Part shown: positions 1 through 64,000 of the stretch, piece by piece
How the letters are laid out: the number at the start of each line of letters is the position of its first letter
Numbering within the stretch: the stretch's first letter is position 1
Notes under the pieces: generated by a model
The model's input: the letters and a program-made list of their open reading frames with translations, nothing else
Databases searched by the model: none
What the model was told of the DNA's origin: nothing
NCBI RefSeq assembly: GCF_014076495.1
Contig: NZ_CP043575.1
Span: forward strand, 1,674,001-1,738,000
Reading direction: 5' to 3'
Length of the DNA stretch: 64,000 nt
From: Comamonas koreensis
Lineage (GTDB): Bacteria; Pseudomonadota; Gammaproteobacteria; Burkholderiales; Burkholderiaceae_C
Position numbers and translations under genes: made by a program

Positions 1-768
1 GAGTAGTAGCTCGGTATATCCAGAAATAGTAGCCAGGGGCGCACGAAGATCGTGACTGATAAAACCTAAAGTTTCTGTTTTTTGTTGATTTTTAACTTTG
101 GCATCAACAATAGTTTTTTGCTGAAGTAAATAGTTCCCGTTGATCATCAAGCAGATGGCGGTGATTGGCATCACTGCGCAAAAAACAAAAACGTAAACAA
201 TTTGAATATAAGAAGATTCCCTTGGATTAGAGGGTATTAGGTCAGGTATAAATAAAGTGACAAATCGAATCAAATAAACCAAGCTTTCGATGGCAAGCGA
301 GGTGGTAAGTAAGCGGTTAACGAAAGACTTTTCACCATATCTAATAACGGTGAGGAATTGAATGAAAACAAATACAAACAAAAAAGAAGTAAAGCTCATC
401 AGTCTATACTGATAATTTGCATTACCCCACATAAACCAAAGAACCAAGACCTCGGAAATTAGCATGCAGGGTATGATAAAATACCCTATCAAAGGCCGGT
501 CATAAAACCTCCTGATACCAAGGGTTTGCACGGCCACACCTAGCGTCAACAAGCCATTTCCAGCAGAAGAGTAAATTGTTGGATTATCACCAAACCAGCC
601 GACATACAAGCACACTGCTAAAGTAGCAATTAAAAAACCAAGTGTGTATAGTCCAATTCTCTTAACACCAATTTGGCGAGTATGGTTGGACAAAACCAGA
701 GGAATAAGTGCGAGCCCTGAAACGAAGGCGGACGTGGCAAAGAATAAATTGTAGTTAATCGCGATCAT
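1..768 (-). CDS. Membrane sensor histidine kinase, N-terminal part (cut by window edge)
   Basis: Reading the minus strand from ATG at 768-766 gives 256 open codons that run off the window at base 1. The first ~210 residues are strongly hydrophobic with roughly seven membrane segments. They are followed by a short polar linker and an H-box, FISHDLRAPLATISGY, with the phosphoacceptor at His239. This is a HisKA-type sensor kinase with a 7TM-like membrane input domain; the catalytic ATPase domain lies outside the window. The codons are AT-rich compared with everything after about 2.0 kb, and no partner regulator is visible, which suggests acquired DNA. The ligand cannot be inferred. Confidence 0.85.
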   Translation of the reverse strand, partial: MIAINYNLFFATSAFVSGLALIPLVLSNHTRQIGVKRIGLYTLGFLIATLAVCLYVGWFGDNPTIYSSAGNGLLTLGVAVQTLGIRRFYDRPLIGYFIIPCMLISEVLVLWFMWGNANYQYRLMSFTSFLFVFVFIQFLTVIRYGEKSFVNRLLTTSLAIESLVYLIRFVTLFIPDLIPSNPRESSYIQIVYVFVFCAVMPITAICLMINGNYLLQQKTIVDAKVKNQQKTETLGFISHDLRAPLATISGYTELLL

Positions 769-1161
769 CTTGAGCTCGTTATCAGACCACCCTCAACACA
801 ACTTAATAATGCCAATAGTTATCAACGGGCGCATGGAGTCCATGCCAAGTATGAAATTGACACCGACTATGCGTCGTCACCAGACATGCACAGGGGCTGC
901 CACACATCGGCTTTGGATGCTCTCATCAAGACTTCTGATGGAAACAATAGGAATCCTTGCCATTGGTGCAGTTGGATGGATGGCTGCTTAGCGATCACGA
1001 GGGTCACAACTGTTCTTATTGCTAGCAGCATCACATTGTGGCTTGGACGATGCAGCCTGCATAAATGGGCATTCCCTTACTGAGCTTGTAGTGACAGACA
1101 TACAACGCGGGGGGGTATCGCTAAGCCCGCTGATGAAGGCTCCGTGGTGGCGTGTCATGCC

Positions 1162-1276
1162 ATGACTATGGAACGGTCACGCGTCAGGGAAGTGAGATGT
1201 GAGTTACATCTAGAAGGCGACCGTTCAACGCAAGTCATGTCCCTGATAGCCGTAGGGGCTATGCATCAAGGATGCA
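1162..1276. repeat. Cluster of nested and tandem hairpins
   Basis: Long-range arms ATGACT..GAACGGTC (1162-1178) and GACCGTTC..AGTCAT (1219-1238) are complementary. They enclose a perfect hairpin AGATGT-gagtt-ACATCT (1195-1211). Two more hairpins follow at once: TAGCC/GGCTA (1247-1261) and TGCATC/GATGCA (1262-1276). Such density suggests a structured RNA or a recombination-type site rather than coding DNA. I do not recognise the family. Confidence 0.5.
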
Positions 1277-1870
1277 TTCAGGAATCGACTGCCACTTGCA
1301 GGTAACGATGCAAAGCAAGCATTGACTAGCGAGCCGCGAACGATAGCAACGTTTCGGTAGCGCCTGCACGGCGATAGCGGCATCTAGCAGACACTTGGAG
1401 TGCCCTGATGGCCAGCGTCGGCTACTTCGCTGAAAGCAGTCACTGGTTCGGCTCGAACCTCGGTACTCGGATGACCGCTATGAGTTTATGACCGAACGCA
1501 CACGATGCGGCCATGGGAGGCAGCAACCGCTGCGCATCAGACATTGGCATCAAAGGTGTGAACGAGAGCAGCGGGTCGATAGCCGTCATCCTTAACTTCA
1601 GTGGCTCGGTCCAAGATACAAAAAATCCGCAAAAAGCCGGATAACGCAGGTCAGATCTTTCAAGCAATTTGGCCCAGGTCAGCCAATCAATGCAAAGGGT
1701 GGGGCTCGCCGGGTTTGGGCAACAGGCGCGCCTCGCTCTAGAGCCGCGCCGGAGCGACTATAGCCTTGCGCTGGAGCCAGTAGTGGGTGGCAGCGAACAA
1801 TGGTCTGCGCCGGCCGGCTTTCGCCGCCCCAGACAAAGACGAGCGCAGGAATGCAGTACGCACCAATGAA

Positions 1871-1917
1871 AAAACCAGCTAACGACCTGCCGAAATAGGT
1901 CTAATTAGTCTGGTTTT
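1871..1917 (-). terminator. Hairpin with U-tract downstream of tRNA-Arg
   Basis: AAAACCAG (1871-1878) pairs with CTGGTTTT (1910-1917), with a second inner pairing GACCT/AGGTC. Read on the minus strand, the stem ends in a run of six T. It lies about 65 nt beyond the 3' end of the tRNA-Arg gene and could end that transcript. Confidence 0.45.
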
Positions 1918-1980
1918 GTCCCGGTCTTGTCCCGTTGGTGTTTTTATAGCGCTTATGTGCTTGATTCCATTGCAGAATCT

Positions 1981-2055
1981 TGGTCCCCCCGACAGGAATC
2001 GAACCTGTATCTAGCGCTTAGGAGGCACTCGTTCTATCCATTGAACTACGGAGAG
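1981..2055 (-). tRNA. tRNA-Arg (anticodon CCT)
   Basis: The minus strand folds as a standard cloverleaf. Acceptor stem CTCTCCG pairs with CGGGGGG using two U-G wobbles, with discriminator A and an encoded CCA. The D arm starts TAGTTC, the anticodon loop reads CTCCTAA with anticodon CCT, and the T arm is ACAGG-TTCGATT-CCTGT. Length is 75 nt. tRNA-Arg genes are common attachment sites for genomic islands, and the DNA beyond its 3' end (towards base 1) is atypical, fitting an integration border. Confidence 0.95.
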
Positions 2056-2292
2056 GGACAGCGGTGTATTGTAGAGGACTTGCAAAGCTCCCAAGCCAAT
2101 CTGCGACCTCACGACGCTGGTGCCTTCCGTTTCGACATGGTTGGGGCGCGGGGGCTCAGCGCCGCCTGCCGCGAGAGCGTCTCTGCACCGCTGGCCATTC
2201 CCAGCATGGGAAGTGCAAAATGGCAGCGCATGTTCCCCGTTCATCCCATCCCACTTCCCTCCTTGGCCGACCTCCAAGACAGCTGGCAGCCC

Positions 2293-2964
2293 ATGGGTAC
2301 GCTGCAGGCGCTCTACGTCAGGATGGGCCAGGAGCCTGAACCCCGTTCAGTGGCCGAAGTTCAGGCCCTGGGAGGCTATGGGCTGGCGGGAGACCGGCAT
2401 GCTTCCTCGTTATCCCCCCGGCAGTTGCTCGTCGCCGGCACCGATGCCTACCAGCGCTGGGGCTTGGCGGAAGGCTCGCTCCGAGAGAATATACGGGTGG
2501 ATTTCTCCACCAGCGAGCTGGCCTCCGGTGATCTGTTGCGCATGGGCAGCGAGGTCGTCATCGCGATCACCTTCCTCTGTGAACCTTGCCGGTTGCTGGA
2601 GCGCAGGTGCTCGGGGACGCTGGCTTCGATCGGCCGAGACAGAGGCATGCTCGCTCGCGTGTTGAGAGGCGGAACCATTCGCCGTGGTGCCGGGGTATCG
2701 CTGTGCCGAGCCAAGGGGCCAGCCTTTAGCGACCAGTGGCAGGAGAGGGTTCAACACGTGGCCTGCGCGGTGCCGGAGGGTTCCTGGATCAGCTATCGGC
2801 AGCTCGCTGAGATGGCAGGCGTGCAAACGGCCTACTGCAGAGCTTTCCCCAAGGTACTGTCCCAGCTCCCAGAGCGCATGGCCGCCAGAGTGAGGAGCCA
2901 GCGCGATGCGCCGGGCGTTGCGCCGTGGTCCGGTGCTGGATTCTTCGATATGGGCATGGATTGA
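2293..2964 (+). CDS. MOSC-domain protein with C-terminal alkyltransferase-like segment
   Basis: The product is 223 aa from ATG 2293. Residues 1-138 resemble MOSC domains: GDRHA at 33-37, SLRENI at 62-67, and a cysteine-bearing CEPCRLLE at 96-103. MOSC domains occur in molybdenum-cofactor sulfurases and YiiM-type molybdoenzymes. Residues ~150-200 resemble the DNA-binding helix-turn-helix of O6-alkylguanine transferases (ISYRQLAEMAG, then a helix holding AYCRAF). The PCHR active-site motif is absent, as in alkyltransferase-like (ATL) proteins. Start 2293 was chosen because MOSC homology begins there; the same frame stays open upstream but runs through the antisense of the tRNA. No strong ribosome binding site is visible, so a start at 2206 or 2230 remains possible. 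The function of the combination is unknown. Confidence 0.7.
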   Translation: MGTLQALYVRMGQEPEPRSVAEVQALGGYGLAGDRHASSLSPRQLLVAGTDAYQRWGLAEGSLRENIRVDFSTSELASGDLLRMGSEVVIAITFLCEPCRLLERRCSGTLASIGRDRGMLARVLRGGTIRRGAGVSLCRAKGPAFSDQWQERVQHVACAVPEGSWISYRQLAEMAGVQTAYCRAFPKVLSQLPERMAARVRSQRDAPGVAPWSGAGFFDMGMD

Positions 2965-3093
2965 TGCCTATGCTGCCAGCGCAACGCTGAGCCCAACGTC
3001 TGCGGAACCCCTGGCAAACAGGCCCCCGCCGTTTGGCAACTGCAGGGGCCTGTCATAGGTCACATCGCGCATGGCACGCGCTCATGGGCTCCA

Positions 3094-6000
3094 TCAGTCA
3101 TAGCGCAAGGTATAGATCAGGTCCAGCGCGCTGGTCGTACCGGCTGAGCCGCGCAGCTGCAGGTTGCGTGTGAAGTCGTAGAAGATGTACAGCGCACCCA
3201 AGGTGCCGGCCAGGCCCGCTTCGTAGGTCACGTACAGGTCTTGCGACAGGCGCTTGCCGACGGACAGGCTGGCGGAATCGCGGTCGGTGCCGCCGATGCC
3301 GATCTCGTCAAAGCCCAGGCTCTTGGCGATATTGCCGGTCACGCTCTCGCCCGAGCCTCCGCTCAGCAAAGCCAGTGCGGCCTGCTGTATCAGCGCACTG
3401 CTGGCGCCACCTTGGCCAGGATCACGGCCCATGACCACCCAAGAGATCTTTTCCGCATCGGGCATCTCCGGGTTGGAATACAGGCTCACGCGCGGCGCCT
3501 GCGCCGAGCCGCTGACCTGCACGCCGGCCTTGACGGCGATATTGGGGCGCAGCGCCAGAATATCGAGTGAGGGGTTGTTGTAGGGGCCGTTGAAGCGGAT
3601 CAGGCCGGTTTCCACATTCAGCACCTGGCCCCAGGCGCGGTAGCGGCCTTCTTCCGTGCTGATGACGCCGGTGATGCGCGGCATGCCGATGCCGGCGCTG
3701 CCGCTGCTTTGCACATTGAGTGTGCCAGTGAGGCGCGTGGTGATTCCATAGCCTTGCAGCGCAAAGTCACGGCCCATGTCCAGCTTGATATTCAGGATCA
3801 GCGGCTTGGCGGGCTCGACCCGGCCGGCGGGGGCATCGAGCTTGGCCTGCGCGGCCTTGGCCGCTTCTTGCTTGGCTTTTTCTGCGGCGGCTGCGCGGCT
3901 GGCCTTGGTGCTGACCACCACATCGCTGCCCAGCTTGGGCGAGGATTCATCGGCCAGCATGATGCTGGCGCGGTCCACCTTCAGGTCGCCAGTGATGCTG
4001 AGCTGGCCCTGCTGCAGCTGGCTGCGCACCTGGCCCGAGACGCTGACCTGGCGGTCGGCGCGCACCAGCACCTGCAGCGCCTTGGCCTGGGTGCGGATGT
4101 CCATGCGGATATCGGGCGCGGCGCCGTTTTGCGGCATGGTCCAGCTGATGGTGCCGGTGGCATCGAGCGTGCCGCCGCTGGTGGGCGCGGCCGTCAGGTT
4201 GCCGCTGTAGCCGGCAATGCGCGCGCGGCTGCCTTCGCCGCCGTCAAAGTGCAGGCTTTGCAGCTCCAGCGTATTGCCGTTAAGCTGGGCGCGCAGGCTT
4301 CCGTTGCGCAGGTCCACGCCATCCAGTTGCGACTGGATATGCATCTTGTCTGCGGTGATGGTGCCGCTCCAGCGTGGGTCTTGCAGGTTGCCCGCCAGCT
4401 GCACATTGGCCGCCAGGCTGCCGGCCACGCGCCAGCCCGGTGGGGCAAAGCTGGCCCAGATGCCCAGGTCAGGCATTTGGGCCTGCACGTTGCCGGACAG
4501 CGGTGCATCGGGGGCCACGGTGGCGCCCAGGTAGTTCTTGCCATCGTACTGCAGCGCGGTTTGCACATCGGCCGTGAGCTGGCCGGCGTTGACCGAATCC
4601 CATTGCACGCGGCTGCGCACTTGGCGGTCCTGCACGGTTAGCTCGACCTTGGCGGTGCGGATGCGGGCGATGATCGTCTGGCCTTCGGCCGAGAAGGCCT
4701 TGGAGACCGCGCCTTCCTTGCCGCTCGAGTGGAAGGTGACGTTTGTGGGCGCGCTGCCCTGGGTGTGCAGCTGCAGATCGCCGCTGGCGCGCTCGATCTC
4801 GACCTTGGCGTTGAGGCCGTTTTGTGTGTTGACATCCCAGCGGCCCTGGACCACCAGGTCAGAGTCAAAAGGGCTGTGCTTTTGCGCCTGGCTGGGATCG
4901 GGCTTTTGGAAGGCACGGATCCAGCGCAGGGGCAGGCCTTGCAGGCTGCCGGTGCTTTGCAGCTGCACGGCCTGGTCGGCACCTTGGCTGAACTGCAGGG
5001 GGTTCCATTGCAGGGTGACCGTGCCGGGCTCGGGCCCGGTCAGCTGCAACTGGCTGGCGCCGGTGCTGGCGCGCAGTGGCTGGTTGCTGGCGGGCAGCTG
5101 CAGTTTGAAGTCCAGCGGCTGCTGCAGCTGCACCTGCCACGGCGCCTTATTGGGCGGCAGCGTGGCGCGCGCCTGCAGCTTGCTCAAGGCGCCGCTCCAC
5201 TGTTTGGCCGCCGTGCTGTTGGCGGCCAGGCTGACCTGGGCGGCCATCTGCTGCTCGCCATGCTGGGCTTGGGCACGCAGATCAAGCTGCACTTTTTTGA
5301 GGTTGCCGACCAGCGCCAGCTCGGTATCGCGCAGCTGCCACAGGTCCGCGGCATCGGCGCTGGTGCGCACGCTCAGCTGCGGGGTGGTGATGTTGGCATC
5401 GAGCGCAAAGGGCTGGCCGCCGGTGGGAATGCCCGCAGGCAGCTGGGCCAGCAGCCCCGCTTGCTGCAGCTGGCGCAGCGCATCGCCATAGCCGCCGCTA
5501 AAGCGCAGCTTGGCGTCGAGGCTGCCCTGGGCCAGCATGCCGTCGGGCAGCGTCTGGGCCATGCCGGGCAGCTTGCGCAGCCATTGCAGCAGTTGCTCGG
5601 CACTGCTCAGACGCAGTGCGATGGTGCCCTGGCCTTGCTGGGGCGCGGCCTGGGCCTTGGCGTCCAGGTTGGCACCGGGCGCCTGCACCGACAGCTCGCC
5701 CGCGCCACTGCGCTGGTCGATGTTGGCGGTCAGCTGCTTGGCGCTGATGTGGGCGCCCAGCGCATCGATCTGCGCGCTTTGCAGCTCCAGCTCGGGCGCT
5801 TTCCACTGGCCCTTGGCGATCACGCGGTCGATCGGCAAGCTGGTGCTCGCTGCTGTGGCCTTGGCCGGTGTGCGGCGGTCGGACGTGATGTTGGCGTCAA
5901 ACACAATGGCGTCGTTTTGCGACTGGGCCGACAGGCTGCCAGACAGCGGTGCACTGTCGATGCGGGTGTCGACCAGCGCCGGGTTGATCGCGCGCAGCGC

Positions 6001-7491
6001 CGCCTGGATGCCGGCATGGTGGTCCGCCAGGCGGTAGTGGCCTTGGGCACTCAGGCTGCCGCTGCCCAGTTGCACCTGGCTGCCGCCTAGCACATCAACA
6101 CGCTGGCCATCAAACAGCGCATGGGTCTGCACGGCGCTAACGGGCAGGTGCTGGTGGTTGATAGGGCCGGGCAGGGCGTTGCTGAGGTCGATCTGGATAT
6201 CGAGCGGCACCGGCAGCAGCGCAGGGGGCGCGGCGGGCTTGGTATCTGAGGTGTCTGAACCTGCTGGTGCAGCGCTGCTGGTGGCCATGGGGTCCACCGG
6301 CACATCCAACAGTGCGGGCGCTGGATGGGCGGCATGTGTGCTGCTGAGCAGATCAGCGGCCGCCTCCGTCACAGTCAGCTGGCCATTGAGCAAGGTGGTG
6401 GGCAGGCTGGGCAAAAAGGCAGCCAGGTTGACGCTTTGCAGCTGGGCTTGCGCGGGGCCCAGCGGCCAGGGGCGCCAGGGGTAGACGGTGGCATCGACGT
6501 TGGCCTGCATCGGCGCGGCGCCCGCCAGCGCCTGGGCGGAACGGGCGGCCTGGGCCTTGGCGGCTTTCTCTTGTGCCGACGGCGCCTTGGCGGCCGTCTT
6601 TTTGCGGGCGGCAGTGGGTGCCGGTGCATCGGCCGCCGTGGGCTTGGCGGCCACTGCTTCAAACTGCGGCTTGACCTGGGCCTGCACGCGCAAGGCGGCA
6701 TCCAGGCCGGACAAGGTGCCGGTCACTTGCACACCGGCATCGGCCAGGATGGCGGGCAGGGTGTCGGTGGCTGGCTGGTCCAGCAGGGCTTTCAGATCGG
6801 CAGCGATCTGCATGGGCGCCAGTGCATCCACATCGGCTTTGAGCTGCAGGCGGCTGTTGAAGGCCTCGACCTTGTCGATCTGCAGCTGGTGCTTGTCAGC
6901 GGCATAGCGGTAGTGGCCCTGCAGTTGCGTGACGGTGATGGGCTTGGGCGCAGCCCAGACGATCTCGTCCACCGAGAAGGGCACCTCCAGCACGCGCAGA
7001 GGCAGGGGCAACTGCTCCAGTGGCTGGCTGGGTTCCTTGGGCTTGTCGATGCCCGAAGGGGTGAGGGTGACCTTGGCGATATGGATGGGCGCCAGGCGTA
7101 GCTCGCGGTCCCAAATCTTGTCCAGGCTCCAGCCAATGGTGGCTTGGTCCACCTGTACGCTGATCGACGGATTGCTCCACTGCAGCTGGCCAATGCTGCC
7201 GCCGCCGCGCAGGCTGCCTTGTACATCCTGGGCTTGCAGCTGCATGTCGGCCGGCAAAAAGCGCTGGGCCAGGGTGATGGTGCGGGCGAGCGAGTCGTTC
7301 TGCCCGCTCCACCACCAGGCGCCGCCCACGAGGGCGGCCAGCAGCACGATGAGGGCAATGAACAACCACAGCAGTGCGCGCGCGGCGCGCCACAGGCCGC
7401 TGCGCTTTTTTGGGGAGGAAGGGCCGCTGGGCGGCGACGCCGCCGGCTGCGCTGCGCTGGCGGTGGGTGCGGTTGCGTGTGTATCTGCCAT
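3094..7491 (-). CDS. tamB: Translocation and assembly module subunit TamB
   Basis: The product has 1465 aa. One N-terminal membrane helix (about 34-56) anchors it in the inner membrane. A very long beta-rich, Ala/Gln-rich periplasmic body follows. The C-terminal ~350 residues have the DUF490/TamB signature, ending LQLRGSAGTTSALDLIY. TamB is an AsmA-like, hydrophobic-groove protein spanning the periplasm that works with TamA in outer-membrane protein insertion and is also implicated in phospholipid transport. Its ATG lies 3 nt after the tamA stop, so the two are cotranscribed. A stretch of low-complexity Ala/Pro/Lys sequence around residues 285-330 is a likely flexible insert. A GC stem (3019-3052) follows the gene. 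Confidence 0.93.
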   Translation of the reverse strand: MADTHATAPTASAAQPAASPPSGPSSPKKRSGLWRAARALLWLFIALIVLLAALVGGAWWWSGQNDSLARTITLAQRFLPADMQLQAQDVQGSLRGGGSIGQLQWSNPSISVQVDQATIGWSLDKIWDRELRLAPIHIAKVTLTPSGIDKPKEPSQPLEQLPLPLRVLEVPFSVDEIVWAAPKPITVTQLQGHYRYAADKHQLQIDKVEAFNSRLQLKADVDALAPMQIAADLKALLDQPATDTLPAILADAGVQVTGTLSGLDAALRVQAQVKPQFEAVAAKPTAADAPAPTAARKKTAAKAPSAQEKAAKAQAARSAQALAGAAPMQANVDATVYPWRPWPLGPAQAQLQSVNLAAFLPSLPTTLLNGQLTVTEAAADLLSSTHAAHPAPALLDVPVDPMATSSAAPAGSDTSDTKPAAPPALLPVPLDIQIDLSNALPGPINHQHLPVSAVQTHALFDGQRVDVLGGSQVQLGSGSLSAQGHYRLADHHAGIQAALRAINPALVDTRIDSAPLSGSLSAQSQNDAIVFDANITSDRRTPAKATAASTSLPIDRVIAKGQWKAPELELQSAQIDALGAHISAKQLTANIDQRSGAGELSVQAPGANLDAKAQAAPQQGQGTIALRLSSAEQLLQWLRKLPGMAQTLPDGMLAQGSLDAKLRFSGGYGDALRQLQQAGLLAQLPAGIPTGGQPFALDANITTPQLSVRTSADAADLWQLRDTELALVGNLKKVQLDLRAQAQHGEQQMAAQVSLAANSTAAKQWSGALSKLQARATLPPNKAPWQVQLQQPLDFKLQLPASNQPLRASTGASQLQLTGPEPGTVTLQWNPLQFSQGADQAVQLQSTGSLQGLPLRWIRAFQKPDPSQAQKHSPFDSDLVVQGRWDVNTQNGLNAKVEIERASGDLQLHTQGSAPTNVTFHSSGKEGAVSKAFSAEGQTIIARIRTAKVELTVQDRQVRSRVQWDSVNAGQLTADVQTALQYDGKNYLGATVAPDAPLSGNVQAQMPDLGIWASFAPPGWRVAGSLAANVQLAGNLQDPRWSGTITADKMHIQSQLDGVDLRNGSLRAQLNGNTLELQSLHFDGGEGSRARIAGYSGNLTAAPTSGGTLDATGTISWTMPQNGAAPDIRMDIRTQAKALQVLVRADRQVSVSGQVRSQLQQGQLSITGDLKVDRASIMLADESSPKLGSDVVVSTKASRAAAAEKAKQEAAKAAQAKLDAPAGRVEPAKPLILNIKLDMGRDFALQGYGITTRLTGTLNVQSSGSAGIGMPRITGVISTEEGRYRAWGQVLNVETGLIRFNGPYNNPSLDILALRPNIAVKAGVQVSGSAQAPRVSLYSNPEMPDAEKISWVVMGRDPGQGGASSALIQQAALALLSGGSGESVTGNIAKSLGFDEIGIGGTDRDSASLSVGKRLSQDLYVTYEAGLAGTLGALYIFYDFTRNLQLRGSAGTTSALDLIYTLRYD

Positions 7492-7494
7492 GTT

Positions 7495-9381
7495 TTAGAA
7501 GCTGTATCCCAGACGCAAATGCAAGCGGAAGCGTTCGTCTTTCAAGCCATAGGCCACATCGGCCTGCAGCGCGCCCACGGGGCTGCGCCAGCGCAGGCCC
7601 GTGCCAATGCCCCAGTAGGGCGACAGATCACCGGCCTTGTCGGCGACCGAGCCCACATCGGCAAACACGGCCGATTCCCAGGCGCTGATCTCGCCATTGC
7701 GCACCAGGGGGCGCTGGTACTCGACACTGCCCACATACATGTAGCGGCCGCCATAGACCTGGTCATCGGCCACGCGGGTGCCGATCTTCTTGTAGCCGTA
7801 GCCGCGCACGGTGGTGTCACCACCGGTGATGAACAGCTGGGTGGCCGGGATCACCGCAGAGTCCTTGGCCAGGATGGCGCCGCCTTCGGCCCGCAGCGCA
7901 ATGCGGGCGCTGCGCGAGCTGCCGTTGGGTGCGGTGACCTTGCCCGCTGGCACAAAGCCTTGCCAGCGCAGCAGGCTGCGCACAAAGGGGTCGCGGTCCG
8001 GCGTGATGGTGTAGCCCGCGCCCAGCTCGGCGGCAATGCCGTAGCCGCGCGTGGGGTCGGTGTTGTTGTTGAAATAGCGGCCCGTCCAGCCGTAGTTGAC
8101 GCTCAGGGCGCTACTGGACGGAATCTTTTCCTGGCCCTGCACCGACGAAAAGTCGTACTGCAAGAACGCGCTGCGGTCGATATGGTCGCTGCTTTTTTTG
8201 TGGCCGCCGCGCAGCTGCATGGAGTTGACGGTGAAGTCGCCATTGAGCTCGCGCTTGACCTCGCCCGCGCCAAAGTAGGCCCAGCCACTTTCCTTGGGCA
8301 GATCGGTCCATTCGGTGGACAGCAGCTTCTTGTCACGCTCGAAAGAGAACTTGCTCACCGCCCGCCAGCCCAGCCAGGGCATCTTGTTGTGCGTGTGGTC
8401 CAGGCTCAGGCGCGGCCCGGTGTCGGTGGACATACCGATACCGAACACCACCTTTTGCATCTTGGCCTCGCGCACCTGGGCGATCACCGGTGCTTCCTTG
8501 GGGTTGGCGGTGTCGGTGTCCAGCGTCAGAAACACCGAGTCGTAGTAGCCGCTGCCCGCCAGCCGGGTCTGGGCGTCGAGCATGTCGGCCTCACTGTAGT
8601 TCTGGCCGCTGGGCAGGCGCGCAATGCGGGCTATGCCTTGGGCGTCGTAGCGCTCGGCGCCTTCGATGCGCAGCGGACCAAACTTGTAGAGCGGGCCGCT
8701 GTCGTAGCCCACCGAGAGCTTGGCCTCGTTGGTATCACCATCGATATTGGCCTGGCTGTTGCTGATCTTGGCCGTGGGGTAGCGGTTGCGCTGCAGGCTG
8801 CGCAGGCCCTCGGACTTGGCGCTGCTCCATTCTTTCTGGGTAAAGCCCTCGCCGGGCTGCAGATCCCAGTTGCGCTCAAAGCGCGCGCGGCGTGCGGGAA
8901 AGTTCTTCTCCTGGGTCACTTCGCCGCTGTAGTCCAGTTCCACCTCGGTCACCTTGGTCTGCGGGCCGGGTTCGACCTCAATGACCAGCTGCGGGCGCGC
9001 CTGGCTGTTTTCTGCCGATATGCCGCTGTCGGCGGGAGCCGCTCCGGTGTCATAGGCATCGATCTTGATCTCGGGGCTGAAGTAGCCCAAGGTGCCCATC
9101 AGCTCACGCACATCTTCATCGGCGCCGCCCAGCAGGCGCGTCATCTCCGTCATTTGCAGGCCGGGAAAGTTGCGGTAGCGCTTGAGCTCCACATACTGCT
9201 CCAGGTATTCGCGCACCTTCTTGGGGGCCTTGACGGTGATATCAAACGCGGGCTCACTGCTGGCATGCGTCGCGGAGTCGTCCGCGTCATCGGCCTTGGG
9301 AGTGCTGCTGCAGCCTGCGAGCAGGGCAGCAGTAAGAATAAAAAACGCCGGCAGAACCGGCGTTGTCAGACGGTGTCGCAT
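7495..9381 (-). CDS. tamA: TamA, Omp85-family outer-membrane assembly protein
   Basis: From ATG 9381 the product has 628 aa. It has a signal peptide with a lipobox-like end (ALLAGC, cysteine about residue 23), then POTRA-like repeats and a C-terminal Omp85 beta-barrel finishing RLHLRLGYSF with the terminal Phe expected of outer-membrane barrels. It partners TamB, encoded 3 nt downstream. The frame stays open upstream to 9558, but that part lies inside the preceding vWA gene and lacks protein character, so the start beside the vWA stop (2-nt gap) is preferred. The signal-peptide codons contain a perfect intrinsic terminator hairpin (9344-9364), described separately. Confidence 0.9.
   Translation of the reverse strand: MRHRLTTPVLPAFFILTAALLAGCSSTPKADDADDSATHASSEPAFDITVKAPKKVREYLEQYVELKRYRNFPGLQMTEMTRLLGGADEDVRELMGTLGYFSPEIKIDAYDTGAAPADSGISAENSQARPQLVIEVEPGPQTKVTEVELDYSGEVTQEKNFPARRARFERNWDLQPGEGFTQKEWSSAKSEGLRSLQRNRYPTAKISNSQANIDGDTNEAKLSVGYDSGPLYKFGPLRIEGAERYDAQGIARIARLPSGQNYSEADMLDAQTRLAGSGYYDSVFLTLDTDTANPKEAPVIAQVREAKMQKVVFGIGMSTDTGPRLSLDHTHNKMPWLGWRAVSKFSFERDKKLLSTEWTDLPKESGWAYFGAGEVKRELNGDFTVNSMQLRGGHKKSSDHIDRSAFLQYDFSSVQGQEKIPSSSALSVNYGWTGRYFNNNTDPTRGYGIAAELGAGYTITPDRDPFVRSLLRWQGFVPAGKVTAPNGSSRSARIALRAEGGAILAKDSAVIPATQLFITGGDTTVRGYGYKKIGTRVADDQVYGGRYMYVGSVEYQRPLVRNGEISAWESAVFADVGSVADKAGDLSPYWGIGTGLRWRSPVGALQADVAYGLKDERFRLHLRLGYSF
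9335..9364 (-). terminator. Intrinsic terminator inside the tamA signal-peptide codons
   Basis: On the minus strand AACGCCGG, loop TTCTG, CCGGCGTT is a perfect 8-bp stem (9364-9344) followed by TTTTATTCTT. It lies 20 nt after the stop codon of the upstream vWA gene, where its terminator would be expected, yet it encodes TamA residues near 7-16. It may end most vWA transcripts and throttle read-through into tamAB. Confidence 0.7.
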
Positions 9382-9383
9382 GG

Positions 9384-10571
9384 TCACTTTGACAGCAAGC
9401 GCATGGTGTCCTCCAGCCCTTTGAGTGACAGAGGGAACATACGATCGCCTACGAGTTGTTGTATCAGGCTGATGCTTTGGCGATATTGCCACACGCCTTG
9501 CGGCTCCGGATTGATCCAGGCGTGTTTCGGAAAGGCATGGGTCAATCGCTTCAGCCACTCGGCCCCAGGTTCCTCATTGTTGTACTCAACAGAGCCCCCG
9601 GCTTGTAGGACTTCGTATGGACTCATTGTGGCATCGCCCACAAAGATGAGTTTGTAATCTTTGTTATATTTTCTGATGATGTCCCAGGTGGGGAATTTCT
9701 CAGCGTAGCGGCGTTTATTGTTCTTCCACATATAGTCGTAGACGCAATTGTGAAAATAATAAAACTCGAGGTGCTTGAACTCGCTTTTGACGGCGCTGAA
9801 TAATTCCTCGACGCGTTGAATATGGTCGTCCATGGTGCCGCCCACATCCATCAGCAGCAGTACCTTCACATGGTTATGGCGCTCGGGCACCATCTTGATA
9901 TCGAGGTAGCCGGCATTGGCGGCGGTCGCGCGGATGGTGTCTGGCAGGTCCAGCTCCAGTTCATTACCTTCACGGGCAAAGCGGCGCAGGCGGCGCAGTG
10001 CCACCTTGATATTGCGGGTGCCCAGCTCCTGGGTGTCGTCGTAATCGCGGTAGGCGCGCTGCTCCCAGACCTTGACGGCGCTGCGGCTCTTGCCCGGGCC
10101 GCCAATGCGCACGCCTGCCGGGTTATAGCCACCATGGCCAAAGGGGCTGGTGCCGTTGGTGCCAATCCATTTGTTGCCGCCTTCGTGCCGGCCTTTTTGC
10201 TCTTCCAGGCGTTTTTTGAGCGTCTCCATCAGCTCGTCCCAGCCCATCGCCTCGATGGCAGCCTTTTGCTCGGCGCTGAGCTCTTTTTCCAGCACCTGCT
10301 TGAGCCAGTCCTCGGGCAGCTCCTTCTTCCAGTCGGTGAGCATCTCCATGCCCTTGAAGTAGGCGCCAAAGGCCTGGTCGAACTTGTCGAACAGCTTTTC
10401 ATCCTTGACCAGGCATAGCCGGGCCAGAAAATAAAAATCGTCCAGGCTCCAGGCGTCCTCGGAGCGGGGCCCGGCCAGGCCCTTGTCCAGGGCTTCGAGC
10501 AAGGTGAGCAGCTCCTTGACAGACACTGGCAACTTGGCCGCGCGCAAGGTGTAGAAAAAGTCTATCAACAT
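9384..10571 (-). CDS. vWA-domain protein, CoxE-like, MoxR partner
   Basis: The product is 395 aa. An alpha-helical N-terminal half (SVKELLTLLEAL, a charged 80-130 region) is followed by a basic Gly-rich linker and a von Willebrand A domain from about residue 233. The metal-site motif is MDVGGTMDDH (Asp242, Gly244, Thr246) where canonical MIDAS reads DxSxS, so the first serine is replaced by glycine. A later acidic segment, IFVGDATMSPYE, supplies the other MIDAS-like residues. CoxE-type vWA proteins usually work with MoxR AAA ATPases to insert metals or assemble complexes; a moxR gene lies 1.5 kb away on the same strand. The target here is unknown. Confidence 0.82.
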   Translation of the reverse strand: MLIDFFYTLRAAKLPVSVKELLTLLEALDKGLAGPRSEDAWSLDDFYFLARLCLVKDEKLFDKFDQAFGAYFKGMEMLTDWKKELPEDWLKQVLEKELSAEQKAAIEAMGWDELMETLKKRLEEQKGRHEGGNKWIGTNGTSPFGHGGYNPAGVRIGGPGKSRSAVKVWEQRAYRDYDDTQELGTRNIKVALRRLRRFAREGNELELDLPDTIRATAANAGYLDIKMVPERHNHVKVLLLMDVGGTMDDHIQRVEELFSAVKSEFKHLEFYYFHNCVYDYMWKNNKRRYAEKFPTWDIIRKYNKDYKLIFVGDATMSPYEVLQAGGSVEYNNEEPGAEWLKRLTHAFPKHAWINPEPQGVWQYRQSISLIQQLVGDRMFPLSLKGLEDTMRLLSK

Positions 10572-10644
10572 GGTCTTGTAAACAATCCGTAACAGTTTGG
10601 CGCTAGCCTTTCCAGTCTAACGGGTACTCAAAAGGCAAGCTGTC

Positions 10645-11238
10645 ATGGTGATGATCAAAACGGACAAGGCACGCCAGGCGTTGCGTGACCGCGGCAGCCT
10701 GTCCGTGCAGGAGCGCCAGATTCTGATCTTGTGCGATGGCAACCGCTCGCGTCAAGAGATCGCGCGTTGGGTCGGGGACAGCGCTGGCAGCGTGCTCGAT
10801 GCCTTGGTCACGGCAGGTTATCTGGCGATGCAGCAGCCACCCGCTCCACCACCTCCGGCTCCCGCACCGCCACCGCCACCGCCTCCCGTCGCAGCACCTG
10901 CGCCCGTGCCTGCGCCAGTGCAGGTGGCGCCCAGCCCGGCCGCCGCGCCCGTGTATGTCGAGCAAACGCGAGCCAGCCAGGGCAGCAAACGCTCGCTGGC
11001 GGGCTGCAAGATGTATGCGGTGGGGATTTTGCAGATGCAGCGCAGTGCCGATGCAATGGCGCTTGCCGTGCGGGTGCAGCAGGCCAGCGACGAAACCGAG
11101 CTGCTCCTGGGCCTGGTGGATATGGTCACCTTCCTCGAGCAGATGACCAACACCGGCTATGCCGACAATGTCAAAACCCATCTGCGCCAGATTCTGCCGG
11201 AGCAGTACCTGGGCGTGCTGAACCTGCAGACGGCTTAA
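10645..11238 (+). CDS. Hypothetical protein with winged-helix-like N-terminus and proline-rich linker
   Basis: The product has 197 aa in three parts. Residues 1-65 are helical (LSVQERQILILCDG, then RQEIARWVG), resembling a small winged-helix or response-regulator effector domain. Residues 66-105 are almost entirely Pro/Ala. Residues 110-197 are helical and Met/Leu-rich (LLLGLVDMVTFLEQM). There is no signal peptide or membrane segment. It is transcribed divergently from the vWA gene across 73 nt and converges on a GNAT gene. An ATG 6 nt downstream is an equally possible start. I do not recognise the family. Confidence 0.75.
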   Translation: MVMIKTDKARQALRDRGSLSVQERQILILCDGNRSRQEIARWVGDSAGSVLDALVTAGYLAMQQPPAPPPPAPAPPPPPPPVAAPAPVPAPVQVAPSPAAAPVYVEQTRASQGSKRSLAGCKMYAVGILQMQRSADAMALAVRVQQASDETELLLGLVDMVTFLEQMTNTGYADNVKTHLRQILPEQYLGVLNLQTA

Positions 11239-11257
11239 ATCAGCCGTTTCTTTAATC

Positions 11258-11851
11258 TCAGCGCGGCTGGTTCAGCAGGTACAGCAGCTGCGCCTTGGCC
11301 TCGGGCCATTCACCGGCGAGCATGCTGTAGAGCACGGTGTCGCGCACGGTGCCATCGCGGCGCGGTGCATGGTGGCGGATGACGCCGTCCTTCTTGGCGC
11401 CCAGGCGCTCAATCGCCCGCTGGCTGGCAAAGTTGTAGTTGTCGGTGCGCCAGCCCACGACGGCGGCGCCCAGCGTCTCAAAGGCATGGGTCAGCAGCAG
11501 CAGCTTGCAGGTGGTGTTGACATGGCTGCGCTGCACGCTGCGGGCGTACCAGGTGTAGCCAATCTCCACGCGTTTGAGCGCCGGCACGATGTCGTGGTAG
11601 CTGCTGGTGCCCAGCAGCTGGCCGCTGGCCTCGTCCACCACCGCAAAGGGCATGCGGCTGCCCGCTTCGCGCATCGCCAGTGCCTGCTCGATGTAGGCGC
11701 GGGTGTTCTCGGGCTCGGGCACCGAGGTGACGCGGATGTTCCACAGCTCACCGTCTTGCGCGGCGGCGCGCAGGCCCGCCTCATGCGCCAAGGTCAGCGG
11801 GGTCAGCAGCACGCCACGGGCGCGCAGTTCGGTGGGTTCTACAAAGGCCAT
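11258..11851 (-). CDS. GNAT N-acetyltransferase, RimJ/RimL type
   Basis: The product has 197 aa and a GNAT fold typical of ribosomal-protein or small-molecule N-acetyltransferases: RGVLLTPLTL near the start, a core strand IGYTWYARSVQRSHVN, and acetyl-CoA/late motifs NFASQRAIERLGAKKDGV. The C-terminus ends in the RDTVLYSMLAGEWP pattern frequent in this subfamily. It lies 9 nt after the small membrane-protein gene and downstream of moxR, so these may share a transcript. The substrate cannot be stated. Confidence 0.88.
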   Translation of the reverse strand: MAFVEPTELRARGVLLTPLTLAHEAGLRAAAQDGELWNIRVTSVPEPENTRAYIEQALAMREAGSRMPFAVVDEASGQLLGTSSYHDIVPALKRVEIGYTWYARSVQRSHVNTTCKLLLLTHAFETLGAAVVGWRTDNYNFASQRAIERLGAKKDGVIRHHAPRRDGTVRDTVLYSMLAGEWPEAKAQLLYLLNQPR

Positions 11852-11860
11852 TGCCTCGTC

Positions 11861-12088
11861 CTATTCAGTGTGGTTGTTGCGGCGGATGCGCCAGCGCCGG
11901 GCCAGTTGCAGGCCGGCGCCGCCGCCCAGGCCCACCAGCGCAATGGCGGCGATGCTGCTGGCGCCATAGCCTTCGGAGAACAGCTGCCAGCCCAGCAGTG
12001 CGCCAATGCCCCAGCCCAGCAGCGCGCCGGCGAGAAAACCGGCTGCATCGCTCAGCCCTTCGATCAGCAGTTGCTGTGGGGTGGCCAT
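11861..12088 (-). CDS. Small membrane protein of unknown function
   Basis: The product is 75 aa with two glycine-rich hydrophobic segments (about 13-34 and 43-60) and a basic C-terminal tail (LARRWRIRRNNHTE). The pattern resembles glycine-zipper or AtpI-like small membrane proteins, but no family can be assigned. It lies 7 nt after moxR and 9 nt before the GNAT gene on the same strand, indicating an operon. Confidence 0.7.
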   Translation of the reverse strand: MATPQQLLIEGLSDAAGFLAGALLGWGIGALLGWQLFSEGYGASSIAAIALVGLGGGAGLQLARRWRIRRNNHTE

Positions 12089-12095
12089 GGCGGTT

Positions 12096-12950
12096 TTAGC
12101 GGTTGCGCTGGTTCATGAACACCAGCTTTTCAAACAGGCTCACATCCTGCTCGTTTTTCAGCAACGCGCCCACCAGCGGCGGGATGGCGATTTTCTGGTC
12201 GGCCGTCTGCAGCACTTCGGGCGGAATGTCCTCGGCCACCAGCAGTTTGAGCCAGTCGATCAGCTCGCTGGTGGAGGGCTTTTTCTTCAGGCCAGGCAGG
12301 TTGCGGATGTCAAAGAACACCTTCATCGCCGCCGACAGCAGCTCCTGCTTGAGCGCAGGAAAGTGCACGGCCACGATCTGCTGCATGGTCTCGGCATCAG
12401 GGAACTTGATGTAGTGGAAAAAGCAGCGGCGCAGGAAAGCGTCCGGCAGCTCCTTTTCGTTGTTCGAGGTGATGACCACCAGCGGGCGGTGCTTGGCGCG
12501 GATCATCTGGCGCGTCTCGTAGCAGTAGAACTCCATGCGATCGATTTCGCGCAAGAGGTCATTGGGGAATTCGATATCCGCCTTGTCGATCTCGTCGATC
12601 AGCAGCGCCACCGGCGCGTCGGCCGTGAAGGCCTGCCACAGCACGCCTTTGAGGATGTAGTTGTTGATGTCCTTGACGCGGGCTGCGCTCTCGGGGTCGG
12701 CGAGCTGGCTGTCACGCAGACGACTGACCGCATCGTACTCATACAAACCCTGCTGGGCCTTGGTGGTGGACTTGATATGCCACTGCAGCAGCGGCATGCC
12801 TAGCGCCTGTGCAACCTCCTCCGCCAGCATGGTTTTCCCTGTCCCTGGTTCCCCCTTGACGAGAAGCGGTCTTTGAAGGGTAATTGCCGCATTGACCGCC
12901 AGCATGAGGTCATTGGTCGCGACGTAGTTCTGTGTGCCTTGGAATTTCAT
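12096..12950 (-). CDS. MoxR-family AAA+ ATPase
   Basis: The product has 284 aa. Walker A is GEPGTGKT (33-40) and Walker B is ALLIDEIDKAD (115-125). Sensor and arginine-finger segments follow (ITSNNEKELPDAFLRRC). MoxR ATPases act as chaperones that, with vWA proteins, mature metal enzymes or membrane complexes. The vWA partner is probably the protein encoded at 9384-10571. This copy heads a minus-strand group with a small membrane protein and an acetyltransferase, and it is divergent from the cytochrome gene at 13054. Confidence 0.92.
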   Translation of the reverse strand: MKFQGTQNYVATNDLMLAVNAAITLQRPLLVKGEPGTGKTMLAEEVAQALGMPLLQWHIKSTTKAQQGLYEYDAVSRLRDSQLADPESAARVKDINNYILKGVLWQAFTADAPVALLIDEIDKADIEFPNDLLREIDRMEFYCYETRQMIRAKHRPLVVITSNNEKELPDAFLRRCFFHYIKFPDAETMQQIVAVHFPALKQELLSAAMKVFFDIRNLPGLKKKPSTSELIDWLKLLVAEDIPPEVLQTADQKIAIPPLVGALLKNEQDVSLFEKLVFMNQRNR

Positions 12951-13053
12951 GGAAGTGGATGCAGAATCGTGATGACGGGGCCAGTACAGCGTTGACTATA
13001 AACCCAGATCTCCGCATCACTGCGGCGGCCTGAACCACACGATTGTGCGCACA

Positions 13054-13734
13054 ATGAATAAAAGATGGACCACGATATTTGCCTTGCTTGTCGCCTCAGC
13101 GACCGGCGCAGTCTGCGCGCAGGAGATCAAGGGCAATGCCAAGGCGGCTGAGGGCAAGGTGGCGATGTGCATCGGCTGCCACGGCATTGTGGGCTACAAG
13201 GCCAGCTTCCCCGAGGTCTACCAGGTGCCCAAGATTTCGGGCCAGAGCGAAAAATACATCGACGCTGCCTTGCATGCCTACAAGAAGGGCGACCGCAAAC
13301 ATCCGACGATGCGCGCCATTGCCGATTCGCTGAGCGAGCAAGATATTGCCGATCTGGCCGCCTACTACGCGCAGCACACGGTGGGCGAGACCCAGCTGGC
13401 GGATAAACCGTCCAAGGTGCCCAGCGCCGAGGTGGCCGAACTGCTGAAAAAGGGCACCTGCGTGAGCTGCCATGGCGACAACTTCTCCAAGCCGCTCGAT
13501 CCCTCGTACGCCAAGCTCGGCGGCCAGCATCCCGACTACCTCTACGCGGCACTCAAGTCCTACACCATCGAGAAAAACGCCCGCATCGGCCGCAACCACC
13601 CGATCATGGTGGGCATGGCCAAGCAGCTGACCCACGCCGAGATGAAGGCGCTGGCCAACTACATTGGCAGCCTGGATGGTCCGCTGCAAATCGTGCCCGA
13701 GTCGCGTTTTCGCAGCAAGCAGGCCTCCAACTGA
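13054..13734 (+). CDS. Periplasmic diheme cytochrome c (c4 type)
   Basis: The product is 226 aa from ATG 13054; a GTG at 13045 in the same frame is an alternative. A signal peptide ending in VCAQ precedes two haem-binding motifs, CIGCH and CVSCH. Each lies at the start of a similar ~95-residue half with a distal Met (HPTM and HPIM contexts). The duplicated layout matches cytochrome c4, which carries electrons to terminal oxidases. The gene stands alone between moxR (divergent) and the DUF1841 gene (convergent), about 6 kb from the oxidase operon. Confidence 0.9.
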   Translation: MNKRWTTIFALLVASATGAVCAQEIKGNAKAAEGKVAMCIGCHGIVGYKASFPEVYQVPKISGQSEKYIDAALHAYKKGDRKHPTMRAIADSLSEQDIADLAAYYAQHTVGETQLADKPSKVPSAEVAELLKKGTCVSCHGDNFSKPLDPSYAKLGGQHPDYLYAALKSYTIEKNARIGRNHPIMVGMAKQLTHAEMKALANYIGSLDGPLQIVPESRFRSKQASN

Positions 13735-13762
13735 CACCTGAGTCTGGCCAGTGGTTGGCCGC

Positions 13763-14197
13763 TCAGTCTTTGGTGGCCTGGCGCTGCACGGCCGCCACAT
13801 AGGCATTGCCGTCCGGTGGGCGGCCCGAGCGCTGGCTCTCCCACAGCATCGTGCCCAGGCATTCCATGGCCACATGGTGGGCGTCGTGCAACGAACCCAG
13901 GCGCTTGGCCAGCAGCTCCACCGCCTGGCGAATGCCGCGCGGCTGGTCAATGCTGCACTGCTCGCTGATCGACAGGTGCATCGACAGGTGCAGGAAGGGA
14001 TTGGTCTTTTCCGGCGTGAGGTCGTAGTTGCGGGCAATGGCCGCGTCCACATCGCTCAGGTCTTCGCGGTATTCCGGGTGCTCATCGATCCACAGGCTGG
14101 CCAGGGTTTCGATGGCCTCCATCGGCTGGCCCGCCTGGTGCTTGGCATAGGCGGCGCAGAAAAATCGCCGGACATCGGCTTGGGAGGGGTTGAACAT
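13763..14197 (-). CDS. DUF1841 family protein
   Basis: The product has 144 aa from ATG 14197. It begins MFNPSQADVRRFF and contains ARNYDLTPEKTNPFLHL and MHLSISEQ, which I recognise as conserved blocks of the DUF1841 family found in beta- and gammaproteobacteria. It has no signal peptide or membrane helix, so it is cytoplasmic. No function is established. The frame extends upstream to 14434 but that part has no protein-like composition. Confidence 0.85.
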   Translation of the reverse strand: MFNPSQADVRRFFCAAYAKHQAGQPMEAIETLASLWIDEHPEYREDLSDVDAAIARNYDLTPEKTNPFLHLSMHLSISEQCSIDQPRGIRQAVELLAKRLGSLHDAHHVAMECLGTMLWESQRSGRPPDGNAYVAAVQRQATKD

Positions 14198-14270
14198 AGG
14201 GCGCACAGCGTAGCATGCGCTTGGCAGCGACGCTGGGCTGTGGTTAAGGCGGTGGGGGGATGGCCGGCGC

Positions 14271-16145
14271 TCAGATCTGGCTGTGCGGGTCTTCGGGCGG
14301 CGGCGGGTAGGGGCTGCTCGGTGCGTCCTTGGCTTCCTGCACCTGCTCTTGCCTTTCCTGCCGCTCGCGCGCCATTTGCTCGACCAGTTGTTCACGTCCC
14401 TGCTTGGCAACGGCGAGCATGGTTTCGCGGTCATGGTGGTGTTCGTACATCTTGTCCGACAGCTCGATGTTGTGCGCGCGGAACACCGTCACCACGTACT
14501 GGGCGTCTTCGGCGCTGTAGCCCATCAGCTCCAGCGCCTTCTCGGCCGTCTGCAGGCTGGAGTCAAACACCTCGCGGTCGACATGGTGCACGCCCATGTC
14601 GCGCAGCGCATACCAGTGCGCCACATCCTTGGCCCGGGCGACGATCTTGAGGTGCGGAAAATGCTGCTGCACCAGGCGCACGATCTGGTTGGTCTGCAGC
14701 TCGTCATCCACGGCAATCACCATGACTTCGGCCTTCTCGGCGCCGGCAATACGCAGCAGGTCCTGGCGCGTGGCATCGCCGTAGAACACCCGGTAGCCAA
14801 AGTTCTGCGCCACTTCCAGCATCTCCACGCTGTGGTCGAGGATCACCGCCTTGATGCCCTGGCTCAGCAGCACGCGGGTGACGATCTGGCCGTAGCGGCC
14901 AAAACCGGCGATCAGCACGGTGGCCTCCTGCTGCTCACTCAGCTCAGGCGGCACATCGTCGCCCTTGGCCAGGTTGGCAAAGCGGGGCATCAGCCAGCGG
15001 TCCATCGCCGCCACGATGAGCGGCGTGGCCACCATCGAGATGGCGACCGAGCCGATCAGCAGGGACGACTGCTGGGGCGTCAGGATGCGCTGCGCTTGAG
15101 CCGCGCTGAACACCACAAAGGCGAACTCGCCGCCTTGGGCCAGCAGCAGGGTAAACAGCGGGCGCTCCTGCACCGGCATGCGCAGCAGCTTGGCCAGCCC
15201 ATAGATGACCACGGACTTGATCAGCAGGAACATCAGCACCAGCACCAGCATGGTGAGCGGCGCCTGCAGGATGACCGCGAAATCGATGCTCATGCCCACC
15301 GCGATGAAGAACAGGCCCAGCAGCAGGCCCTTGAAGGGCTCGATATCGGTCTCGAGCTCGGCGCGGAACTCGCTGTCGGCCAGCAGCACACCGGCGAGAA
15401 AGGCGCCCAGCGCCATCGACAGGCCAATCTGTAGCATCAAAAAGGCAATGCCCACGACCAGCAGCAAGGCGGTGGCGGTCGATATCTCGCGCGACTCGCT
15501 TTGCGCAATCCAGCGCAGCACCGGGCGCAGCAGGTAGCGGCCCACCAGAATCACGGCCACGATGATGGCCAGGGTCTTGCCGATCTCCAGCAGGATGTTG
15601 CCGTCGTTCTGCGCCGCCTGGTGGCCCACGGCCAGCAGCGGAATCATGGCCAGGATCGGGATGGCGGCCACGTCCTGAAACAGCAAAATCGCAAAGCTGG
15701 TCTTGCCGCTGGTGGTGGACATCAGGTTGCGCTCGGCAATGCTTTGCAGTGCGATCGCGGTCGATGACAGCGCCAGGCCCAGCGCTGCAATCAGCGCCAG
15801 ATGCCAGTCATAGCCAAAAGCCAGGCCCGCTGCAAAGAGCCCGGCGGTGCACAGCAGCACCTGGGCGGTGCCCACGCCGAAGATGGGCCGGCGCATGCTC
15901 CACAAGCGGCTGGGCTGCAGCTCCAGCCCGATCAGGAACAGCATCAGCACGACGCCGAATTCGGAGAAATGCAGGATGTCCTGCACATTGCTGACCAGCT
16001 GCAGGCCGCTGGGGCCGATGATGATGCCCGCGACCAGGTAGCCGATGATGGTGCCCAGGCCCAGCGCGCGGGAGATCGGCACCGCGATGACGGCTGCGGC
16101 CAGGTAGAGAAAGGTATAGGTAAGCCAGGCGGGAGCGTGTTCCAT
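14271..16145 (-). CDS. Monovalent cation:proton antiporter with TrkA-N (RCK) domain, KefB/KefC type
   Basis: The product has 624 aa. About twelve membrane segments form an Na+/H+-exchanger-like domain (CPA2 family; GLALSSTAIALQS is the characteristic discontinuous-helix stretch, and FLIGLELQPSRLW an early loop). A nucleotide-binding TrkA-N domain follows with a Rossmann loop (IAGFGRYGQIV) near residue 415. A charged ~80-residue C-terminal tail is rich in Glu/Gln. Kef/YbaL proteins exchange K+ (or Na+) for H+ under glutathione or nucleotide control. No KefG/KefF-like subunit lies nearby, so glutathione gating cannot be inferred. Confidence 0.9.
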   Translation of the reverse strand: MEHAPAWLTYTFLYLAAAVIAVPISRALGLGTIIGYLVAGIIIGPSGLQLVSNVQDILHFSEFGVVLMLFLIGLELQPSRLWSMRRPIFGVGTAQVLLCTAGLFAAGLAFGYDWHLALIAALGLALSSTAIALQSIAERNLMSTTSGKTSFAILLFQDVAAIPILAMIPLLAVGHQAAQNDGNILLEIGKTLAIIVAVILVGRYLLRPVLRWIAQSESREISTATALLLVVGIAFLMLQIGLSMALGAFLAGVLLADSEFRAELETDIEPFKGLLLGLFFIAVGMSIDFAVILQAPLTMLVLVLMFLLIKSVVIYGLAKLLRMPVQERPLFTLLLAQGGEFAFVVFSAAQAQRILTPQQSSLLIGSVAISMVATPLIVAAMDRWLMPRFANLAKGDDVPPELSEQQEATVLIAGFGRYGQIVTRVLLSQGIKAVILDHSVEMLEVAQNFGYRVFYGDATRQDLLRIAGAEKAEVMVIAVDDELQTNQIVRLVQQHFPHLKIVARAKDVAHWYALRDMGVHHVDREVFDSSLQTAEKALELMGYSAEDAQYVVTVFRAHNIELSDKMYEHHHDRETMLAVAKQGREQLVEQMARERQERQEQVQEAKDAPSSPYPPPPEDPHSQI

Positions 16146-16398
16146 GCTTGCGTTTTGTTATCGGTGTTTTGTCGTTGCGGTGCACAGATTACTTTTATTT
16201 GCCGGGTCACGGTAATTTATTGCAATGTTTTGCGGTTGGCGCAGGTGGGTATTGCCGCCTTAGCTATCAAAAAGGGATGTGCGGATGCTCGGCAATGGCA
16301 GCGGCGCCCACGGGCCTGGCCGGGCCGCGCGATAATCGCCGCTTTGCCCCGCAGGGGCTGCGTTGGTGGCAGACGGCTCTGCTGCCTCAGGATGGACC

Positions 16399-17037
16399 AT
16401 GGATTTGCATACTTGGATGGCGTATCTCGTTGCGGCTTGCATCATTGCCGTATCTCCCGGATCGGGCGCCGTGTTGTCAATGAGCCACGGGCTCTCGTAC
16501 GGCGTGCGCAAGACCAGCGCCACCATCCTGGGCCTGCAATTGGGCCTGCTCCTGATCCTGCTGATTGCCGGGGCCGGTGTCGGCTCGCTGTTGATCGCTT
16601 CGGAGACGGCTTTCAATGTCGTCAAGATCGTCGGGGCCTGCTACCTGATCTATATCGGCTTTTCCCAGTGGCGCGCCAAGGGCGGCATCATGGACACCCA
16701 GGCCGAGCAGCCCGCCAGCGGCAGCTGGCAAAAGCGGGCGCTGAGCGGCTTTTTGACCAATGCCACCAACCCCAAGGGCATCATCTTCATGGTGGCGGTG
16801 CTGCCCCAGTTCATGACCTCCGAGCGGCCGCTGTGGCTGCAGTTGCTGATTCTGGCGGCCACCACCTTGGCCGTCGACACCGTGGTGATGCATGGCTACG
16901 CGGGCAGCGCCAGCGTGCTGCGCCGCCTGCTGCGCGACAGCCGCGCCATGCGTATCCAGAACAAGGTGTTTGGCGGCCTGCTGATGCTGGTGGGCATGGG
17001 CCTGTTTTTCGTCAAGCGCTCGCAAAGCGCGGCTTGA
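16399..17037 (+). CDS. LysE/RhtB-family amino acid exporter
   Basis: The product has 212 aa from ATG 16399 with about six membrane helices. The N-terminus MDLHTWMAYLVAACIIAVSP, then GSGAVLSMSHGLSYG, is typical of LysE/RhtB carriers, as is FLTNATNPKGIIFMVAVLPQ near residue 115. Such proteins export amino acids (lysine, threonine, homoserine lactone and others); the substrate is not predictable. It is divergent from the antiporter gene and is followed directly by the palindromic repeat element. Confidence 0.9.
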   Translation: MDLHTWMAYLVAACIIAVSPGSGAVLSMSHGLSYGVRKTSATILGLQLGLLLILLIAGAGVGSLLIASETAFNVVKIVGACYLIYIGFSQWRAKGGIMDTQAEQPASGSWQKRALSGFLTNATNPKGIIFMVAVLPQFMTSERPLWLQLLILAATTLAVDTVVMHGYAGSASVLRRLLRDSRAMRIQNKVFGGLLMLVGMGLFFVKRSQSAA

Positions 17038-17042
17038 GCCTA

Positions 17043-17309
17043 AGAACCTGTTTAAAGTCTCCTCGCGCCGCGACAGTGTCTTTGCGAGATGGGATGCGAG
17101 GCACAGCGCGCAGCCAATAGCCAGCTATTGGCAAGCGCTGCAACGAAGCAGACCGCTCGCAAAGCCACTGTCCCTACGGGTTGGAGTGAAATCGGGCGAT
17201 TTCTTCGCGCTGGCCCTTGCTTGCACCCCGGTGCAAGCTGCGTTCCATCCCTTCGAACTCATCCCGATTGCACTCCAACGCGGCTGCGAAGAGACTTTGA
17301 ACAGGTTCT
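17043..17309. repeat. 267-bp palindromic element with terminal inverted repeats and two hairpin arms
   Basis: The ends are near-perfect inverted repeats: AGAACCTGTTTAAAGTCTC (17043-17061) and its complement at 17291-17309, with 18 of 19 matching. Arm 1 pairs GACAGTGTCTTTGCGAG (17072-17088) with 17156-17172 (16 of 17) and is capped by the perfect stem CCAATAGC/GCTATTGG (17114-17131). Arm 2 pairs GTTGGAGTGAAATCGGG (17180-17196) with 17263-17279 (16 of 17) and is capped by GCTTGCACC/GGTGCAAGC (17219-17238). It has no coding capacity of its own. It resembles a MITE-like or REP-like dispersed element of Comamonadaceae, which is an inference from structure and from memory of similar intergenic sequences. 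Confidence 0.8.
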
Positions 17310-17315
17310 CAGACA

Positions 17316-17338
17316 TGCCCCGCTGAGGTTGCGGGGCA
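17316..17338. terminator. GC hairpin after trmL
   Basis: TGCCCCGC pairs with GCGGGGCA around a 7-nt loop, 9 nt beyond the trmL stop. There is no T-tract on the minus strand, so it may only stabilise the 3' end. Confidence 0.35.
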
Positions 17339-17347
17339 GGTGGGTAG

Positions 17348-17833
17348 TTACTGCGCTGGCGTGCCGTCCGGCATCGCAAAGCCATTCTGGCGCCAGGCCT
17401 CGAACACCGTCACCGCCACCGCATTGGACAAGTTCAGGCTGCGCTGGCCCGCCACCATCGGCAGGCGCACGCGCTGGCTGGTGGGAAAACCCTCGCGCAG
17501 CGCCACTGGCAAGCCCCGGGTTTCACAGCCAAACACCAGCCAGTCGCCGGGCTGAAAGCGCACATCAAACGCCGGGCTGCTGCCATGGGTGGTCATCGCA
17601 AACATGCGGTCGGCGGCAGGCTGCATGCGTTCGATAAAGGCGTCCCAATGGGCATGGCGCTGGGTGGCGGCGTACTCGTGGTAGTCCAGGCCGGCGCGGC
17701 GCATCAAGCGGTCTTCCATCGAAAAGCCCAGCGGCTCGATCAGGTGCAAGCGGCTGCCGGTATTGGCACACAGGCGGATCACATTACCGGTGTTGGGAGG
17801 GATTTCGGGTTCGACCAGGACGACGTTGAACAT
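17348..17833 (-). CDS. trmL: tRNA (cytidine(34)-2'-O)-methyltransferase TrmL
   Basis: The product has 161 aa from ATG 17833. It is a minimal SPOUT (trefoil-knot) methyltransferase: MFNVVLVEPEIPPNTGNVIR at the N-terminus, LVFGCETRGLP for AdoMet binding, and LNLSNAVAVTVFEAWRQ in the knot. TrmL methylates the ribose at the wobble position of tRNA-Leu isoacceptors. The length equals that of E. coli TrmL. An upstream in-frame extension to 17926 is unlikely because similarity begins exactly at MFNVVL. Confidence 0.93.
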   Translation of the reverse strand: MFNVVLVEPEIPPNTGNVIRLCANTGSRLHLIEPLGFSMEDRLMRRAGLDYHEYAATQRHAHWDAFIERMQPAADRMFAMTTHGSSPAFDVRFQPGDWLVFGCETRGLPVALREGFPTSQRVRLPMVAGQRSLNLSNAVAVTVFEAWRQNGFAMPDGTPAQ

Positions 17834-17897
17834 GGCAAATGCGCAAAAACAAGGGCGCCAGTGTAGCGGCCCCGCCAAACAAGGGTGGACCGCTGCG

Positions 17898-18665
17898 CTA
17901 TTGGCCGGGCGCCGGCGTTCTGGCAAACACCAGCGCCTGCACCGCTGGCGCGCCTTGCGCCTGCAGCAGCTGCGCCACCGCGCCCAAGGTGGCGCCGGTG
18001 GTCATCACATCATCGATCAGCAATGGGCACGCACCCAGATCCTGCGCTTGCAGGCCCGGGCGCAGCGCAAAGGCATGGCGCAGGTTGCGCAGCCGGGCAG
18101 CGCGCCCTAGGCCGGCCTGGGCGGGCGTGTCCACCAGACGCTGCAGGTAGCGCGGCTGCACGGTTGCCAGTCGCAGCGAGACAGGGGCCTGGCGGCGCAG
18201 TGCCTTGGCCAGCAGCAGTGCCTGGTTGTAGCCGCGCTCGCGCATGCGGGCAGCAGACAGCGGCACGGGCAGGATGACGCTGGCCTGCTGCAGACTGGCC
18301 AGCACCCCCGGCGTGTGCAGCAGCAACTGCGCCATGCGGTTTGCCCATGCCAGCTGCTGGTGAAATTTGAGCCGCAGCACCAGGGCATCCCAAGGCGGGC
18401 TATAGTCCACGGCGGCATGGCAGCGCTGCAACAGCGGCGCATCGCGCAGGCAGCCGGCGCAGACCTCGGTGCTGGCCGGCAGCGGCAGTGCGCAGCGGCT
18501 GCAGCGGCGCAGACCCGGCTGCCAGCAGACGCTGGCGCAGGCCGTGCAGATCCAGTCACTGGGCCAGCTGCGGCAGACTAGGCACTGGCTGGGCCAGTGG
18601 CCCAGCACCTGGGCCGCACGCTGCCACAGGCTGGGCCGGTGTTTCTCGGGTGTGGCTGCTGTCAT
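17898..18665 (-). CDS. ComF family protein (phosphoribosyltransferase-like)
   Basis: The product has 255 aa from ATG 18665. An N-terminal zinc-ribbon region with paired cysteines (CLVC..CTAC, CSRC..CAGC) is followed by a type I phosphoribosyltransferase domain with the PRPP motif LLIDDVMTTGATL near residue 215 and the ERGYNQA segment. ComF/GntX proteins support DNA uptake or use of extracellular DNA, although their biochemical role is unclear. The gene is divergent from the BioC-like methyltransferase gene. Confidence 0.88.
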   Translation of the reverse strand: MTAATPEKHRPSLWQRAAQVLGHWPSQCLVCRSWPSDWICTACASVCWQPGLRRCSRCALPLPASTEVCAGCLRDAPLLQRCHAAVDYSPPWDALVLRLKFHQQLAWANRMAQLLLHTPGVLASLQQASVILPVPLSAARMRERGYNQALLLAKALRRQAPVSLRLATVQPRYLQRLVDTPAQAGLGRAARLRNLRHAFALRPGLQAQDLGACPLLIDDVMTTGATLGAVAQLLQAQGAPAVQALVFARTPAPGQ

Positions 18666-18715
18666 CGCTTTAATACCAATCAATAATCTGCGCGCCAAAG
18701 CGCAGGTGTTCCCCC

Positions 18716-19624
18716 ATGGCTGAATTTACCGCACCTCCGTCGATCGACCCCAACGCCGCCCATGCCTGGCAGCGGCGCGCGCCTGCGCACAGCCCCTGGC
18801 TGCACGAAGAGGTGGGCCGTCGCATGCAGGACCGGCTGCAGTGGATCGTGCAAAAGCCCGAGGCCTGGTGCAGCTGGGAGCCCGTATACGGCGGGCTGGA
18901 GGCGCACCAGCAGGTGGCAGAGCGCTACCCGGCGGCCGATATCCATATCGTGGAAAGCCGCCCGGCCCATGCCGCGCTGCTGCGCAGCCAGCTGGACAAG
19001 CCCTGGTGGGCGCTGAGCCGCTGGCGCCAGGCCAAGCTGCACTGGGGCCTGCCGGCGCCCGGAAGTGTGCAGATGCTCTGGGCCAATATGGCGCTGCACC
19101 AGCATCCCAACCCCCAGCAGCTGCTGCAGACCTGGCACCAGAGCCTGGCGGTCAACGGTTTTGTGATGTTTTCCTGCTTCGGGCCCGATACGCTCAAGGA
19201 GCTGCGTGCGGCCTATGCCAGCCAGGGCTGGCCCGCTGCCAGCCATGAGTTTACCGATATGCACGACTGGGGCGATATGCTGGTGCAGGCCGGCTTTGCC
19301 GAGCCGGTGATGGACATGGAGCGCATCACCCTGTCGTACTCAGGCGCCGCCCAGTTGCGCGCCGAGCTGCGCGAGCTGGGCCGCAACCTGCACCCGGCCC
19401 GCTTTGGCGGCCTGCGTGGCCGCCAGTGGCGCAACCAGCTCGATGCCCTGCTGACGGCCAAGCTGGCCGATGCCCAGGAGCAGGGGCGCCTGGTGGTCTC
19501 GTTCGAGATCATCTACGGCCATGCCTTCAAGCCCACGCCGCGCATGAAAGTGCAGGGCGAGAGCAGCATCAGCGTACAGGACATGCAGCAGATGCTGCGC
19601 CAGGGGCGCCCAGGTGGCGCCTGA
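18716..19624 (+). CDS. BioC-like malonyl-ACP methyltransferase family protein
   Basis: The product has 302 aa. It has the overall plan of BioC-type class I methyltransferases: an N-terminal WQRRAPAHSPWLHEEVGRRM, a central VQMLWANMALHQHPNPQQLL (the LxWxxDLxxxxxxxL equivalent), then FVMFSCFGPDTLKELRAAY and HEFTDMHDWGDMLVQAGFA. These last two blocks are strongly BioC-like. The glycine-rich AdoMet motif I expected near residue 55-65 is degenerate (WCSWEPVYGGLEAHQQV). BioC methylates malonyl-ACP to start biotin synthesis. No other bio gene is in the window, so a different substrate is possible. Confidence 0.7.
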   Translation: MAEFTAPPSIDPNAAHAWQRRAPAHSPWLHEEVGRRMQDRLQWIVQKPEAWCSWEPVYGGLEAHQQVAERYPAADIHIVESRPAHAALLRSQLDKPWWALSRWRQAKLHWGLPAPGSVQMLWANMALHQHPNPQQLLQTWHQSLAVNGFVMFSCFGPDTLKELRAAYASQGWPAASHEFTDMHDWGDMLVQAGFAEPVMDMERITLSYSGAAQLRAELRELGRNLHPARFGGLRGRQWRNQLDALLTAKLADAQEQGRLVVSFEIIYGHAFKPTPRMKVQGESSISVQDMQQMLRQGRPGGA

Positions 19625-19925
19625 TGGCTGGGGCCGCTGCCGGCTCTGCTGATGTGTTGTGCGCAGGCGATTGGGTGATTCAGCAAACCACCTAACATAT
19701 GGGCGCGCTGTCCAGTGGTGGACAGCTGCTGTTGTCAATCTCCTATGATCCCGGGATTGCATGGGTTGCAATCTTGCGCGGTTGCGGCCATGCTCGCTGT
19801 AATGACCAAGTGGCATGGGTGCAAGCGGAGATGCACCCGGCGGTGTCTGCACCACGCGGCTGGATGTCTTCCCCCCACAGGACACCCCAGCCTGCCCTAC
19901 ATAACGATGAGAAGATGAGAAGTAA
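19625..19925 (+). promoter_or_regulatory. Leader region of the cytochrome oxidase operon with an 8-bp dyad
   Basis: This 301-nt gap upstream of coxB has no gene. It holds a perfect inverted repeat GCTGTCCA-GTGG-TGGACAGC (19707-19726) and, 17 nt further, TATGAT (19743-19748), a plausible -10 box. The dyad overlaps the likely -35 region, so it could be an operator. This is inference from position only. Confidence 0.4.
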
Positions 19926-21554
19926 GTGACAACTATGAAAAGTGATTCTCATAAGCTGGCTTCTTGGCTGCTGCTGGTGGCATCTGGCCTCACCTCGGCA
20001 GCACATGCGGTGCAAAGTCTTCCCGGCGGCCCGGCCGTTGGGCAGATGAACCTGGCGCCCCCCGTCACCCGAATTGCCCAGGAGCAGCACACGCTGCACT
20101 GGATGATGCTCTGGATCTGCACCATCATCTTTGTCGGTGTGTTCGCGGTGATGTTCTATTCCATCTGGAAGCACCGCAAATCCAAGGGGGCGGTGCCCGC
20201 CACCTTCCATGAATCGGTCACGGTCGAGGTCACCTGGACGGTGCTGCCCTTCATCATAGTGATCCTGATGGCCTTGCCGGCGACCAAGGTGCTGGTCGCA
20301 CAAAAGGACACCACCAATGCCGACCTGACGGTGAAGGTGACTGGCTACCAGTGGAAATGGGGCTACGACTACCTGACCGGCGAAGGCGAGGGCCTGAGCT
20401 TTATCTCTACGCTGGACAGCGGCCAGCGCGCGATGTCCAACAGCGGCGATGTCTCCAAGGCGCCCAATGACTACCTGCTGCGCGTCGACAAACCTTTGGT
20501 CGTGCCCGTTGACAAGAAGGTGCGCATCATCACCACCGCTGCCGATGTGATCCACTCCTTCATGGTGCCGGCCTTTGGCATCAAGCAGGATGCGATCCCC
20601 GGCTTTGTGCGCGACACCTGGTTCCGCGCCGAGAAAACCGGCGACTACTATGGCCAGTGCGCCGAGCTGTGCGGCAAGGAGCATGCCTACATGCCCATCC
20701 ATGTGAAGGTGCTGTCGGCCAGCGATTACTCCGCATGGGTCGCCGAGCAAAAGAAACTGCTGGCCGCGCAGGCCGATGACCCCAACAAGGTCTGGGAGCT
20801 GGCCGCACTGGTGGCCCGGGGCGAGAAGGTCTATGCCGCCAACTGCGCCGCCTGCCACCAGGCCAATGGCAAGGGGGCCGGCCCCATCAAGGCCTTGGAT
20901 GGCAGCCCGGTGGTGCTGGGCCCCACGGCCGACATGATGCACACGGTGCTCGAAGGCCGCGCCAATGGCGCCATGCCGTCCTGGAAACAGCTGAGCGATA
21001 CCGACCTGGCAGCGGTCGTCACCTTTACCAAGAACCACTGGAGCAACAAGACCGGCACCATGGTGCAGCCAGCCCAGTTTGTCGCGGCACGTACCGGAAA
21101 ATTCCCGGAAGGCGGAGGCTTAGCAGGTGCTGCGCCGGCTGCAGCCCCCGCCGCGGCCCCTGCGGCGTCTGATGCCGGCGCTGCTGCAACCGCTGCGCCT
21201 GCTGCGCCTGCTGCGGCATCGGCATCGGCCACCGCAGAGGCGCCGATCTCCCAGGTGCTGTTTGCCAGTGGCAAGAGTGAGCTCGACAGCCAGGCCCAGG
21301 AGGCCGTGAAGAAAGCCGCCACCACGCTGGCCGGCCAAAGCGGCAAGGTGGCGTTGTCCGGTTTTGTCGATGGCACCGGCAATGCCGACCAGAATGCCGA
21401 GCTGGCCAAGAAGCGCGCGCAGGCCGTGGCCGAGCTGCTGGTGGCCCAAGGCGTGGCAGAGGCGCGTATCGAGATGCGCAAGCCGCAGACCATAACCGCA
21501 GGTGAGGGCGCTGACAGCCAGGCGCGCCGTGTCGATATTGTTGCTGCACCCTAA
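19926..21554 (+). CDS. coxB: Cytochrome c oxidase subunit II with fused cytochrome c and OmpA-like domains
   Basis: Counting from GTG 19926 (ATG 19935 is an equally likely start), the product has 542 aa. Signal peptide 1-28 and two membrane helices (about 57-79 and 103-124) are followed by the CuA domain: YQWKW 141-145, His210, Cys245, Cys249, His253, Met256. Residues 295-372 are a cytochrome c domain with CAACH (307-311). An Ala/Pro linker (398-440) leads to an OmpA-like domain (441-542) with VDGTGNADQNAELAKKRAQA, retaining the Asp and Arg that bind diaminopimelate in peptidoglycan-binding relatives, and the closing ARRVDIV. Subunit II accepts electrons from cytochrome c at CuA; the haem domain marks a caa3-like arrangement, and the OmpA domain suggests anchoring to the cell wall. 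It is first in the oxidase operon. Confidence 0.93.
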   Translation: MTTMKSDSHKLASWLLLVASGLTSAAHAVQSLPGGPAVGQMNLAPPVTRIAQEQHTLHWMMLWICTIIFVGVFAVMFYSIWKHRKSKGAVPATFHESVTVEVTWTVLPFIIVILMALPATKVLVAQKDTTNADLTVKVTGYQWKWGYDYLTGEGEGLSFISTLDSGQRAMSNSGDVSKAPNDYLLRVDKPLVVPVDKKVRIITTAADVIHSFMVPAFGIKQDAIPGFVRDTWFRAEKTGDYYGQCAELCGKEHAYMPIHVKVLSASDYSAWVAEQKKLLAAQADDPNKVWELAALVARGEKVYAANCAACHQANGKGAGPIKALDGSPVVLGPTADMMHTVLEGRANGAMPSWKQLSDTDLAAVVTFTKNHWSNKTGTMVQPAQFVAARTGKFPEGGGLAGAAPAAAPAAAPAASDAGAAATAAPAAPAAASASATAEAPISQVLFASGKSELDSQAQEAVKKAATTLAGQSGKVALSGFVDGTGNADQNAELAKKRAQAVAELLVAQGVAEARIEMRKPQTITAGEGADSQARRVDIVAAP

Positions 21555-21593
21555 GGCGTGCAAGCCCTAGAAGAGCCATCGGAGTCAAGATTT

Positions 21594-23240
21594 ATGAGCG
21601 CTGTTCTCCCCACAGACCCCAGCCATAGCGACCACGGCCACGCCGACCATGCCCACGACGACCACCACCATGGTGCGCCCACGGGCTGGCGGCGCTGGGT
21701 GTTTGCCACCAACCACAAGGACATCGGTACGCTCTACCTGCTGTTCTCGTTCACCATGCTGATGGTGGGTGGCGTGCTGGCGCTGCTGATCCGTGCCGAG
21801 CTGTTCCAGCCCGGGCTGCAGCTGGTCAACCCCGAGCTGTTCAACCAGCTGACGACGATGCACGGGCTGATCATGGTGTTTGGCGCGATCATGCCGGCCT
21901 TTGTCGGCTTTGCGAACTGGATGCTGCCGCTGCAGATTGGCGCGAGCGACATGGCCTTTGCGCGCATGAACAACTTCAGCTTCTGGCTGATGATCCCGGC
22001 CGGCCTGATGCTGGTGGGCTCGTTCTTCATGCCCGGCGGCGCGCCCGCTGCCGGCTGGACCTTGTACGCGCCATTGACCCTGCAAATGGGTCCGTCGATG
22101 GACACCAGCATATTTGCGATGCACATCATGGGCGCCTCGTCCATCATGGGCTCGATCAACATCATCGTCACTATTTTGAACATGCGCGCGCCAGGCATGA
22201 CCTTGATGAAGATGCCGATGTTCGCCTGGACCTGGCTGATCACCGCCTACTTGCTGATTGCCGTGATGCCGGTGCTCGCTGGCGCAATCACGATGACCCT
22301 GACCGACCGCCACTTCGGCACCAGCTTCTTCAACCCCGCTGGCGGTGGTGATCCAGTGATGTACCAGCATATCTTCTGGTTCTTCGGCCACCCCGAGGTC
22401 TACATCATGATCTTGCCGGCCTTTGGCATCATCAGCCAGATCGTGCCGGCCTTCAGCCGCAAGAAGCTGTTTGGCTATGCCTCGATGGTCTATGCGGTGG
22501 CAGCGATTGCGATCCTGTCCTTTATCGTCTGGGCGCACCATATGTTCACCACCGGCATGCCGGTGACCGGCCAGCTGTTCTTCATGTACGCAACCATGCT
22601 GATCTCGGTGCCGACGGCGGTGAAGATCTTCAACTGGGTGGCGACGATGTGGCGCGGCTCGATGACCTTCGAGACGCCGATGCTGTTCTCGGTGGGCTTT
22701 ATCTTTGTGTTCACGATGGGGGGCTTCACCGGCCTGATCCTGTCGATGGCGCCCATCGACATCCAGCTGCAGGACACCTACTACGTGGTGGCGCACTTCC
22801 ACTATGTGCTGGTGGCCGGTTCGCTGTTCTCGATGTTCGCTGGCTACTACTACTGGGCGCCCAAGTGGACAGGCGTGATGTATTCGGAGTCGCGCGGCCG
22901 CATCCACTTCTGGGGCTCGCTGATCTTCTTCAACATCACCTTTTTCCCGATGCACTTTCTGGGTCTGGCCGGCATGCCACGCCGCTATGCCGACTACCCG
23001 ATGCAGTTTGCCGACTTCAACATGATCGCCTCGATCGGCGCCTTCGGCTTTGGTCTGATGCAGGTGTATTTCTTCGCCTTTGTGGTCTGGCCCGGCATGC
23101 GCCACCGCGGCGAGAAGGCTCCGCAAAAGCCCTGGGAAGGTGCCGAGGGTCTGGAGTGGGAGGTGCCATCGCCCGCGCCATTCCACACCTTTGAGACCCC
23201 GCCCAAGCTGGACGCCACTGCGACCAAGGTGATTGGATGA
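21594..23240 (+). CDS. coxA: Cytochrome c oxidase subunit I
   Basis: The product has 548 aa from ATG 21594, preceded by GGAG at a normal distance. It has twelve membrane helices with the hallmarks of an A-family haem-copper oxidase: FFGHPEVYIMILPAFGI carries the CuB histidine and crosslinked tyrosine, AHHMFTTG gives the CuB His pair, and AHFHYVLVAG gives haem a3/a ligands. A histidine-rich N-terminal tail (DHGHADHAHDDHHHG) precedes helix I and may bind metal. The product reduces O2 to water and pumps protons. Its stop overlaps the start of the next small gene (ATGA). Confidence 0.97.
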   Translation: MSAVLPTDPSHSDHGHADHAHDDHHHGAPTGWRRWVFATNHKDIGTLYLLFSFTMLMVGGVLALLIRAELFQPGLQLVNPELFNQLTTMHGLIMVFGAIMPAFVGFANWMLPLQIGASDMAFARMNNFSFWLMIPAGLMLVGSFFMPGGAPAAGWTLYAPLTLQMGPSMDTSIFAMHIMGASSIMGSINIIVTILNMRAPGMTLMKMPMFAWTWLITAYLLIAVMPVLAGAITMTLTDRHFGTSFFNPAGGGDPVMYQHIFWFFGHPEVYIMILPAFGIISQIVPAFSRKKLFGYASMVYAVAAIAILSFIVWAHHMFTTGMPVTGQLFFMYATMLISVPTAVKIFNWVATMWRGSMTFETPMLFSVGFIFVFTMGGFTGLILSMAPIDIQLQDTYYVVAHFHYVLVAGSLFSMFAGYYYWAPKWTGVMYSESRGRIHFWGSLIFFNITFFPMHFLGLAGMPRRYADYPMQFADFNMIASIGAFGFGLMQVYFFAFVVWPGMRHRGEKAPQKPWEGAEGLEWEVPSPAPFHTFETPPKLDATATKVIG

Positions 23241-23344
23241 TCACGCCGGCGCAGCGCAAGGCCAACCGGCGACTGGCATGGATTCTGGCGTCGATCGCGC
23301 TGGCGTTCTTCATCGGATTTCTCGTAAAAATGACGGTGCTCTAG
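23237..23344 (+). CDS. Small (35-aa) cytochrome oxidase-associated membrane protein
   Basis: ATG at 23237 overlaps the coxA stop codon (ATGA), implying translational coupling. The peptide has 35 residues: a basic N-terminus (MITPAQRKANRRLAW) and one membrane helix ending FFIGFLVKMTVL. Peptides of this size and position between coxA and ctaG in betaproteobacteria are annotated as cytochrome oxidase small assembly proteins. Conserved location and coupling support a real gene despite the length. Confidence 0.8.
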   Translation: MITPAQRKANRRLAWILASIALAFFIGFLVKMTVL

Positions 23345-23362
23345 CAGCACAGGGAGCAGCAG

Positions 23363-23989
23363 GTGAGCAGACACGCAGACAACGCGAAGATGGTGGGCAA
23401 GCTGGCCGTGGTCGCCTTTGGCATGTTTGCCTTCGGCTACGCGCTGATCCCGCTGTACAAGCGCATCTGCGAGGTCACCGGCATCAACATCCTGGCGCTG
23501 ACTGAGCGCGATGTGCCGGGCAACGGCACGGCCGGCAAGAACGTCAAGCTCAACAGCCAGGTCGACGAGAGCCGCACTATCACCGTCGAGTTCGACGCGA
23601 ATGCGCGCGGGCCCTGGAGCTTCAAGCCGGCGGTGCGCTCGATGCAGGTGCACCCTGGCGCGCTGAGCACGGTGATGTACGAGTTCCGCAACGAGCAGGA
23701 CCACCGCATGTCGGCCCAGGCGATTCCCAGCTATGCGCCCAAGCAGGCCGCACCGTATTTCAACAAGCTCGAATGCTTCTGCTTCAACCAGTACACCTTG
23801 GAGCCGGGCGAGCGCAAGGAATGGCCGGTGGCCTTTGTGATCGACCCCAAGCTGTCCAAGGATGTGACGACGATCACCTTGTCCTACACCTTCTTTGAGG
23901 TCGGTGGCCGCATCCCGGCGGCACCTGCATCGACGGCGGTGCTGGCGCCTGCGGTGCAGGGTGCTGGCGCGCCGGCAGGGGCATCCTGA
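23363..23989 (+). CDS. ctaG: Cytochrome c oxidase assembly protein CtaG/Cox11
   Basis: The product has 208 aa from GTG 23363, which follows GGAGCAGCAG at good spacing. One N-terminal membrane helix (KLAVVAFGMFAFGYALIPLY) is followed by the periplasmic Cox11 domain with the copper-binding motif ECFCFNQYTLEPGE. It delivers copper to the CuB centre of subunit I. Its stop overlaps the start of the DUF2970 gene by one base. The last ~20 residues are an Ala/Pro tail beyond the usual Cox11 end. Confidence 0.95.
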   Translation: MSRHADNAKMVGKLAVVAFGMFAFGYALIPLYKRICEVTGINILALTERDVPGNGTAGKNVKLNSQVDESRTITVEFDANARGPWSFKPAVRSMQVHPGALSTVMYEFRNEQDHRMSAQAIPSYAPKQAAPYFNKLECFCFNQYTLEPGERKEWPVAFVIDPKLSKDVTTITLSYTFFEVGGRIPAAPASTAVLAPAVQGAGAPAGAS

Positions 23990-24201
23990 TGGCCAGCGCG
24001 CCCGGCCCGCAACCGCCGCGCAAGGGCAATCTCTGGCGCACGGTCAAAGCCGTGGCCTGGTCGTTTTTGGGCGTGCGCAAGGGTTCGGAATGGCAAGAGG
24101 ATGGCGTGCAGATCACGCCACTGCAGGTGATCGCCGTGGGTTTGGTGGCGATCTTCCTGTTTGTGCTGGGGTTGATGGCCCTGGTGCAATGGTTGGTTTG
24201 A
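23989..24201 (+). CDS. DUF2970 family small membrane protein
   Basis: The product has 70 aa: a basic N-terminus with LWRTVKAVAWSFLGVRKG, then one membrane helix VGLVAIFLFVLGLMALVQWL. The segment WSFLGVRK is characteristic of the DUF2970 family, which accompanies cox operons in betaproteobacteria. The start shares one base with the ctaG stop, so it is translated with the oxidase genes. A role in oxidase assembly is inferred from location only. Confidence 0.88.
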   Translation: MASAPGPQPPRKGNLWRTVKAVAWSFLGVRKGSEWQEDGVQITPLQVIAVGLVAIFLFVLGLMALVQWLV

Positions 24202-24257
24202 TGCCAGTATTGGCATAGCGGAAGAATGAATCAATAAACGAAATACCAGGAGCAGCG

Positions 24258-25139
24258 ATGAGTGCGACTTCCCATGGCACCACACCGTACTACTATGTTC
24301 CGGCCGAGTCCCGCCACCCGGTGATGGCGGCCATTGGGCTGGGCTTTGTTATTGCCGGCGCCGGCAACTGGGTCAATGGCCACACCTGGGGCATGTACCT
24401 GCTCTTTGTCGGCATTGCCTGGTGGCTGTGTGTGCTGTACCAGTGGTTTGGTGATGCGATCCGTGAAAGCGAGCAGGGCCTCTACAGCCACCGCATCGAC
24501 CTGTCCTACCGCTGGAGCATGAGCTGGTTCATCTTCTCGGAGGTGATGTTCTTTGGCGCCTTCTTCACCGCGCTGTGGTGGGCGCGTGCCCATTCGCTGC
24601 CGGCGCTGGGCAGCCTGGACAATGCCATTCTCTGGCCCGACTTCAAGGCTGTATGGCCCAGCGTGGAAATGGGCGCGACCGCCTCGCCAGCGGGCATCGT
24701 CGAGCCGTTCCAGACCGTGGGGCCCTTCTGGCTTCCCACCATCAATACCGCGCTGCTGCTGACCTCGGGCGTTACCTTGACCATTGCCCACCATGCCTTG
24801 CAGGCCGACCAGCGCAGCAAATGCATCCGCTTCATGTGGATGACCGTGGTGCTGGGCATCGTCTTCCTCTGCGTACAGGGCTACGAGTACTTCCACCTCT
24901 ACACCGAGCTGAACCTCAAGCTCAACTCCGGCACCTACGGCTCCACCTTCTACATGCTGACGGGCTTCCACGGCTTGCATGTGTTCATCGGCATGCTGAT
25001 GCTGCTGGTCATCACCTTGCGGCTGCAAAAAGGCCATTTCACCGCCAAGAAGCACTTTGGCTTTGAGGGTGCTGCCTGGTACTGGCACTTTGTCGATGTG
25101 GTCTGGCTGGGCCTCTATATCCTCGTGTACTGGATGTAG
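24258..25139 (+). CDS. coxC: Cytochrome c oxidase subunit III
   Basis: The product has 293 aa with seven membrane helices. Typical blocks include YGTxYHxxxGFHGLHV-like GSTFYMLTGFHGLHVFIG, EVMFFGAFFTALWW and AAWYWHFVDVVWLGLYILVY at the C-terminus. Subunit III stabilises the catalytic core and the proton-uptake route. A clean ribosome binding site (AGGAGC) precedes ATG 24258. An ~80-residue loop in the middle (SLPALGSLDNAILWPDFKAV onward) is longer than in minimal bacterial forms, as in other Comamonadaceae. Confidence 0.96.
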   Translation: MSATSHGTTPYYYVPAESRHPVMAAIGLGFVIAGAGNWVNGHTWGMYLLFVGIAWWLCVLYQWFGDAIRESEQGLYSHRIDLSYRWSMSWFIFSEVMFFGAFFTALWWARAHSLPALGSLDNAILWPDFKAVWPSVEMGATASPAGIVEPFQTVGPFWLPTINTALLLTSGVTLTIAHHALQADQRSKCIRFMWMTVVLGIVFLCVQGYEYFHLYTELNLKLNSGTYGSTFYMLTGFHGLHVFIGMLMLLVITLRLQKGHFTAKKHFGFEGAAWYWHFVDVVWLGLYILVYWM

Positions 25140-25165
25140 TTGGGGTGGGGGTGCTGCCGAGGGCC

Positions 25166-25384
25166 TCAAGCCCCCAGCGGTATGCCATGGGGCTGCAGGT
25201 AGCCCAGCTTCCAGGCCAGCAAGATGCCGGCAAACACCAGCACCGACAGCGCAATGCGCAAGGTCAGCGCCCAGGCCATGCGCTTGCTGCCGGCGCCGGA
25301 CTGGTTGCCGCGCAGCATGAAAATCCCGGCCGCTGCCAGGCAGGCCAGTATCACGACAAAGGCGAGTGCGATGAGCAGATGCAT
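25166..25384 (-). CDS. DUF2909-like twin-helix membrane protein
   Basis: The product has 72 aa from ATG 25384: one hydrophobic helix at 2-24, a basic loop (GNQSGAGSKRMAW), and a second helix (LTLRIALSVLVFAGILLAWK). This twin-helix plan and the position between coxC and the SURF1 gene match DUF2909 proteins of betaproteobacterial oxidase loci. It is the only gene of the locus on the opposite strand. Function unknown. Confidence 0.82.
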   Translation of the reverse strand: MHLLIALAFVVILACLAAAGIFMLRGNQSGAGSKRMAWALTLRIALSVLVFAGILLAWKLGYLQPHGIPLGA

Positions 25385-25587
25385 GGTGCTGTCCTCAGGG
25401 TGGTCTCGGTGTTCTTGGAGTGCGCTGCGAGTCGCTTCGAACGGCTCTCTGGCGCCCGGCGCAACAAACCCATTGTGCGGCAGCGCCAGACGGGGCGCTA
25501 TCGGCCTGCACCCCAATAGCCTCTCCTCGCAGCATTGTGGCCAGCGTGCTGCTGGCTGCCGCGCTCTGCACCGGGTATAAGCAGCGT

Positions 25588-26412
25588 ATGCCCGCGCCTT
25601 CTGCTTCCTCCTCCATCCCCAAGACCCCTACGGAGCGCCGCGCCCAGCTGCGTTTTGTGCTGATCACCGTTGCGGCAGCAGCCTCGATGCTGCTGACCGC
25701 CTCGCTGGGGTTCTGGCAGCTGCGCCGCGCCGATGAGAAGCTGGCCTACCATGCCCAGCTCGATGCGCGTGCAGCCCTGCCGGCGCTGGACGGGGCCAGC
25801 CTGTTGCAACCCATGAATGAGGCCGAGCGTTCCAGCCTGCAGCACCGCCAGGTGGTGCTGCGAGGCGAATGGCTGCCACAGTACTCGGTCTACCTGGACA
25901 ACCGCCAGATGCAGGCGCGCCCCGGTTTTTATGTGCTGACACCGCTGCGCCTGGCCGGCTCGGTAGCGCCAGGCCAGCCGCAGACCGTGCTGGTGCAGCG
26001 GGGCTGGGCGCCCCGCAATTTTGAAGACCGCCTGGCGCTGCCGCAGGTGCAAACGCCTGGCGGTACCGTGCAATTGCAGGGCCGGGTGGCGGGCCAGCCG
26101 GCGCGCCTTTTGGAGCTGCAGACGTCCGCCGCGCAGCCAGGGGTTTCCCGAATCCGGCAGAATCTCGACACCGATGCTTACGCGCAGGAGACCGGACTGC
26201 CCTTGGCAGCACTGACCGTGGTGCAGACCGGGCCGGCCAGTGAGGGCCTGCTGCGCGACTGGCCCGTAGTAGGCAGCGGCGTGGAAAAGCATTATGGTTA
26301 TGCATTTCAATGGTTTGGTCTGTGTAGCCTGATTGCGATCCTCTATGTCTGGTTCCAAATTGTCCGACGTGTCCTTCGACGCCGCAGCCACCCAGGCGCC
26401 GCCGCCCGCTGA
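25588..26412 (+). CDS. SURF1-family oxidase assembly protein
   Basis: The product has 274 aa from ATG 25588. Two membrane helices at the ends (about 18-38 and 240-262) enclose the periplasmic SURF1 domain: LGFWQLRRADEK near the start, LDNRQMQARPGFYVLTPL and VLVQRGWAP in the middle, and KHYGYAFQWFGLCSLIAILY at the C-terminus. SURF1 supports haem a insertion into subunit I. Its end overlaps the next gene by 68 nt in another frame, indicating tight coupling. Confidence 0.94.
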   Translation: MPAPSASSSIPKTPTERRAQLRFVLITVAAAASMLLTASLGFWQLRRADEKLAYHAQLDARAALPALDGASLLQPMNEAERSSLQHRQVVLRGEWLPQYSVYLDNRQMQARPGFYVLTPLRLAGSVAPGQPQTVLVQRGWAPRNFEDRLALPQVQTPGGTVQLQGRVAGQPARLLELQTSAAQPGVSRIRQNLDTDAYAQETGLPLAALTVVQTGPASEGLLRDWPVVGSGVEKHYGYAFQWFGLCSLIAILYVWFQIVRRVLRRRSHPGAAAR

Positions 26413-27085
26413 CGAGGCGCTGCTGGGCCTGACCGTGCATGGCCTGCCGCCTGCCGAGCAGGCGGAAGCCGCACTGGAGGAGGCCGAGCGCTCGCGCAGT
26501 GGCCGCCTCAAGATGCTGCTGGTGCTGCTGGTCTGTGCGGCGCCGGTGATCGCGTCCTACTTCACCTACTACGTGATCCGTCCCGAAGGGCGGCGCAATT
26601 TTGGCGAGCTGGTGGGCCAGCAGCCGACGATTCCGGTCGCGCAGGTCAAGACCCTGGACGGCCAGCCCTTTGAGCTGCAAAGCCTCAAGGGCCAGTGGTT
26701 GCTGCTGAGTGCCTCGGGCGCGGCCTGCGACGAGGTCTGCCAGAACAACCTCTACCTGCAGCGCCAGCTGCGCGAGAGCCTGGGCCGTGAGAAGGACCGG
26801 CTGGACTGGGTCTGGCTGGTGACCGATGACGGCGAGCCGCCGCCAGCCTTGCGCACGGCACTGGACCAGGCCACCGTGCTGCGGGTGCCCCAGGCGCTGG
26901 TGGTCCAGTGGCTGCAGCCGGCGGCCGGCCAGCAGTTGGGCGAACATTTGTACGTGGTGGACCCGCTGGGCCACTGGATGATGCGTTTTCCCGCCCAGCT
27001 CAGCCGCTCCGATGCGGCCAAGGCGCGCAAGGATCTGGAGCGGCTGCTGCGTGCGTCGTCGAGTTGGGACAAGGAAGGGCGGTAG
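26345..27085 (+). CDS. SCO-like thioredoxin-fold membrane protein
   Basis: The product has 246 aa from ATG 26345. A cytoplasmic, acidic N-terminus is followed by one helix (MLLVLLVCAAPVIASYFTYY) and a periplasmic thioredoxin-like domain with GAACDEVCQNNLYLQRQL. The CxxxC motif is the copper-binding pair of SCO proteins; the usual downstream DH is not evident, though LYVVDPLGHWMMRFP may supply the His. It is a diverged relative of SCO1 whose start codon lies inside the SURF1 gene. A role in copper or disulfide handling for CuA assembly is inferred from motif and operon. Confidence 0.8.
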   Translation: MSGSKLSDVSFDAAATQAPPPADEALLGLTVHGLPPAEQAEAALEEAERSRSGRLKMLLVLLVCAAPVIASYFTYYVIRPEGRRNFGELVGQQPTIPVAQVKTLDGQPFELQSLKGQWLLLSASGAACDEVCQNNLYLQRQLRESLGREKDRLDWVWLVTDDGEPPPALRTALDQATVLRVPQALVVQWLQPAAGQQLGEHLYVVDPLGHWMMRFPAQLSRSDAAKARKDLERLLRASSSWDKEGR

Positions 27086-27097
27086 TGGATAGCTAGC

Positions 27098-28228
27098 ATG
27101 ACATCGCAGGATTTATATGATTTCGCGCCGCTGGCGCGTGTGTTGCTGACCGGGGCCATCATTGCGCTGGGCCCCATCGTCTGGATTTGGTGGCGCCACC
27201 GCGGTGCCACGCCGCTCAAGCGCCTGCAGGTGCTCGCGGTGCTGACCCTGTTCCTGTCCTTTGACCTGGTGATGTTTGGCGCGTTCACGCGCCTGACCGA
27301 TTCGGGCCTGGGCTGCCCGGACTGGCCGGGCTGCTACGGCAATGCCAGCCCGATTGGCGCGCATGCCGAGATCTCTGCCGCGCAGGCGGCGATGCCGACC
27401 GGCCCGGTGACCCATGGCAAGGCCTGGGTGGAGATGATCCACCGCTACCTGGCCACTGCGGTGGGCGGCCTCATCATTGTGCTGACAGCCAGTGCCTGGC
27501 TGCAGCGCAAACGCGGCGGGCCGCAGCCGATCAGCCCCTGGTGGCCGACGGTCACCCTGGTCTGGGTGCTGATCCAGGGGGCCTTTGGCGCGCTCACGGT
27601 GACGATGAAGCTGTTCCCGGCGATTGTCACCTTGCACCTGCTGGGCGGCACCGTGCTCTTGATGCTATTAACCGTGCAGGCAACGCGCCACACGCAATTT
27701 GCCGATAATCTAGGGTTAGTCCCAGTGCCGCGCCTGTTGCGCGGCCTGGTGGCGGTCACGGCGCTGCTGGTGTTTGCGCAGGTGACCCTGGGTGGCTGGG
27801 TCAGTACCAACTATGCGGTGCTGGCCTGCACCAGCTTTCCCATGTGCAATGGCGCGTGGTGGCCGGCGATGAACTTTGACGGGTTCCAGATCTGGCGCCC
27901 GCTGGGCTTTCTGGCCGACGGTGCGCATATCAGCTATGAAGCGCTGGTGGCCATCCACTACATGCACCGGCTGTTTGCCTACCTGGTGATTGCCGCCTTG
28001 CTGTGGCTGGGCTGGGCCCTGCGCACGGTGCCGCTGCTACGGCAGCAGCGCCGCTGGCTGGTGGGCCTGACGCTGCTGCAATTTGCCACGGGACTGTCGA
28101 ATGTGGTGCTGGACTGGCCGATGCTGGCGGCCGTTTTGCACACCGGGGGCGCTGCCGCCATCATGGTGGTGCTGACCTGGATCTGGTGTACTGCGGGCCC
28201 TGAACCTGCCCGCAGTGCTGCGAGTTGA
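27098..28228 (+). CDS. ctaA: Haem A synthase (COX15/CtaA)
   Basis: The product has 376 aa and eight membrane helices in two similar four-helix halves. Signature blocks are FGAFTRLTDSGLGCPDWPGC, EMIHRYLATAVGG, VTLGGWVSTNYAVLACT with SFPMCNG, and IHYMHRLFAYLV. The paired histidines in each half bind haem. CtaA oxidises the C8 methyl of haem O to haem A for the terminal oxidase. It lies 12 nt after the SCO-like gene and 9 nt before ctaB. Confidence 0.96.
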   Translation: MTSQDLYDFAPLARVLLTGAIIALGPIVWIWWRHRGATPLKRLQVLAVLTLFLSFDLVMFGAFTRLTDSGLGCPDWPGCYGNASPIGAHAEISAAQAAMPTGPVTHGKAWVEMIHRYLATAVGGLIIVLTASAWLQRKRGGPQPISPWWPTVTLVWVLIQGAFGALTVTMKLFPAIVTLHLLGGTVLLMLLTVQATRHTQFADNLGLVPVPRLLRGLVAVTALLVFAQVTLGGWVSTNYAVLACTSFPMCNGAWWPAMNFDGFQIWRPLGFLADGAHISYEALVAIHYMHRLFAYLVIAALLWLGWALRTVPLLRQQRRWLVGLTLLQFATGLSNVVLDWPMLAAVLHTGGAAAIMVVLTWIWCTAGPEPARSAAS

Positions 28229-28237
28229 TGACGCTGT

Positions 28238-29161
28238 ATGGAACAAAGACTGAGTGCCCCGATGACCGAACTTGCCGCAACGCCAATGCCGAACCGCTTT
28301 GCGCAGTTCTATGCATTGACCAAACCCAAGGTGGTGCAGCTGATTGTGTTTTGCGCACTGATCGGCATGGTGCTGGCCGTGCCCGGTGTGCCCACCGGCG
28401 CCGAGCTGCTGCGCATGGCCGTCGCGTGTGTGGGCATCTGGCTGGTGGCGGGGGCCGCTGCCGCCTTCAATTGCCTGGTCGAGCAGAGCATCGATGCGCG
28501 CATGAAGCGCACCGCCTGGCGCCCCACAGCGCGCGGTGAGCTGTCCAACCTGCAGACCCTGATGTTTTCTGCCGGGCTGTGCATCGCCGGCTCGGCCATT
28601 CTGATCGTCTGGATCAACGCCATCACGATGTGGCTGACCTTTGCGACCTTTGTCGGTTATGCCGTCATCTACACGGTGATCCTCAAGCCGCTGACACCGC
28701 AGAACATCGTGATCGGTGGCGCATCGGGCGCGATGCCCCCCGTGCTGGGCTGGGCCGCGATGACCGGCGATGTCTCGCCCCAGGCGCTGCTGCTGTTTTT
28801 GATCATCTTCCTGTGGACGCCGCCGCACTTCTGGGCACTGGCGCTGTACCGGGTCGAGGACTACCGCAAGTCCGGCCTGCCGATGCTGCCGGTCACGCAT
28901 GGGAACTATTACACCCGCGTGCAGGTCTTGCTCTACACCGTGGTCTTGTTTGCCGCCGGCCTGCTGCCCTTCATCATCCAGATGAGCTCCTGGATCTACC
29001 TGGTGGCCGCAGTCGTGCTGGGTGCCGGGTTCTTTGGCTATGCCTTTGCGCTGTGGCGCAATTACTCCGACGCGCTGGCGCGCAAGACTTTCCGTTTTTC
29101 GCTGGTCTACCTCAGCCTGCTGTTTGTGGCGCTGCTGGTGGACCACTATGTGAGCTGGTAA
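28238..29161 (+). CDS. ctaB: Protohaem IX farnesyltransferase (haem O synthase)
   Basis: The product has up to 307 aa; ATG 28262 is a reasonable shorter start because similarity begins at [19 protein letters not shown]. It is a UbiA-superfamily prenyltransferase with nine helices. The first Asp-rich site lies in [16 protein letters not shown], the second in [17 protein letters not shown]. It transfers farnesyl to haem B, making haem O, the substrate of CtaA encoded just upstream. Confidence 0.95.
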
Positions 29162-29168
29162 ATCTGCA

Positions 29169-29777
29169 ATGAACAAGCGCAATGCCCTTCGCTGGCTGGC
29201 GGGCTCGGCCATGCTGGCCTCGGCCGCCGGTGTCCTCACCGCCTGCAAATCCAAGGCCGATTTCAACGCCATCGACCTGACGGGCAGCAAGGAGTATGGG
29301 CAGGATTTCTCCATGCCCGACCAGCATGGCCAGCGCCGCAGCATGGCCGACTTCAAGGGCAAGGTCGTGCTGGTGTTCTTTGGCTTTACCCAGTGCCCCG
29401 ATGTCTGCCCGACCACTTTGGGCGACCTGGCCGCCGTCAAGCAAAAGCTCGGCGCAAAGGGTGACAAGCTGCAGGTGATCTTCGCCTCGGTCGATCCATC
29501 GCGCGACACGCCCGAAATCTTGCAGGCCTACCTCGCCAACTTTGACCCCAGCTTTCTGGCGCTGCGCGGCAGCGACGAGGAAACGGCCAAGATGGCCAAG
29601 GACTTCAAGGTCTACTACAAGCGGGTCGAGGGCCAGACCCCGGGCAGCTACACGATGGACCATACCGCTGGCGACTACATCTTTGACCCGCAAGGGCGCC
29701 TGCGCTTGTACAGCCGCTATGGCACCCCCGTTGAAACGCTGGCCAAAGATATCGAGCAGCTGATCGACGGCGCTTAA
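29169..29777 (+). CDS. SCO family copper chaperone lipoprotein
   Basis: The product has 202 aa. A signal peptide with lipobox LTAC (Cys about residue 27) precedes a SCO1/SenC domain: FFGFTQCPDVCPTTLGDL with the CxxxC copper ligands, and the third ligand in MDHTAGDYIFD. It delivers copper to CuA of subunit II or reduces its cysteines. It closes the oxidase locus, 7 nt after ctaB, and converges on ureD. Confidence 0.94.
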   Translation: MNKRNALRWLAGSAMLASAAGVLTACKSKADFNAIDLTGSKEYGQDFSMPDQHGQRRSMADFKGKVVLVFFGFTQCPDVCPTTLGDLAAVKQKLGAKGDKLQVIFASVDPSRDTPEILQAYLANFDPSFLALRGSDEETAKMAKDFKVYYKRVEGQTPGSYTMDHTAGDYIFDPQGRLRLYSRYGTPVETLAKDIEQLIDGA

Positions 29778-29793
29778 GCGCTTACACGCTTAA

Positions 29794-29812
29794 CAGCGCT
29801 GGGCAAGCGCTG
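29794..29812. terminator. Hairpin between SCO and ureD
   Basis: CAGCGCT-GGGCA-AGCGCTG is a perfect 7-bp stem in the 38-nt convergent gap. There is no T-run on either side, so intrinsic termination would be weak. Confidence 0.35.
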
Positions 29813-29815
29813 CAC

Positions 29816-30646
29816 TCACATCGACCAGATACGCGGCCGCTGCGCCGGCAGGCCCCAGAGGCTGCTGCGCCAGTGGCCCCAGACCGTCTTCCACAGCTGC
29901 ATCGCCGGCTCCACCACGGGCGCCAGGCCACGCAGCACCAGCATATGCTCGTTCGGCGCGGTCACCCCGGCCATCAACCCCGCTGGGCCTGCGTCCAGCA
30001 GCTGCTGGGTGCTCTCCAGCAGCGCTTCGCGTTGCGCGCGGTTGATGGGCGAGCCGCTGGCGTAGATCAAACTCCCCAGGCAGCGCTGGCCCGCCAGGCC
30101 CAGCTGTGCGTTGAGCAGCAGCCCATCATCGGCCCGGATACGGCCGCGTTCCAGAAAATGCCCCGGCCATGCGATGTGCTGCGAAAACACGCCCTGGGTA
30201 AAGGGCTGACCCGCCAGCGGCAGGCCCAGCGCGGTGATGTCCCAGGTCAGCAGCTCTGCATCCGGTGCCAGTTCCATCTGCAGCTCATTGGCCGCATCGC
30301 AGGCGTTGTAGGCAATGGCTTCCAGCGGCAACCATTCCAGCCGGGCGCCGGCCTGCAGTTTGAGGCGGGTGCGCTGCAAGGCCGGCTGGCCATTGCTCTT
30401 GTAAAAGCGCGTTGCGCCCGGCGTGGTGACGAGCGCATGGGCGCCTGCCGCCACCTCGACCGAGATATCCAGCATATCGCCACCCACCAGGCCGCCGGGC
30501 GGGTGCACCAGCACGTTGTGGCAAATGCCCGGGCCTTCGGGGTAGAGGCTTTTGAGAATGCGCAGCGGGCCATCGTGGCTGAACTGCACCGACGTCTTGC
30601 CGGCTTGCTGGCCGTAGCGCAGGTCTAGTTGGGCATGCCAGCTCAT
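29816..30646 (-). CDS. ureD: Urease accessory protein UreD
   Basis: The product has 276 aa from ATG 30646. Conserved blocks are [51 protein letters not shown] and LEWLPLE. UreD is the scaffold to which UreF and UreG bind while delivering Ni and CO2 to the apo-urease. Here it is on the opposite strand, head to head with ureA across 264 nt, instead of leading the operon as is usual. Upstream in-frame codons to 30889 are rejected as Pro/Ala-rich noise. Confidence 0.93.
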
Positions 30647-30910
30647 GGCTGCGGCGGGCGGTGGGTGCCTGGCGGGCAGCAGGGCGCAAGGGCCGGGATC
30701 GGGAGCGGGAGCAGGGGGACGAAAGACATGCGTGGGCTTTTGCAAGCCACGTGCCAGGAACTGCACTGCTCTGGGGTGTGGTCTGTGCCGAATTGGTGCA
30801 TGCGCGGCTGCTGTGCATGCATGTGGTGCAAGGCGGGCGGGTGGCGGCACGGAAAGCGTGCATGCCCAGCCGTTGTAGCCCCTTGGCATGTGCCTTGCTT
30901 TGCACTAGGT
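30647..30910. promoter_or_regulatory. Divergent ureD/ureA control region
   Basis: This 264-nt gap must drive both directions. It holds the perfect dyad TGCATGC-N11-GCATGCA (30797-30821), three copies of GTGCATG (30796, 30813, 30858), and a sigma-54-like box TGGCAT-GTGCC-TTGCT (30884-30899). That box fits the -24/-12 consensus except one base, but would start transcription about at the ureA ATG, so its use is doubtful. Confidence 0.4.
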
Positions 30911-31213
30911 ATGGAACTGACACCTCGCGAAAAAGACAAGCTGCTGATCTTTACCGCCGCCTTGCTGGCCGAGCGGCGCCTGGCCCGGGGGCTCAAGCTG
31001 AACTACCCCGAGGCGGTGGCGCTGATCAGCGCCTTTGTGATGGAGGGCGCGCGCGATGGCAAGACCGTTGCCCAACTGATGAGCGCCGGCCGCACGGTGC
31101 TCACGCGCGCCGACGTGATGGAGGGCATTCCCGAGATGATTGCCGATATCCAGATCGAGGCGACCTTTCCCGATGGCACCAAGCTCGTCACCGTGCATGA
31201 GCCCATTGTCTGA
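30911..31213 (+). CDS. ureA: Urease subunit gamma
   Basis: The product has 100 aa starting [20 protein letters not shown], the canonical UreA start, and ending [12 protein letters not shown]. It is the standard bacterial length. It is the smallest structural subunit of the (UreABC)3 urease that hydrolyses urea to ammonia and carbamate. AGGT directly abuts the start codon, an unusually short spacing for a ribosome binding site. Confidence 0.96.
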
Positions 31214-31244
31214 ACCTCCCATTTTTCTCGCGCACTCGACCACT

Positions 31245-31853
31245 ATGAACTTCAAGAAATTCTCTGCCGCGCTGGCCACCGCCGCTGCGGCTTTGCCGCT
31301 GTCAGCCATGGCCCATGTGGGCGCCGATGGTGGCGGCCACCATGGCCTTTTGAGCAGCTTTGGCCATGCCTTTGCCCATCCGTTTACTGGCGCCGACCAT
31401 ATGGCCGCGATGTTGGCCGTGGGCGCCTGGAGTGCGCTGACGGTGACGCCCGCCTGGCGCGCACCGGCCGCCTTTGTGGCCCTGCTGGTGGCGGGGGCGC
31501 TGGCAGGTTTTGCCGGTCTGTGGGTGCCCGGCGTGGAGCCGATGATTGCCGCATCGGTGCTGGTGTTGGGCCTGCTGGTGGCGGTGCAAAAGCAGATGCC
31601 CTGGGTGCTGGCCGCTGCGCTGGCCGGGGTGTTTGCGTTTTTCCATGGCGCGGCCCACGGCTTTGAGCTGGCAGCAGATTCGGCGTTGGCATCGGCGGGC
31701 GCGCTGGCGGGCATGGCGCTGGGCTCGGCCTTGTTGCATGTGGGCGGCATGGTGCTGGGCAAGGCCCTCATGCAGCGCCACCGCTGGCTGGCCAAGCTGG
31801 CGGGCGGGGCCACCGCGGTCTTGGGCGCGGCCATGCTGACGCGCCTGGCCTGA
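31245..31853 (+). CDS. HupE/UreJ-family nickel permease
   Basis: The product has 202 aa with a signal-like N-terminus (ending SAMAHVG) and six membrane helices. [13 protein letters not shown] carries the HxxxxDH motif of HupE/UreJ, and [10 protein letters not shown] is a second His-rich helix. These proteins import nickel (or cobalt) for urease or hydrogenase. Placement between ureA and ureB ties it to urease nickel supply. Confidence 0.92.
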
Positions 31854-31867
31854 CGAGGAGCGGCACC

Positions 31868-32176
31868 ATGATCCCAGGTGAACTGCTGCTGGACGAGGGC
31901 GAACACACGCTGAACCCCGGGCGCCGTACCACCACGCTGGTGGTACACAACGCGAGCGACCGGCCCATCCAGGTAGGGTCGCACTACCACTTTGCCGAGA
32001 CCAATGCCGGCCTGAGCTTCGACCGCCAGGCGGCGCACGGCATGCGACTGCATATTGCCAGCGGCATGGCGGTGCGCTTTGAGCCCGGCCAGCAGCGCAC
32101 GGTGGAGCTGGTGGATGTTGGCGGCGAGCGGCAGATCTACGGTTTTCGCGGCCTGGTGCAAGGGGCGCTGGAATGA
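31868..32176 (+). CDS. ureB: Urease subunit beta
   Basis: The product has 102 aa: [20 protein letters not shown], then [19 protein letters not shown] and [20 protein letters not shown]. This is the complete UreB chain at its usual length. AGGAG lies 6 nt before the start. It is a structural subunit of urease, 14 nt after hupE. Confidence 0.97.
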
Positions 32177-32219
32177 AGCCCGGCATGCTGTGCCAGCGTT
32201 CTAAGACAGGATGGTTCTG

Positions 32220-33938
32220 ATGGCAACAATGGACAGACGCGCATACGCAGAGACCTATGGGCCCACGGTGGGTGACCGCCTGCGCCTGGCCGATACCGAA
32301 CTGGTCGTGCAGGTGGAGCAGGACTTCACCCTGCGTGCGGGCGGCTACGGCGAAGAGGTGAAGTTTGGCGGTGGCAAGACCATCCGTGATGGCATGGCGC
32401 AAAGCCAGCGCAGCAGTGCGCAGGGCGCGATGGACACGGTGCTGACCAATGCGCTGATCATCGACCACTGGGGCATCGTCAAGGCGGACATTGGCCTGAA
32501 GGCCGGCCGCATTGCCGCGATTGGCAAGGCCGGCAACCCGGACACGCAGCCGGGTGTGGACATCATCATTGGCCCGGGCACCGAGATCATCAGCTGCGAA
32601 GGCATGGTCGTGACCGCTGGCGGCATCGACACGCACATCCACTTCATCGCGCCCCAGCAGATCGAAGAGGCGCTGACCAGCGGCGTGACGACGATGATTG
32701 GTGGCGGCACCGGCCCGGCCACCGGCACCTTTGCGACCACCTGCACGCCCGGCGCCTGGAACATGGAGCGCATGCTGCAGGCGGCCGATGCCTTCCCGAT
32801 GAACCTGGGCTTTCTGGGCAAGGGCAATGCCAGCCTGCCGCTGGCCCTGCATGAGCAGATCGATGCCGGCGCGATTGGCCTCAAGCTGCACGAGGACTGG
32901 GGCAGCACGCCGGCGGCCATCGACAACTGCCTGGATGTGGCCGAGCTCACCGACACCCAGGTGGCGATCCATACCGATACGCTCAACGAAAGCGGCTTTG
33001 TCGAAGACACGGTGGCCGCGTTCAAGGGCCGCACCATCCACACCTTCCACACCGAAGGGGCGGGCGGCGGCCATGCGCCCGATATCTTGAAAGTGGTGGG
33101 CGAGGCCAATGTGCTGCCCAGCTCGACCAACCCGACGCGGCCCTACACGATCAACACCTTGGATGAGCATGTGGACATGCTGATGGTCTGCCACCACCTT
33201 GATGCCGGGATTGCCGAGGACCTGGCCTTTGCTGAAAGCCGCATCCGCAAGGAAACCATTGCGGCCGAGGATATCCTGCACGACATTGGCGCCATCAGCA
33301 TGTTCAGCTCCGACAGCCAGGCCATGGGCCGGGTGGGTGAGGTGATCCTGCGCACCTGGCAGACGGCGCACAAGATGAAGCTCCAGCGCGGCGCCTTGCC
33401 CGGCGACAGCGAGCGGCATGACAACTTCCGCATCAAGCGCTACATCGCCAAGTACACGATCAACCCGGCCATTGCCCATGGCATCAGCCATGAGGTGGGC
33501 AGCCTCGAAGTGGGCAAGTGGGCCGATATCGTCATCTGGAAGCCGGCCTTCTTTGGCGTCAAACCCAGCTGCATTCTCAAGGGCGGCTTTATCGCGATGG
33601 CGGCCATGGGTGACCCCAATGCCTCGATCCCGACACCCCAGCCGGTGCACTACCGCCCGATGTTTGGCGCCTTTGGCGGGGCGATTGCCAGGACCTCACT
33701 GACCTTTGTCTCGCAAGCGGGCTTGGCTGCCGGCATTGGCCAGCGCTTTGGCCTGGCCAAGACCTTGTCGGCTGTCAAAGGCATACGCGGCTTGCAAAAG
33801 CAGCACATGGTGCACAACGACCTGGCGCCGCACATGGAGGTCGATGCCCAGACCTATGCGGTGCGCGCCGATGGCCAGCTGCTGACCTGCGAGCCAGCGA
33901 GCAGCCTGCCGATGGCCCAGCGTTATTTTCTGTTTTGA
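32220..33938 (+). CDS. ureC: Urease subunit alpha (catalytic)
   Basis: The product has 572 aa from ATG 32220, chosen because ACAGGA lies 8 nt upstream; ATG 32211 is in frame but too close to that site. Active-site features are all present: HIHFI (Ni ligands), the carbamylated lysine in [39 protein letters not shown], and the flap cysteine in MVCHHLD. It hydrolyses urea at a two-nickel centre. Confidence 0.98.
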
Positions 33939-33952
33939 ACCGGTAAGGACCC

Positions 33953-34435
33953 ATGGCAAGCCCATTGATTTTCAAGCTGGACCCCGTGACCGACGCGCGC
34001 GTGCTGGCCTTTTTGGAAGCGCACCTGAGCGATATGCGCCGTATCTCGCCGCCCGAGAGCGTGCATGCGCTCGACCCCGCGCAGCTGCGCGCGCCCGGGC
34101 TGCAGCTGTGGACCGGCTGGACCGCTGCGCAGGAGCCCAAGGCCTTGGTCGCCACCTGCGCGCTCAAGACCCTGGATGCCGGCCACCTGGAGCTCAAATC
34201 GATGCGGGTGGAGGCGGCGCAACGCGGCTCAGGCGCCGCCCAGCAGGTGCTAGACCATGTGCTGGCCCAGGCCCGCGCGATGGGGGCCAGGCGCATCAGC
34301 CTGGAGACGGGTACCGAGGCCTTTTTTGCACCGGCGCGCCGTTTTTACGCGCGCAATGGCTTTGTCCCCTGCGCACCGTTTGGCAGCTACCAGCCCGATC
34401 CGAACAGCTGCTTTATGCGCCTGGAGCTGCCATGA
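33953..34435 (+). CDS. GNAT acetyltransferase within the urease operon
   Basis: The product has 160 aa with a clear GNAT fold: LKTLDAGHLELKSMRVEAAQ, the acetyl-CoA loop RGSGAAQQVLDHVL, and ISLETGTEAFFAPARRFY with NGFVPCAPF in the late motif. Relatives include ElaA/PhnO-type small-molecule acetylases. It lies 14 nt after ureC and overlaps ureE by ATGA, so it is translated with urease maturation genes. No urease role is established for such enzymes; substrate unknown. Confidence 0.88.
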   Translation: MASPLIFKLDPVTDARVLAFLEAHLSDMRRISPPESVHALDPAQLRAPGLQLWTGWTAAQEPKALVATCALKTLDAGHLELKSMRVEAAQRGSGAAQQVLDHVLAQARAMGARRISLETGTEAFFAPARRFYARNGFVPCAPFGSYQPDPNSCFMRLELP

Positions 34436-35001
34436 CGGACGGGGCGATGCTGCAAGTCTCCAAATGCCTGCCCGCTGGCCAGGGCCTGGCACCGGCCCTG
34501 CGCAAGCGCGCGAGCTTTGTCGAGCTGGACTGGGATGTGCGCCAGAAATCGCGCTTTTCGGCCACCGACAGCAGCGGCCGTGCGCTGGCGATTTTTCTGC
34601 CACGCGGTCAGGCCGTGCGCGGAGGCGATGTGCTGGTGGCCGAGGACGGCTCGGTGATTCTCGTGCAAGCCGCGCCGCAAAAAGTGCTGCATATCAGCGC
34701 TTGCGCGCAGCATGGCTCGGCTTTTGACCTGATGCGCGCCGCCTACCACCTGGGCAACCGCCATGTGCCCATCGAGCTGCAGCCCGACCACCTCAAGATC
34801 GAACCCGACCATGTGCTGGCCGACATGCTGCGCAGCATGCATATGACCGTGGTCGAGGCGGAACTGCCTTTTGAGCCGGAAGGCGGCGCCTATGGCGGGC
34901 ATGTCACCAACGATGGCCACAGCCACCATGGGCATGGCCATGGGCACAGCCATGACCATGGGCATGGCCATGCCCATCCGCATCCGCACCACCTCGGATG
35001 A
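34432..35001 (+). CDS. ureE: Urease accessory protein UreE (nickel metallochaperone)
   Basis: The product has 189 aa from ATG 34432 (overlapping the GNAT stop); ATG 34447 is an alternative. The N-terminal peptide-binding domain includes [11 protein letters not shown]. The metal-binding domain includes [20 protein letters not shown] and [12 protein letters not shown]. The C-terminal tail is very His-rich, with 14 histidines in the last ~30 residues, giving extra nickel storage. It passes Ni2+ to UreG and the apo-urease. Confidence 0.95.
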
Positions 35002-35705
35002 GCACGCCGCTCCTCACCCTCTCACCCGCCAGCTTTTTGCAGCTGATGTGGCTGGCTTCGCCGGCTTTGCCGATCGGCGGCTTCTCCTATTCGGAGGGGC
35101 TGGAGGCGGGCGTGAATGCCGCGCTGGTGGGCAACGAGGCGCAGGCGGCCGACTGGATTGCCGAGCAGCTGCAGCTCAGCCAGGCCCGGGGCGATATGGC
35201 GGTGCTGGCCCAGGCCATGCAGGCCTGGCACAGCGATGAGCGTGGGCGCCTGGTGGCACTCAACGCCTGGGTGCTGCAGACGCGCGAGAGCAGCGAGCTG
35301 CGCCTGCAGACCGAGCAGATGGGCCGCTCGCTGGTGGCCTGGTTGCAGAACCGCTATGCCGATGATGGCGAGGCGCTGGCCCGGGTGGCCTGGCTGGCTG
35401 GCCAGGATGCAAGCTACCCGCTGGCCTTTGCGCTGGCCGCGCACCTGGCAGGCGCAGGCGCGCGCGATGCGCTGCTCGCCTATGCCTTTGGCTGGGCCGA
35501 GAACATGGTGCAGGCAGCGATCAAATCCGTGCCGCTGGGCCAGAGCGCCGGCCAGCGCATTCTGGCGCGGCTGGCAGAGGCGATACCGGCGGCGGCCGAG
35601 CATGCGCTGGTGCTGGGCGATGACCAGCGCCAGGCTTTTTCCCCGATGCTGGCCATTCTTTCGGCCCGGCATGAACACCAATACTCACGGCTTTTTCGAT
35701 CATGA
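34998..35705 (+). CDS. ureF: Urease accessory protein UreF
   Basis: The product has 235 aa and is all-helical. Recognisable blocks are [20 protein letters not shown] (N-terminus), [20 protein letters not shown], and [20 protein letters not shown] with GQSAGQRIL. UreF bridges UreD and UreG and gates GTP hydrolysis during nickel insertion. It overlaps both neighbours by 4 nt. Confidence 0.95.
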
Positions 35706-36361
35706 GCACTGCACTGCACCACATCCCCCACCGCAGCAAAAAGCTGCCTCCGCTGCGCGTTGGTATCGGCGGGCCCGTGGGCTCGGGCAAGACCACCATC
35801 TTGGAGATGCTGTGCAAGGCCATGCGCGACAAATGGGACCTGATCGCCATCACCAACGACATCTACACCAAGGAAGACCAGCGCCTGCTGACCGTCAGCG
35901 GCGCGCTGCCAGCCGAGCGCATCATGGGGGTGGAGACGGGCGGCTGCCCGCACACGGCGATCCGCGAAGATGCCTCCATCAACCTCGAAGCCATCGACCG
36001 CATGCTGGGCCAGTTTCCCGATGCCGATATCGTGTTTATCGAATCGGGCGGCGACAACCTGGCTGCGACCTTCAGCCCCGAGCTGTCGGACCTGACCATC
36101 TATGTGATCGATGTGGCGGCCGGCGAAAAGATTCCGCGCAAGGGCGGCCCGGGCATCACCAAGAGCGATCTGTTTGTGATCAACAAGACCGATCTGGCCC
36201 CCTATGTCGGTGCCAACCTGGAGGTGATGCGCAGCGACACCGAACGCATGCGCAGCACGCCCAAAGGCACCAAGCCCTTTGTGATGACCAACCTGAAGAC
36301 ACTGGACGGCCTCGATGAGGTGGTGGCCTTTATCGAAAAGCAGGGCCTGCTGCTGGGCTGA
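35702..36361 (+). CDS. ureG: Urease accessory GTPase UreG
   Basis: The product has 219 aa. It is a SIMIBI-class GTPase with P-loop [10 protein letters not shown] (about 23-32), [19 protein letters not shown] holding the CPH nickel-binding motif, [16 protein letters not shown], and [10 protein letters not shown] for guanine recognition. It couples GTP hydrolysis to nickel transfer. It is the last urease gene and converges on the gene at 36380. Confidence 0.97.
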
Positions 36362-36379
36362 GTTGCCGTACCGAGGGCA

Positions 36380-36883
36380 TCAGCGCTGGGGCGTATTGAG
36401 GCTAAAAGCCGTATCGGGGTGCTCGCGGCCCTGCTGCGTAATCCAGGCCAGCCAGTCCTGCGCCGTGATCTGCGTGCGGCCTTGCAAGGCCGGGGGCAGG
36501 GCCTCGTAGACCAGCACCTCCAGCGGATGTTGGCCGCCGCTGGTCAGCGCGACGTCCAGCGTCAGCACGCGCTTGGTGTATTCACCCACATCCTGCGGCC
36601 AGATGCCTTCGATGCGGTCCATGGCCTGCTCCAGTGCATCGTTCAAGGGGTAGACCTCGGCGAGCACCAGGCTGCTGCCCTGCAACTGCAGGCCCGGGTA
36701 CCAGCCCAGGTCATACAGCGTACCCGTCAGCAAGCTGCGGCCCAGCAGGGCGATGCCAGGCTGCAGCCGGGCAATGTCGTTCACGCCCCCGGCGCGCAAG
36801 GTGCCATAGACGGCGACATGGCCCGCGCCACAAGGGCGCCAGGGCGGGTCGGTGATAGGGTGTTCTGGGGGGGGAGTCTGCAT
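36380..36883 (-). CDS. Gamma-glutamylcyclotransferase-like (AIG2/GGCT) protein
   Basis: The product has 167 aa from ATG 36883. VAVYGTLRAGGVN near residue 24 is the YGTLR substrate-binding loop of the AIG2/GGCT fold. LYDLGWYPGLQL, LAEVYPLNDALEQAMDRIEG and EYTKRVLTL follow, with a conserved Glu in the DxxEG-like segment. Family members cleave gamma-glutamyl amines or glutathione. It is last in the minus-strand group that starts at 42475, 22 nt after the preceding gene, so it may belong to that pathway or merely be cotranscribed. Confidence 0.83.
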   Translation of the reverse strand: MQTPPPEHPITDPPWRPCGAGHVAVYGTLRAGGVNDIARLQPGIALLGRSLLTGTLYDLGWYPGLQLQGSSLVLAEVYPLNDALEQAMDRIEGIWPQDVGEYTKRVLTLDVALTSGGQHPLEVLVYEALPPALQGRTQITAQDWLAWITQQGREHPDTAFSLNTPQR

Positions 36884-36905
36884 CGAACGCTCGGGTGGAG
36901 ATGGA

Positions 36906-37829
36906 TCAGCCGGCCTGCGCAGGCCGGCCCGCCGCTTGCCGGGTCTTGGCAATTTCGCGGCTGGGTAGCGGGGTCTCGCCGGTGGCCATGCGCATCAGCA
37001 GGCAGTGCAGCATCTCGGTGGACAGGCCATGGAGCACCAGGCGGTGGCCAGCGCGCAAGGTGGACAGGGGTACCAGCGGGTGCTTGTTGTTGAGCATCAC
37101 CAGGTGCTCGGGCGAGGACAGGATCTTGGCCGCATAGATGGCGACGGTCTCATCGAGCTGCAGCGAATTGCTGGCGCGCCAGAAATCGTTGTCGGTCAGC
37201 AGCAGCTGGTAGACCGGCGTGTAGATCTCGATGGCGCTTTGCAGATCGAGAATGTTGAGCCGGCCATGGGGCATCGCGGCCAGCTGCAGCGGTGGGTCGC
37301 AGAGCATGCCAAAGTCGGGCTCGGCCACCGGGCCCATGTGCTGGCCGTGGCTGCGCAGCGTGGTGTTGAGCCGGATGACAAAGTTGAACAGGTTCAGGTC
37401 GTGCTTCAGGAACAGCTCGTCCTTGATGTCATCGATCTCCATCGGGGCCAGCGGCTTGGTGGGCACGGGCGTGGGCGCATTGGCGCCGATAAAGCTCAGG
37501 ATCTGCGAGCCCAGGTGGAAGTGGCGCATGATGAGCCAGTTCGCCTCGGGCGAGACAAAGCGGTTCATGCTGAAGGCCAGGGTGCGGTGCAGCAGCTTGG
37601 AATGCGCCCAGCGCTTGGGCAGCAGCACCTTGAGCACCTGGATCAGAATGATGCTGATGCGCGCAATCGGCCGGATGAAGGGCAACAGAAACTGGCGCGA
37701 GCGGCTGCTCGAATCCTTGAGCCAGGCGGCCTTGACATGGTCGGGCAGCGGCGTGCTGTCGTCCAGGTAGAGCGCGAGCCAGGGGTTGGGGTCGCGCTCG
37801 TCGTGGGGGATGTCCCGAAAATCGGTCAT
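36906..37829 (-). CDS. Uncharacterised protein next to a ketoacyl synthase III (possibly DUF6999)
   Basis: The product has 307 aa. It begins MTDFRDIPHDERDPNPWLAL and holds a hydrophobic stretch (PFIRPIARISIILIQVLKVL, about 50-69) that may associate with membrane. Conserved-looking blocks are FVSPEANWLIMRHFHLGSQI and DELFLKHDLNLFNFVIRLN, plus a His-rich segment around 160-170. No catalytic motif is recognised. I believe proteins of this type are called DUF6999, but cannot verify it. Its ATG overlaps the stop of the ketoacyl synthase gene (ATGA), so the two are translationally coupled and probably work together. Confidence 0.75.
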   Translation of the reverse strand: MTDFRDIPHDERDPNPWLALYLDDSTPLPDHVKAAWLKDSSSRSRQFLLPFIRPIARISIILIQVLKVLLPKRWAHSKLLHRTLAFSMNRFVSPEANWLIMRHFHLGSQILSFIGANAPTPVPTKPLAPMEIDDIKDELFLKHDLNLFNFVIRLNTTLRSHGQHMGPVAEPDFGMLCDPPLQLAAMPHGRLNILDLQSAIEIYTPVYQLLLTDNDFWRASNSLQLDETVAIYAAKILSSPEHLVMLNNKHPLVPLSTLRAGHRLVLHGLSTEMLHCLLMRMATGETPLPSREIAKTRQAAGRPAQAG

Positions 37830-39769
37830 CGTGCGCGCTCCGAGGCCGTGGCTTCCAGAATGTGCCGGAACTGCATCAGGTAGAGCGCAGAGGTATGGCG
37901 TGCGGTCGCGGCAATCGCTGCTGCGGCGGTGCCGGTCTCGTCCAGCGCCATCACCATCTGCACCGCCAGCAGCCAGCGCTCCAGGTGGTCTTCGTCATTG
38001 GCGCCGTGGTACTCCAGAAAGCGGAAGCACTCTGGGCCCAGCGCCAGGTGCTGGCGCAACAGCGGCAGCAGGCTGGGAACGATGCGCTGGCCCGTACCTT
38101 CAATGATGTAGATGGCGCCCAGGAGGCCAATCGGGTTGGGAGTGGCTGCCAGGCTGTGCAGGTAGCTGTTGAGCGCCTCGCCGCCGGGGTTGCGGCGCAG
38201 CTGCTGGATGTCGGTTTCGGTGCCCCCGGCATTCAAGTAGTCCTGGTGCAGGATCTTGAAGTCGTTCTGCTCCTCGCTGGCATGCACGCCCATCAGCGCA
38301 GCCAGCTCGGCATAGGCCCCTGTGAGCGAGGTGGCACCTTCGCGCATCCACAGGCTGCCTTCGCGCACCTGCGGCACCCATTGGCTCATCCAGCGCACAT
38401 AGTCGGCCTGCTGGATCTGGCCGCTGTGGATGCGGTGCACCAGCGGCGTGCGCCAGACCTGGGAGCGGTAGTCATGCCAGATGCTGGCCAGCTCGGTCAG
38501 CAAGGGCGCCAGGCCCGCTGGGGCTGCGGCCGGATCATGGGGCGGGGCGATCAGCGCGCTTTCTGCAGCGGCTGCGGCCTGGGGCGCGCGTTGGGCCGGG
38601 GTGCTGGCGCTGGTGGCAGACGTGCCAGCAGGCGTGCTGCGCTCCACCTCCAGCAGCATATAGCCAGCGGTAAAGCGGCCGGACTCGGGCACAAAGCACA
38701 GCATGGTGTCGCCGGGTTTCAAGCGCTCATGCTGGGTCTGCAGGTATTCGGCGATCATCACAAAAATCGAGGCCGCGCCGGTATTGCCGCGCCAGGCCAG
38801 GTTGCTCCACCAGCGCTCCCGCGGGATCGACAGCTGCGCCTTGTTCAGCAGCTCATCGACGACGGGAATGAATTTCTCGGACGAGTAGTGGCACAGAAAA
38901 TGGTCAATGCCGCGCTCGGGCAGCCAGCCCTGGTGGGCGATGCGGGCGTACTCGTGGATGCAGACATCGAAGAGGTGGGGCAGCAGGCGGATGTCCTGGC
39001 GCAGGGACAGCGCGCCTGCGGCCTCGGCCTCGGCCCAGGAGGGGAAATCGAGGTGGCTGCGCTGGCGGTCATGCGTGAGGCCCAGCTGCATGCACACCGG
39101 GTAGTCGCCGGCAAAGCTGCGCTGGTGGGTCCAGCGCAGTTTGAGGCGCAGGTCGGGGCGCTGGGGCAACGCGGCGCCCTGGCCCAGCAGCACGGCGCCG
39201 GCGCCATCGCTCAGCATCCAGCGCAAAAAGTGCGCATCGAAATCGGTGTTGTAGTCCTGGCCCGCGTAGCGCGAGCGCTTGAAAAGGCGCGAGGGCATCT
39301 CGCTGGCCACCGCCAGCGCATGGGCATGCGTGCCGTGCTCCACCGCCAGCGCCGCGCTTTGCAGCGCACCCACGCTGGCCGCGCAGACGCCCTGCACGCT
39401 GAGCAGCTCCATCGGCGGGGCGGCCATCTCGCCCTGGATCATGCTGGCAAAGCCGGGCATCAGCGCGTCGCCGCCAGAGGACCCGCTGGCCAGAAAGCCA
39501 ATGTCGGCCAGCGGCCGCGCGGCCTGCGCCAGGGCCGCTTCGATGGCGCCCTTGGCCATTTGCGCATTGCTGTAGCGGGTGCTGCCATCGGGCGCAATCG
39601 CGTAGTGGCGCTGCTGGATGCCGTTTTCCGCCAGGATGCGGCGCTTGATGCGTTCGGACAGGCGGTTGAGTGGTGCGACATAGGCATCCATGCCGTCGTT
39701 GGCAATGGGGGCGCCGGGCATGAAGTGACCGGCGGATTCGATATAGACCTGCGAATAAGCGACTGGCAT
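37826..39769 (-). CDS. Ketoacyl-ACP synthase III fused to a haem-oxygenase-like diiron domain
   Basis: The product has 647 aa in two domains. Residues 1-380 are a thiolase-fold KAS III with nucleophile Cys129 (QGVCAASVGAL), His294 (FLCHYSSEKF) and Asn329 (RGNTGAAS), a complete triad; the Cys-His interval is about 30 residues longer than in E. coli FabH. An Ala/Pro linker (380-420) leads to a four-helix TenA/haem-oxygenase-like domain (421-640). Candidate metal ligands there are Glu470/Glu477, Glu499-Glu500 with His508, Glu557 (YIIEGTG), and the HxxxDxxH set His588, Asp592, His595. Such domains (UndA, SznF class) oxidise or decarboxylate substrates with O2. Coupled to the DUF gene and 6 nt after a desaturase gene, it probably builds and oxidatively edits an acyl chain; this is inference. 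Confidence 0.85.
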   Translation of the reverse strand: MPVAYSQVYIESAGHFMPGAPIANDGMDAYVAPLNRLSERIKRRILAENGIQQRHYAIAPDGSTRYSNAQMAKGAIEAALAQAARPLADIGFLASGSSGGDALMPGFASMIQGEMAAPPMELLSVQGVCAASVGALQSAALAVEHGTHAHALAVASEMPSRLFKRSRYAGQDYNTDFDAHFLRWMLSDGAGAVLLGQGAALPQRPDLRLKLRWTHQRSFAGDYPVCMQLGLTHDRQRSHLDFPSWAEAEAAGALSLRQDIRLLPHLFDVCIHEYARIAHQGWLPERGIDHFLCHYSSEKFIPVVDELLNKAQLSIPRERWWSNLAWRGNTGAASIFVMIAEYLQTQHERLKPGDTMLCFVPESGRFTAGYMLLEVERSTPAGTSATSASTPAQRAPQAAAAAESALIAPPHDPAAAPAGLAPLLTELASIWHDYRSQVWRTPLVHRIHSGQIQQADYVRWMSQWVPQVREGSLWMREGATSLTGAYAELAALMGVHASEEQNDFKILHQDYLNAGGTETDIQQLRRNPGGEALNSYLHSLAATPNPIGLLGAIYIIEGTGQRIVPSLLPLLRQHLALGPECFRFLEYHGANDEDHLERWLLAVQMVMALDETGTAAAAIAATARHTSALYLMQFRHILEATASERAR

Positions 39770-39775
39770 AGATGA

Positions 39776-40732
39776 CTACTTTTTCTCCATAGGCGGCATC
39801 AGCGACCGGCTGCGGGCCGATCGGCAAACCATCCCTCCAACAAAGACCCGTGCCATATAGGGCAACAGGCCTGCCTCATTGAGCGCCGGGTGGACCCGGT
39901 GTCGGTATTCTTCAGCATGCAAACGGGTCAACGCGGACCAGTGGGCATGCGGGCATTCATGGTGGGCGGTGTGCAGGCCAATATTAAAGAGCAGCGGGTT
40001 GACCCAGCCTTCAAAATTGCGCGCGTAGTTCAGCATGCCACCGTCGGTATCGTTTTTGGACTTTGGGGACTTGCGGCCATCGGCATGTGCATGCTGCAGG
40101 TAGTTGGTGGCCAGCAGCCAGTGCAGGCCATGGAGCTGGGGCAGGATGACAAAGACCAGCGCCTTTTTCCAATCCAGCGCCAGCAGCCCCGCCCAGCTGC
40201 CCAGCCACAGTGCGTACTGGCCCATGCAGTAGCGAAAGGCGCCGGGCTGGCGCCGGCGCAGCCCCGCCAGCCAGCGGATGAACAGCGGGTACAGCACCCA
40301 GGCCGCCTGCAGCGGGTGGAGCAGGTAGCCCCATAGGTGGTTGCTGTCACCGCCAAAGCGGTAGGTGCGGGCGATGTCCTGCTCGCCATGCTTGTAGCGG
40401 TGGTGGTTGGCCACATGGGCGGGCCAGAACACAAAGGTAGGGTGGCCCTGCAGCAACGTCAGCGCATAGTCGGTGGCGCGGTTGGCCCAGCGGCTGTGCG
40501 GCCCCGTCCACATGCGCAGGTGCGTGTGGTTGTGGTGGATGACGCCGATGCCCAAGGTCAAAAATAGCTGGACCAGATAGAGCCACCAGACCAGGCCATG
40601 CTGCCACTGCCAGGTGGCGATCAGCGGCAGGGCCAGCATGTAGAGCAGCGATTGCCAGTCACGCCAGTGGCGCAGCCGGGGCAGTGTGCGGGAGGCGGTG
40701 GCGGGCAGGGGCGGGCTGTCGTCGCGGGTCAT
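39776..40732 (-). CDS. Membrane fatty acid desaturase
   Basis: The product has 318 aa with about four membrane helices and three histidine clusters of membrane diiron desaturases: HHNHTH (66-71), HVANHH (106-111), and HTAHHECPHAH (254-264). A further His pair in NYLQHAHADG lies near 214. The Lys-rich segment KSPKSKND (222-228) sits between helices. The substrate is likely an acyl-lipid or acyl-ACP/CoA. The gene lies 10 nt after the hydroxylase gene and 6 nt before the KAS III fusion, so it is part of the same operon. Confidence 0.88.
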   Translation of the reverse strand: MTRDDSPPLPATASRTLPRLRHWRDWQSLLYMLALPLIATWQWQHGLVWWLYLVQLFLTLGIGVIHHNHTHLRMWTGPHSRWANRATDYALTLLQGHPTFVFWPAHVANHHRYKHGEQDIARTYRFGGDSNHLWGYLLHPLQAAWVLYPLFIRWLAGLRRRQPGAFRYCMGQYALWLGSWAGLLALDWKKALVFVILPQLHGLHWLLATNYLQHAHADGRKSPKSKNDTDGGMLNYARNFEGWVNPLLFNIGLHTAHHECPHAHWSALTRLHAEEYRHRVHPALNEAGLLPYMARVFVGGMVCRSARSRSLMPPMEKK

Positions 40733-40742
40733 GCCAACCGGG

Positions 40743-41507
40743 TCAAGCAGCGGGGCGGCCTGGGGCCGGGCGTGGAGGGCGCGGGGGCAGCGGGTCTGCT
40801 TCGCTGCGCATCAGGCGGTCCATAAAGGCCAGTGCAAAGCCATAGTTGCCGGCGGGCCGGGCATGGTGCAGGTGGTGGCGGCGGCTGGCAGCCAGCGGGT
40901 GGCGGGGCCCTACGCGCGGGAAGAAGTCGTAATTGGCATGGCCTACGGCGTTCAGGAAGATGCTGAACACCGGCACCGAGGCCAGCGACCAGAAGGCAAA
41001 GTCATGCAGCACCATCGGCAGCAGGATCACATTGCCCAACATCATCGCCTCGATGGGGTGAAAGCTGTAGGTCGACCAAGGCGTGACGACGACCGAGCGG
41101 TGGTGGTCGCCATGGAAGCGCTTGAACCAGCGCGTGTGCAGCAGGCGGTGGTTGATCCAGAAATGCACATCGTTCCAGATCAGCAGCACCCAGATCTCGA
41201 TGGCGATTTGCCAGCCGCTGGGCGCCACTGCAAAATGCGCCCAGCCCAACTGCACGAAGCCCCAGGGCACGACCATGCCCAGGCCAAACACCAGGATCGA
41301 ATGGAAAGACTGGCGCCACTCGCGCCGCAACTGGTCGGGCTTGAGCGGCCGGGTATCGAGCACCTGGCCGATGCCGCGTCGTTGTAGAAAGCCGGTGAGC
41401 GCCGTCATGCCCAGGCCACCCGCCACATACAGGACACTGAAAAATGCCAGGCCCCAAGCCATCACCTGCCAGGCGCTGAGGTCGGAGAAGACTTGGGCGG
41501 CCGTCAT
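40743..41507 (-). CDS. Sterol desaturase/fatty acid hydroxylase superfamily protein
   Basis: The product has 254 aa with four or more membrane helices and the eight-histidine pattern of this superfamily: HFWINHRLLH, FHGDHHRS, FHPIEAM, and the last cluster RRHHLHH. These integral diiron enzymes hydroxylate or desaturate lipids (C-4 methyl sterol oxidase, beta-carotene hydroxylase, alkylglycerol monooxygenase relatives). Its start overlaps the stop of the Bug gene (ATGA). A proline-rich tail of ~20 residues ends the protein. Confidence 0.88.
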   Translation of the reverse strand: MTAAQVFSDLSAWQVMAWGLAFFSVLYVAGGLGMTALTGFLQRRGIGQVLDTRPLKPDQLRREWRQSFHSILVFGLGMVVPWGFVQLGWAHFAVAPSGWQIAIEIWVLLIWNDVHFWINHRLLHTRWFKRFHGDHHRSVVVTPWSTYSFHPIEAMMLGNVILLPMVLHDFAFWSLASVPVFSIFLNAVGHANYDFFPRVGPRHPLAASRRHHLHHARPAGNYGFALAFMDRLMRSEADPLPPRPPRPAPGRPAA

Positions 41508-42475
41508 TGCGCGCGGATGTTCTGCTCTTTGATGATGGCGCCCAGCGCCTTCACATCGGCATCAATGCGGTTTTTCAGGCCTTCGGGCGAGCTGCCCACC
41601 GCCTGCCAGCCCTGCAGGGCGAGCTTTTGGCGCATCTCGGGGCTGCGCACGATCTCGCCCACGGCCGCAGCGAGCTTGTCGACATGGGCCTTGGGCATGG
41701 CCTTGGGGGCGGCCACGGCGTTCCAGATTTCCATGTCGTAGTTGGCAATACCCAGCTCCTTGAGGCTGGGCAGGCCGGGAGCCAGCGGGCTGCGGGCGGC
41801 CGAGCTCACGCCAATGCCGCGCAGCTTGCCGGCCTGGATCTGGTTCATCGCCAGTGCTGGTGGCAGCATCGAGAGCTGCAGATCGCCGCCCTGGATGCCG
41901 TTAAATACCTGCGGGTAGCCGGGGTAGGGGATGTGCTCGGGCTTGATCTTGGCACGGCTCTTGAGCAGCTCCATGCCCAGGTGGCCGATGGTGCCCACGC
42001 CAGGTGAGCCATAGCTCCAGCTGCTGCCCGCCTGGCTGGCGGCCTCGAAAAAGGCCTTGCCCTCCGGGGCCTTGGCCGGGGCGACCAGCACCAGCGGGGC
42101 CACGCCAATCAGGCCGACAGGCTGCAGATCGGTCAGCGGGTCGTAGCGGATCGCGGGGTTGAGCAGCTTGGCAATCGTCATATTGCCGTTGATCATCACG
42201 CTGAAGGTGTAGCCGTCGGTGGCGCGCGCCACGTATTCGGCGGCGATGTTGCCGCCAGCCCCGACCTTGTTCTCGACGATGATCGGTTGGCCCAGGGCCT
42301 TTTCCAGCGGCTCGGCCAGCGCGCGGGCGGTCAGGTCAGGCGAGGATCCTGCCGGGAAGCCCACGATCAGGTGCAGGGGTTTACTCGGCCAGTTGTCCGC
42401 AGCCAGGGCGCCGGTGCTGGCGAGGGTGGCCAAAGTGGCTGCCACCAGGCAGCGGCGGGACAGGGAAAAATGCAT
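41504..42475 (-). CDS. Bug-family (TctC-like) periplasmic solute-binding protein
   Basis: The product has 323 aa: a signal peptide ending GALAADNWP, then PLHLIVGFPAGSSPDLTARA (ligand-binding loop of the Bug family), VENKVGAGGNIAAEYVAR and YGSPGVGTIGHLGMELL. Bug proteins bind carboxylates or other small acids for tripartite transporters or signalling, and are greatly expanded in Burkholderiales. It is the first gene of the six-gene group and is translationally coupled to a lipid hydroxylase, an unusual partner. No TctA/TctB membrane genes are present. Confidence 0.93.
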   Translation of the reverse strand: MHFSLSRRCLVAATLATLASTGALAADNWPSKPLHLIVGFPAGSSPDLTARALAEPLEKALGQPIIVENKVGAGGNIAAEYVARATDGYTFSVMINGNMTIAKLLNPAIRYDPLTDLQPVGLIGVAPLVLVAPAKAPEGKAFFEAASQAGSSWSYGSPGVGTIGHLGMELLKSRAKIKPEHIPYPGYPQVFNGIQGGDLQLSMLPPALAMNQIQAGKLRGIGVSSAARSPLAPGLPSLKELGIANYDMEIWNAVAAPKAMPKAHVDKLAAAVGEIVRSPEMRQKLALQGWQAVGSSPEGLKNRIDADVKALGAIIKEQNIRAQ

Positions 42476-42551
42476 AAAAGCTCCAGATTCGCATGGCTGC
42501 CCGCATGGGTGGAGGTTTATCCGTCTGTACGTCCGCCGGGCTCATACGGGC

Positions 42552-42589
42552 CATAAAAAAAGCGCACAGGCCGGAGGCATGTGCGCTTT
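42552..42589 (-). terminator. Intrinsic terminator of rpoH
   Basis: AAAGCGCACA (42559-42568) pairs perfectly with TGTGCGCTTT (42580-42589). On the minus strand the stem is followed by a T-run (TTTTTTTAT). It separates rpoH from the Bug-led operon. Confidence 0.85.
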
Positions 42590-42647
42590 GATTATCGCCA
42601 ATTGCGATATGGATGTGTGCTGCGATAGCAGATCGTTGCAATACGGC

Positions 42648-43595
42648 TTAAGCGTATTCGGCCAAGGCCTTGCGCATCTTCTTCATCGCTGCCGATTCGA
42701 TCTGGCGAATCCGCTCGGCGCTGACGCCGTAGACAGCGGCCAGGTCGTGCAAGGTCATGCCGCCCGAGCCATCGTCGTTCACCTTGAGCCAGCGCTCTTC
42801 CACAATGTGGCGGCTGCGCTCGTCCAGGGTGGCCAAGGCTTCCTGAATGCCATCGGTGGCCAGGTAGTCGCGCTGGCGCGACTCGATCATCGCGGTGGGC
42901 TCATGCGAGGCGTCTGCCAGATAAGCGATCGGGCCATAGGCCTGCTCGCCGTCATCGGAGGGGCTCGGATCGAGCAGCACATCGCCGCCCGACAAGCGGG
43001 TTTCCATCTCGATCACGTCTTCGCGCTTGACATTCAGGTGCGCGGCCATCGCGTCGATTTCGCTCTCGGAGAGCGTCTCGCGCTGCATCGCGCCGTCTTC
43101 CATGCCCGCTTCGGCCTTGAAGCCCTGCTTCATCGAGCGCAGGTTGAAGAACAGCTTGCGCTGGCTCTTGGTGGTGGCCACCTTGACCATGCGCCAGTTC
43201 TTCAGAATGTATTCGTGGATCTCGGCCTTGATCCAGTGCATGGCGTAGCTGACCAGACGTACGCCCTGGTCCGGGTCAAAGCGCTTGACGGCCTTCATCA
43301 GACCGACGTTGCCTTCCTGGATCAGATCGCCGTGCGGCAAGCCGTAGCCCATGTACTGGCGGGCAATGGATACCACCAGGCGCAGGTGCGAGAGCACCAG
43401 GCGGCCGGCGGCCTCTACATCACCGTTTTCCTTGAGTTTCTTTGCATAGCCCAGCTCTTCCTCGGGGGTGAGCATGGGGATGCGGTTGACCGCAGTGATG
43501 TACGCGTCCAGATTGCCCAGGGGTGGCACCAACGACCATGGGTTTGCAGGAGCCAATGCGGTAGAAATGGTGGCGGCTCCAGAATGAGTTGTCAC
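42648..43595 (-). CDS. rpoH: RNA polymerase heat-shock sigma factor RpoH
   Basis: The product has 315 aa if translation starts at GTG 43595, which has AAAGGA at 9 nt; an in-frame ATG at 43625 lacks such a site. Region 2 is complete (HLRLVVSIARQYMGYGLPHG, LIQEGNVGLMKAVKRFDPDQ, SYAMHWIKAEIHEYIL). Region C carries QRKLFFNLRSMK, the RpoH-specific Q(R/K)KLFFNLR box. Region 4.2 ends with ERIRQIESAAMKKMR. It directs transcription of heat-shock chaperones and proteases. An N-terminal ~20-residue extension precedes the usual start of similarity. Confidence 0.96.
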   Translation of the reverse strand: MTTHSGAATISTALAPANPWSLVPPLGNLDAYITAVNRIPMLTPEEELGYAKKLKENGDVEAAGRLVLSHLRLVVSIARQYMGYGLPHGDLIQEGNVGLMKAVKRFDPDQGVRLVSYAMHWIKAEIHEYILKNWRMVKVATTKSQRKLFFNLRSMKQGFKAEAGMEDGAMQRETLSESEIDAMAAHLNVKREDVIEMETRLSGGDVLLDPSPSDDGEQAYGPIAYLADASHEPTAMIESRQRDYLATDGIQEALATLDERSRHIVEERWLKVNDDGSGGMTLHDLAAVYGVSAERIRQIESAAMKKMRKALAEYA

Positions 43596-43961
43596 GCTAG
43601 AAGTCCTTTCGTCTATGCGATACATAGTAACACCGGTAGGAGTCCCTTGATGCTGTGGGAGTTCCCATGCTGCAGTGCGGTAATCTCGGGTTTAAGTTCT
43701 GACTAAGAATGGCGAGGATTGGCGTAGATAAAGAATAGCTTGCTCCTGATTTTGATGCTATTCACATTTCTTTATCGCGGCCATAGCGGCTGGCGGGGCG
43801 CTGTCTGACACCCGTTTCCGCTTTCAGGGCAGTTGGAGTGGGCAGTCTGTGGATAAGTTCCCTACTGGCGGCTAAAAATCTGGATATATTCTCAGTGGTT
43901 GGGGTGCTGTCAAGCAGCCTTCCAAATGCAGCGTGTTTGATAAAAATCATGGAGTTGAATA
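43596..43961. promoter_or_regulatory. Divergent rpoH/cutA intergenic region
   Basis: This 366-nt gap holds no gene. It is AT-richer than its surroundings between about 43680 and 43930 and must contain the promoters of rpoH (minus) and cutA (plus). No clear -10/-35 pair or operator stands out by eye. Confidence 0.4.
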
Positions 43962-44324
43962 ATGCATCCCTTGGCCATGAACCCCGGCCCGGCCGGCCAC
44001 TACCTGGTGGCATGGGCCAGCACGACGGTGGACAGTGAAACGGCGGCCCAGGCGCTGGCCCAGGCGGGCGTGAAGGCCCGCCTGGCGGCCTGCGCCCAGG
44101 TCGAGAAAATCCATTCGCACTACTGGTGGGACGGTCAGTTGCAGCAGACCGATGAATGGCGCATTACCTGGAAGACCACGCCCCCCAGCCTGCTGGCCTT
44201 GCAGCGTTTGCTGCTGCCGCTGCACCCCTATGCGCTGCCGCAGTGGCTCTGGGGTGAGAGCGCGGCCAGCCCCGCCTATGCGGCCTGGGTCGCGGCGGAA
44301 GTGGGCTCTGCGCTGCAGGTGTGA
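43962..44324 (+). CDS. cutA: Divalent-cation tolerance protein CutA
   Basis: The product has 120 aa, preceded by GGAG at good spacing. Conserved CutA blocks are LAACAQVEKIHSHYWWDGQL, DEWRITWKTTPPSLLALQRL and HPYALPQWLWG near the C-terminus. It forms trimers of ferredoxin-like subunits and is linked to copper and other divalent-metal tolerance, although the mechanism is unsettled. It converges on the DeoR-type regulator. Confidence 0.93.
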   Translation: MHPLAMNPGPAGHYLVAWASTTVDSETAAQALAQAGVKARLAACAQVEKIHSHYWWDGQLQQTDEWRITWKTTPPSLLALQRLLLPLHPYALPQWLWGESAASPAYAAWVAAEVGSALQV

Positions 44325-44350
44325 AGGGCTACGGCGTCTGGTCAGCCTTA

Positions 44351-45130
44351 TCAGACGGGCAGCACAGCCACGCCCTGGGCGCCGAGCGCTGCCAAGGCCT
44401 CGGTGTTGGCGGGGTGGGCATTGGTGATCAGCGTCTGCTGGGTGGGTGGGCAGGCGACGGCGTAGCGGCTGCGCAGTCCTATCTTGCTGTAGTCGGCCAG
44501 CACCAGCATGGACGAAGACTGCTCGGCCATGGCGCTGGCCAGGCTCGCTTCATGCTCGTTGCCAAAGGTCACGCCATCGTGCGCGCTGATGCCCACCGGC
44601 GAGAGCAGCGTGACATCGGCGCGGTAGCGGCGGATCTCATTGAGGGTGACCTCGCCATAGGTGCAGGGGATCTCGGGGTTGGTATCGCCGCCCAGCAGCA
44701 CCACGCGCATGCGGTTCGCCGTGCCAGCGGGCGCCTGGGTGCCAGCGAGCTTGAGGGCCACGGTGATGGAGTTGGTGACCACGACCAGGCGGCTGATCAG
44801 GCTGAGCTCTTCGGCCAGGATGGCCGTGGTGGTGCCGGCATCGATAAACACCATCTGGCCCGGTTGCAGACGCTTGACCGCCGCCTTGGCGATCGCGCGC
44901 TTCTCGGCCACGCGCAGCGCCTGGCGTTGCACAAAAGGGGGCTCGTCTTGCGTGACGCGGGCGACGCCGCCATGCACGCGCCGCACCAGGCCCATGGATT
45001 CGAGCGCCAGCAAATCCTGGCGCACCGTTTCGCGGGAGACCTGCATGTCCTGGATGAGTCTTTCGGTGCTGAGCCGGTCGATCGAGGCGAGCAGCGACTG
45101 GATGCGGACAAAGCGGTCTTCTTGCAGCAT
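44351..45130 (-). CDS. DeoR/GlpR-family transcriptional regulator
   Basis: The product has 259 aa. An N-terminal DeoR helix-turn-helix (RLSTERLIQDMQVSRETVRQ, then LLALESMGLVRRVHGG) is followed by a sensor domain with the conserved phosphosugar-binding DAGTTTAILAEEL and TNSITVALKLA. Such repressors usually bind phosphorylated sugars and control neighbouring catabolic genes. None lies adjacent here, so the target is unknown. Confidence 0.92.
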   Translation of the reverse strand: MLQEDRFVRIQSLLASIDRLSTERLIQDMQVSRETVRQDLLALESMGLVRRVHGGVARVTQDEPPFVQRQALRVAEKRAIAKAAVKRLQPGQMVFIDAGTTTAILAEELSLISRLVVVTNSITVALKLAGTQAPAGTANRMRVVLLGGDTNPEIPCTYGEVTLNEIRRYRADVTLLSPVGISAHDGVTFGNEHEASLASAMAEQSSSMLVLADYSKIGLRSRYAVACPPTQQTLITNAHPANTEALAALGAQGVAVLPV

Positions 45131-45207
45131 GGATGCGTTTCCTTCAAGGGCAGTCCGGCAGCGCGGCCTGCGCTATTTTGCAGTAGCGGCCTGGACGGCC
45201 GTGTGTA

Positions 45208-45256
45208 ATCAAAAAGGCCCCCTGCATGACCCATGCCCAAGGGCAGAAGGTGGTGC
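45208..45256 (-). terminator. Terminator after the metallophosphoesterase gene
   Basis: GGCCCCCTGCA pairs with TGCAGAGGGCC (10 of 11) across a 21-nt loop. On the minus strand the stem is followed by TTTTTGATT, 25 nt beyond the stop codon. Confidence 0.65.
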
Positions 45257-45277
45257 AGAGGGCCCGGAGGCTGCCAA

Positions 45278-48200
45278 TCAGCGTTGACGACGTGCGAGCG
45301 CAGCGCCTGCCATCAGCAGCATCGACACCAGCAGCAGGGCCAGCGGCTGGTTGGTGGGCACGGGCGTTGCCGCTTGCGATGGCGGCACCACCACATCGGC
45401 AGGCACGGCGACCAGCATCGGATCGACGATGGCGCCGTTGACCAGGCCGTCTTCGTCGAGCGGGCCGCCGTCGGTCACGGTATAGCGGACCACGCCGCCG
45501 GCCATGCTGGCGCCGGCGATCTCGCTGACCTGGCGCTTGCCGTCTGCTGCGGTATGCACCTTCATCACGCGGCTGTTGGCGGGCAGGTCGGCGGGCACCT
45601 CCAAGCGGACCTGGGCGCTGAAGCCTTCATGGGCGCAGCCCGACAGCGTGAAGGACAGCAGACCGGTGGCGGCTTTCAGGCCGGCGGGCAGCAGGTCGGC
45701 AGGCACTGCGCTGACGCTGGCGTTGGACTGGTCGCAGCGGGTGGCGGCCTGGATGTTCAGGGCCATCGCGGGCAGGTTGCCGCCGGGCGTGGGCAGCTGG
45801 GTGTCGATGAGGTCCTGCACCGGTGGCTCGGGCTCAGGCGCAGGGTGGCCCAGCTCGAAGGAGCCGGTGGCGCTCCAGTCGGACCAGTTGAGGTGCGTAT
45901 CGCGCACGCGCACCCGCCAGTACCAGCGCTCATCCTGGCCCAGCTGCAGCACCTGCGGGGCCTGGCCCTGGAAGGGGTCCCAGGCCGAGCCCTTGCTGCC
46001 ATCGGCCTTGGCCAGCTGCGCATAGCACTGGCGGCCGCCCTGGCGCTCAGCGCCGCTGTCACCGTCTTCATCCCACTTGTAGCCGCAGCTCCAGCGGTCA
46101 CGCAGGCTGTTGCCGCCGGCAATGATGGCGCTGGTGAGCTTGCCGCGCTCCGTGCCCGCATCCACATTCGGGTAGACGCGCTGGGGGTTGGCCAGCAGGT
46201 AGCCCAGCGGCAAGGTCGCAATATCGGCATCCTTTTGCGTGTTGACGCGCACACCATTCAGGTAGGTCCAGTTCTCGCTGCGGGTGTCGTTGCCCCAGAC
46301 GTCGTAGACCGGTTGGCCGGCGGCAAACTGCGGGTCCTTGGAGACCTGCCATTGCGCCTCATAGAGCGCCGGGCCTGCGCCTGTGCGGTAGGCGAGCTTC
46401 AGGCTGGCCGGGTCGACCTGGCCGAGCTTGGCCTGGACCAGCTCCGGCTGGAAGGACCAGGCCTGGCTGGTGATCGCGATGCTGTCGTCGGGCGTGCTGC
46501 TGGTGGTGGACGCACCCAGGTCGTAGCGCTTCCAGGTCAAAGCCGGGGTGGCGCTGCCAAAGCTGGCTTCCAAGGTGCCGTAGCCAAAGCTGAGCTTGGT
46601 GTTGGCGATGACGTCCAGGTCGCTGTCATCGCTTTGCTTGGCGCCTTCGAGCGCGCCGCTGCCCGAAGCCACATTCAGCCAGAGGTGGCGGCTGTTCATC
46701 GAATTGCCGCGCTCGTAGAAGTGCACATGGCCGTTCAAGTTGGCGGTGATGGCGCCGGTCGTGCGGCCATAGTCTTCCATCTGGGCGATGAAATCGCAGG
46801 TGGCCATCACCTCGCCTTGGCGCCATTTTTCGCTCAGGCAAGGGTGGTGGTTGAGCAGCACCATATAGGGCTTCTTGTCCACACGGGTCTGGGCCATCAG
46901 GCCGGTAAACCAGTTCAGGTGCTCTTGCATGTAGTCGGCGCGAAAGAGCCCGCGGCCGTTGTCGTAGCCGGTCCAGCCGCCGGTGTTGTGCATGGCCGAG
47001 GCGGGGTTGAAATCGCTGCCGACAATGCGCATGCCCAGGTAGTCCAGCTGGTACCAGTGCAGCGGGTGCTTTTGAGAGCCATTGGCGGGCATGCGGTTGA
47101 AGTACTTGCGGTAGGTCTTGGCCCAGCTTTTCTCGCTGCCGGCGCTGGCCTGCTCGCCGCCAAAGTACTCGTGGTTGCCGGGCGAGGGGATCAGCGGCAC
47201 ATAGGCCGTGATGGCGGCGAGCGGGCCGAAGAACTGGTCTTTCCAGTTGCTGCGCGTACCGCCCGATCCGACCAGGTCGCCGGGCACCATGAAGCCGGCC
47301 AGGCTCTGCGCGCACTGGGCAGCAGAGCCCGCGCAGTCGTTGTTGATCACGCCCAGGGTGATGTTCTTGAGGCGGTTGGCCAGGCCATCCTGGGTGTCCG
47401 AGACCACGGCGAACTTGGCGCTCGCAACGCCATCGCCCTCGCGCGGCCAGGTCTTGAACTGGAAGGGGCCGGCCAGCTTGGGCGCTGCACTGGTGCCGGT
47501 GACCACCGCGTACTCATAGAGCGTGTTCGATTGCAGGCCGGCAATATCGGCAAAAAATATGCTGCTGTCAGCAAAGTCACCCACCGGGTTGATGGCGGGC
47601 GCCAAGGTGTAAGGCCCGCTGCTGCCGGCCAGGCGCCACCAGATGGTGGGGGCCGGTTCGCTGGTCTCCAGCATCACCGCCATGTGGTCGGGGCCGGGGT
47701 TCTGCAAGGTGGGGCCCACGGTCAGCGCGGGCGCGTTGGCAGTGCTGGGCAGCTTGGCGGGGTCAAAGGGCTTGGGTGGTTCGCTGCTGGTTTGCGTCAG
47801 CACCACATCATCGAGGCCCCAGTACCAGTTGTTGTCGGTGTTCAGGTAGCTAAAGCGCAGGCTGACTTTTTTGGCGCCGGCCGGGGTACTGAAGGCCAGG
47901 CTCTCGGTCTGGTTCAGGCGCGAGGCACTGGTCTCATGCAGCAGGGTCTGCACGGAGCTGTCATCAAACACGGCCTCGACCTTGATGCTCTCCTTCTTGG
48001 TCGAGCCCATCTGGAAATGGTTGAGAAAGCCCAACGCGTAGCTGCCGCCGCCCAGCACCGCAATGCTGGGGCTTTCCATCACGGTGTTGAAGAACAGACC
48101 GCTGTTGGGCCGCAGGCCATCGGATTCGGCCACCGCGATCTTGCCGCTGGCCTTTGTCAGCTTGGCGCGATCGCCGCCCGAGACCTGCGCGGTCCAGTAG

Positions 48201-48448
48201 GCGGGCGTGACAAACTTCCAGCCCAGCCAGGGCAGTTTGGCGGCGGTGGAGCGGCCACTGGTGGCCACTGTCTCGGCATTCTCTAGGCGCATTGTCCAGC
48301 CAGCTGGCCCGGTCGTGCCCAGGCCGCTGGGTGCATCGGCGCCCGCCGCATTGAAATTCTCGCTAAAGACCACCGTTTGGGCCAGGGCCAGTCCGCTGAC
48401 TGCCCAGAGCCCGGCGGCACACAGCTGCCGCAAGCTTGCTATTTTCAT
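45278..48448 (-). CDS. Secreted metallophosphoesterase with lectin-like and fibronectin-like domains
   Basis: The product has 1056 aa from ATG 48448. A signal peptide (ending GLALAQTV) is followed by a jelly-roll-like region (25-215) and a purple-acid-phosphatase-type Fn3 domain (about 225-330). A calcineurin-like metallophosphoesterase domain follows with FAVVSDTQDG, MVPGDLVG, SPGNHEYFG, LLNHHPC and NGHVHFYERG, all five blocks present. A further Fn3-like part (YWRVRVRDTHLNWSDW) and a beta domain come next. The end is VPTNQPLALLLVSMLLMAGA plus ALARRQR, a hydrophobic helix and basic tail like IPTL/PEP-CTERM sorting signals. It is probably exported and surface-linked for phosphate scavenging. 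Confidence 0.85.
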   Translation of the reverse strand: MKIASLRQLCAAGLWAVSGLALAQTVVFSENFNAAGADAPSGLGTTGPAGWTMRLENAETVATSGRSTAAKLPWLGWKFVTPAYWTAQVSGGDRAKLTKASGKIAVAESDGLRPNSGLFFNTVMESPSIAVLGGGSYALGFLNHFQMGSTKKESIKVEAVFDDSSVQTLLHETSASRLNQTESLAFSTPAGAKKVSLRFSYLNTDNNWYWGLDDVVLTQTSSEPPKPFDPAKLPSTANAPALTVGPTLQNPGPDHMAVMLETSEPAPTIWWRLAGSSGPYTLAPAINPVGDFADSSIFFADIAGLQSNTLYEYAVVTGTSAAPKLAGPFQFKTWPREGDGVASAKFAVVSDTQDGLANRLKNITLGVINNDCAGSAAQCAQSLAGFMVPGDLVGSGGTRSNWKDQFFGPLAAITAYVPLIPSPGNHEYFGGEQASAGSEKSWAKTYRKYFNRMPANGSQKHPLHWYQLDYLGMRIVGSDFNPASAMHNTGGWTGYDNGRGLFRADYMQEHLNWFTGLMAQTRVDKKPYMVLLNHHPCLSEKWRQGEVMATCDFIAQMEDYGRTTGAITANLNGHVHFYERGNSMNSRHLWLNVASGSGALEGAKQSDDSDLDVIANTKLSFGYGTLEASFGSATPALTWKRYDLGASTTSSTPDDSIAITSQAWSFQPELVQAKLGQVDPASLKLAYRTGAGPALYEAQWQVSKDPQFAAGQPVYDVWGNDTRSENWTYLNGVRVNTQKDADIATLPLGYLLANPQRVYPNVDAGTERGKLTSAIIAGGNSLRDRWSCGYKWDEDGDSGAERQGGRQCYAQLAKADGSKGSAWDPFQGQAPQVLQLGQDERWYWRVRVRDTHLNWSDWSATGSFELGHPAPEPEPPVQDLIDTQLPTPGGNLPAMALNIQAATRCDQSNASVSAVPADLLPAGLKAATGLLSFTLSGCAHEGFSAQVRLEVPADLPANSRVMKVHTAADGKRQVSEIAGASMAGGVVRYTVTDGGPLDEDGLVNGAIVDPMLVAVPADVVVPPSQAATPVPTNQPLALLLVSMLLMAGAALARRQR

Positions 48449-48544
48449 GAAACCTCCTGCCGTCAAGGCCGATGTGGTGAATGCATGTCGTCACCAGGAA
48501 GTGCAAAAAATAACAAGATTGCATGAAACTACAATGACGCGGGC

Positions 48545-48576
48545 GCAAAAAAGCCCTGCGCCAGAGGGCAGGGCTT
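48545..48576 (-). terminator. Intrinsic terminator of ftsY
   Basis: AAGCCCTGC (48551-48559) pairs perfectly with GCAGGGCTT (48568-48576), followed on the minus strand by TTTTTTGCG. It lies 26 nt after the ftsY stop. Confidence 0.85.
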
Positions 48577-48602
48577 GGAACTGCGATGGGGCTGCTGGGC
48601 GA

Positions 48603-49817
<1,215 letters not shown>

Positions 49818-49845
49818 TGTGCGCTACGTAGAATCAGCCTATTTT

Positions 49846-51291
49846 ATGAAACGTTCCACCATTTTGCTGGCCTTGATGGCCTCCCTGGGCGCTGGGGCTT
49901 CTCCAGCCTGGGCCGCATCGCCTATGCCCACCACTGCCATCGCCTCCAATTCTGCTGGGGCCCAGCAGTTCAAACTGTCCAATGGCATGGACCTGATCGT
50001 ACAGCCTGACAAGCGCGCGCCCACGGCGGTGCACATGGTCTGGGTGCGCGTGGGCTCGATGGACGAGGTCGACGGCCGCTCGGGCCTGGCCCATGCGCTC
50101 GAGCACATGATGTTCAAGGGCACGGCCACCGTAGCGCCCGGCGATTTTTCGCGCAAGGTCGCAGCGCTCGGCGGGCAGGACAATGCCTTTACCAACCGCG
50201 ACTACACCGGCTACTACCAGCAGATTCCGTCGGGCAAGCTCGAAGAGGTGATGCGCCTGGAGTCAGACCGCTTTGCCAACAACCAGTGGCCCGACAGCGA
50301 GTTCAAGAAAGAGATCGAGGTCATCAAGGAAGAGCGGCGCATGCGCACCGACGACAACCCGCGCGCCAGCCTGATGGAGCAGCTCAACGCTGCGACCTGG
50401 CAGGCCTCGCCCTACCACCGCCCGGTGATTGGCTGGATGGGCGACCTCGACTCCATGCACCCCGATGATGCCCGCGCCTTCCACAAGGCCTGGTATGTGC
50501 CGGAGAACGCGGTGGTGGTGGTCGCTGGCGATGTGGATGTGGACAAGGTGCTTGCGCTGGCCGAGAAATACTACGGCAGCATTCCAGCGCGTGCCTTGCC
50601 GGAGCGCAAGCCCCGGCCCGAGCCACTGCAAAAGGGCGAGCGCCGGCTCGACTACAAGGCGCCTGCCGAGCAGGCCTATGTGGTGATGAGCTTCAAGGTG
50701 CCCGACCTGCGCAACCTGGTCGAGCCCAAGGACAGCGACAAGGATGCGATGGCGCTGTTGATGCTGGGCTCTGTGCTCAGTGGCTATGACGGCGCGCGCC
50801 TGGACCGCCAGCTGACCCAGGGCCCCGGCCGCGTGGCTGACGCCACCTTCAGCGGTGCCAGCGTGGTCAACCGGGGGCCTTCCACCTTCTTGCTGGGCGG
50901 CGTGCCATCGCAAGGCAAGACCGCCAAGGACGTGGAGGCGGCTTTGCGTGCCGAGGTGGCCCGCGTTGCCAAGGAAGGCGTGGGCGAGGCCGAGCTGGAG
51001 CGGGTGCGCACCCAGTGGCAGGCCTCTACCGTGTATGAGCGCGACTCGGTCTTTGGCCAGGCCAATGACCTGGGCTCCAACTGGGTGCTGGGCTTGCCGC
51101 TCGATGCCAATGACAAGCTGCTGGCGCTGATGAAAACGGTGACAGCCGCGCAGGTGCAGTCGTTGGCTGCGCGCTATTTTGGCGATGACCAGATGACAGT
51201 GGCGACCCTGGTACCCCAGCCGCTGACCGATGCCGACCGCGCCGCGCAAAAGCGTAGCGGTGCCGCGACCAAGGACGGGGCGGTGCACTGA
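49846..51291 (+). CDS. M16-family zinc metallopeptidase (catalytic partner)
   Basis: The product has 481 aa from ATG 49846, with a signal peptide ending AWAAS. The inverted zinc motif HALEH (83-87) and the downstream EVIKEERRMRTDDNP segment supply the third ligand, so this subunit should be active. Two M16 halves are recognisable (N-terminal catalytic, C-terminal FSGASVVNRGPSTF). In the periplasm such enzymes form heterodimers with an inactive homologue; that homologue is encoded 101 nt downstream. Confidence 0.93.
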   Translation: MKRSTILLALMASLGAGASPAWAASPMPTTAIASNSAGAQQFKLSNGMDLIVQPDKRAPTAVHMVWVRVGSMDEVDGRSGLAHALEHMMFKGTATVAPGDFSRKVAALGGQDNAFTNRDYTGYYQQIPSGKLEEVMRLESDRFANNQWPDSEFKKEIEVIKEERRMRTDDNPRASLMEQLNAATWQASPYHRPVIGWMGDLDSMHPDDARAFHKAWYVPENAVVVVAGDVDVDKVLALAEKYYGSIPARALPERKPRPEPLQKGERRLDYKAPAEQAYVVMSFKVPDLRNLVEPKDSDKDAMALLMLGSVLSGYDGARLDRQLTQGPGRVADATFSGASVVNRGPSTFLLGGVPSQGKTAKDVEAALRAEVARVAKEGVGEAELERVRTQWQASTVYERDSVFGQANDLGSNWVLGLPLDANDKLLALMKTVTAAQVQSLAARYFGDDQMTVATLVPQPLTDADRAAQKRSGAATKDGAVH

Positions 51292-51392
51292 CCAAACCCC
51301 GTGGCGGATGCACTGTTTGACGCACCCGCCAACGATTGTTTTTACCAGGACCTGCCGCAGATGGCAGCGGGCCCTGGCTAGCAGAGATACCC

Positions 51393-52736
51393 ATGCGAAC
51401 CTCTTTTTGCAAAACACTGGTCGGCGGCGCAGCCGCCTTGCTGGCCTGCCATTCGGCCTGGGCCTTGCTGCCCATTGAGCACTGGACCCAGGACAGCGGC
51501 GCCCAGGTCTGGCTGGTCAACAGCCCCACGATCCCGATGGTGGATGTGCAGCTGAACTTTGATGCTGGCAGCCGGCGCGACCCGGCGGACCAGGCAGGCC
51601 TGGCGAGCGCCGCGGCCATGATGGCCTCCAAGGGCGTCAAGGCGCAGGGCAGTGCGCCTGCGCTTGACGAGAACGCGGTCGGCGAAGCCTGGGCCGATCT
51701 GGGTGCCAGCTTTGGCGCCGGCGCCAGCAGCGATGCGCTGACCTTCTCCTTGCGCTCGCTGACCGATGGCAGCCTGCTGGGCCGCGCCGCTGACCTGGCG
51801 GCCCGCCAGATGGCCCAGCCCAGCTATGACGATGCCGTCTGGCAGCGCGAGCGCGAGCGCTGGAATGCCGCGATCAAGGAGGGCAATACCCGCCCTGCGG
51901 TGGTGGCGGGCCGCGCCTTCAACCAGGCCGTGTTTGGCAGCCACCCTTATGGGCTGCGTGCCACTGAAGAGACCCTGGCCCGGATCAGCCCGGCGGTGAT
52001 GCAGCAGTACCTGGCGCGCTCGGTCGACGCCTGCCGCGCCAAGGTGACGCTGGTGGGCGCGCTGGACAAGACCCAGGCCGATGCGCTGGTCAAGCGCCTG
52101 CTGGCCCAGGTGCCGGCCACGCCCAAGGCGCAGTGCGCGGCGCCCGCTGAGGTGCCGGCCGTGCAGCCGCTGGCCAAGGCCGATGACATCCAGATCGCGT
52201 TTGACTCGGCCCAGGCCCAGGTGCTGCTGGGCCAGCCCGGCATCCGCCGCGCCGACCCGGATTTTCTGGCCGTGCTGGTGGGCAACCATATTCTGGGCGG
52301 CGGCGGATTCGCGTCGCGCCTGATGGAAGAGGTGCGCGAAAAGCGCGGCCTGGTGTATGGCGTGTACTCGTCGTTCAACCCGGGGCTGGATGCCGGTGCC
52401 TTCCAGATCGGATTGCAGACCCGGCCTGACCAGGCAGCCGAGGCGCTCAAGGTGACGCGCGAGGTGCTGAGCGATTTCATCGCCAAGGGCCCCACCGCCG
52501 AGGAACTGCGCGATGCCAAGGACAACCTGATTGGGGGCTTTGCGCTGCGCGTGGACAGCAATGCCAAGCTCTTGGGCAATGTGACCAATATCGCCTGGAA
52601 TGGACTGCCTCTGGACTACCTGGACCACTGGACGGACCGGGTCGAAGCCCTCAGCGCCGACGATGTGCGCAAGGCCATGGCGCGCATGGTGCAGCCCGAC
52701 AAGCAAGTGACCGTGGTCTTGGGAGCAAAACCATAA
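51393..52736 (+). CDS. M16-family peptidase homologue without zinc motif
   Basis: The product has 447 aa from ATG 51393, with a signal peptide ending CHSAWALLP. The fold matches its neighbour, but the HxxEH position reads GLASAAAMMASKG, so no zinc site is present. The C-terminal half has the conserved GGGGFASRLMEEVREKRGLVYG substrate-holding region (split here: GGGGFASRLM, then EEVREKRGLVYGV). It is likely the non-catalytic half of a periplasmic heterodimer. Its stop overlaps the rsmD start by one base. Confidence 0.92.
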   Translation: MRTSFCKTLVGGAAALLACHSAWALLPIEHWTQDSGAQVWLVNSPTIPMVDVQLNFDAGSRRDPADQAGLASAAAMMASKGVKAQGSAPALDENAVGEAWADLGASFGAGASSDALTFSLRSLTDGSLLGRAADLAARQMAQPSYDDAVWQRERERWNAAIKEGNTRPAVVAGRAFNQAVFGSHPYGLRATEETLARISPAVMQQYLARSVDACRAKVTLVGALDKTQADALVKRLLAQVPATPKAQCAAPAEVPAVQPLAKADDIQIAFDSAQAQVLLGQPGIRRADPDFLAVLVGNHILGGGGFASRLMEEVREKRGLVYGVYSSFNPGLDAGAFQIGLQTRPDQAAEALKVTREVLSDFIAKGPTAEELRDAKDNLIGGFALRVDSNAKLLGNVTNIAWNGLPLDYLDHWTDRVEALSADDVRKAMARMVQPDKQVTVVLGAKP

Positions 52737-53449
52737 TGGGACGCAGTGCCATCAAAAGCGAGGGCGCGCTGCGCGCCCTGGTGCAAAAGGCAGCCGCTGC
52801 GGCCGACGCCGCGCCTGACGCGGCGCCCGCCCGCAAGCGCGGCACTACTGGAAACTCGGGCAATGCCGCCCGCGTGGCAGCGTCCGCTGCCGGAGAGATC
52901 CGCATCATTGGCGGCCAATGGCGCCGCACCAAGCTGGCGGTGCTGACCCGCCCCGATCTGCGGCCCACGCCCGACCGCGTGCGCGAGACCTTGTTCAACT
53001 GGCTGGGCCAGGACCTGGCTGGCTGGCGCTGCCTCGATGCCTTTGCGGGCACCGGCGCGCTGGGGCTGGAGGCTGCATCGCGCAACGCGACCCAGGTGCG
53101 CATGGTCGAGTCCGATGTGCAGCTGGCCGCGCAGATCAAGCAGCTGGCGCAGAAGCTGGGTGCCACGCAGGTGGAGGTGAGCCGGGGCGATGCGCTGGCT
53201 GCGCTGCAGGCCTACACCGCGCACTGGGATCTGATCTTCCTCGATCCACCATTCTCCGGCCAGCTGTTTGTGCCAGCGCTCAAGGCGGCGCAGGCGGCGG
53301 TGACGGCGCAGGGCTTTATCTACCTCGAAGCGCCCCAAGCCTGGAGCGACGAGGCCCTGGCCGAGCTGGGCCTGGTGCGCCACCGCTACCTGAAGGCGGG
53401 CGCCGTGCATGCGCACTTGCTCAAGAGGGCTGAGGACGCAGCCGGCTGA
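52736..53449 (+). CDS. rsmD: 16S rRNA (guanine(966)-N2)-methyltransferase RsmD
   Basis: The product has 237 aa. After an Ala-rich ~55-residue N-terminal extension, the RsmD domain starts at IRIIGGQWRRTKL. Motifs follow: RPTPDRVRETLFNWLG, CLDAFAGTGALGLEAASR (AdoMet site) and IFLDPPFSG (the NPPF/DPPF catalytic loop). It methylates G966 of 16S rRNA. It precedes coaD, a common pairing. Confidence 0.95.
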   Translation: MGRSAIKSEGALRALVQKAAAAADAAPDAAPARKRGTTGNSGNAARVAASAAGEIRIIGGQWRRTKLAVLTRPDLRPTPDRVRETLFNWLGQDLAGWRCLDAFAGTGALGLEAASRNATQVRMVESDVQLAAQIKQLAQKLGATQVEVSRGDALAALQAYTAHWDLIFLDPPFSGQLFVPALKAAQAAVTAQGFIYLEAPQAWSDEALAELGLVRHRYLKAGAVHAHLLKRAEDAAG

Positions 53450-53553
53450 ACGGGAATGCCTGCCCGCTGGCAGGGTGGTGGCAGAAATGGTTTATGCTGC
53501 GCTGCAATGTGCCAGGAGACTGGCACAACGATGATGCTTTGCAGGAGACAGAC

Positions 53554-54051
53554 ATGACACTGGCCATCTACCCAGGCACCTTTGACCCCATGACCCTGGG
53601 CCACGAAGACGTGGTGCGCAGGGCTTACCAGCTGTTTGGCAATGTGATTGTGGCCGTGGCCGAAGGCCACCACAAGAAGACCATGTTCTCGCTCAAGGAG
53701 CGCATGGACATGGCGCGCGAAGCGGTCAAGCACTACCCCAGCGTGCGGGTGGAGAGCTACTCGGGCCTACTGCGTGATTTTGTCGTCGCGCAAGGCGGCA
53801 ATGCGATTGTGCGCGGCCTGCGCGCAGTCACCGACTTTGACTACGAGTTCCAGCTCGCTGGCATGAACCGCTCGCTGATGCCCGATGTGGAAGCCGTGTT
53901 CCTGACGCCCAGCACCCGCTACCAGTTCATCAGCAGCACTTTTGTGCGCGAGATTGCGATGCTCAGCGGTGAGGTCGACAAGTTTGTCTCGCCCTATGTC
54001 GCGCAGGAGCTGCAGCGCAAGGTGGCGCAGCGCCGGGCCGAAGAGGCCTGA
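53554..54051 (+). CDS. coaD: Phosphopantetheine adenylyltransferase CoaD
   Basis: The product has 165 aa from ATG 53554, preceded by CAGGAGACAG. The nucleotidyltransferase motif YPGTFDPMTLGHEDVVRRA holds the TxGH site, and ISSTFVREIA is the second ATP-binding motif. It makes dephospho-CoA from phosphopantetheine and ATP, the fourth step of CoA synthesis. Length is standard for the family. Confidence 0.97.
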   Translation: MTLAIYPGTFDPMTLGHEDVVRRAYQLFGNVIVAVAEGHHKKTMFSLKERMDMAREAVKHYPSVRVESYSGLLRDFVVAQGGNAIVRGLRAVTDFDYEFQLAGMNRSLMPDVEAVFLTPSTRYQFISSTFVREIAMLSGEVDKFVSPYVAQELQRKVAQRRAEEA

Positions 54052-54069
54052 TGGCCGCGCGCAACCCGC

Positions 54070-55194
54070 TCAGTGCTGGTGCATGACAGGGGGGCGACCA
54101 CTCTCGAGCGGGTGGGGCCGCCGCACAATGTCATGCACATAGCGCAGCTTTTGCAGCGCCCCGGCCGATAGCGCAAAAGGATAGGCGTCCTGCTGGCCCA
54201 AGCTGCGGTTGAGGCTGTTGAGCAGCAATGTCACCGGCACCCACTGCGCCACCATGTCTTCAAAGCGGGGGGGCGGCTGGACAAAGGGGTCGCTGATGGT
54301 GACCGAGGGGCGGCCTTCGGCCATTGTCAAATCGGTTTGGTAGCTGGCTGCGGTCTCCAGCATGTCGACCATGTGCAGGTAGTGGGCCCAGGATTCGGCC
54401 CAGTCTTCCCACGGGTGTGCGCTCGCATAGGCGCTGACGAATTGCGCACTCCACTGCGAGTAACCCGGCGGGTTGGCATAGTAGTCTTGCAGCGCTTGCG
54501 GATAGCTTTGGCGCTCATCGCCAAAGAGCTGGCGAAAGCTGTCGAGCTCGCCGCCATCGCGCACCAGCTTGTCCCAGAAGAAATGACCCGACTCATGGCG
54601 CAGATGGCCCAGCAAGGTGCGATAGGGCTCGTGCAGGGCCACGCGGCGGCGCACGCGCTCGTCATCGTCGGCCTCTGCGATGTTGATGGTGATGAGCCCG
54701 TTGGAATGGCCGGTGATCACCGGCTGGTCGGGCACATCGGCGAGAAACTGGTAGTGGGGCGTCCAGTTCGGCTGATCGGGGTGCAGCCCCAGGCGCGCCA
54801 ACGTAACGTACAGCCGCCGCTTGGCGTTCTCCAGCTTTTGCCAGCGCAAGGTGTTGCCGCTGACAGAGAGATCGGGCAGCACCAGCGTCTGGCGGCAAGA
54901 GCTGCACAGCCTGTTGGGCTCGTCAGCAGGGATCGCAAAATTGCAGGCTTGGTATTGGTCGCGGTTGGCACACATGCGGTAGCGCTGGCTGCTGTGCGTC
55001 GCCTTGGAGGGAATGCGTTGCCACAAAGCGGCTGGCCCGCCGTCTGCAGATGCCGTGCCATCGGTGTTCACGGCTGCCATGGCCCCGACATCGTCGCAGT
55101 CCGGCAGGTAGGCCAGCGTTGCGCCGCAGTTGACGCAGTGCACGCTTTCAAAAAATACCAGGTGACCGCATTGGTCGCAGTGGAAAAGGCGCAT
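54070..55194 (-). CDS. Zinc-binding metallopeptidase family protein
   Basis: The product has 374 aa. An N-terminal zinc ribbon (CDQCGHLVFFESVHCVNCGA) is followed by a second Cys set (CANRDQYQACNFAIP, CSSCRQ). A large domain then holds GHLRHESGHFFWDKL, whose HESGH is a canonical HExxH metallopeptidase site. Blocks YPQALQDYYANPPGYSQWSA and WEDWAESWAHYLHMVD give the likely third ligand (Glu/His). This matches the family annotated as putative zinc-binding metallopeptidase (DUF2248 class). It has no signal peptide; substrate unknown. Confidence 0.88.
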   Translation of the reverse strand: MRLFHCDQCGHLVFFESVHCVNCGATLAYLPDCDDVGAMAAVNTDGTASADGGPAALWQRIPSKATHSSQRYRMCANRDQYQACNFAIPADEPNRLCSSCRQTLVLPDLSVSGNTLRWQKLENAKRRLYVTLARLGLHPDQPNWTPHYQFLADVPDQPVITGHSNGLITINIAEADDDERVRRRVALHEPYRTLLGHLRHESGHFFWDKLVRDGGELDSFRQLFGDERQSYPQALQDYYANPPGYSQWSAQFVSAYASAHPWEDWAESWAHYLHMVDMLETAASYQTDLTMAEGRPSVTISDPFVQPPPRFEDMVAQWVPVTLLLNSLNRSLGQQDAYPFALSAGALQKLRYVHDIVRRPHPLESGRPPVMHQH

Positions 55195-55265
55195 CGGCCA
55201 AGCTTAACGCATCGCCGGTCAATTGACCATGGCCTTCAAGTCGGACACGAACGGGTGTACATGCG

Positions 55266-55300
55266 AAAAAAAACCAGCCGGCATGCACCAGCTGGTTTTT
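55266..55300 (-). terminator. Intrinsic terminator of the BON-domain gene
   Basis: AAAAACCAGC (55269-55278) pairs with GCTGGTTTTT (55291-55300). On the minus strand a T-run of eight follows. It lies 22 nt past the stop. Confidence 0.85.
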
Positions 55301-55322
55301 TGGCGAGCCAGGCTCACGCCGC

Positions 55323-55643
55323 TTATTGCTTGACGATCAGGCTGTTGCGCACTTCGGTCACGCCCTTGACGCCACGAGCGATCTGACCGGCACGGTCCTT
55401 TTCCATTTGCGACTTGGCAAAACCGGACAGCTGAACAATGCCGCCGTCCATGGTCTTCACATTGATGGAGCTGGCCGAGGTTTCCTTGTCTTCAGCCAGC
55501 TTGGCCTTGACAGCGGTGGTCACAGCGGAGCCATCGATGTATTCACCCACGGTTTCTTGCTTGCGAGCCACGGAGCAGCCAGTGGCCATCACCAGGGTTG
55601 CACCAGCGAAAGCAGCGATAGCGATAGTACGGGAGAGTTTCAT
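55323..55643 (-). CDS. BON-domain lipoprotein, OsmY-like
   Basis: The product has 106 aa. The signal peptide ends in a lipobox-like MATGC (Cys about residue 23). A single BON domain follows: AVKAKLAEDKETSASSINVK, TMDGGIVQLSGFAKSQMEKD and VKGVTEVRNSL. BON domains bind phospholipid at the envelope, and OsmY-type proteins are osmotic or stationary-phase induced. It heads a row of small stress and envelope genes on the same strand. Confidence 0.92.
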   Translation of the reverse strand: MKLSRTIAIAAFAGATLVMATGCSVARKQETVGEYIDGSAVTTAVKAKLAEDKETSASSINVKTMDGGIVQLSGFAKSQMEKDRAGQIARGVKGVTEVRNSLIVKQ

Positions 55644-55736
55644 TTTTGTTTCCTCGCAAAGTGTTGTTAGGGTGCTTGAAAATCGATCGGCATCTGCACC
55701 GCACTTATCCGTTATATGCCGATAGATACTTGAAAA

Positions 55737-56123
55737 TCAGTCGCGACGGCGGGTCGCCATGATGACCAGGGTTGCCAATGCGGCACCTGCTGCCATGGCA
55801 ATCGCCATCGACTTGCCCGGCTGGTCAGAGACGTACTCGTTGGCACGCTCTTGGGCACGGTAGAACTGCTCACGGGCACGGTGCGAGGAGTCAGCGGCGA
55901 GGCCAATGCCGCGCTCTGCCCAGTCCTGTGCACGGGAGGCAATGTGATCGATGGAATGGTTCTTTTCATGGCCGTATTCATCGATCGCACGCTCGGCCTT
56001 GTTGGCCGCGGACTTCACGGCACGGCGCGTGTGGCCCACCGCCTTTTCAGCGCCATCGAGCACGTCGTTGGCGGTGTCTTCTACCTTGTCCACAGCGTCC
56101 TTGGCAATTTTTTCGGTATCCAT
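55737..56123 (-). CDS. DUF883-like (ElaB/YqjD type) membrane-anchored helical protein
   Basis: The product has 128 aa from ATG 56123. Residues 1-95 are a charged amphipathic helix with repeated Ala/Lys/Glu (KIAKDAVDKVEDTANDVLDG). One C-terminal helix (SMAIAMAAGAALATLVIMAT) ends in basic residues TRRRD. ElaB/YqjD proteins with this plan tether ribosomes to the membrane in stationary phase. Similarity here is by layout rather than motif, so the name is tentative. Confidence 0.78.
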   Translation of the reverse strand: MDTEKIAKDAVDKVEDTANDVLDGAEKAVGHTRRAVKSAANKAERAIDEYGHEKNHSIDHIASRAQDWAERGIGLAADSSHRAREQFYRAQERANEYVSDQPGKSMAIAMAAGAALATLVIMATRRRD

Positions 56124-56234
56124 GAAATAGCCTCTTTCTATGATGTTCAATGAAGATCTTGCAGTGTACGTTGACCTGCGCGTACCGGATAAATGTATCG
56201 TGTGGTGAGCACAGGTTCAAGGGTTGTCAAAGCG

Positions 56235-56396
56235 CTACTTCTTCAACAATCCCATCAGGAACGATGCGACAGCGAGCACGATGAAAATCACAAACAAGAT
56301 CTTGGCAATGCCGACCGCACTGGCCGCAATACCACCGAAGCCGAAGACGGCCGCAATCAGTGCGATGACCAGGAAGACAACAGCGTAATGCAGCAT
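56235..56396 (-). CDS. DUF1328 (YtjA-like) small membrane protein
   Basis: The product has 53 aa from ATG 56396: [20 protein letters not shown], then [15 protein letters not shown] and [18 protein letters not shown]. These are two membrane helices and match the DUF1328/YtjA family. Members are typically induced by general stress. It is preceded by GAGGAAAAAA and follows the same orientation as the DUF883-like and BON genes. Confidence 0.92.
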
Positions 56397-56661
56397 ATTT
56401 TTTTCCTCATGTTGTTTGCTGTGCAAGAAGGTGCGAGCAATGACTGCATTCTGGCCGCTGCCCGCATGCAGCCTTGCCAGTAGGTGCGAAGAACAGGTGT
56501 AGGACAGCTCCCGCGATGTGTGGATGCGCGGCGGCGAAGACGCGGTTTGCAGGGGTGCAGCAAGGGCACCGCGCGTGGCTTTCGCGCGGTGTTTGGTGGA
56601 CTGCTGTGCGGATGGCGAGGGAGGGGAGAGGACGCCAGGCTGCTGGCCGCAGCCCGGGCCC
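56397..56661. other. Intergenic stretch without a recognised gene
   Basis: This 265-nt gap lies between the kinase stop (minus) and the DUF1328 gene. It should hold the DUF1328 promoter. I see no hairpin with a T-run and no motif I can name. Confidence 0.3.
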
Positions 56662-57999
56662 TTAGTTCTGCGGCAGATTGGCCGAGATGGTGGTGCCTTG
56701 CTGCGGGGCAGAGGCGATGTGCAGCCGGCCGCCACTGGCCTCGATACGGTGGCGCATGCCCGCCAGGCCGTGCGAGTTGGGGTGGGCCTGGCTGGGGTTG
56801 AAGCCGACGCCGTCATCGCGCACCTGCACGAACACATGCTTGGGGTGGCTTTGCAGGCTGATGAGCACATTGCGCGCCTGCGCGTACTTGCCGATATTGG
56901 TGAGCGACTCCTGGATCAGGCGGTAGATGCTCAGCTGCATGGCTTCGGGCACATTGATCTGCTCCAGACTCAGCTCGACGGCCACATTGCTGCTTTCGGA
57001 AAACTCCTTGGCCAGGATCTCCAGCGAGGCGGTCAGGCCCAGGTTGGACAGCGATGAGGGGCGCAGGTTTTCGATGATGCGGCGCTTGAGCGCGATGCCG
57101 CTGTTGAGGGTCTCGATCAGGTGCTTGATGCGCTCTTGCACATCGGGCGCTGCCATGTCGATCTTGGATTTGAGGCGCGCCACATCGAGCTTGGCCGTGG
57201 TCAGCAAGGCGCCCAGCTCGTCGTGCAGCTCGCGCGCCAGATGGGCGCGTTCGTCTTCGCGCACCTGCTGCAAGTGGGTGGCCAATTCGCCCAAGGTGGC
57301 GGTGCGCTGGCGCACCTGCTTTTCGAGCTGATCGCGCTCGTCCTCGAGCATGCGCTGCTCGCGCAGCATCAGGCCGGTGAGGCGGTTGGATTGGCGCAGG
57401 TACAGGTAGAACGCGAGCAGGCCCACGATACTGACGATGGCAATGCCCAGGCGTGCGAGGGTCAGGGACTTGAGAATCTCGGCCTCGTTGTGCATGCGCC
57501 GCTCGTTGCTGTGGATCACCAGCTCGTTGCTGAGCCTGCGCATGCTGTCCATCGTGGCCTTGGCTTCCGGGCTTTTGACCAGGAAACGCCAGGCCTCTTC
57601 CAGGCCCTCGCGCCGCAGTGCAATGCCCGTATCCATCTGGGTCAGGCGTTTGGCCACTTCACGGCCCAGCATCGACGAGGTCTGCAGGTCCTCGGGGAAG
57701 ACGCTGTAGATGGCGCGCAGCTCATCGACCGCGTTGTTGACGTTGGTGCAGGCCTGCTGGTAGGCCGTCAGATTGCTGTCTTCGCCACTGAGCAGATAGC
57801 CGCGCGCATGGGTTTCTGCATCCACGACCTGCTGCATCAGCTTGTCCAGCGTGGTGCGCGTCTGGTAGGTGACCGTGAGGTTCTGCAGCGAATCGTGCGA
57901 GCGGTAGTAACCAGCTTCGTTGATGCCGATCAGCACGGCAGCGGCCAAAAAGGCGGCTGGCAAACTGATGGCCCATTTGCGCAAGCGAGACCAACGCAT
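56662..57999 (-). CDS. NarX/DegS-type sensor histidine kinase with CHASE3-like input
   Basis: The product has 445 aa from ATG 57999, preceded by AAAGGAAG. Membrane helices at 11-27 and 184-201 bracket a ~150-residue periplasmic helical domain of CHASE3 type ([17 protein letters not shown] is the typical signature). A coiled coil leads to a HisKA_3 domain with [12 protein letters not shown] (His259) and an HATPase domain ([26 protein letters not shown]). It is divergent from the NarL-type regulator gene across 109 nt, its likely partner. The signal is unknown. Confidence 0.93.
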
Positions 58000-58108
58000 G
58001 GAGCTTCCTTTTTTGATGGTTTTTGGTTTATGCGAGTGATAATAGAGCAAACTTCGGGCAGCGCCAGCATGGGGCCGGTGCTGCAGTCTGCGCTGCATGA
58101 GGGGATAT

Positions 58109-58741
58109 ATGATTAAAGTTGGTATCGTCGATGACCACGCGATTGTGCGCTCGGGCCTCAAGCAATTTTTGGCCGAGCATGTCGATCTGCGCGTCGTAGG
58201 AGAGGCGGCCAACGGCCGTGAAGCCATTGACCTGGTGCGCAAGGAAGAGATCGACGTGTTGATCATGGACCTGTCCATGCCCGGCCAAAGCGGTATTGAT
58301 GCGCTGGCCATGCTGCGCGCCAAGGCGCCCGACATGGGCATTCTGATCCTGAGCGGCTACCCCGAGGCCCATTATGCGATCAACCTGATCCGCCAAGGCG
58401 CCAGCGGCTACCTCAACAAGGAGTGCGACCCATCCGAGATTGTGGAGGCGCTGCGCACGATTTCGCTGGGCAAGCGCTACCTGACGCCGGCAGTGGCCGA
58501 TCTGCTGGCCCAGCAGCTGCATCGCAAAGAGGATGCGCCCCCGCACGAGCAGCTCTCGGAGCGCGAATTTCAGGTGTTCTTGAAGCTGGCCAAGGGTGAG
58601 ACGGCCGGCAATATTGCCGACCAGCTCTCGCTCAGCGTCAAGACCGTGAGCACCTACCGCACGCGTTTGATGGAGAAGATGGGCCTGGCATCGAACAGCG
58701 ACCTGACCTACTACGCGCTGAAAAACGGGCTGATCGACTGA
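58109..58741 (+). CDS. NarL/FixJ-family response regulator
   Basis: The product has 210 aa from ATG 58109, preceded by GAGGGG. The receiver domain has DDH at 8-10, phosphoacceptor Asp54 (LIMDLSMPG) and Lys at KECD. A LuxR-type helix-turn-helix follows at about 148-195 (LSEREFQVFLKLAKGETAGN, then SVKTVSTYRTRLMEKMGL). It is the partner of the adjacent kinase and probably controls nearby envelope-stress genes, which is an inference from location. Confidence 0.95.
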   Translation: MIKVGIVDDHAIVRSGLKQFLAEHVDLRVVGEAANGREAIDLVRKEEIDVLIMDLSMPGQSGIDALAMLRAKAPDMGILILSGYPEAHYAINLIRQGASGYLNKECDPSEIVEALRTISLGKRYLTPAVADLLAQQLHRKEDAPPHEQLSEREFQVFLKLAKGETAGNIADQLSLSVKTVSTYRTRLMEKMGLASNSDLTYYALKNGLID

Positions 58742-58763
58742 GCGCGCAGCGCCGTGCAAAACC

Positions 58764-58788
58764 AGCGGCCCATTTGGGCCGCTTTTTT
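58764..58788 (+). terminator. Intrinsic terminator of the response regulator
   Basis: AGCGGCCC-ATTT-GGGCCGCT is a perfect 8-bp stem followed by TTTTTTG, 22 nt past the stop codon. Confidence 0.9.
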
Positions 58789-58829
58789 GTGGTTGTCTGC
58801 AGGGCCAAATGGTGGGCCTCATGGTGGCG

Positions 58830-59216
58830 TCACTGCAGCTGGGATGTACGCTCCACGCAGTAGTCGATCAGCGCATCGATGTCTTCGGATTTGTCGAAAA
58901 CCCGGTTGGCTCCAAGCTGGGCGCAGCGCTCGCGCATACTGGGTGTGGCGTAGTTGCTGAGGATGACCAGATGCTGGTGTGGCGCGCGTTCCTGGAGCTT
59001 TTCCAGAACACCCAGGCCACTGCCTTCGAGCAAGAAGATATCGACCACCGCCAGATCCCAGTCGGTCGAAGGGTTGCTGAGCCAGCTGGTGGCGTCAGAT
59101 TCGGTGCTGGCATGCCCCACGGTCTCCACCTGGGCCAGGTCTTCCAACGTGGCTATCAGGTTGTCGCGGATGGTCTTGTTGTCTTCAACCAAATAAGTTT
59201 TCAAACGGCGATGCAT
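58830..59216 (-). CDS. Single-domain response regulator (receiver only)
   Basis: The product has 128 aa. It is a CheY-like receiver: YLVEDNKTIRDNL gives the acidic pocket (Glu11, Asp12), Asp59 in LAVVDIFLLEGSG is the phosphoacceptor, LSNYAT the Thr/Ser position, and Lys in FDKSEDID. No output domain follows. Such proteins act by protein contact, for instance as phosphate sinks or in phosphorelays. The kinase may be the one encoded at 56662. Confidence 0.92.
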   Translation of the reverse strand: MHRRLKTYLVEDNKTIRDNLIATLEDLAQVETVGHASTESDATSWLSNPSTDWDLAVVDIFLLEGSGLGVLEKLQERAPHQHLVILSNYATPSMRERCAQLGANRVFDKSEDIDALIDYCVERTSQLQ

Positions 59217-59319
59217 ATACGGCTACACGGGTGTGTCTTACCGTAACAATGATAGCAACAAGCCGTAGGCACGCCATCGGTCTGAAAGGATGGCCTAAGT
59301 AGGACAAGGCCTCGTAGGT

Positions 59320-59360
59320 TTATTGTTTGTCTATTATTGTATACATAAAACAAATAATAA
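59320..59360. promoter_or_regulatory. AT-rich inverted repeat upstream of the receiver gene
   Basis: TTATTGTTTGT (59320-59330) and ACAAATAATAA (59350-59360) are complementary at 10 of 11 positions around TATTATTGTATACATAA. The patch is far more AT-rich than the flanks. It lies between the MoeB/ThiF stop and the single-domain regulator start, so it could be an operator or promoter for the latter. Confidence 0.4.
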
Positions 59361-59369
59361 GCTGAGATA

Positions 59370-60125
59370 TCAAAGGTGTTGCTCACCGCAGACGGGGCAT
59401 TGCGGGTTGCGGCTGACCCGCATCGTGCTCCATTCCATGTCCTTGAGCTCGAGCATCATCAGACGCCCATCGAGGCTGCGGCCAATGCCGGCAATGAGTT
59501 TGAGCGCTTCTGCAGCCTGCATCGTACCGATAATGCCCACCAAGGGTGCAAATACCCCCATTGTCGAGCAGCTGGCTTCCTCGAACTGCTCTTCGGGCGA
59601 GAACAGGCAGGCATAGCAGGCAGCGCCTTTGTGGCGCCTGTCAAACACGCTGATCTGGCCATCAAAGCGGATGGCCGCGCCGCTGACCAAAGGCTTGGCC
59701 AGCGCCACGCAGGCGGCATTGATGGCCTGGCGCGTGCGGTAGTTGTCGGTGCAGTCCAGCACCACGCTGGCATCGCCCACCAAGGTCTGCAGCCGCTTGG
59801 CATCGACCCGCTGCTGCACCGTATGGATCTGGACATGCGGATTGATGGCCTGCAGGCTGGCTGCGCAGGAGCTGACCTTGGCCTGGCCCACGCGCTCGGT
59901 CGTATGGGCAATCTGGCGCTGCAAATTGGTCAGGTCCACCGTGTCGTCATCGACCAAGGTGATGCGGCCCACGCCGGCCGAGGCCAGGTACATCGCTGCC
60001 GGGCTGCCCAGGCCGCCCGCGCCAATCACCACCGCATGGGCGGCGAGGATGGCCTCCTGGCCTTCGATGCCGACCTCATCCAGAAAGATATGGCGGGAGT
60101 AGCGCAAAAGTTGCTCGTCGTTCAT
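59370..60125 (-). CDS. MoeB/ThiF-family adenylyltransferase
   Basis: The product has 251 aa. It is an E1-like enzyme: nucleotide site VVIGAGGLGSPAAMYLASAG (32-51), VDDDTVDLTNLQRQIAHTTE, and candidate catalytic Cys186 in EASCSTMGVFAP. A zinc site is formed by Cys170/Cys173 and Cys243/Cys246. MoeB activates MoaD for molybdopterin synthesis and ThiF activates ThiS for thiazole synthesis; sequence alone does not separate them. No moa or thi gene is adjacent. This type is often beside ctpA, as here. Confidence 0.92.
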   Translation of the reverse strand: MNDEQLLRYSRHIFLDEVGIEGQEAILAAHAVVIGAGGLGSPAAMYLASAGVGRITLVDDDTVDLTNLQRQIAHTTERVGQAKVSSCAASLQAINPHVQIHTVQQRVDAKRLQTLVGDASVVLDCTDNYRTRQAINAACVALAKPLVSGAAIRFDGQISVFDRRHKGAACYACLFSPEEQFEEASCSTMGVFAPLVGIIGTMQAAEALKLIAGIGRSLDGRLMMLELKDMEWSTMRVSRNPQCPVCGEQHL

Positions 60126-60140
60126 GGGCTTATTGTCGGA

Positions 60141-60180
60141 AAAAACAAAGGCCGCAGCAGGAACTCTGCTTGCGGCCTTT
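60141..60180 (-). terminator. Intrinsic terminator of ctpA
   Basis: AAAGGCCGCA (60147-60156) pairs with TGCGGCCTTT (60171-60180), with a further GCAG/CTGC pairing inside. On the minus strand the stem is followed by GTTTTTTCC. Confidence 0.85.
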
Positions 60181-60222
60181 TGACGCAGCGCAACGAAGGT
60201 TGGGCGCTACAGCTTGACGGCT

Positions 60223-61737
60223 TTACTTCTTGGGCTCGCTAGCGGGCGGCAGCTTGGTGTCGTCCGTGGTGGACTCTGCGGGCTTGTCGCTCGTGCTGGT
60301 CTTTTCCTCGTCCTTTTTCTCGGCCGGGCGCTCGGTCTTGGTCTGGCTCACCTGCACGGGCTCACCCTTGAGCTGGTGCAAGGCCTGCTGCAGCTGGAAG
60401 TCCTTGTCCGAGCCGAACTCGGGCGGACGGCGCTCGGAGGCGGGCTTCTTGCTCTCTTCGTCCAGGCGCTTGAGCGCCGCTTCACGGGCCTTCTCGCGGG
60501 CTTCGTCCTTGACTTCGGGGCCTTGGCCGCTGGAGAGGTGCTTTTCCAGATCCGCTTCGCGGGTGCGCAGCGCGGCAAACAAATCGCCTTCGGCCGACTC
60601 GTCGACCATGATGTCGGGCACGATGCCCTTGGCCTGGATCGACTTGCCGCTTGGCGTGTAGTAGCGCGCCGTGGTCAGCTTGATGCCGGTGTCCGGACCG
60701 AGGGGGCGCACGGTCTGCACCGAGCCCTTGCCAAAGGTCTGGGCGCCCATGATGGTGGCACGCTTGTGGTCCTGCAGCGCGCCCGAGACGATCTCGGAGG
60801 CCGATGCCGAACCTTCGTTGACCAGCACCACCAGCGGAATGTTCTTGATGGCAGCGGGCAGCGACTTGATCGGGTCACTGCCGCGGCGCGCGTAGAACTC
60901 GGGCGATGCGCGGAAGATCGCCTTGCTCTCGGCCAATTGGCCATCGGTGGTCACCACGGTCACATTGGGCTGCAGGAAGGCCGCCGAGATGGCCACGGCC
61001 GCATCCAGAAGGCCACCGGGGTCATTGCGCAGGTCCAGCACCAGGCCCTTCAAGTTCGGGTCCTGTTTGTACAGGTCATCGACCTTGCGCACGAAGTCGT
61101 CGACCGTGCGTTCCTGGAACTGCGAGACGCGCACCCAGCCGTAGCCCGGCTCGATCATCTTGGCCTTGACCGACTGGGTCTTGATCTCGGTGCGGGTGAT
61201 CGTGACGGGGAAGCTGCGGCTCTCGTCCTTGCGCAGAATCGTCAGCACCACCTTGGTGTTGGGCTCGCCGCGCATGCGCTTGACCGCATCGTTGAGCGAC
61301 AGGCCCTTGACCGCCGTGTCATCGATCTTGGTGATCAGGTCGTTGGTCTTGAGGCCGGCCAGGTCCGCCGGTGAGCCTTCGATGGGCGAGACGATGCGGA
61401 TCAGCCCGTCTTCCTGGGTAATCTCGATGCCGACGCCGACGAACTTGCCGCTGGTGCCTTCCTGAAACTCGCGGAAAGACTTCTTGTCGAAGTACTGCGA
61501 GTGGGGATCGAGCCCGGAGACCATGCCCGAGATGGCATCGGTGATCAGCTTTTTGTCATCGGCCGGCTCGACATAGTCGGTCTTGATCAGGCCGAACACC
61601 GCCGACAGCTGCTGGATTTCTTCCAGTGGCATGGGCGACATCACGCCCCTTGCGACCGTCTGCAAAGACACAGTGGTGAGCGCGCCGGCGACCACGCCCA
61701 GTGAAACCCAACCGGCAATCTTCAATTTTTGGCCCAT
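60223..61737 (-). CDS. S41-family C-terminal processing peptidase
   Basis: The product has 504 aa from ATG 61737. An N-terminal helix (AGWVSLGVVAGALTTVSLQT) anchors it; a PDZ domain (about 95-170, with GVGIEITQEDG) and the S41 protease core follow. The catalytic Ser-Lys pair is Ser312 in GSASASEI and Lys337 in FGKGSVQT. A charged, low-complexity tail of ~90 residues, rich in Lys/Glu/Pro, extends beyond the usual end. CtpA-type enzymes trim periplasmic proteins, including cell-wall hydrolases. Confidence 0.94.
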   Translation of the reverse strand: MGQKLKIAGWVSLGVVAGALTTVSLQTVARGVMSPMPLEEIQQLSAVFGLIKTDYVEPADDKKLITDAISGMVSGLDPHSQYFDKKSFREFQEGTSGKFVGVGIEITQEDGLIRIVSPIEGSPADLAGLKTNDLITKIDDTAVKGLSLNDAVKRMRGEPNTKVVLTILRKDESRSFPVTITRTEIKTQSVKAKMIEPGYGWVRVSQFQERTVDDFVRKVDDLYKQDPNLKGLVLDLRNDPGGLLDAAVAISAAFLQPNVTVVTTDGQLAESKAIFRASPEFYARRGSDPIKSLPAAIKNIPLVVLVNEGSASASEIVSGALQDHKRATIMGAQTFGKGSVQTVRPLGPDTGIKLTTARYYTPSGKSIQAKGIVPDIMVDESAEGDLFAALRTREADLEKHLSSGQGPEVKDEAREKAREAALKRLDEESKKPASERRPPEFGSDKDFQLQQALHQLKGEPVQVSQTKTERPAEKKDEEKTSTSDKPAESTTDDTKLPPASEPKK

Positions 61738-62071
61738 ATGCTCGCAACTTTCTATAGCGTGCCAATATACACCCAAGCGCCTGCGCTGGTGCGGCGCAGC
61801 AGCGGTTTTCGGGTGCTAAGACAAGTATTTACTTTCGCCGGCCGCCCGCTGGCGCGGGCAAGCGGCATCGGCTGACACCAAGAACTTCTGCGCGCCTGCC
61901 GATCAGGGCGGGGGCCCGATCTGGTTCGGCGGCGCTGGCATTTTTTGCCGCGATGGGGGCTGCGTGCCCCGCCTGTCTACCGCACCGACGCTGCCTGGCT
62001 CGGACTCCAGGCATGGCCAGTAGTTCCCGGCGGGGCCTACGGGGCCGCCCTTGGGTGGGCTGCCCGTCGGA
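61738..62071. other. Gap between gpmA and ctpA
   Basis: This 334-nt stretch has no gene I can support. It contains the ctpA promoter side (minus strand) and the 3' end of gpmA. GC-rich direct repeats (GGGGCC) occur near 62033-62048. No T-tailed hairpin is obvious after gpmA. Confidence 0.3.
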
Positions 62072-62812
62072 TCAGGCCTTGCCCTGGGAGGCGACTGCAG
62101 CAGCGGCCTTGGCGGCAGCTTCGGCGTCACCCAGGTAGTAGTGGCGCAGCGGCTTCAAGCTGGCGTCCAGCTCATAGACCAGCGGGATGCCGTTGGGGAT
62201 GTTCAGGTTCACGATGTCGCTGTCGGAGACGCCATCGAGGTACTTGATCAGCGCGCGGATGGAGTTGCCGTGGGCGGCGATCACCACCCGCTCGCCGCGC
62301 TGGATGGCTGGCGCAATGGCTTCGTTCCAGAACGGCACGACGCGCTCGACCGTGTCCTTGAGGCATTCGGTCAGCGGCACCTGGTTGGCAGCACCGGCGT
62401 AGCGGCGGTCGGTTTTCTCGCTGCGTGGATCGGTAGACTCCAGCGCGGGCGGCGGGGTGTCATAGCTGCGGCGCCAGACCAGCACCTGCTCATCGCCAAA
62501 CTTCTTGGCGGTTTCGGCCTTGTTCAGGCCTTGCAGCGCGCCATAGTGGCGCTCGTTGAGCTGCCAGCACTTTTGCACCGGCAGCCAGGTGCGGTCCATC
62601 TCGTCCAGGGTGTGCCACAGCGTACGGATGGCGCGCTTGAGCACGCTGGTGTAGGCCACATCGAAGTCATAGCCCTCGGCCTTGAGCAACTGGCCAGCCT
62701 GCTTGGCTTGCGCCACGCCGGTGTCGGTCAGGTCCACATCGGTCCAGCCGGTGAAGCGGTTTTCCAGGTTCCAGGTCGATTCACCATGGCGAATCAGGAC
62801 AAGCTTGTACAT
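62072..62812 (-). CDS. gpmA: 2,3-bisphosphoglycerate-dependent phosphoglycerate mutase
   Basis: The product has 246 aa. The phosphohistidine motif [20 protein letters not shown] is at residues 6-25. [20 protein letters not shown], the substrate-binding Arg/Glu block, and [19 protein letters not shown] carry the second active-site histidine. It interconverts 2- and 3-phosphoglycerate in glycolysis. An Ala-rich tail ([13 protein letters not shown]) extends the C-terminus. It is divergent from the rhodanese gene. Confidence 0.97.
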
Positions 62813-63062
62813 GCAATCCTCGTGCGATAGTCAAAAATCGGTGCGTGTCGCTGGCGGGTGGCGCTAGAGGGGCCTGGGCAGCCCGCCGCATTCACAATGG
62901 CGCCGATTGTAGAGGCAGGCTTAAATCCCAGGGCGCTTGCAGAGCTTGCCAGGCAGCGCCTGGTGCGCGTTGGGGGTGGTGCTAAAGGCTTTTGCCGCGC
63001 AGCGGCATGGTGGCCCTTTTAGAATGTGCGGCTGTTTGAGCATTTTTTGACAAGGGACTTGT

Positions 63063-63470
63063 GTGAACTTTCTGATCGACAACTGGTATCTGATCGTGCT
63101 GGTACTGGGCTCGGGCGCGATGCTGATGATGCCCGCCATGAAGAACATGGGAGGCGGCACGCTCAGCCCCGCCAACGCCGTGGCACTGATCAACCGCGAA
63201 AAAGCCGTGGTGGTGGATGTGTCGGACGCGCAGGAATTCGGCGCCGGCCATATCGCCAATGCCAAGAATGTGCCGCTGGACCAGCTCGAAGCGCAACTGC
63301 CCTCGGTCGTCAAGAACAAGGCCTTGCCGCTGATTCTCGTTTGCGCACAGGGCCAGCGCTCGCAGCGTGCCGTGGCCGTGGCCAAGAAGCTGGGCTACAC
63401 CAATGTGCAGGCCCTGGCCGGTGGCATGAAGGGCTGGCGCGCTGCCAGCATGCCGCTCAAGAAGGCTTGA
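63063..63470 (+). CDS. Membrane-anchored rhodanese-domain protein
   Basis: The product has 135 aa from GTG 63063, with no ATG nearby in frame. One N-terminal helix (WYLIVLVLGSGAMLMM) precedes a rhodanese domain with VVVDVSDAQEFGAGHIANAK and active-site loop LVCAQGQRS (cysteine thiol acceptor). It resembles E. coli YibN in layout and in position before grxC and secB. It probably transfers sulfur or acts in thiol chemistry at the membrane. Confidence 0.92.
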   Translation: MNFLIDNWYLIVLVLGSGAMLMMPAMKNMGGGTLSPANAVALINREKAVVVDVSDAQEFGAGHIANAKNVPLDQLEAQLPSVVKNKALPLILVCAQGQRSQRAVAVAKKLGYTNVQALAGGMKGWRAASMPLKKA

Positions 63471-63559
63471 TTTTTGGGGTTCATGGCCCCAGATACTGGC
63501 TTTAGACACCCACTACAGAGCTGGCGGCCTTGTGCAGGCCGCCGCCGCAGGACACTCCG

Positions 63560-63817
63560 ATGCAAGCTGTAAAGATGTATACCACCGCCGTCTGCCCCTA
63601 CTGCATTCGCGCCAAGCAAGTGCTCAAAGCCAAAGGCGTGGAGCAGATTGAAGAAATCCGCATCGACACCGATCCGGCCCAGCGTGCGGTAATGATGGAG
63701 ACGACCGGCCGCCGCACCGTGCCGCAGATCTTCATTGGCGAGACCCATGTCGGCGGCTGCGATGACCTGATTGCGCTGGACCAGCGCGGCGAGCTGACCC
63801 CCTTGCTCCAAGCCTGA
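63560..63817 (+). CDS. grxC: Glutaredoxin 3
   Basis: The product has 85 aa from ATG 63560. The dithiol active site is CPYC (VCPYCIRAKQVLKAKG), with the cis-Pro and glutathione-binding TVPQIFIGETHVGGCDDL. It reduces mixed disulfides and ribonucleotide reductase using glutathione. It sits between the rhodanese gene and secB, an order shared with enterobacteria. Confidence 0.96.
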   Translation: MQAVKMYTTAVCPYCIRAKQVLKAKGVEQIEEIRIDTDPAQRAVMMETTGRRTVPQIFIGETHVGGCDDLIALDQRGELTPLLQA

Positions 63818-63970
63818 GCCCGCGCATCCCTTCACTGGCCGGCGGGCGCCCGGGCTTTTCCATGCTGACACTTTGCCATTGCATAATGGCAGGCTGCATG
63901 CGAGGGGCGCACACACCGGGCGGCATCGCAGCTGCACTCCATTCCTTTTTCTAGCGAAAGACAGACAACC

Positions 63971-64000
63971 ATGGCGGATCAAGAAAATCCCGTGTTCCAA
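63971..64000 (+). CDS. secB: Protein-export chaperone SecB, first ten codons
   Basis: ATG 63971 follows GAAAGACAGACAACC and encodes MADQENPVFQ before the window ends. This N-terminus is typical of betaproteobacterial SecB, and secB regularly follows grxC. SecB holds preproteins unfolded for SecA. The identification rests on ten residues plus gene order. Confidence 0.7.
   Translation, partial: MADQENPVFQ

Follow-up and report, generated by a model that had tools for sequence, protein, structure and literature searches.

A conserved gene cassette in Comamonas koreensis combining a DarB/StlD-like ketosynthase, a heme-oxygenase-like oxidase and DUF6999, with a possible role in lipid biosynthesis

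Main finding

In the window analysed here, a stretch of 64,000 nucleotides from Comamonas koreensis, sequence comparison identifies as the conserved unit four genes, encoding a membrane hydroxylase, a desaturase, a ketosynthase fused to a heme-oxygenase-like (HO-like) oxidase, and a DUF6999 protein. Our preferred reading, to which we give slightly less than an even chance, is that the locus would be a dedicated lipid-biosynthesis cassette representing a DarA-free branch of DarB/StlD-like ketosynthases, in which the condensation of two chains would be followed by HO-like oxidation replacing DarA. The original prediction of an apparently uncharacterised oxidative acyl pathway, built on a KAS III/HO-like fusion, a desaturase and a hydroxylase, finds support in this analysis.

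Gene organisation and expression signals

The six minus-strand open reading frames predicted at 36380-42475, together with their spacing, were confirmed from the ORF list and the sequence; all Pfam matches listed exceed their gathering scores.

41504-42475, minus strand: Bug/TctC periplasmic binding protein (Pfam TctC, 172.1 bits)
40743-41507, minus strand: sterol-desaturase-type hydroxylase, FA_hydroxylase (PF04116, 73.1 bits; gathering score 31)
39776-40732, minus strand: membrane fatty-acid desaturase, FA_desaturase (PF00487, 76.9 bits; gathering score 29.7)
37826-39769, minus strand: ketosynthase/HO fusion (Haem_oxygenas_2, 37.3 bits; ACP_syn_III_C, 30.1 bits)
36906-37829, minus strand: DUF6999 protein (PF22523, 427.1 bits; gathering score 27)
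36380-36883, minus strand: gamma-glutamylcyclotransferase-like protein, GGCT (Pfam GGACT, 57.3 bits)
about 42555-42589, minus strand: terminator-like stem and U-run 3' of rpoH, upstream of the six-gene run (fold calculation)

The Bug and hydroxylase genes, like those of the fusion and DUF6999, overlap by 4 nt (ATGA), and the remaining gaps measure 10, 6 and 22 nt. The last of these assumes that GGCT starts at the available ATG at 36883, which is likelier than the TTG at 36952 that opens the mechanical ORF (36380-36952). Judged from spacing alone, a single transcript for all six genes is plausible. The stem and U-run after rpoH separate that gene from the six-gene run: the 51-nt stretch at 42540-42590 folds at -20.3 kcal/mol (z -3.14), and the stem is not among the matches of a pattern scan for promoters and terminators. 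At the 3' end of the six-gene run the same scan gave nothing resembling a terminator; its promoter-like matches numbered two, against 1.1 expected by chance, and both are plus-strand.

Conservation and distribution of the cassette

Of the predicted six-gene operon, the four inner genes are conserved as a set, but membership of Bug and GGCT is not supported. The cassette was found in 21 of 25 genomes of the genus, and the four-gene unit is complete in 20 of the 21 copies, the remaining one running into a contig end. Beyond the genus, members of the Alpha-, Beta- and Gammaproteobacteria and the Myxococcota, and one Acidobacteriota MAG, carry a core made up of ketosynthase, HO-like oxidase and DUF6999, with ketosynthase and oxidase fused in some and encoded by separate genes in others. 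The fusion is not essential, since the two domains are encoded separately at 24 of 102 loci.

The survey of cassette distribution was based on genome collections. DUF6999 relatives were found in 396 stretches, taking one genome per species from 84,980 species, a count of DUF6999 only, with neighbours read for 80 of the 396. Co-occurrence of the inner genes proved far from rare: homologues of both the ketosynthase and the HO-like oxidase are present at 76 of the 80 named DUF6999 loci, three others being cut by contig ends (L057, L061, L063) and the fourth, L042, having an HO-like oxidase without an adjacent ketosynthase. Additionally, in a set of 398 genomes the cassette-type ketosynthase and DUF6999 are present in the same nine; the ketosynthase score gap in this set is partly circular, seven of the nine having contributed rows to the profile, and it held when retested on rows outside the profile.

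A desaturase and hydroxylase of the window's type are both absent beside the core at 39 of the 80 named loci, a figure that includes the four incomplete ones (L042, L057, L061, L063). Comparison shows ketosynthase, HO-like oxidase and DUF6999 to be the constant partners, joined by the desaturase and hydroxylase in many Proteobacteria. Clustering of the neighbouring ORFs at the 80 named loci gave mostly lineage-level repeats, such as a TetR regulator and, in alphaproteobacteria, an LplT-PlsC-AAS-like protein. The cluster counts depend on genus labels entered by hand from record titles; the widest neighbour cluster, spanning five such labels, probably comprises ABC transporters at varying places, as read from one sequence.

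Kinship of the ketosynthase domain

Residues 1-380 of the fusion form a DarB/StlD-like ketosynthase with the triad Cys129-His294-Asn329, followed by a linker. The earlier KAS III assignment was right in placing a ketosynthase in fusion with an HO-like domain, but the protein is closest to StlD/DarB and is not a generic KAS III; the N-terminal ACP_syn_III Pfam model scores 20.9 on it, below the gathering score of 24. StlD and DarB are makers of cyclohexanediones and dialkylresorcinols, and together with the aromatase DarA they form the dialkylresorcinol and isopropylstilbene pathways. Fuchs et al. 2013 is reportedly the paper on the cyclohexanedione and resorcinol chemistry. As nearest relatives, StlD and DarB point to the joining of two acyl units, and the Cys-His-Asn triad, which aligns to that of StlD, is kept in 102 of 102 ketosynthases. 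The curated NCBIfam cut-offs for StlD/DarB were missed (310.5 against 450 bits for NF005293 and 251.9 against 550 for NF053539), and since these scores are so far below the cut-offs, the ketosynthase chemistry may have diverged.

A DarA-like gene is adjacent in all 12 DarB-like control loci, none of which has an HO-like or DUF6999 gene. No DarA homologue was found at loci L020-L127 and L171, and the searched cassette loci gave no homologue of BtrH either; DarA is absent from eight of the nine cassette genomes, and the ninth carries it at its separate DarB. In the midpoint-rooted ketosynthase tree, the DarB controls form one clade (100/100), whose grouping with the cassettes from myxobacteria and acidobacteria has support of 83/83, and the cassette ketosynthases do not appear as a single clade. 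The named rows nearest to the window in this tree are Corticibacter and Variovorax (Comamonadaceae).

Oxidase domain and partner proteins

Residues ~416-647 of the fusion constitute the HO-like oxidase domain, which has the HO-like helical fold. The ligands of its later helices, E557, H588, D592 and H595, align to 3dde and are each present in 104 of 104 sequences. The E-x-x-H ligand pair, Glu86/His89 in MboA (available part of PMC13185094), is altered: E500 is invariant (104/104), but Asp503, which aligns with a His of 3dde, replaces the His in all 104. With Asp503 in place of the usual ligand His, diiron loading is not assured. Glu470 is replaced by either Asp or Gln in 12 of the 104 sequences.

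The DUF6999 protein has an all-helical model and invariant His, Asp and Glu residues; a fold search gave no clear structural match in the PDB, an HO-like PolF row appearing only at E 4.9, which is no evidence. The desaturase His boxes are kept in 63 of 63 sequences (H67/H69/H71, H106/H110/H111 and H258) or in 62 of 63 (H254/H257), and those of the hydroxylase (H115/H120/H124, H132/H135/H136, H211/H214/H215) in 64 of 64.

Proposed pathway and alternatives

In the proposed pathway, fatty-acid metabolism would supply two acyl thioesters, which the ketosynthase, through its Cys-His-Asn triad, would condense to a 2,5-dialkyl-cyclohexane-1,3-dione-type product, as with DarB/StlD. The fused or adjacent HO-like oxidase would use O2 to aromatise, hydroxylate or decarboxylate the condensed lipid, standing in for DarA. 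DUF6999 may be a second catalyst or a membrane- or substrate-handling partner, and the desaturase and hydroxylase may tailor the alkyl chains, either ahead of condensation or once it has taken place; the core-only cassettes show that these latter steps are dispensable or encoded elsewhere. Counting against this explanation are those core-only cassettes, the ketosynthase scores below the family cut-offs, the Asp503 substitution in the oxidase, the lack of a single cassette clade in the tree, and locus L042, with no adjacent ketosynthase. Tentatively, a broader claim is possible: a widespread, unrecognised bacterial route to two-chain cyclic lipids of a new class, in which a DarB-like ketosynthase would pass its ring product directly to a fused or adjacent iron oxidase with an Asp-for-His metal site, and in which DUF6999 would be a further, new family of enzymes.

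Alternatively, the ketosynthase might yield a beta-keto acid, or a beta-hydroxy acid if a reduction follows, and the HO-like domain would decarboxylate this acid oxidatively, in the manner of UndA, to a long-chain alkene or enone tailored by the desaturase and hydroxylase. This is somewhat unlikely, given that StlD is the nearest relative of the ketosynthase, that the HO-fold proteins 3dde, CADD and HrmI score higher, and that no recurrent reductase lies beside the core among the top 25 neighbour clusters of the 80 named loci. It is unlikely that the product is instead a non-secreted modified lipid for membrane or redox-lipid maintenance, helping under stress, with the HO domain acting on lipid with O2. 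In its favour, the cassette is present in 21 of 25 genomes of the genus, a steadier occurrence than is usual for sporadic metabolites; seven alphaproteobacterial loci have an LplT-PlsC-acyl-ACP-synthetase-like gene near the core (domains checked in L033 only); and the HO-fold protein DtpC protects dried Acinetobacter (available part of PMC13232832). However, DtpC shares its operon with katE, and the word 'ketoacyl' is absent from that text.

A role for Bug as sensor or transporter of the product, with GGCT also participating, is very improbable, despite the tight spacing in the window and a Bug orthologue directly upstream of the cassette at 17 of 21 loci of the genus, since this orthologue adjoins rpoH in all three tested genomes of the genus that carry the cassette elsewhere, the genome holds 75 TctC matches (74 above the cut-off), a Bug homologue lies within the fetched stretch at 4 of the 80 named loci (directly upstream at one), and GGCT is found at 5 of 21 loci of the genus. 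Bug is probably a lineage neighbour beside rpoH and not part of the cassette, and the GGCT gene is likewise a lineage neighbour. As a functional unit the six-gene operon was rejected for these two genes, with two loci pointing the other way through different, weaker Bug genes directly upstream (L120, 107 bits; L109, 145 bits).

Significance

No description of the cassette gene set was found among titles and abstract starts of the open-licence PMC literature, subscription papers not being excluded, and no paper on DUF6999 was found in that literature. Given 396 DUF6999 stretches among 84,980 species, it appears that no product is known for a lipid pathway carried by many bacteria of soil, water and host-associated habitats. 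According to the available parts of the sources, DarB-type products serve as pigment parts (PMC3949708) and as cell-cell signals (PMC4414361), so the cassette product may matter ecologically. Furthermore, the cassette supplies three proteins for expression; it allows the proposed substitution of an O2-using enzyme for DarA to be tested, adds an HO-fold oxidase whose ligands are altered, and gives a way into the DUF6999 family.

Comparison with known systems

DarB/StlD systems resemble the cassette in ketosynthase sequence and Cys-His-Asn triad, the HYSS motif being present in both the window and StlD; they differ in having DarA, where cassette loci have the HO-like oxidase and DUF6999 instead. 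Pyrone ketosynthases of the PpyS/CorB type show weak similarity to the window ketosynthase (CorB 4yuc, E 0.0019, against E 4.9e-86 for StlD); PpyS joins two acyl units (available part of PMC4578411). Asp and the last His are 5 positions apart in MboA (His172, Asp176, His181; available part of PMC13185094) and 3 apart in the cassette HO domain. Unlike the HO-like diiron oxidases UndA, CADD, HrmI and MboA, the cassette domain carries E-x-x-D and is fused or adjacent to a ketosynthase.

The six-gene run and its surroundings

The minus-strand run at 36380..42475 contains a real, conserved and apparently undescribed gene set; no prior description of it was found in open-licence literature. Reading of the sequence bore out the six open reading frames and the spacing claimed for them in the original prediction: Bug/hydroxylase and fusion/DUF6999 overlap by ATGA, and the remaining neighbours are 10, 6 and 22 nt apart. 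By Pfam family, the genes encode a TctC-type periplasmic binding protein (Bug), an FA_hydroxylase, an FA_desaturase, a fusion of ACP synthase III and Haem_oxygenas_2 (a DarB/StlD-like ketosynthase joined to a heme-oxygenase-like, or HO, oxidase), DUF6999 and a gamma-glutamylcyclotransferase-like GGACT protein (GGCT). Upstream lies a gene read as rpoH from its sigma-32-like translation and accompanied by a terminator-like stem; downstream lies a urease cluster, read from translations and convergent with the run, whose last plus-strand gene ends at 36361. Further features were observed in the window:

1-2000: AT-rich (48% GC; the other 2-kb steps, 59-68%), possibly an island edge
1-768, minus strand: open ORF in this stretch, a membrane histidine kinase by appearance
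1981-2055, minus strand: tRNA-Arg adjoining the AT-rich stretch
32381-32670, minus strand, inside ureC: Rfam 5_ureB_sRNA match (122.3 bits), either an antisense RNA or merely conserved coding sequence read in reverse
45278-48466, minus strand: large ORF, metallophosphoesterase-like by reading of its translation

Conservation within the genus

The own-genus survey covered 41 genomes (the own genome, 24 of the same genus and 16 of the same order), and the full fusion was found in the own genome, in 20/24 same-genus genomes and in 2/16 others of the order. Gene surroundings were read for all 21 own-genus copies: hydroxylase, desaturase, fusion and DUF6999 occur together in 20, and in the 21st (L125) the contig ends shortly after the fusion. 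The Bug orthologue and rpoH lie directly upstream of this four-gene cassette in 17 of the 21 copies, the place being taken by other genes in L023, L025 and L125 and by a different, weaker Bug in L120. Of the four genomes whose cassette lies at another site (G004, G009, G010 and G014), the first three were tested, and in all three the Bug orthologue still adjoins rpoH. GGCT follows the cassette in 5/21 copies. The proposed six-gene unit thus holds for its inner four genes and loses both ends. With 75 TctC matches in the own genome, 74 of them above cut-off, a Bug neighbour carries little information. Counter-evidence comes from L120 and Variovorax L109, where different Bug genes (a weaker match in L120) occupy the position directly upstream of the cassette.

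Distribution and gene organisation across bacteria

A DUF6999 profile scan of one genome per species (84,980 species) returned 396 relatives, of which the best 80 were examined, a sample that leans towards the Sphingomonas query because ranking was by similarity to it. Ketosynthase and HO homologues were both found at 76 of these best 80 loci, the exceptions being three at contig ends (L057, L061, L063) and L042, where HO is present with no adjacent ketosynthase. Window-kind hydroxylase and desaturase, called at a 120-bit score cut, are both present at 37 of the best 80, hydroxylase only at 3, desaturase only at 1 and neither at 39. DUF6999 record titles include Sphingomonas, Novosphingobium, Sneathiella, Luteimonas, Lysobacter, Achromobacter, Bordetella, Variovorax, Collimonas and Cellvibrio, as well as Myxococcus, Corallococcus and one Acidobacteria MAG. 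In Pseudoalteromonas sp. THAF3, ketosynthase, 'iron-containing redox enzyme' and DUF6999 protein are consecutive on an 801-kb plasmid record. One record titled Bacillus sp. 2B10 (L046) has a DUF6999 80% identical to the Sphingomonas query and, like sphingomonads, separate ketosynthase and HO genes, so it is probably mislabelled or contaminated.

Cassette gene pairs are co-directional in every locus where both members were found. Measured to the homology start, not the mapped start codon, across loci of all sources minus the window, 56/60 hydroxylase-desaturase, 61/62 desaturase-ketosynthase and 94/101 HO-DUF6999 pairs lie at most 150 nt apart. Of the 102 loci having both ketosynthase and HO, 78 carry them as a fusion and 24 as separate genes, a count that takes in the window and in which one organism may appear as two loci. 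In L054, L060 and L065 the HO-fusion gene is separated from DUF6999 by a desaturase of a second, different kind (Pfam run: L060, L065), whose tail is also visible where L057 and L061 are cut off; its carriers are myxobacteria and an Acidobacteria MAG, and it may reflect an independent association of the core (ketosynthase, HO-like oxidase, DUF6999) with a desaturase. Two gammaproteobacterial cassettes have, directly upstream of the ketosynthase, genes for membrane-like proteins that are 64% identical to each other and have no Pfam match above cut-off:

L171, 7436-7993: 185-aa protein
L032, 11441-12007: 188-aa protein

Relation to DarB-type ketosynthases

In a matched test, DUF6999 and ketosynthase were sought in an identical draw of 398 genomes from the phylum, with at most four ketosynthase candidates scored per genome. 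DUF6999 was present in nine genomes, and ketosynthases of at least 567 bits occurred in the same nine. The next band, at 347-378 bits, comprised 12 loci from 12 different genomes, of which G413 carries the cassette as well; matches under this band were partial (at most 80 bits), and no locus among the 398 genomes scored 379-566 bits, a gap whose size is partly circular since seven of the nine cassette genomes supplied profile rows and the remaining two belong to the window's genus. A profile rebuilt from the same alignment was then used to score all 102 cassette ketosynthases, among them lineages outside the profile (Myxococcota, Acidobacteriota, Luteimonas); the lowest cassette ketosynthase scored 443.7 against 379.0 for the highest of six DarB controls. 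The control genome of Caulobacter vibrioides also had a DUF6999 match.

On a midpoint-rooted ketosynthase tree of 50 rows, the six DarB controls form one clade (support 100/100), and DarB, myxobacterial and acidobacterial cassette ketosynthases join at one fork (83/83); given this fork and the rooting, the tree does not settle a separate cassette clade versus DarB. Scores and gene content, not the tree, set the cassette ketosynthases apart. Fusion or splitting of ketosynthase and HO may have occurred more than once, since the fused label (33 rows) requires three changes on the tree and the separate label (11 rows) two.

All 12 loci of the 347-378-bit band served as DarB-like controls. A gene like DarA, the aromatase partner of DarB in the dialkylresorcinol pathway, adjoins the ketosynthase in 12/12, a BtrH-like gene lies within the fetched stretch in 12/12, and none of the 12 yielded a homologue of HO or DUF6999. 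The names DarA and BtrH were assigned without a profile, from place beside the DarB-like gene, sequence reading and the gene table of PMC3949708. Neither homologue was found in loci L020-L127 and L171, which are cassette loci plus a few without it (L022 and L028, for example). Across whole genomes, DarA is missing from eight of the nine cassette genomes and present in the ninth (G413) beside that genome's own DarB. The broader proposal of the original prediction, that the product is an oxidised acyl compound, stands. The best reading of the cassette is as a branch of DarB-type lipid condensation that is independent of DarA and has its own dedicated HO-like oxidase.
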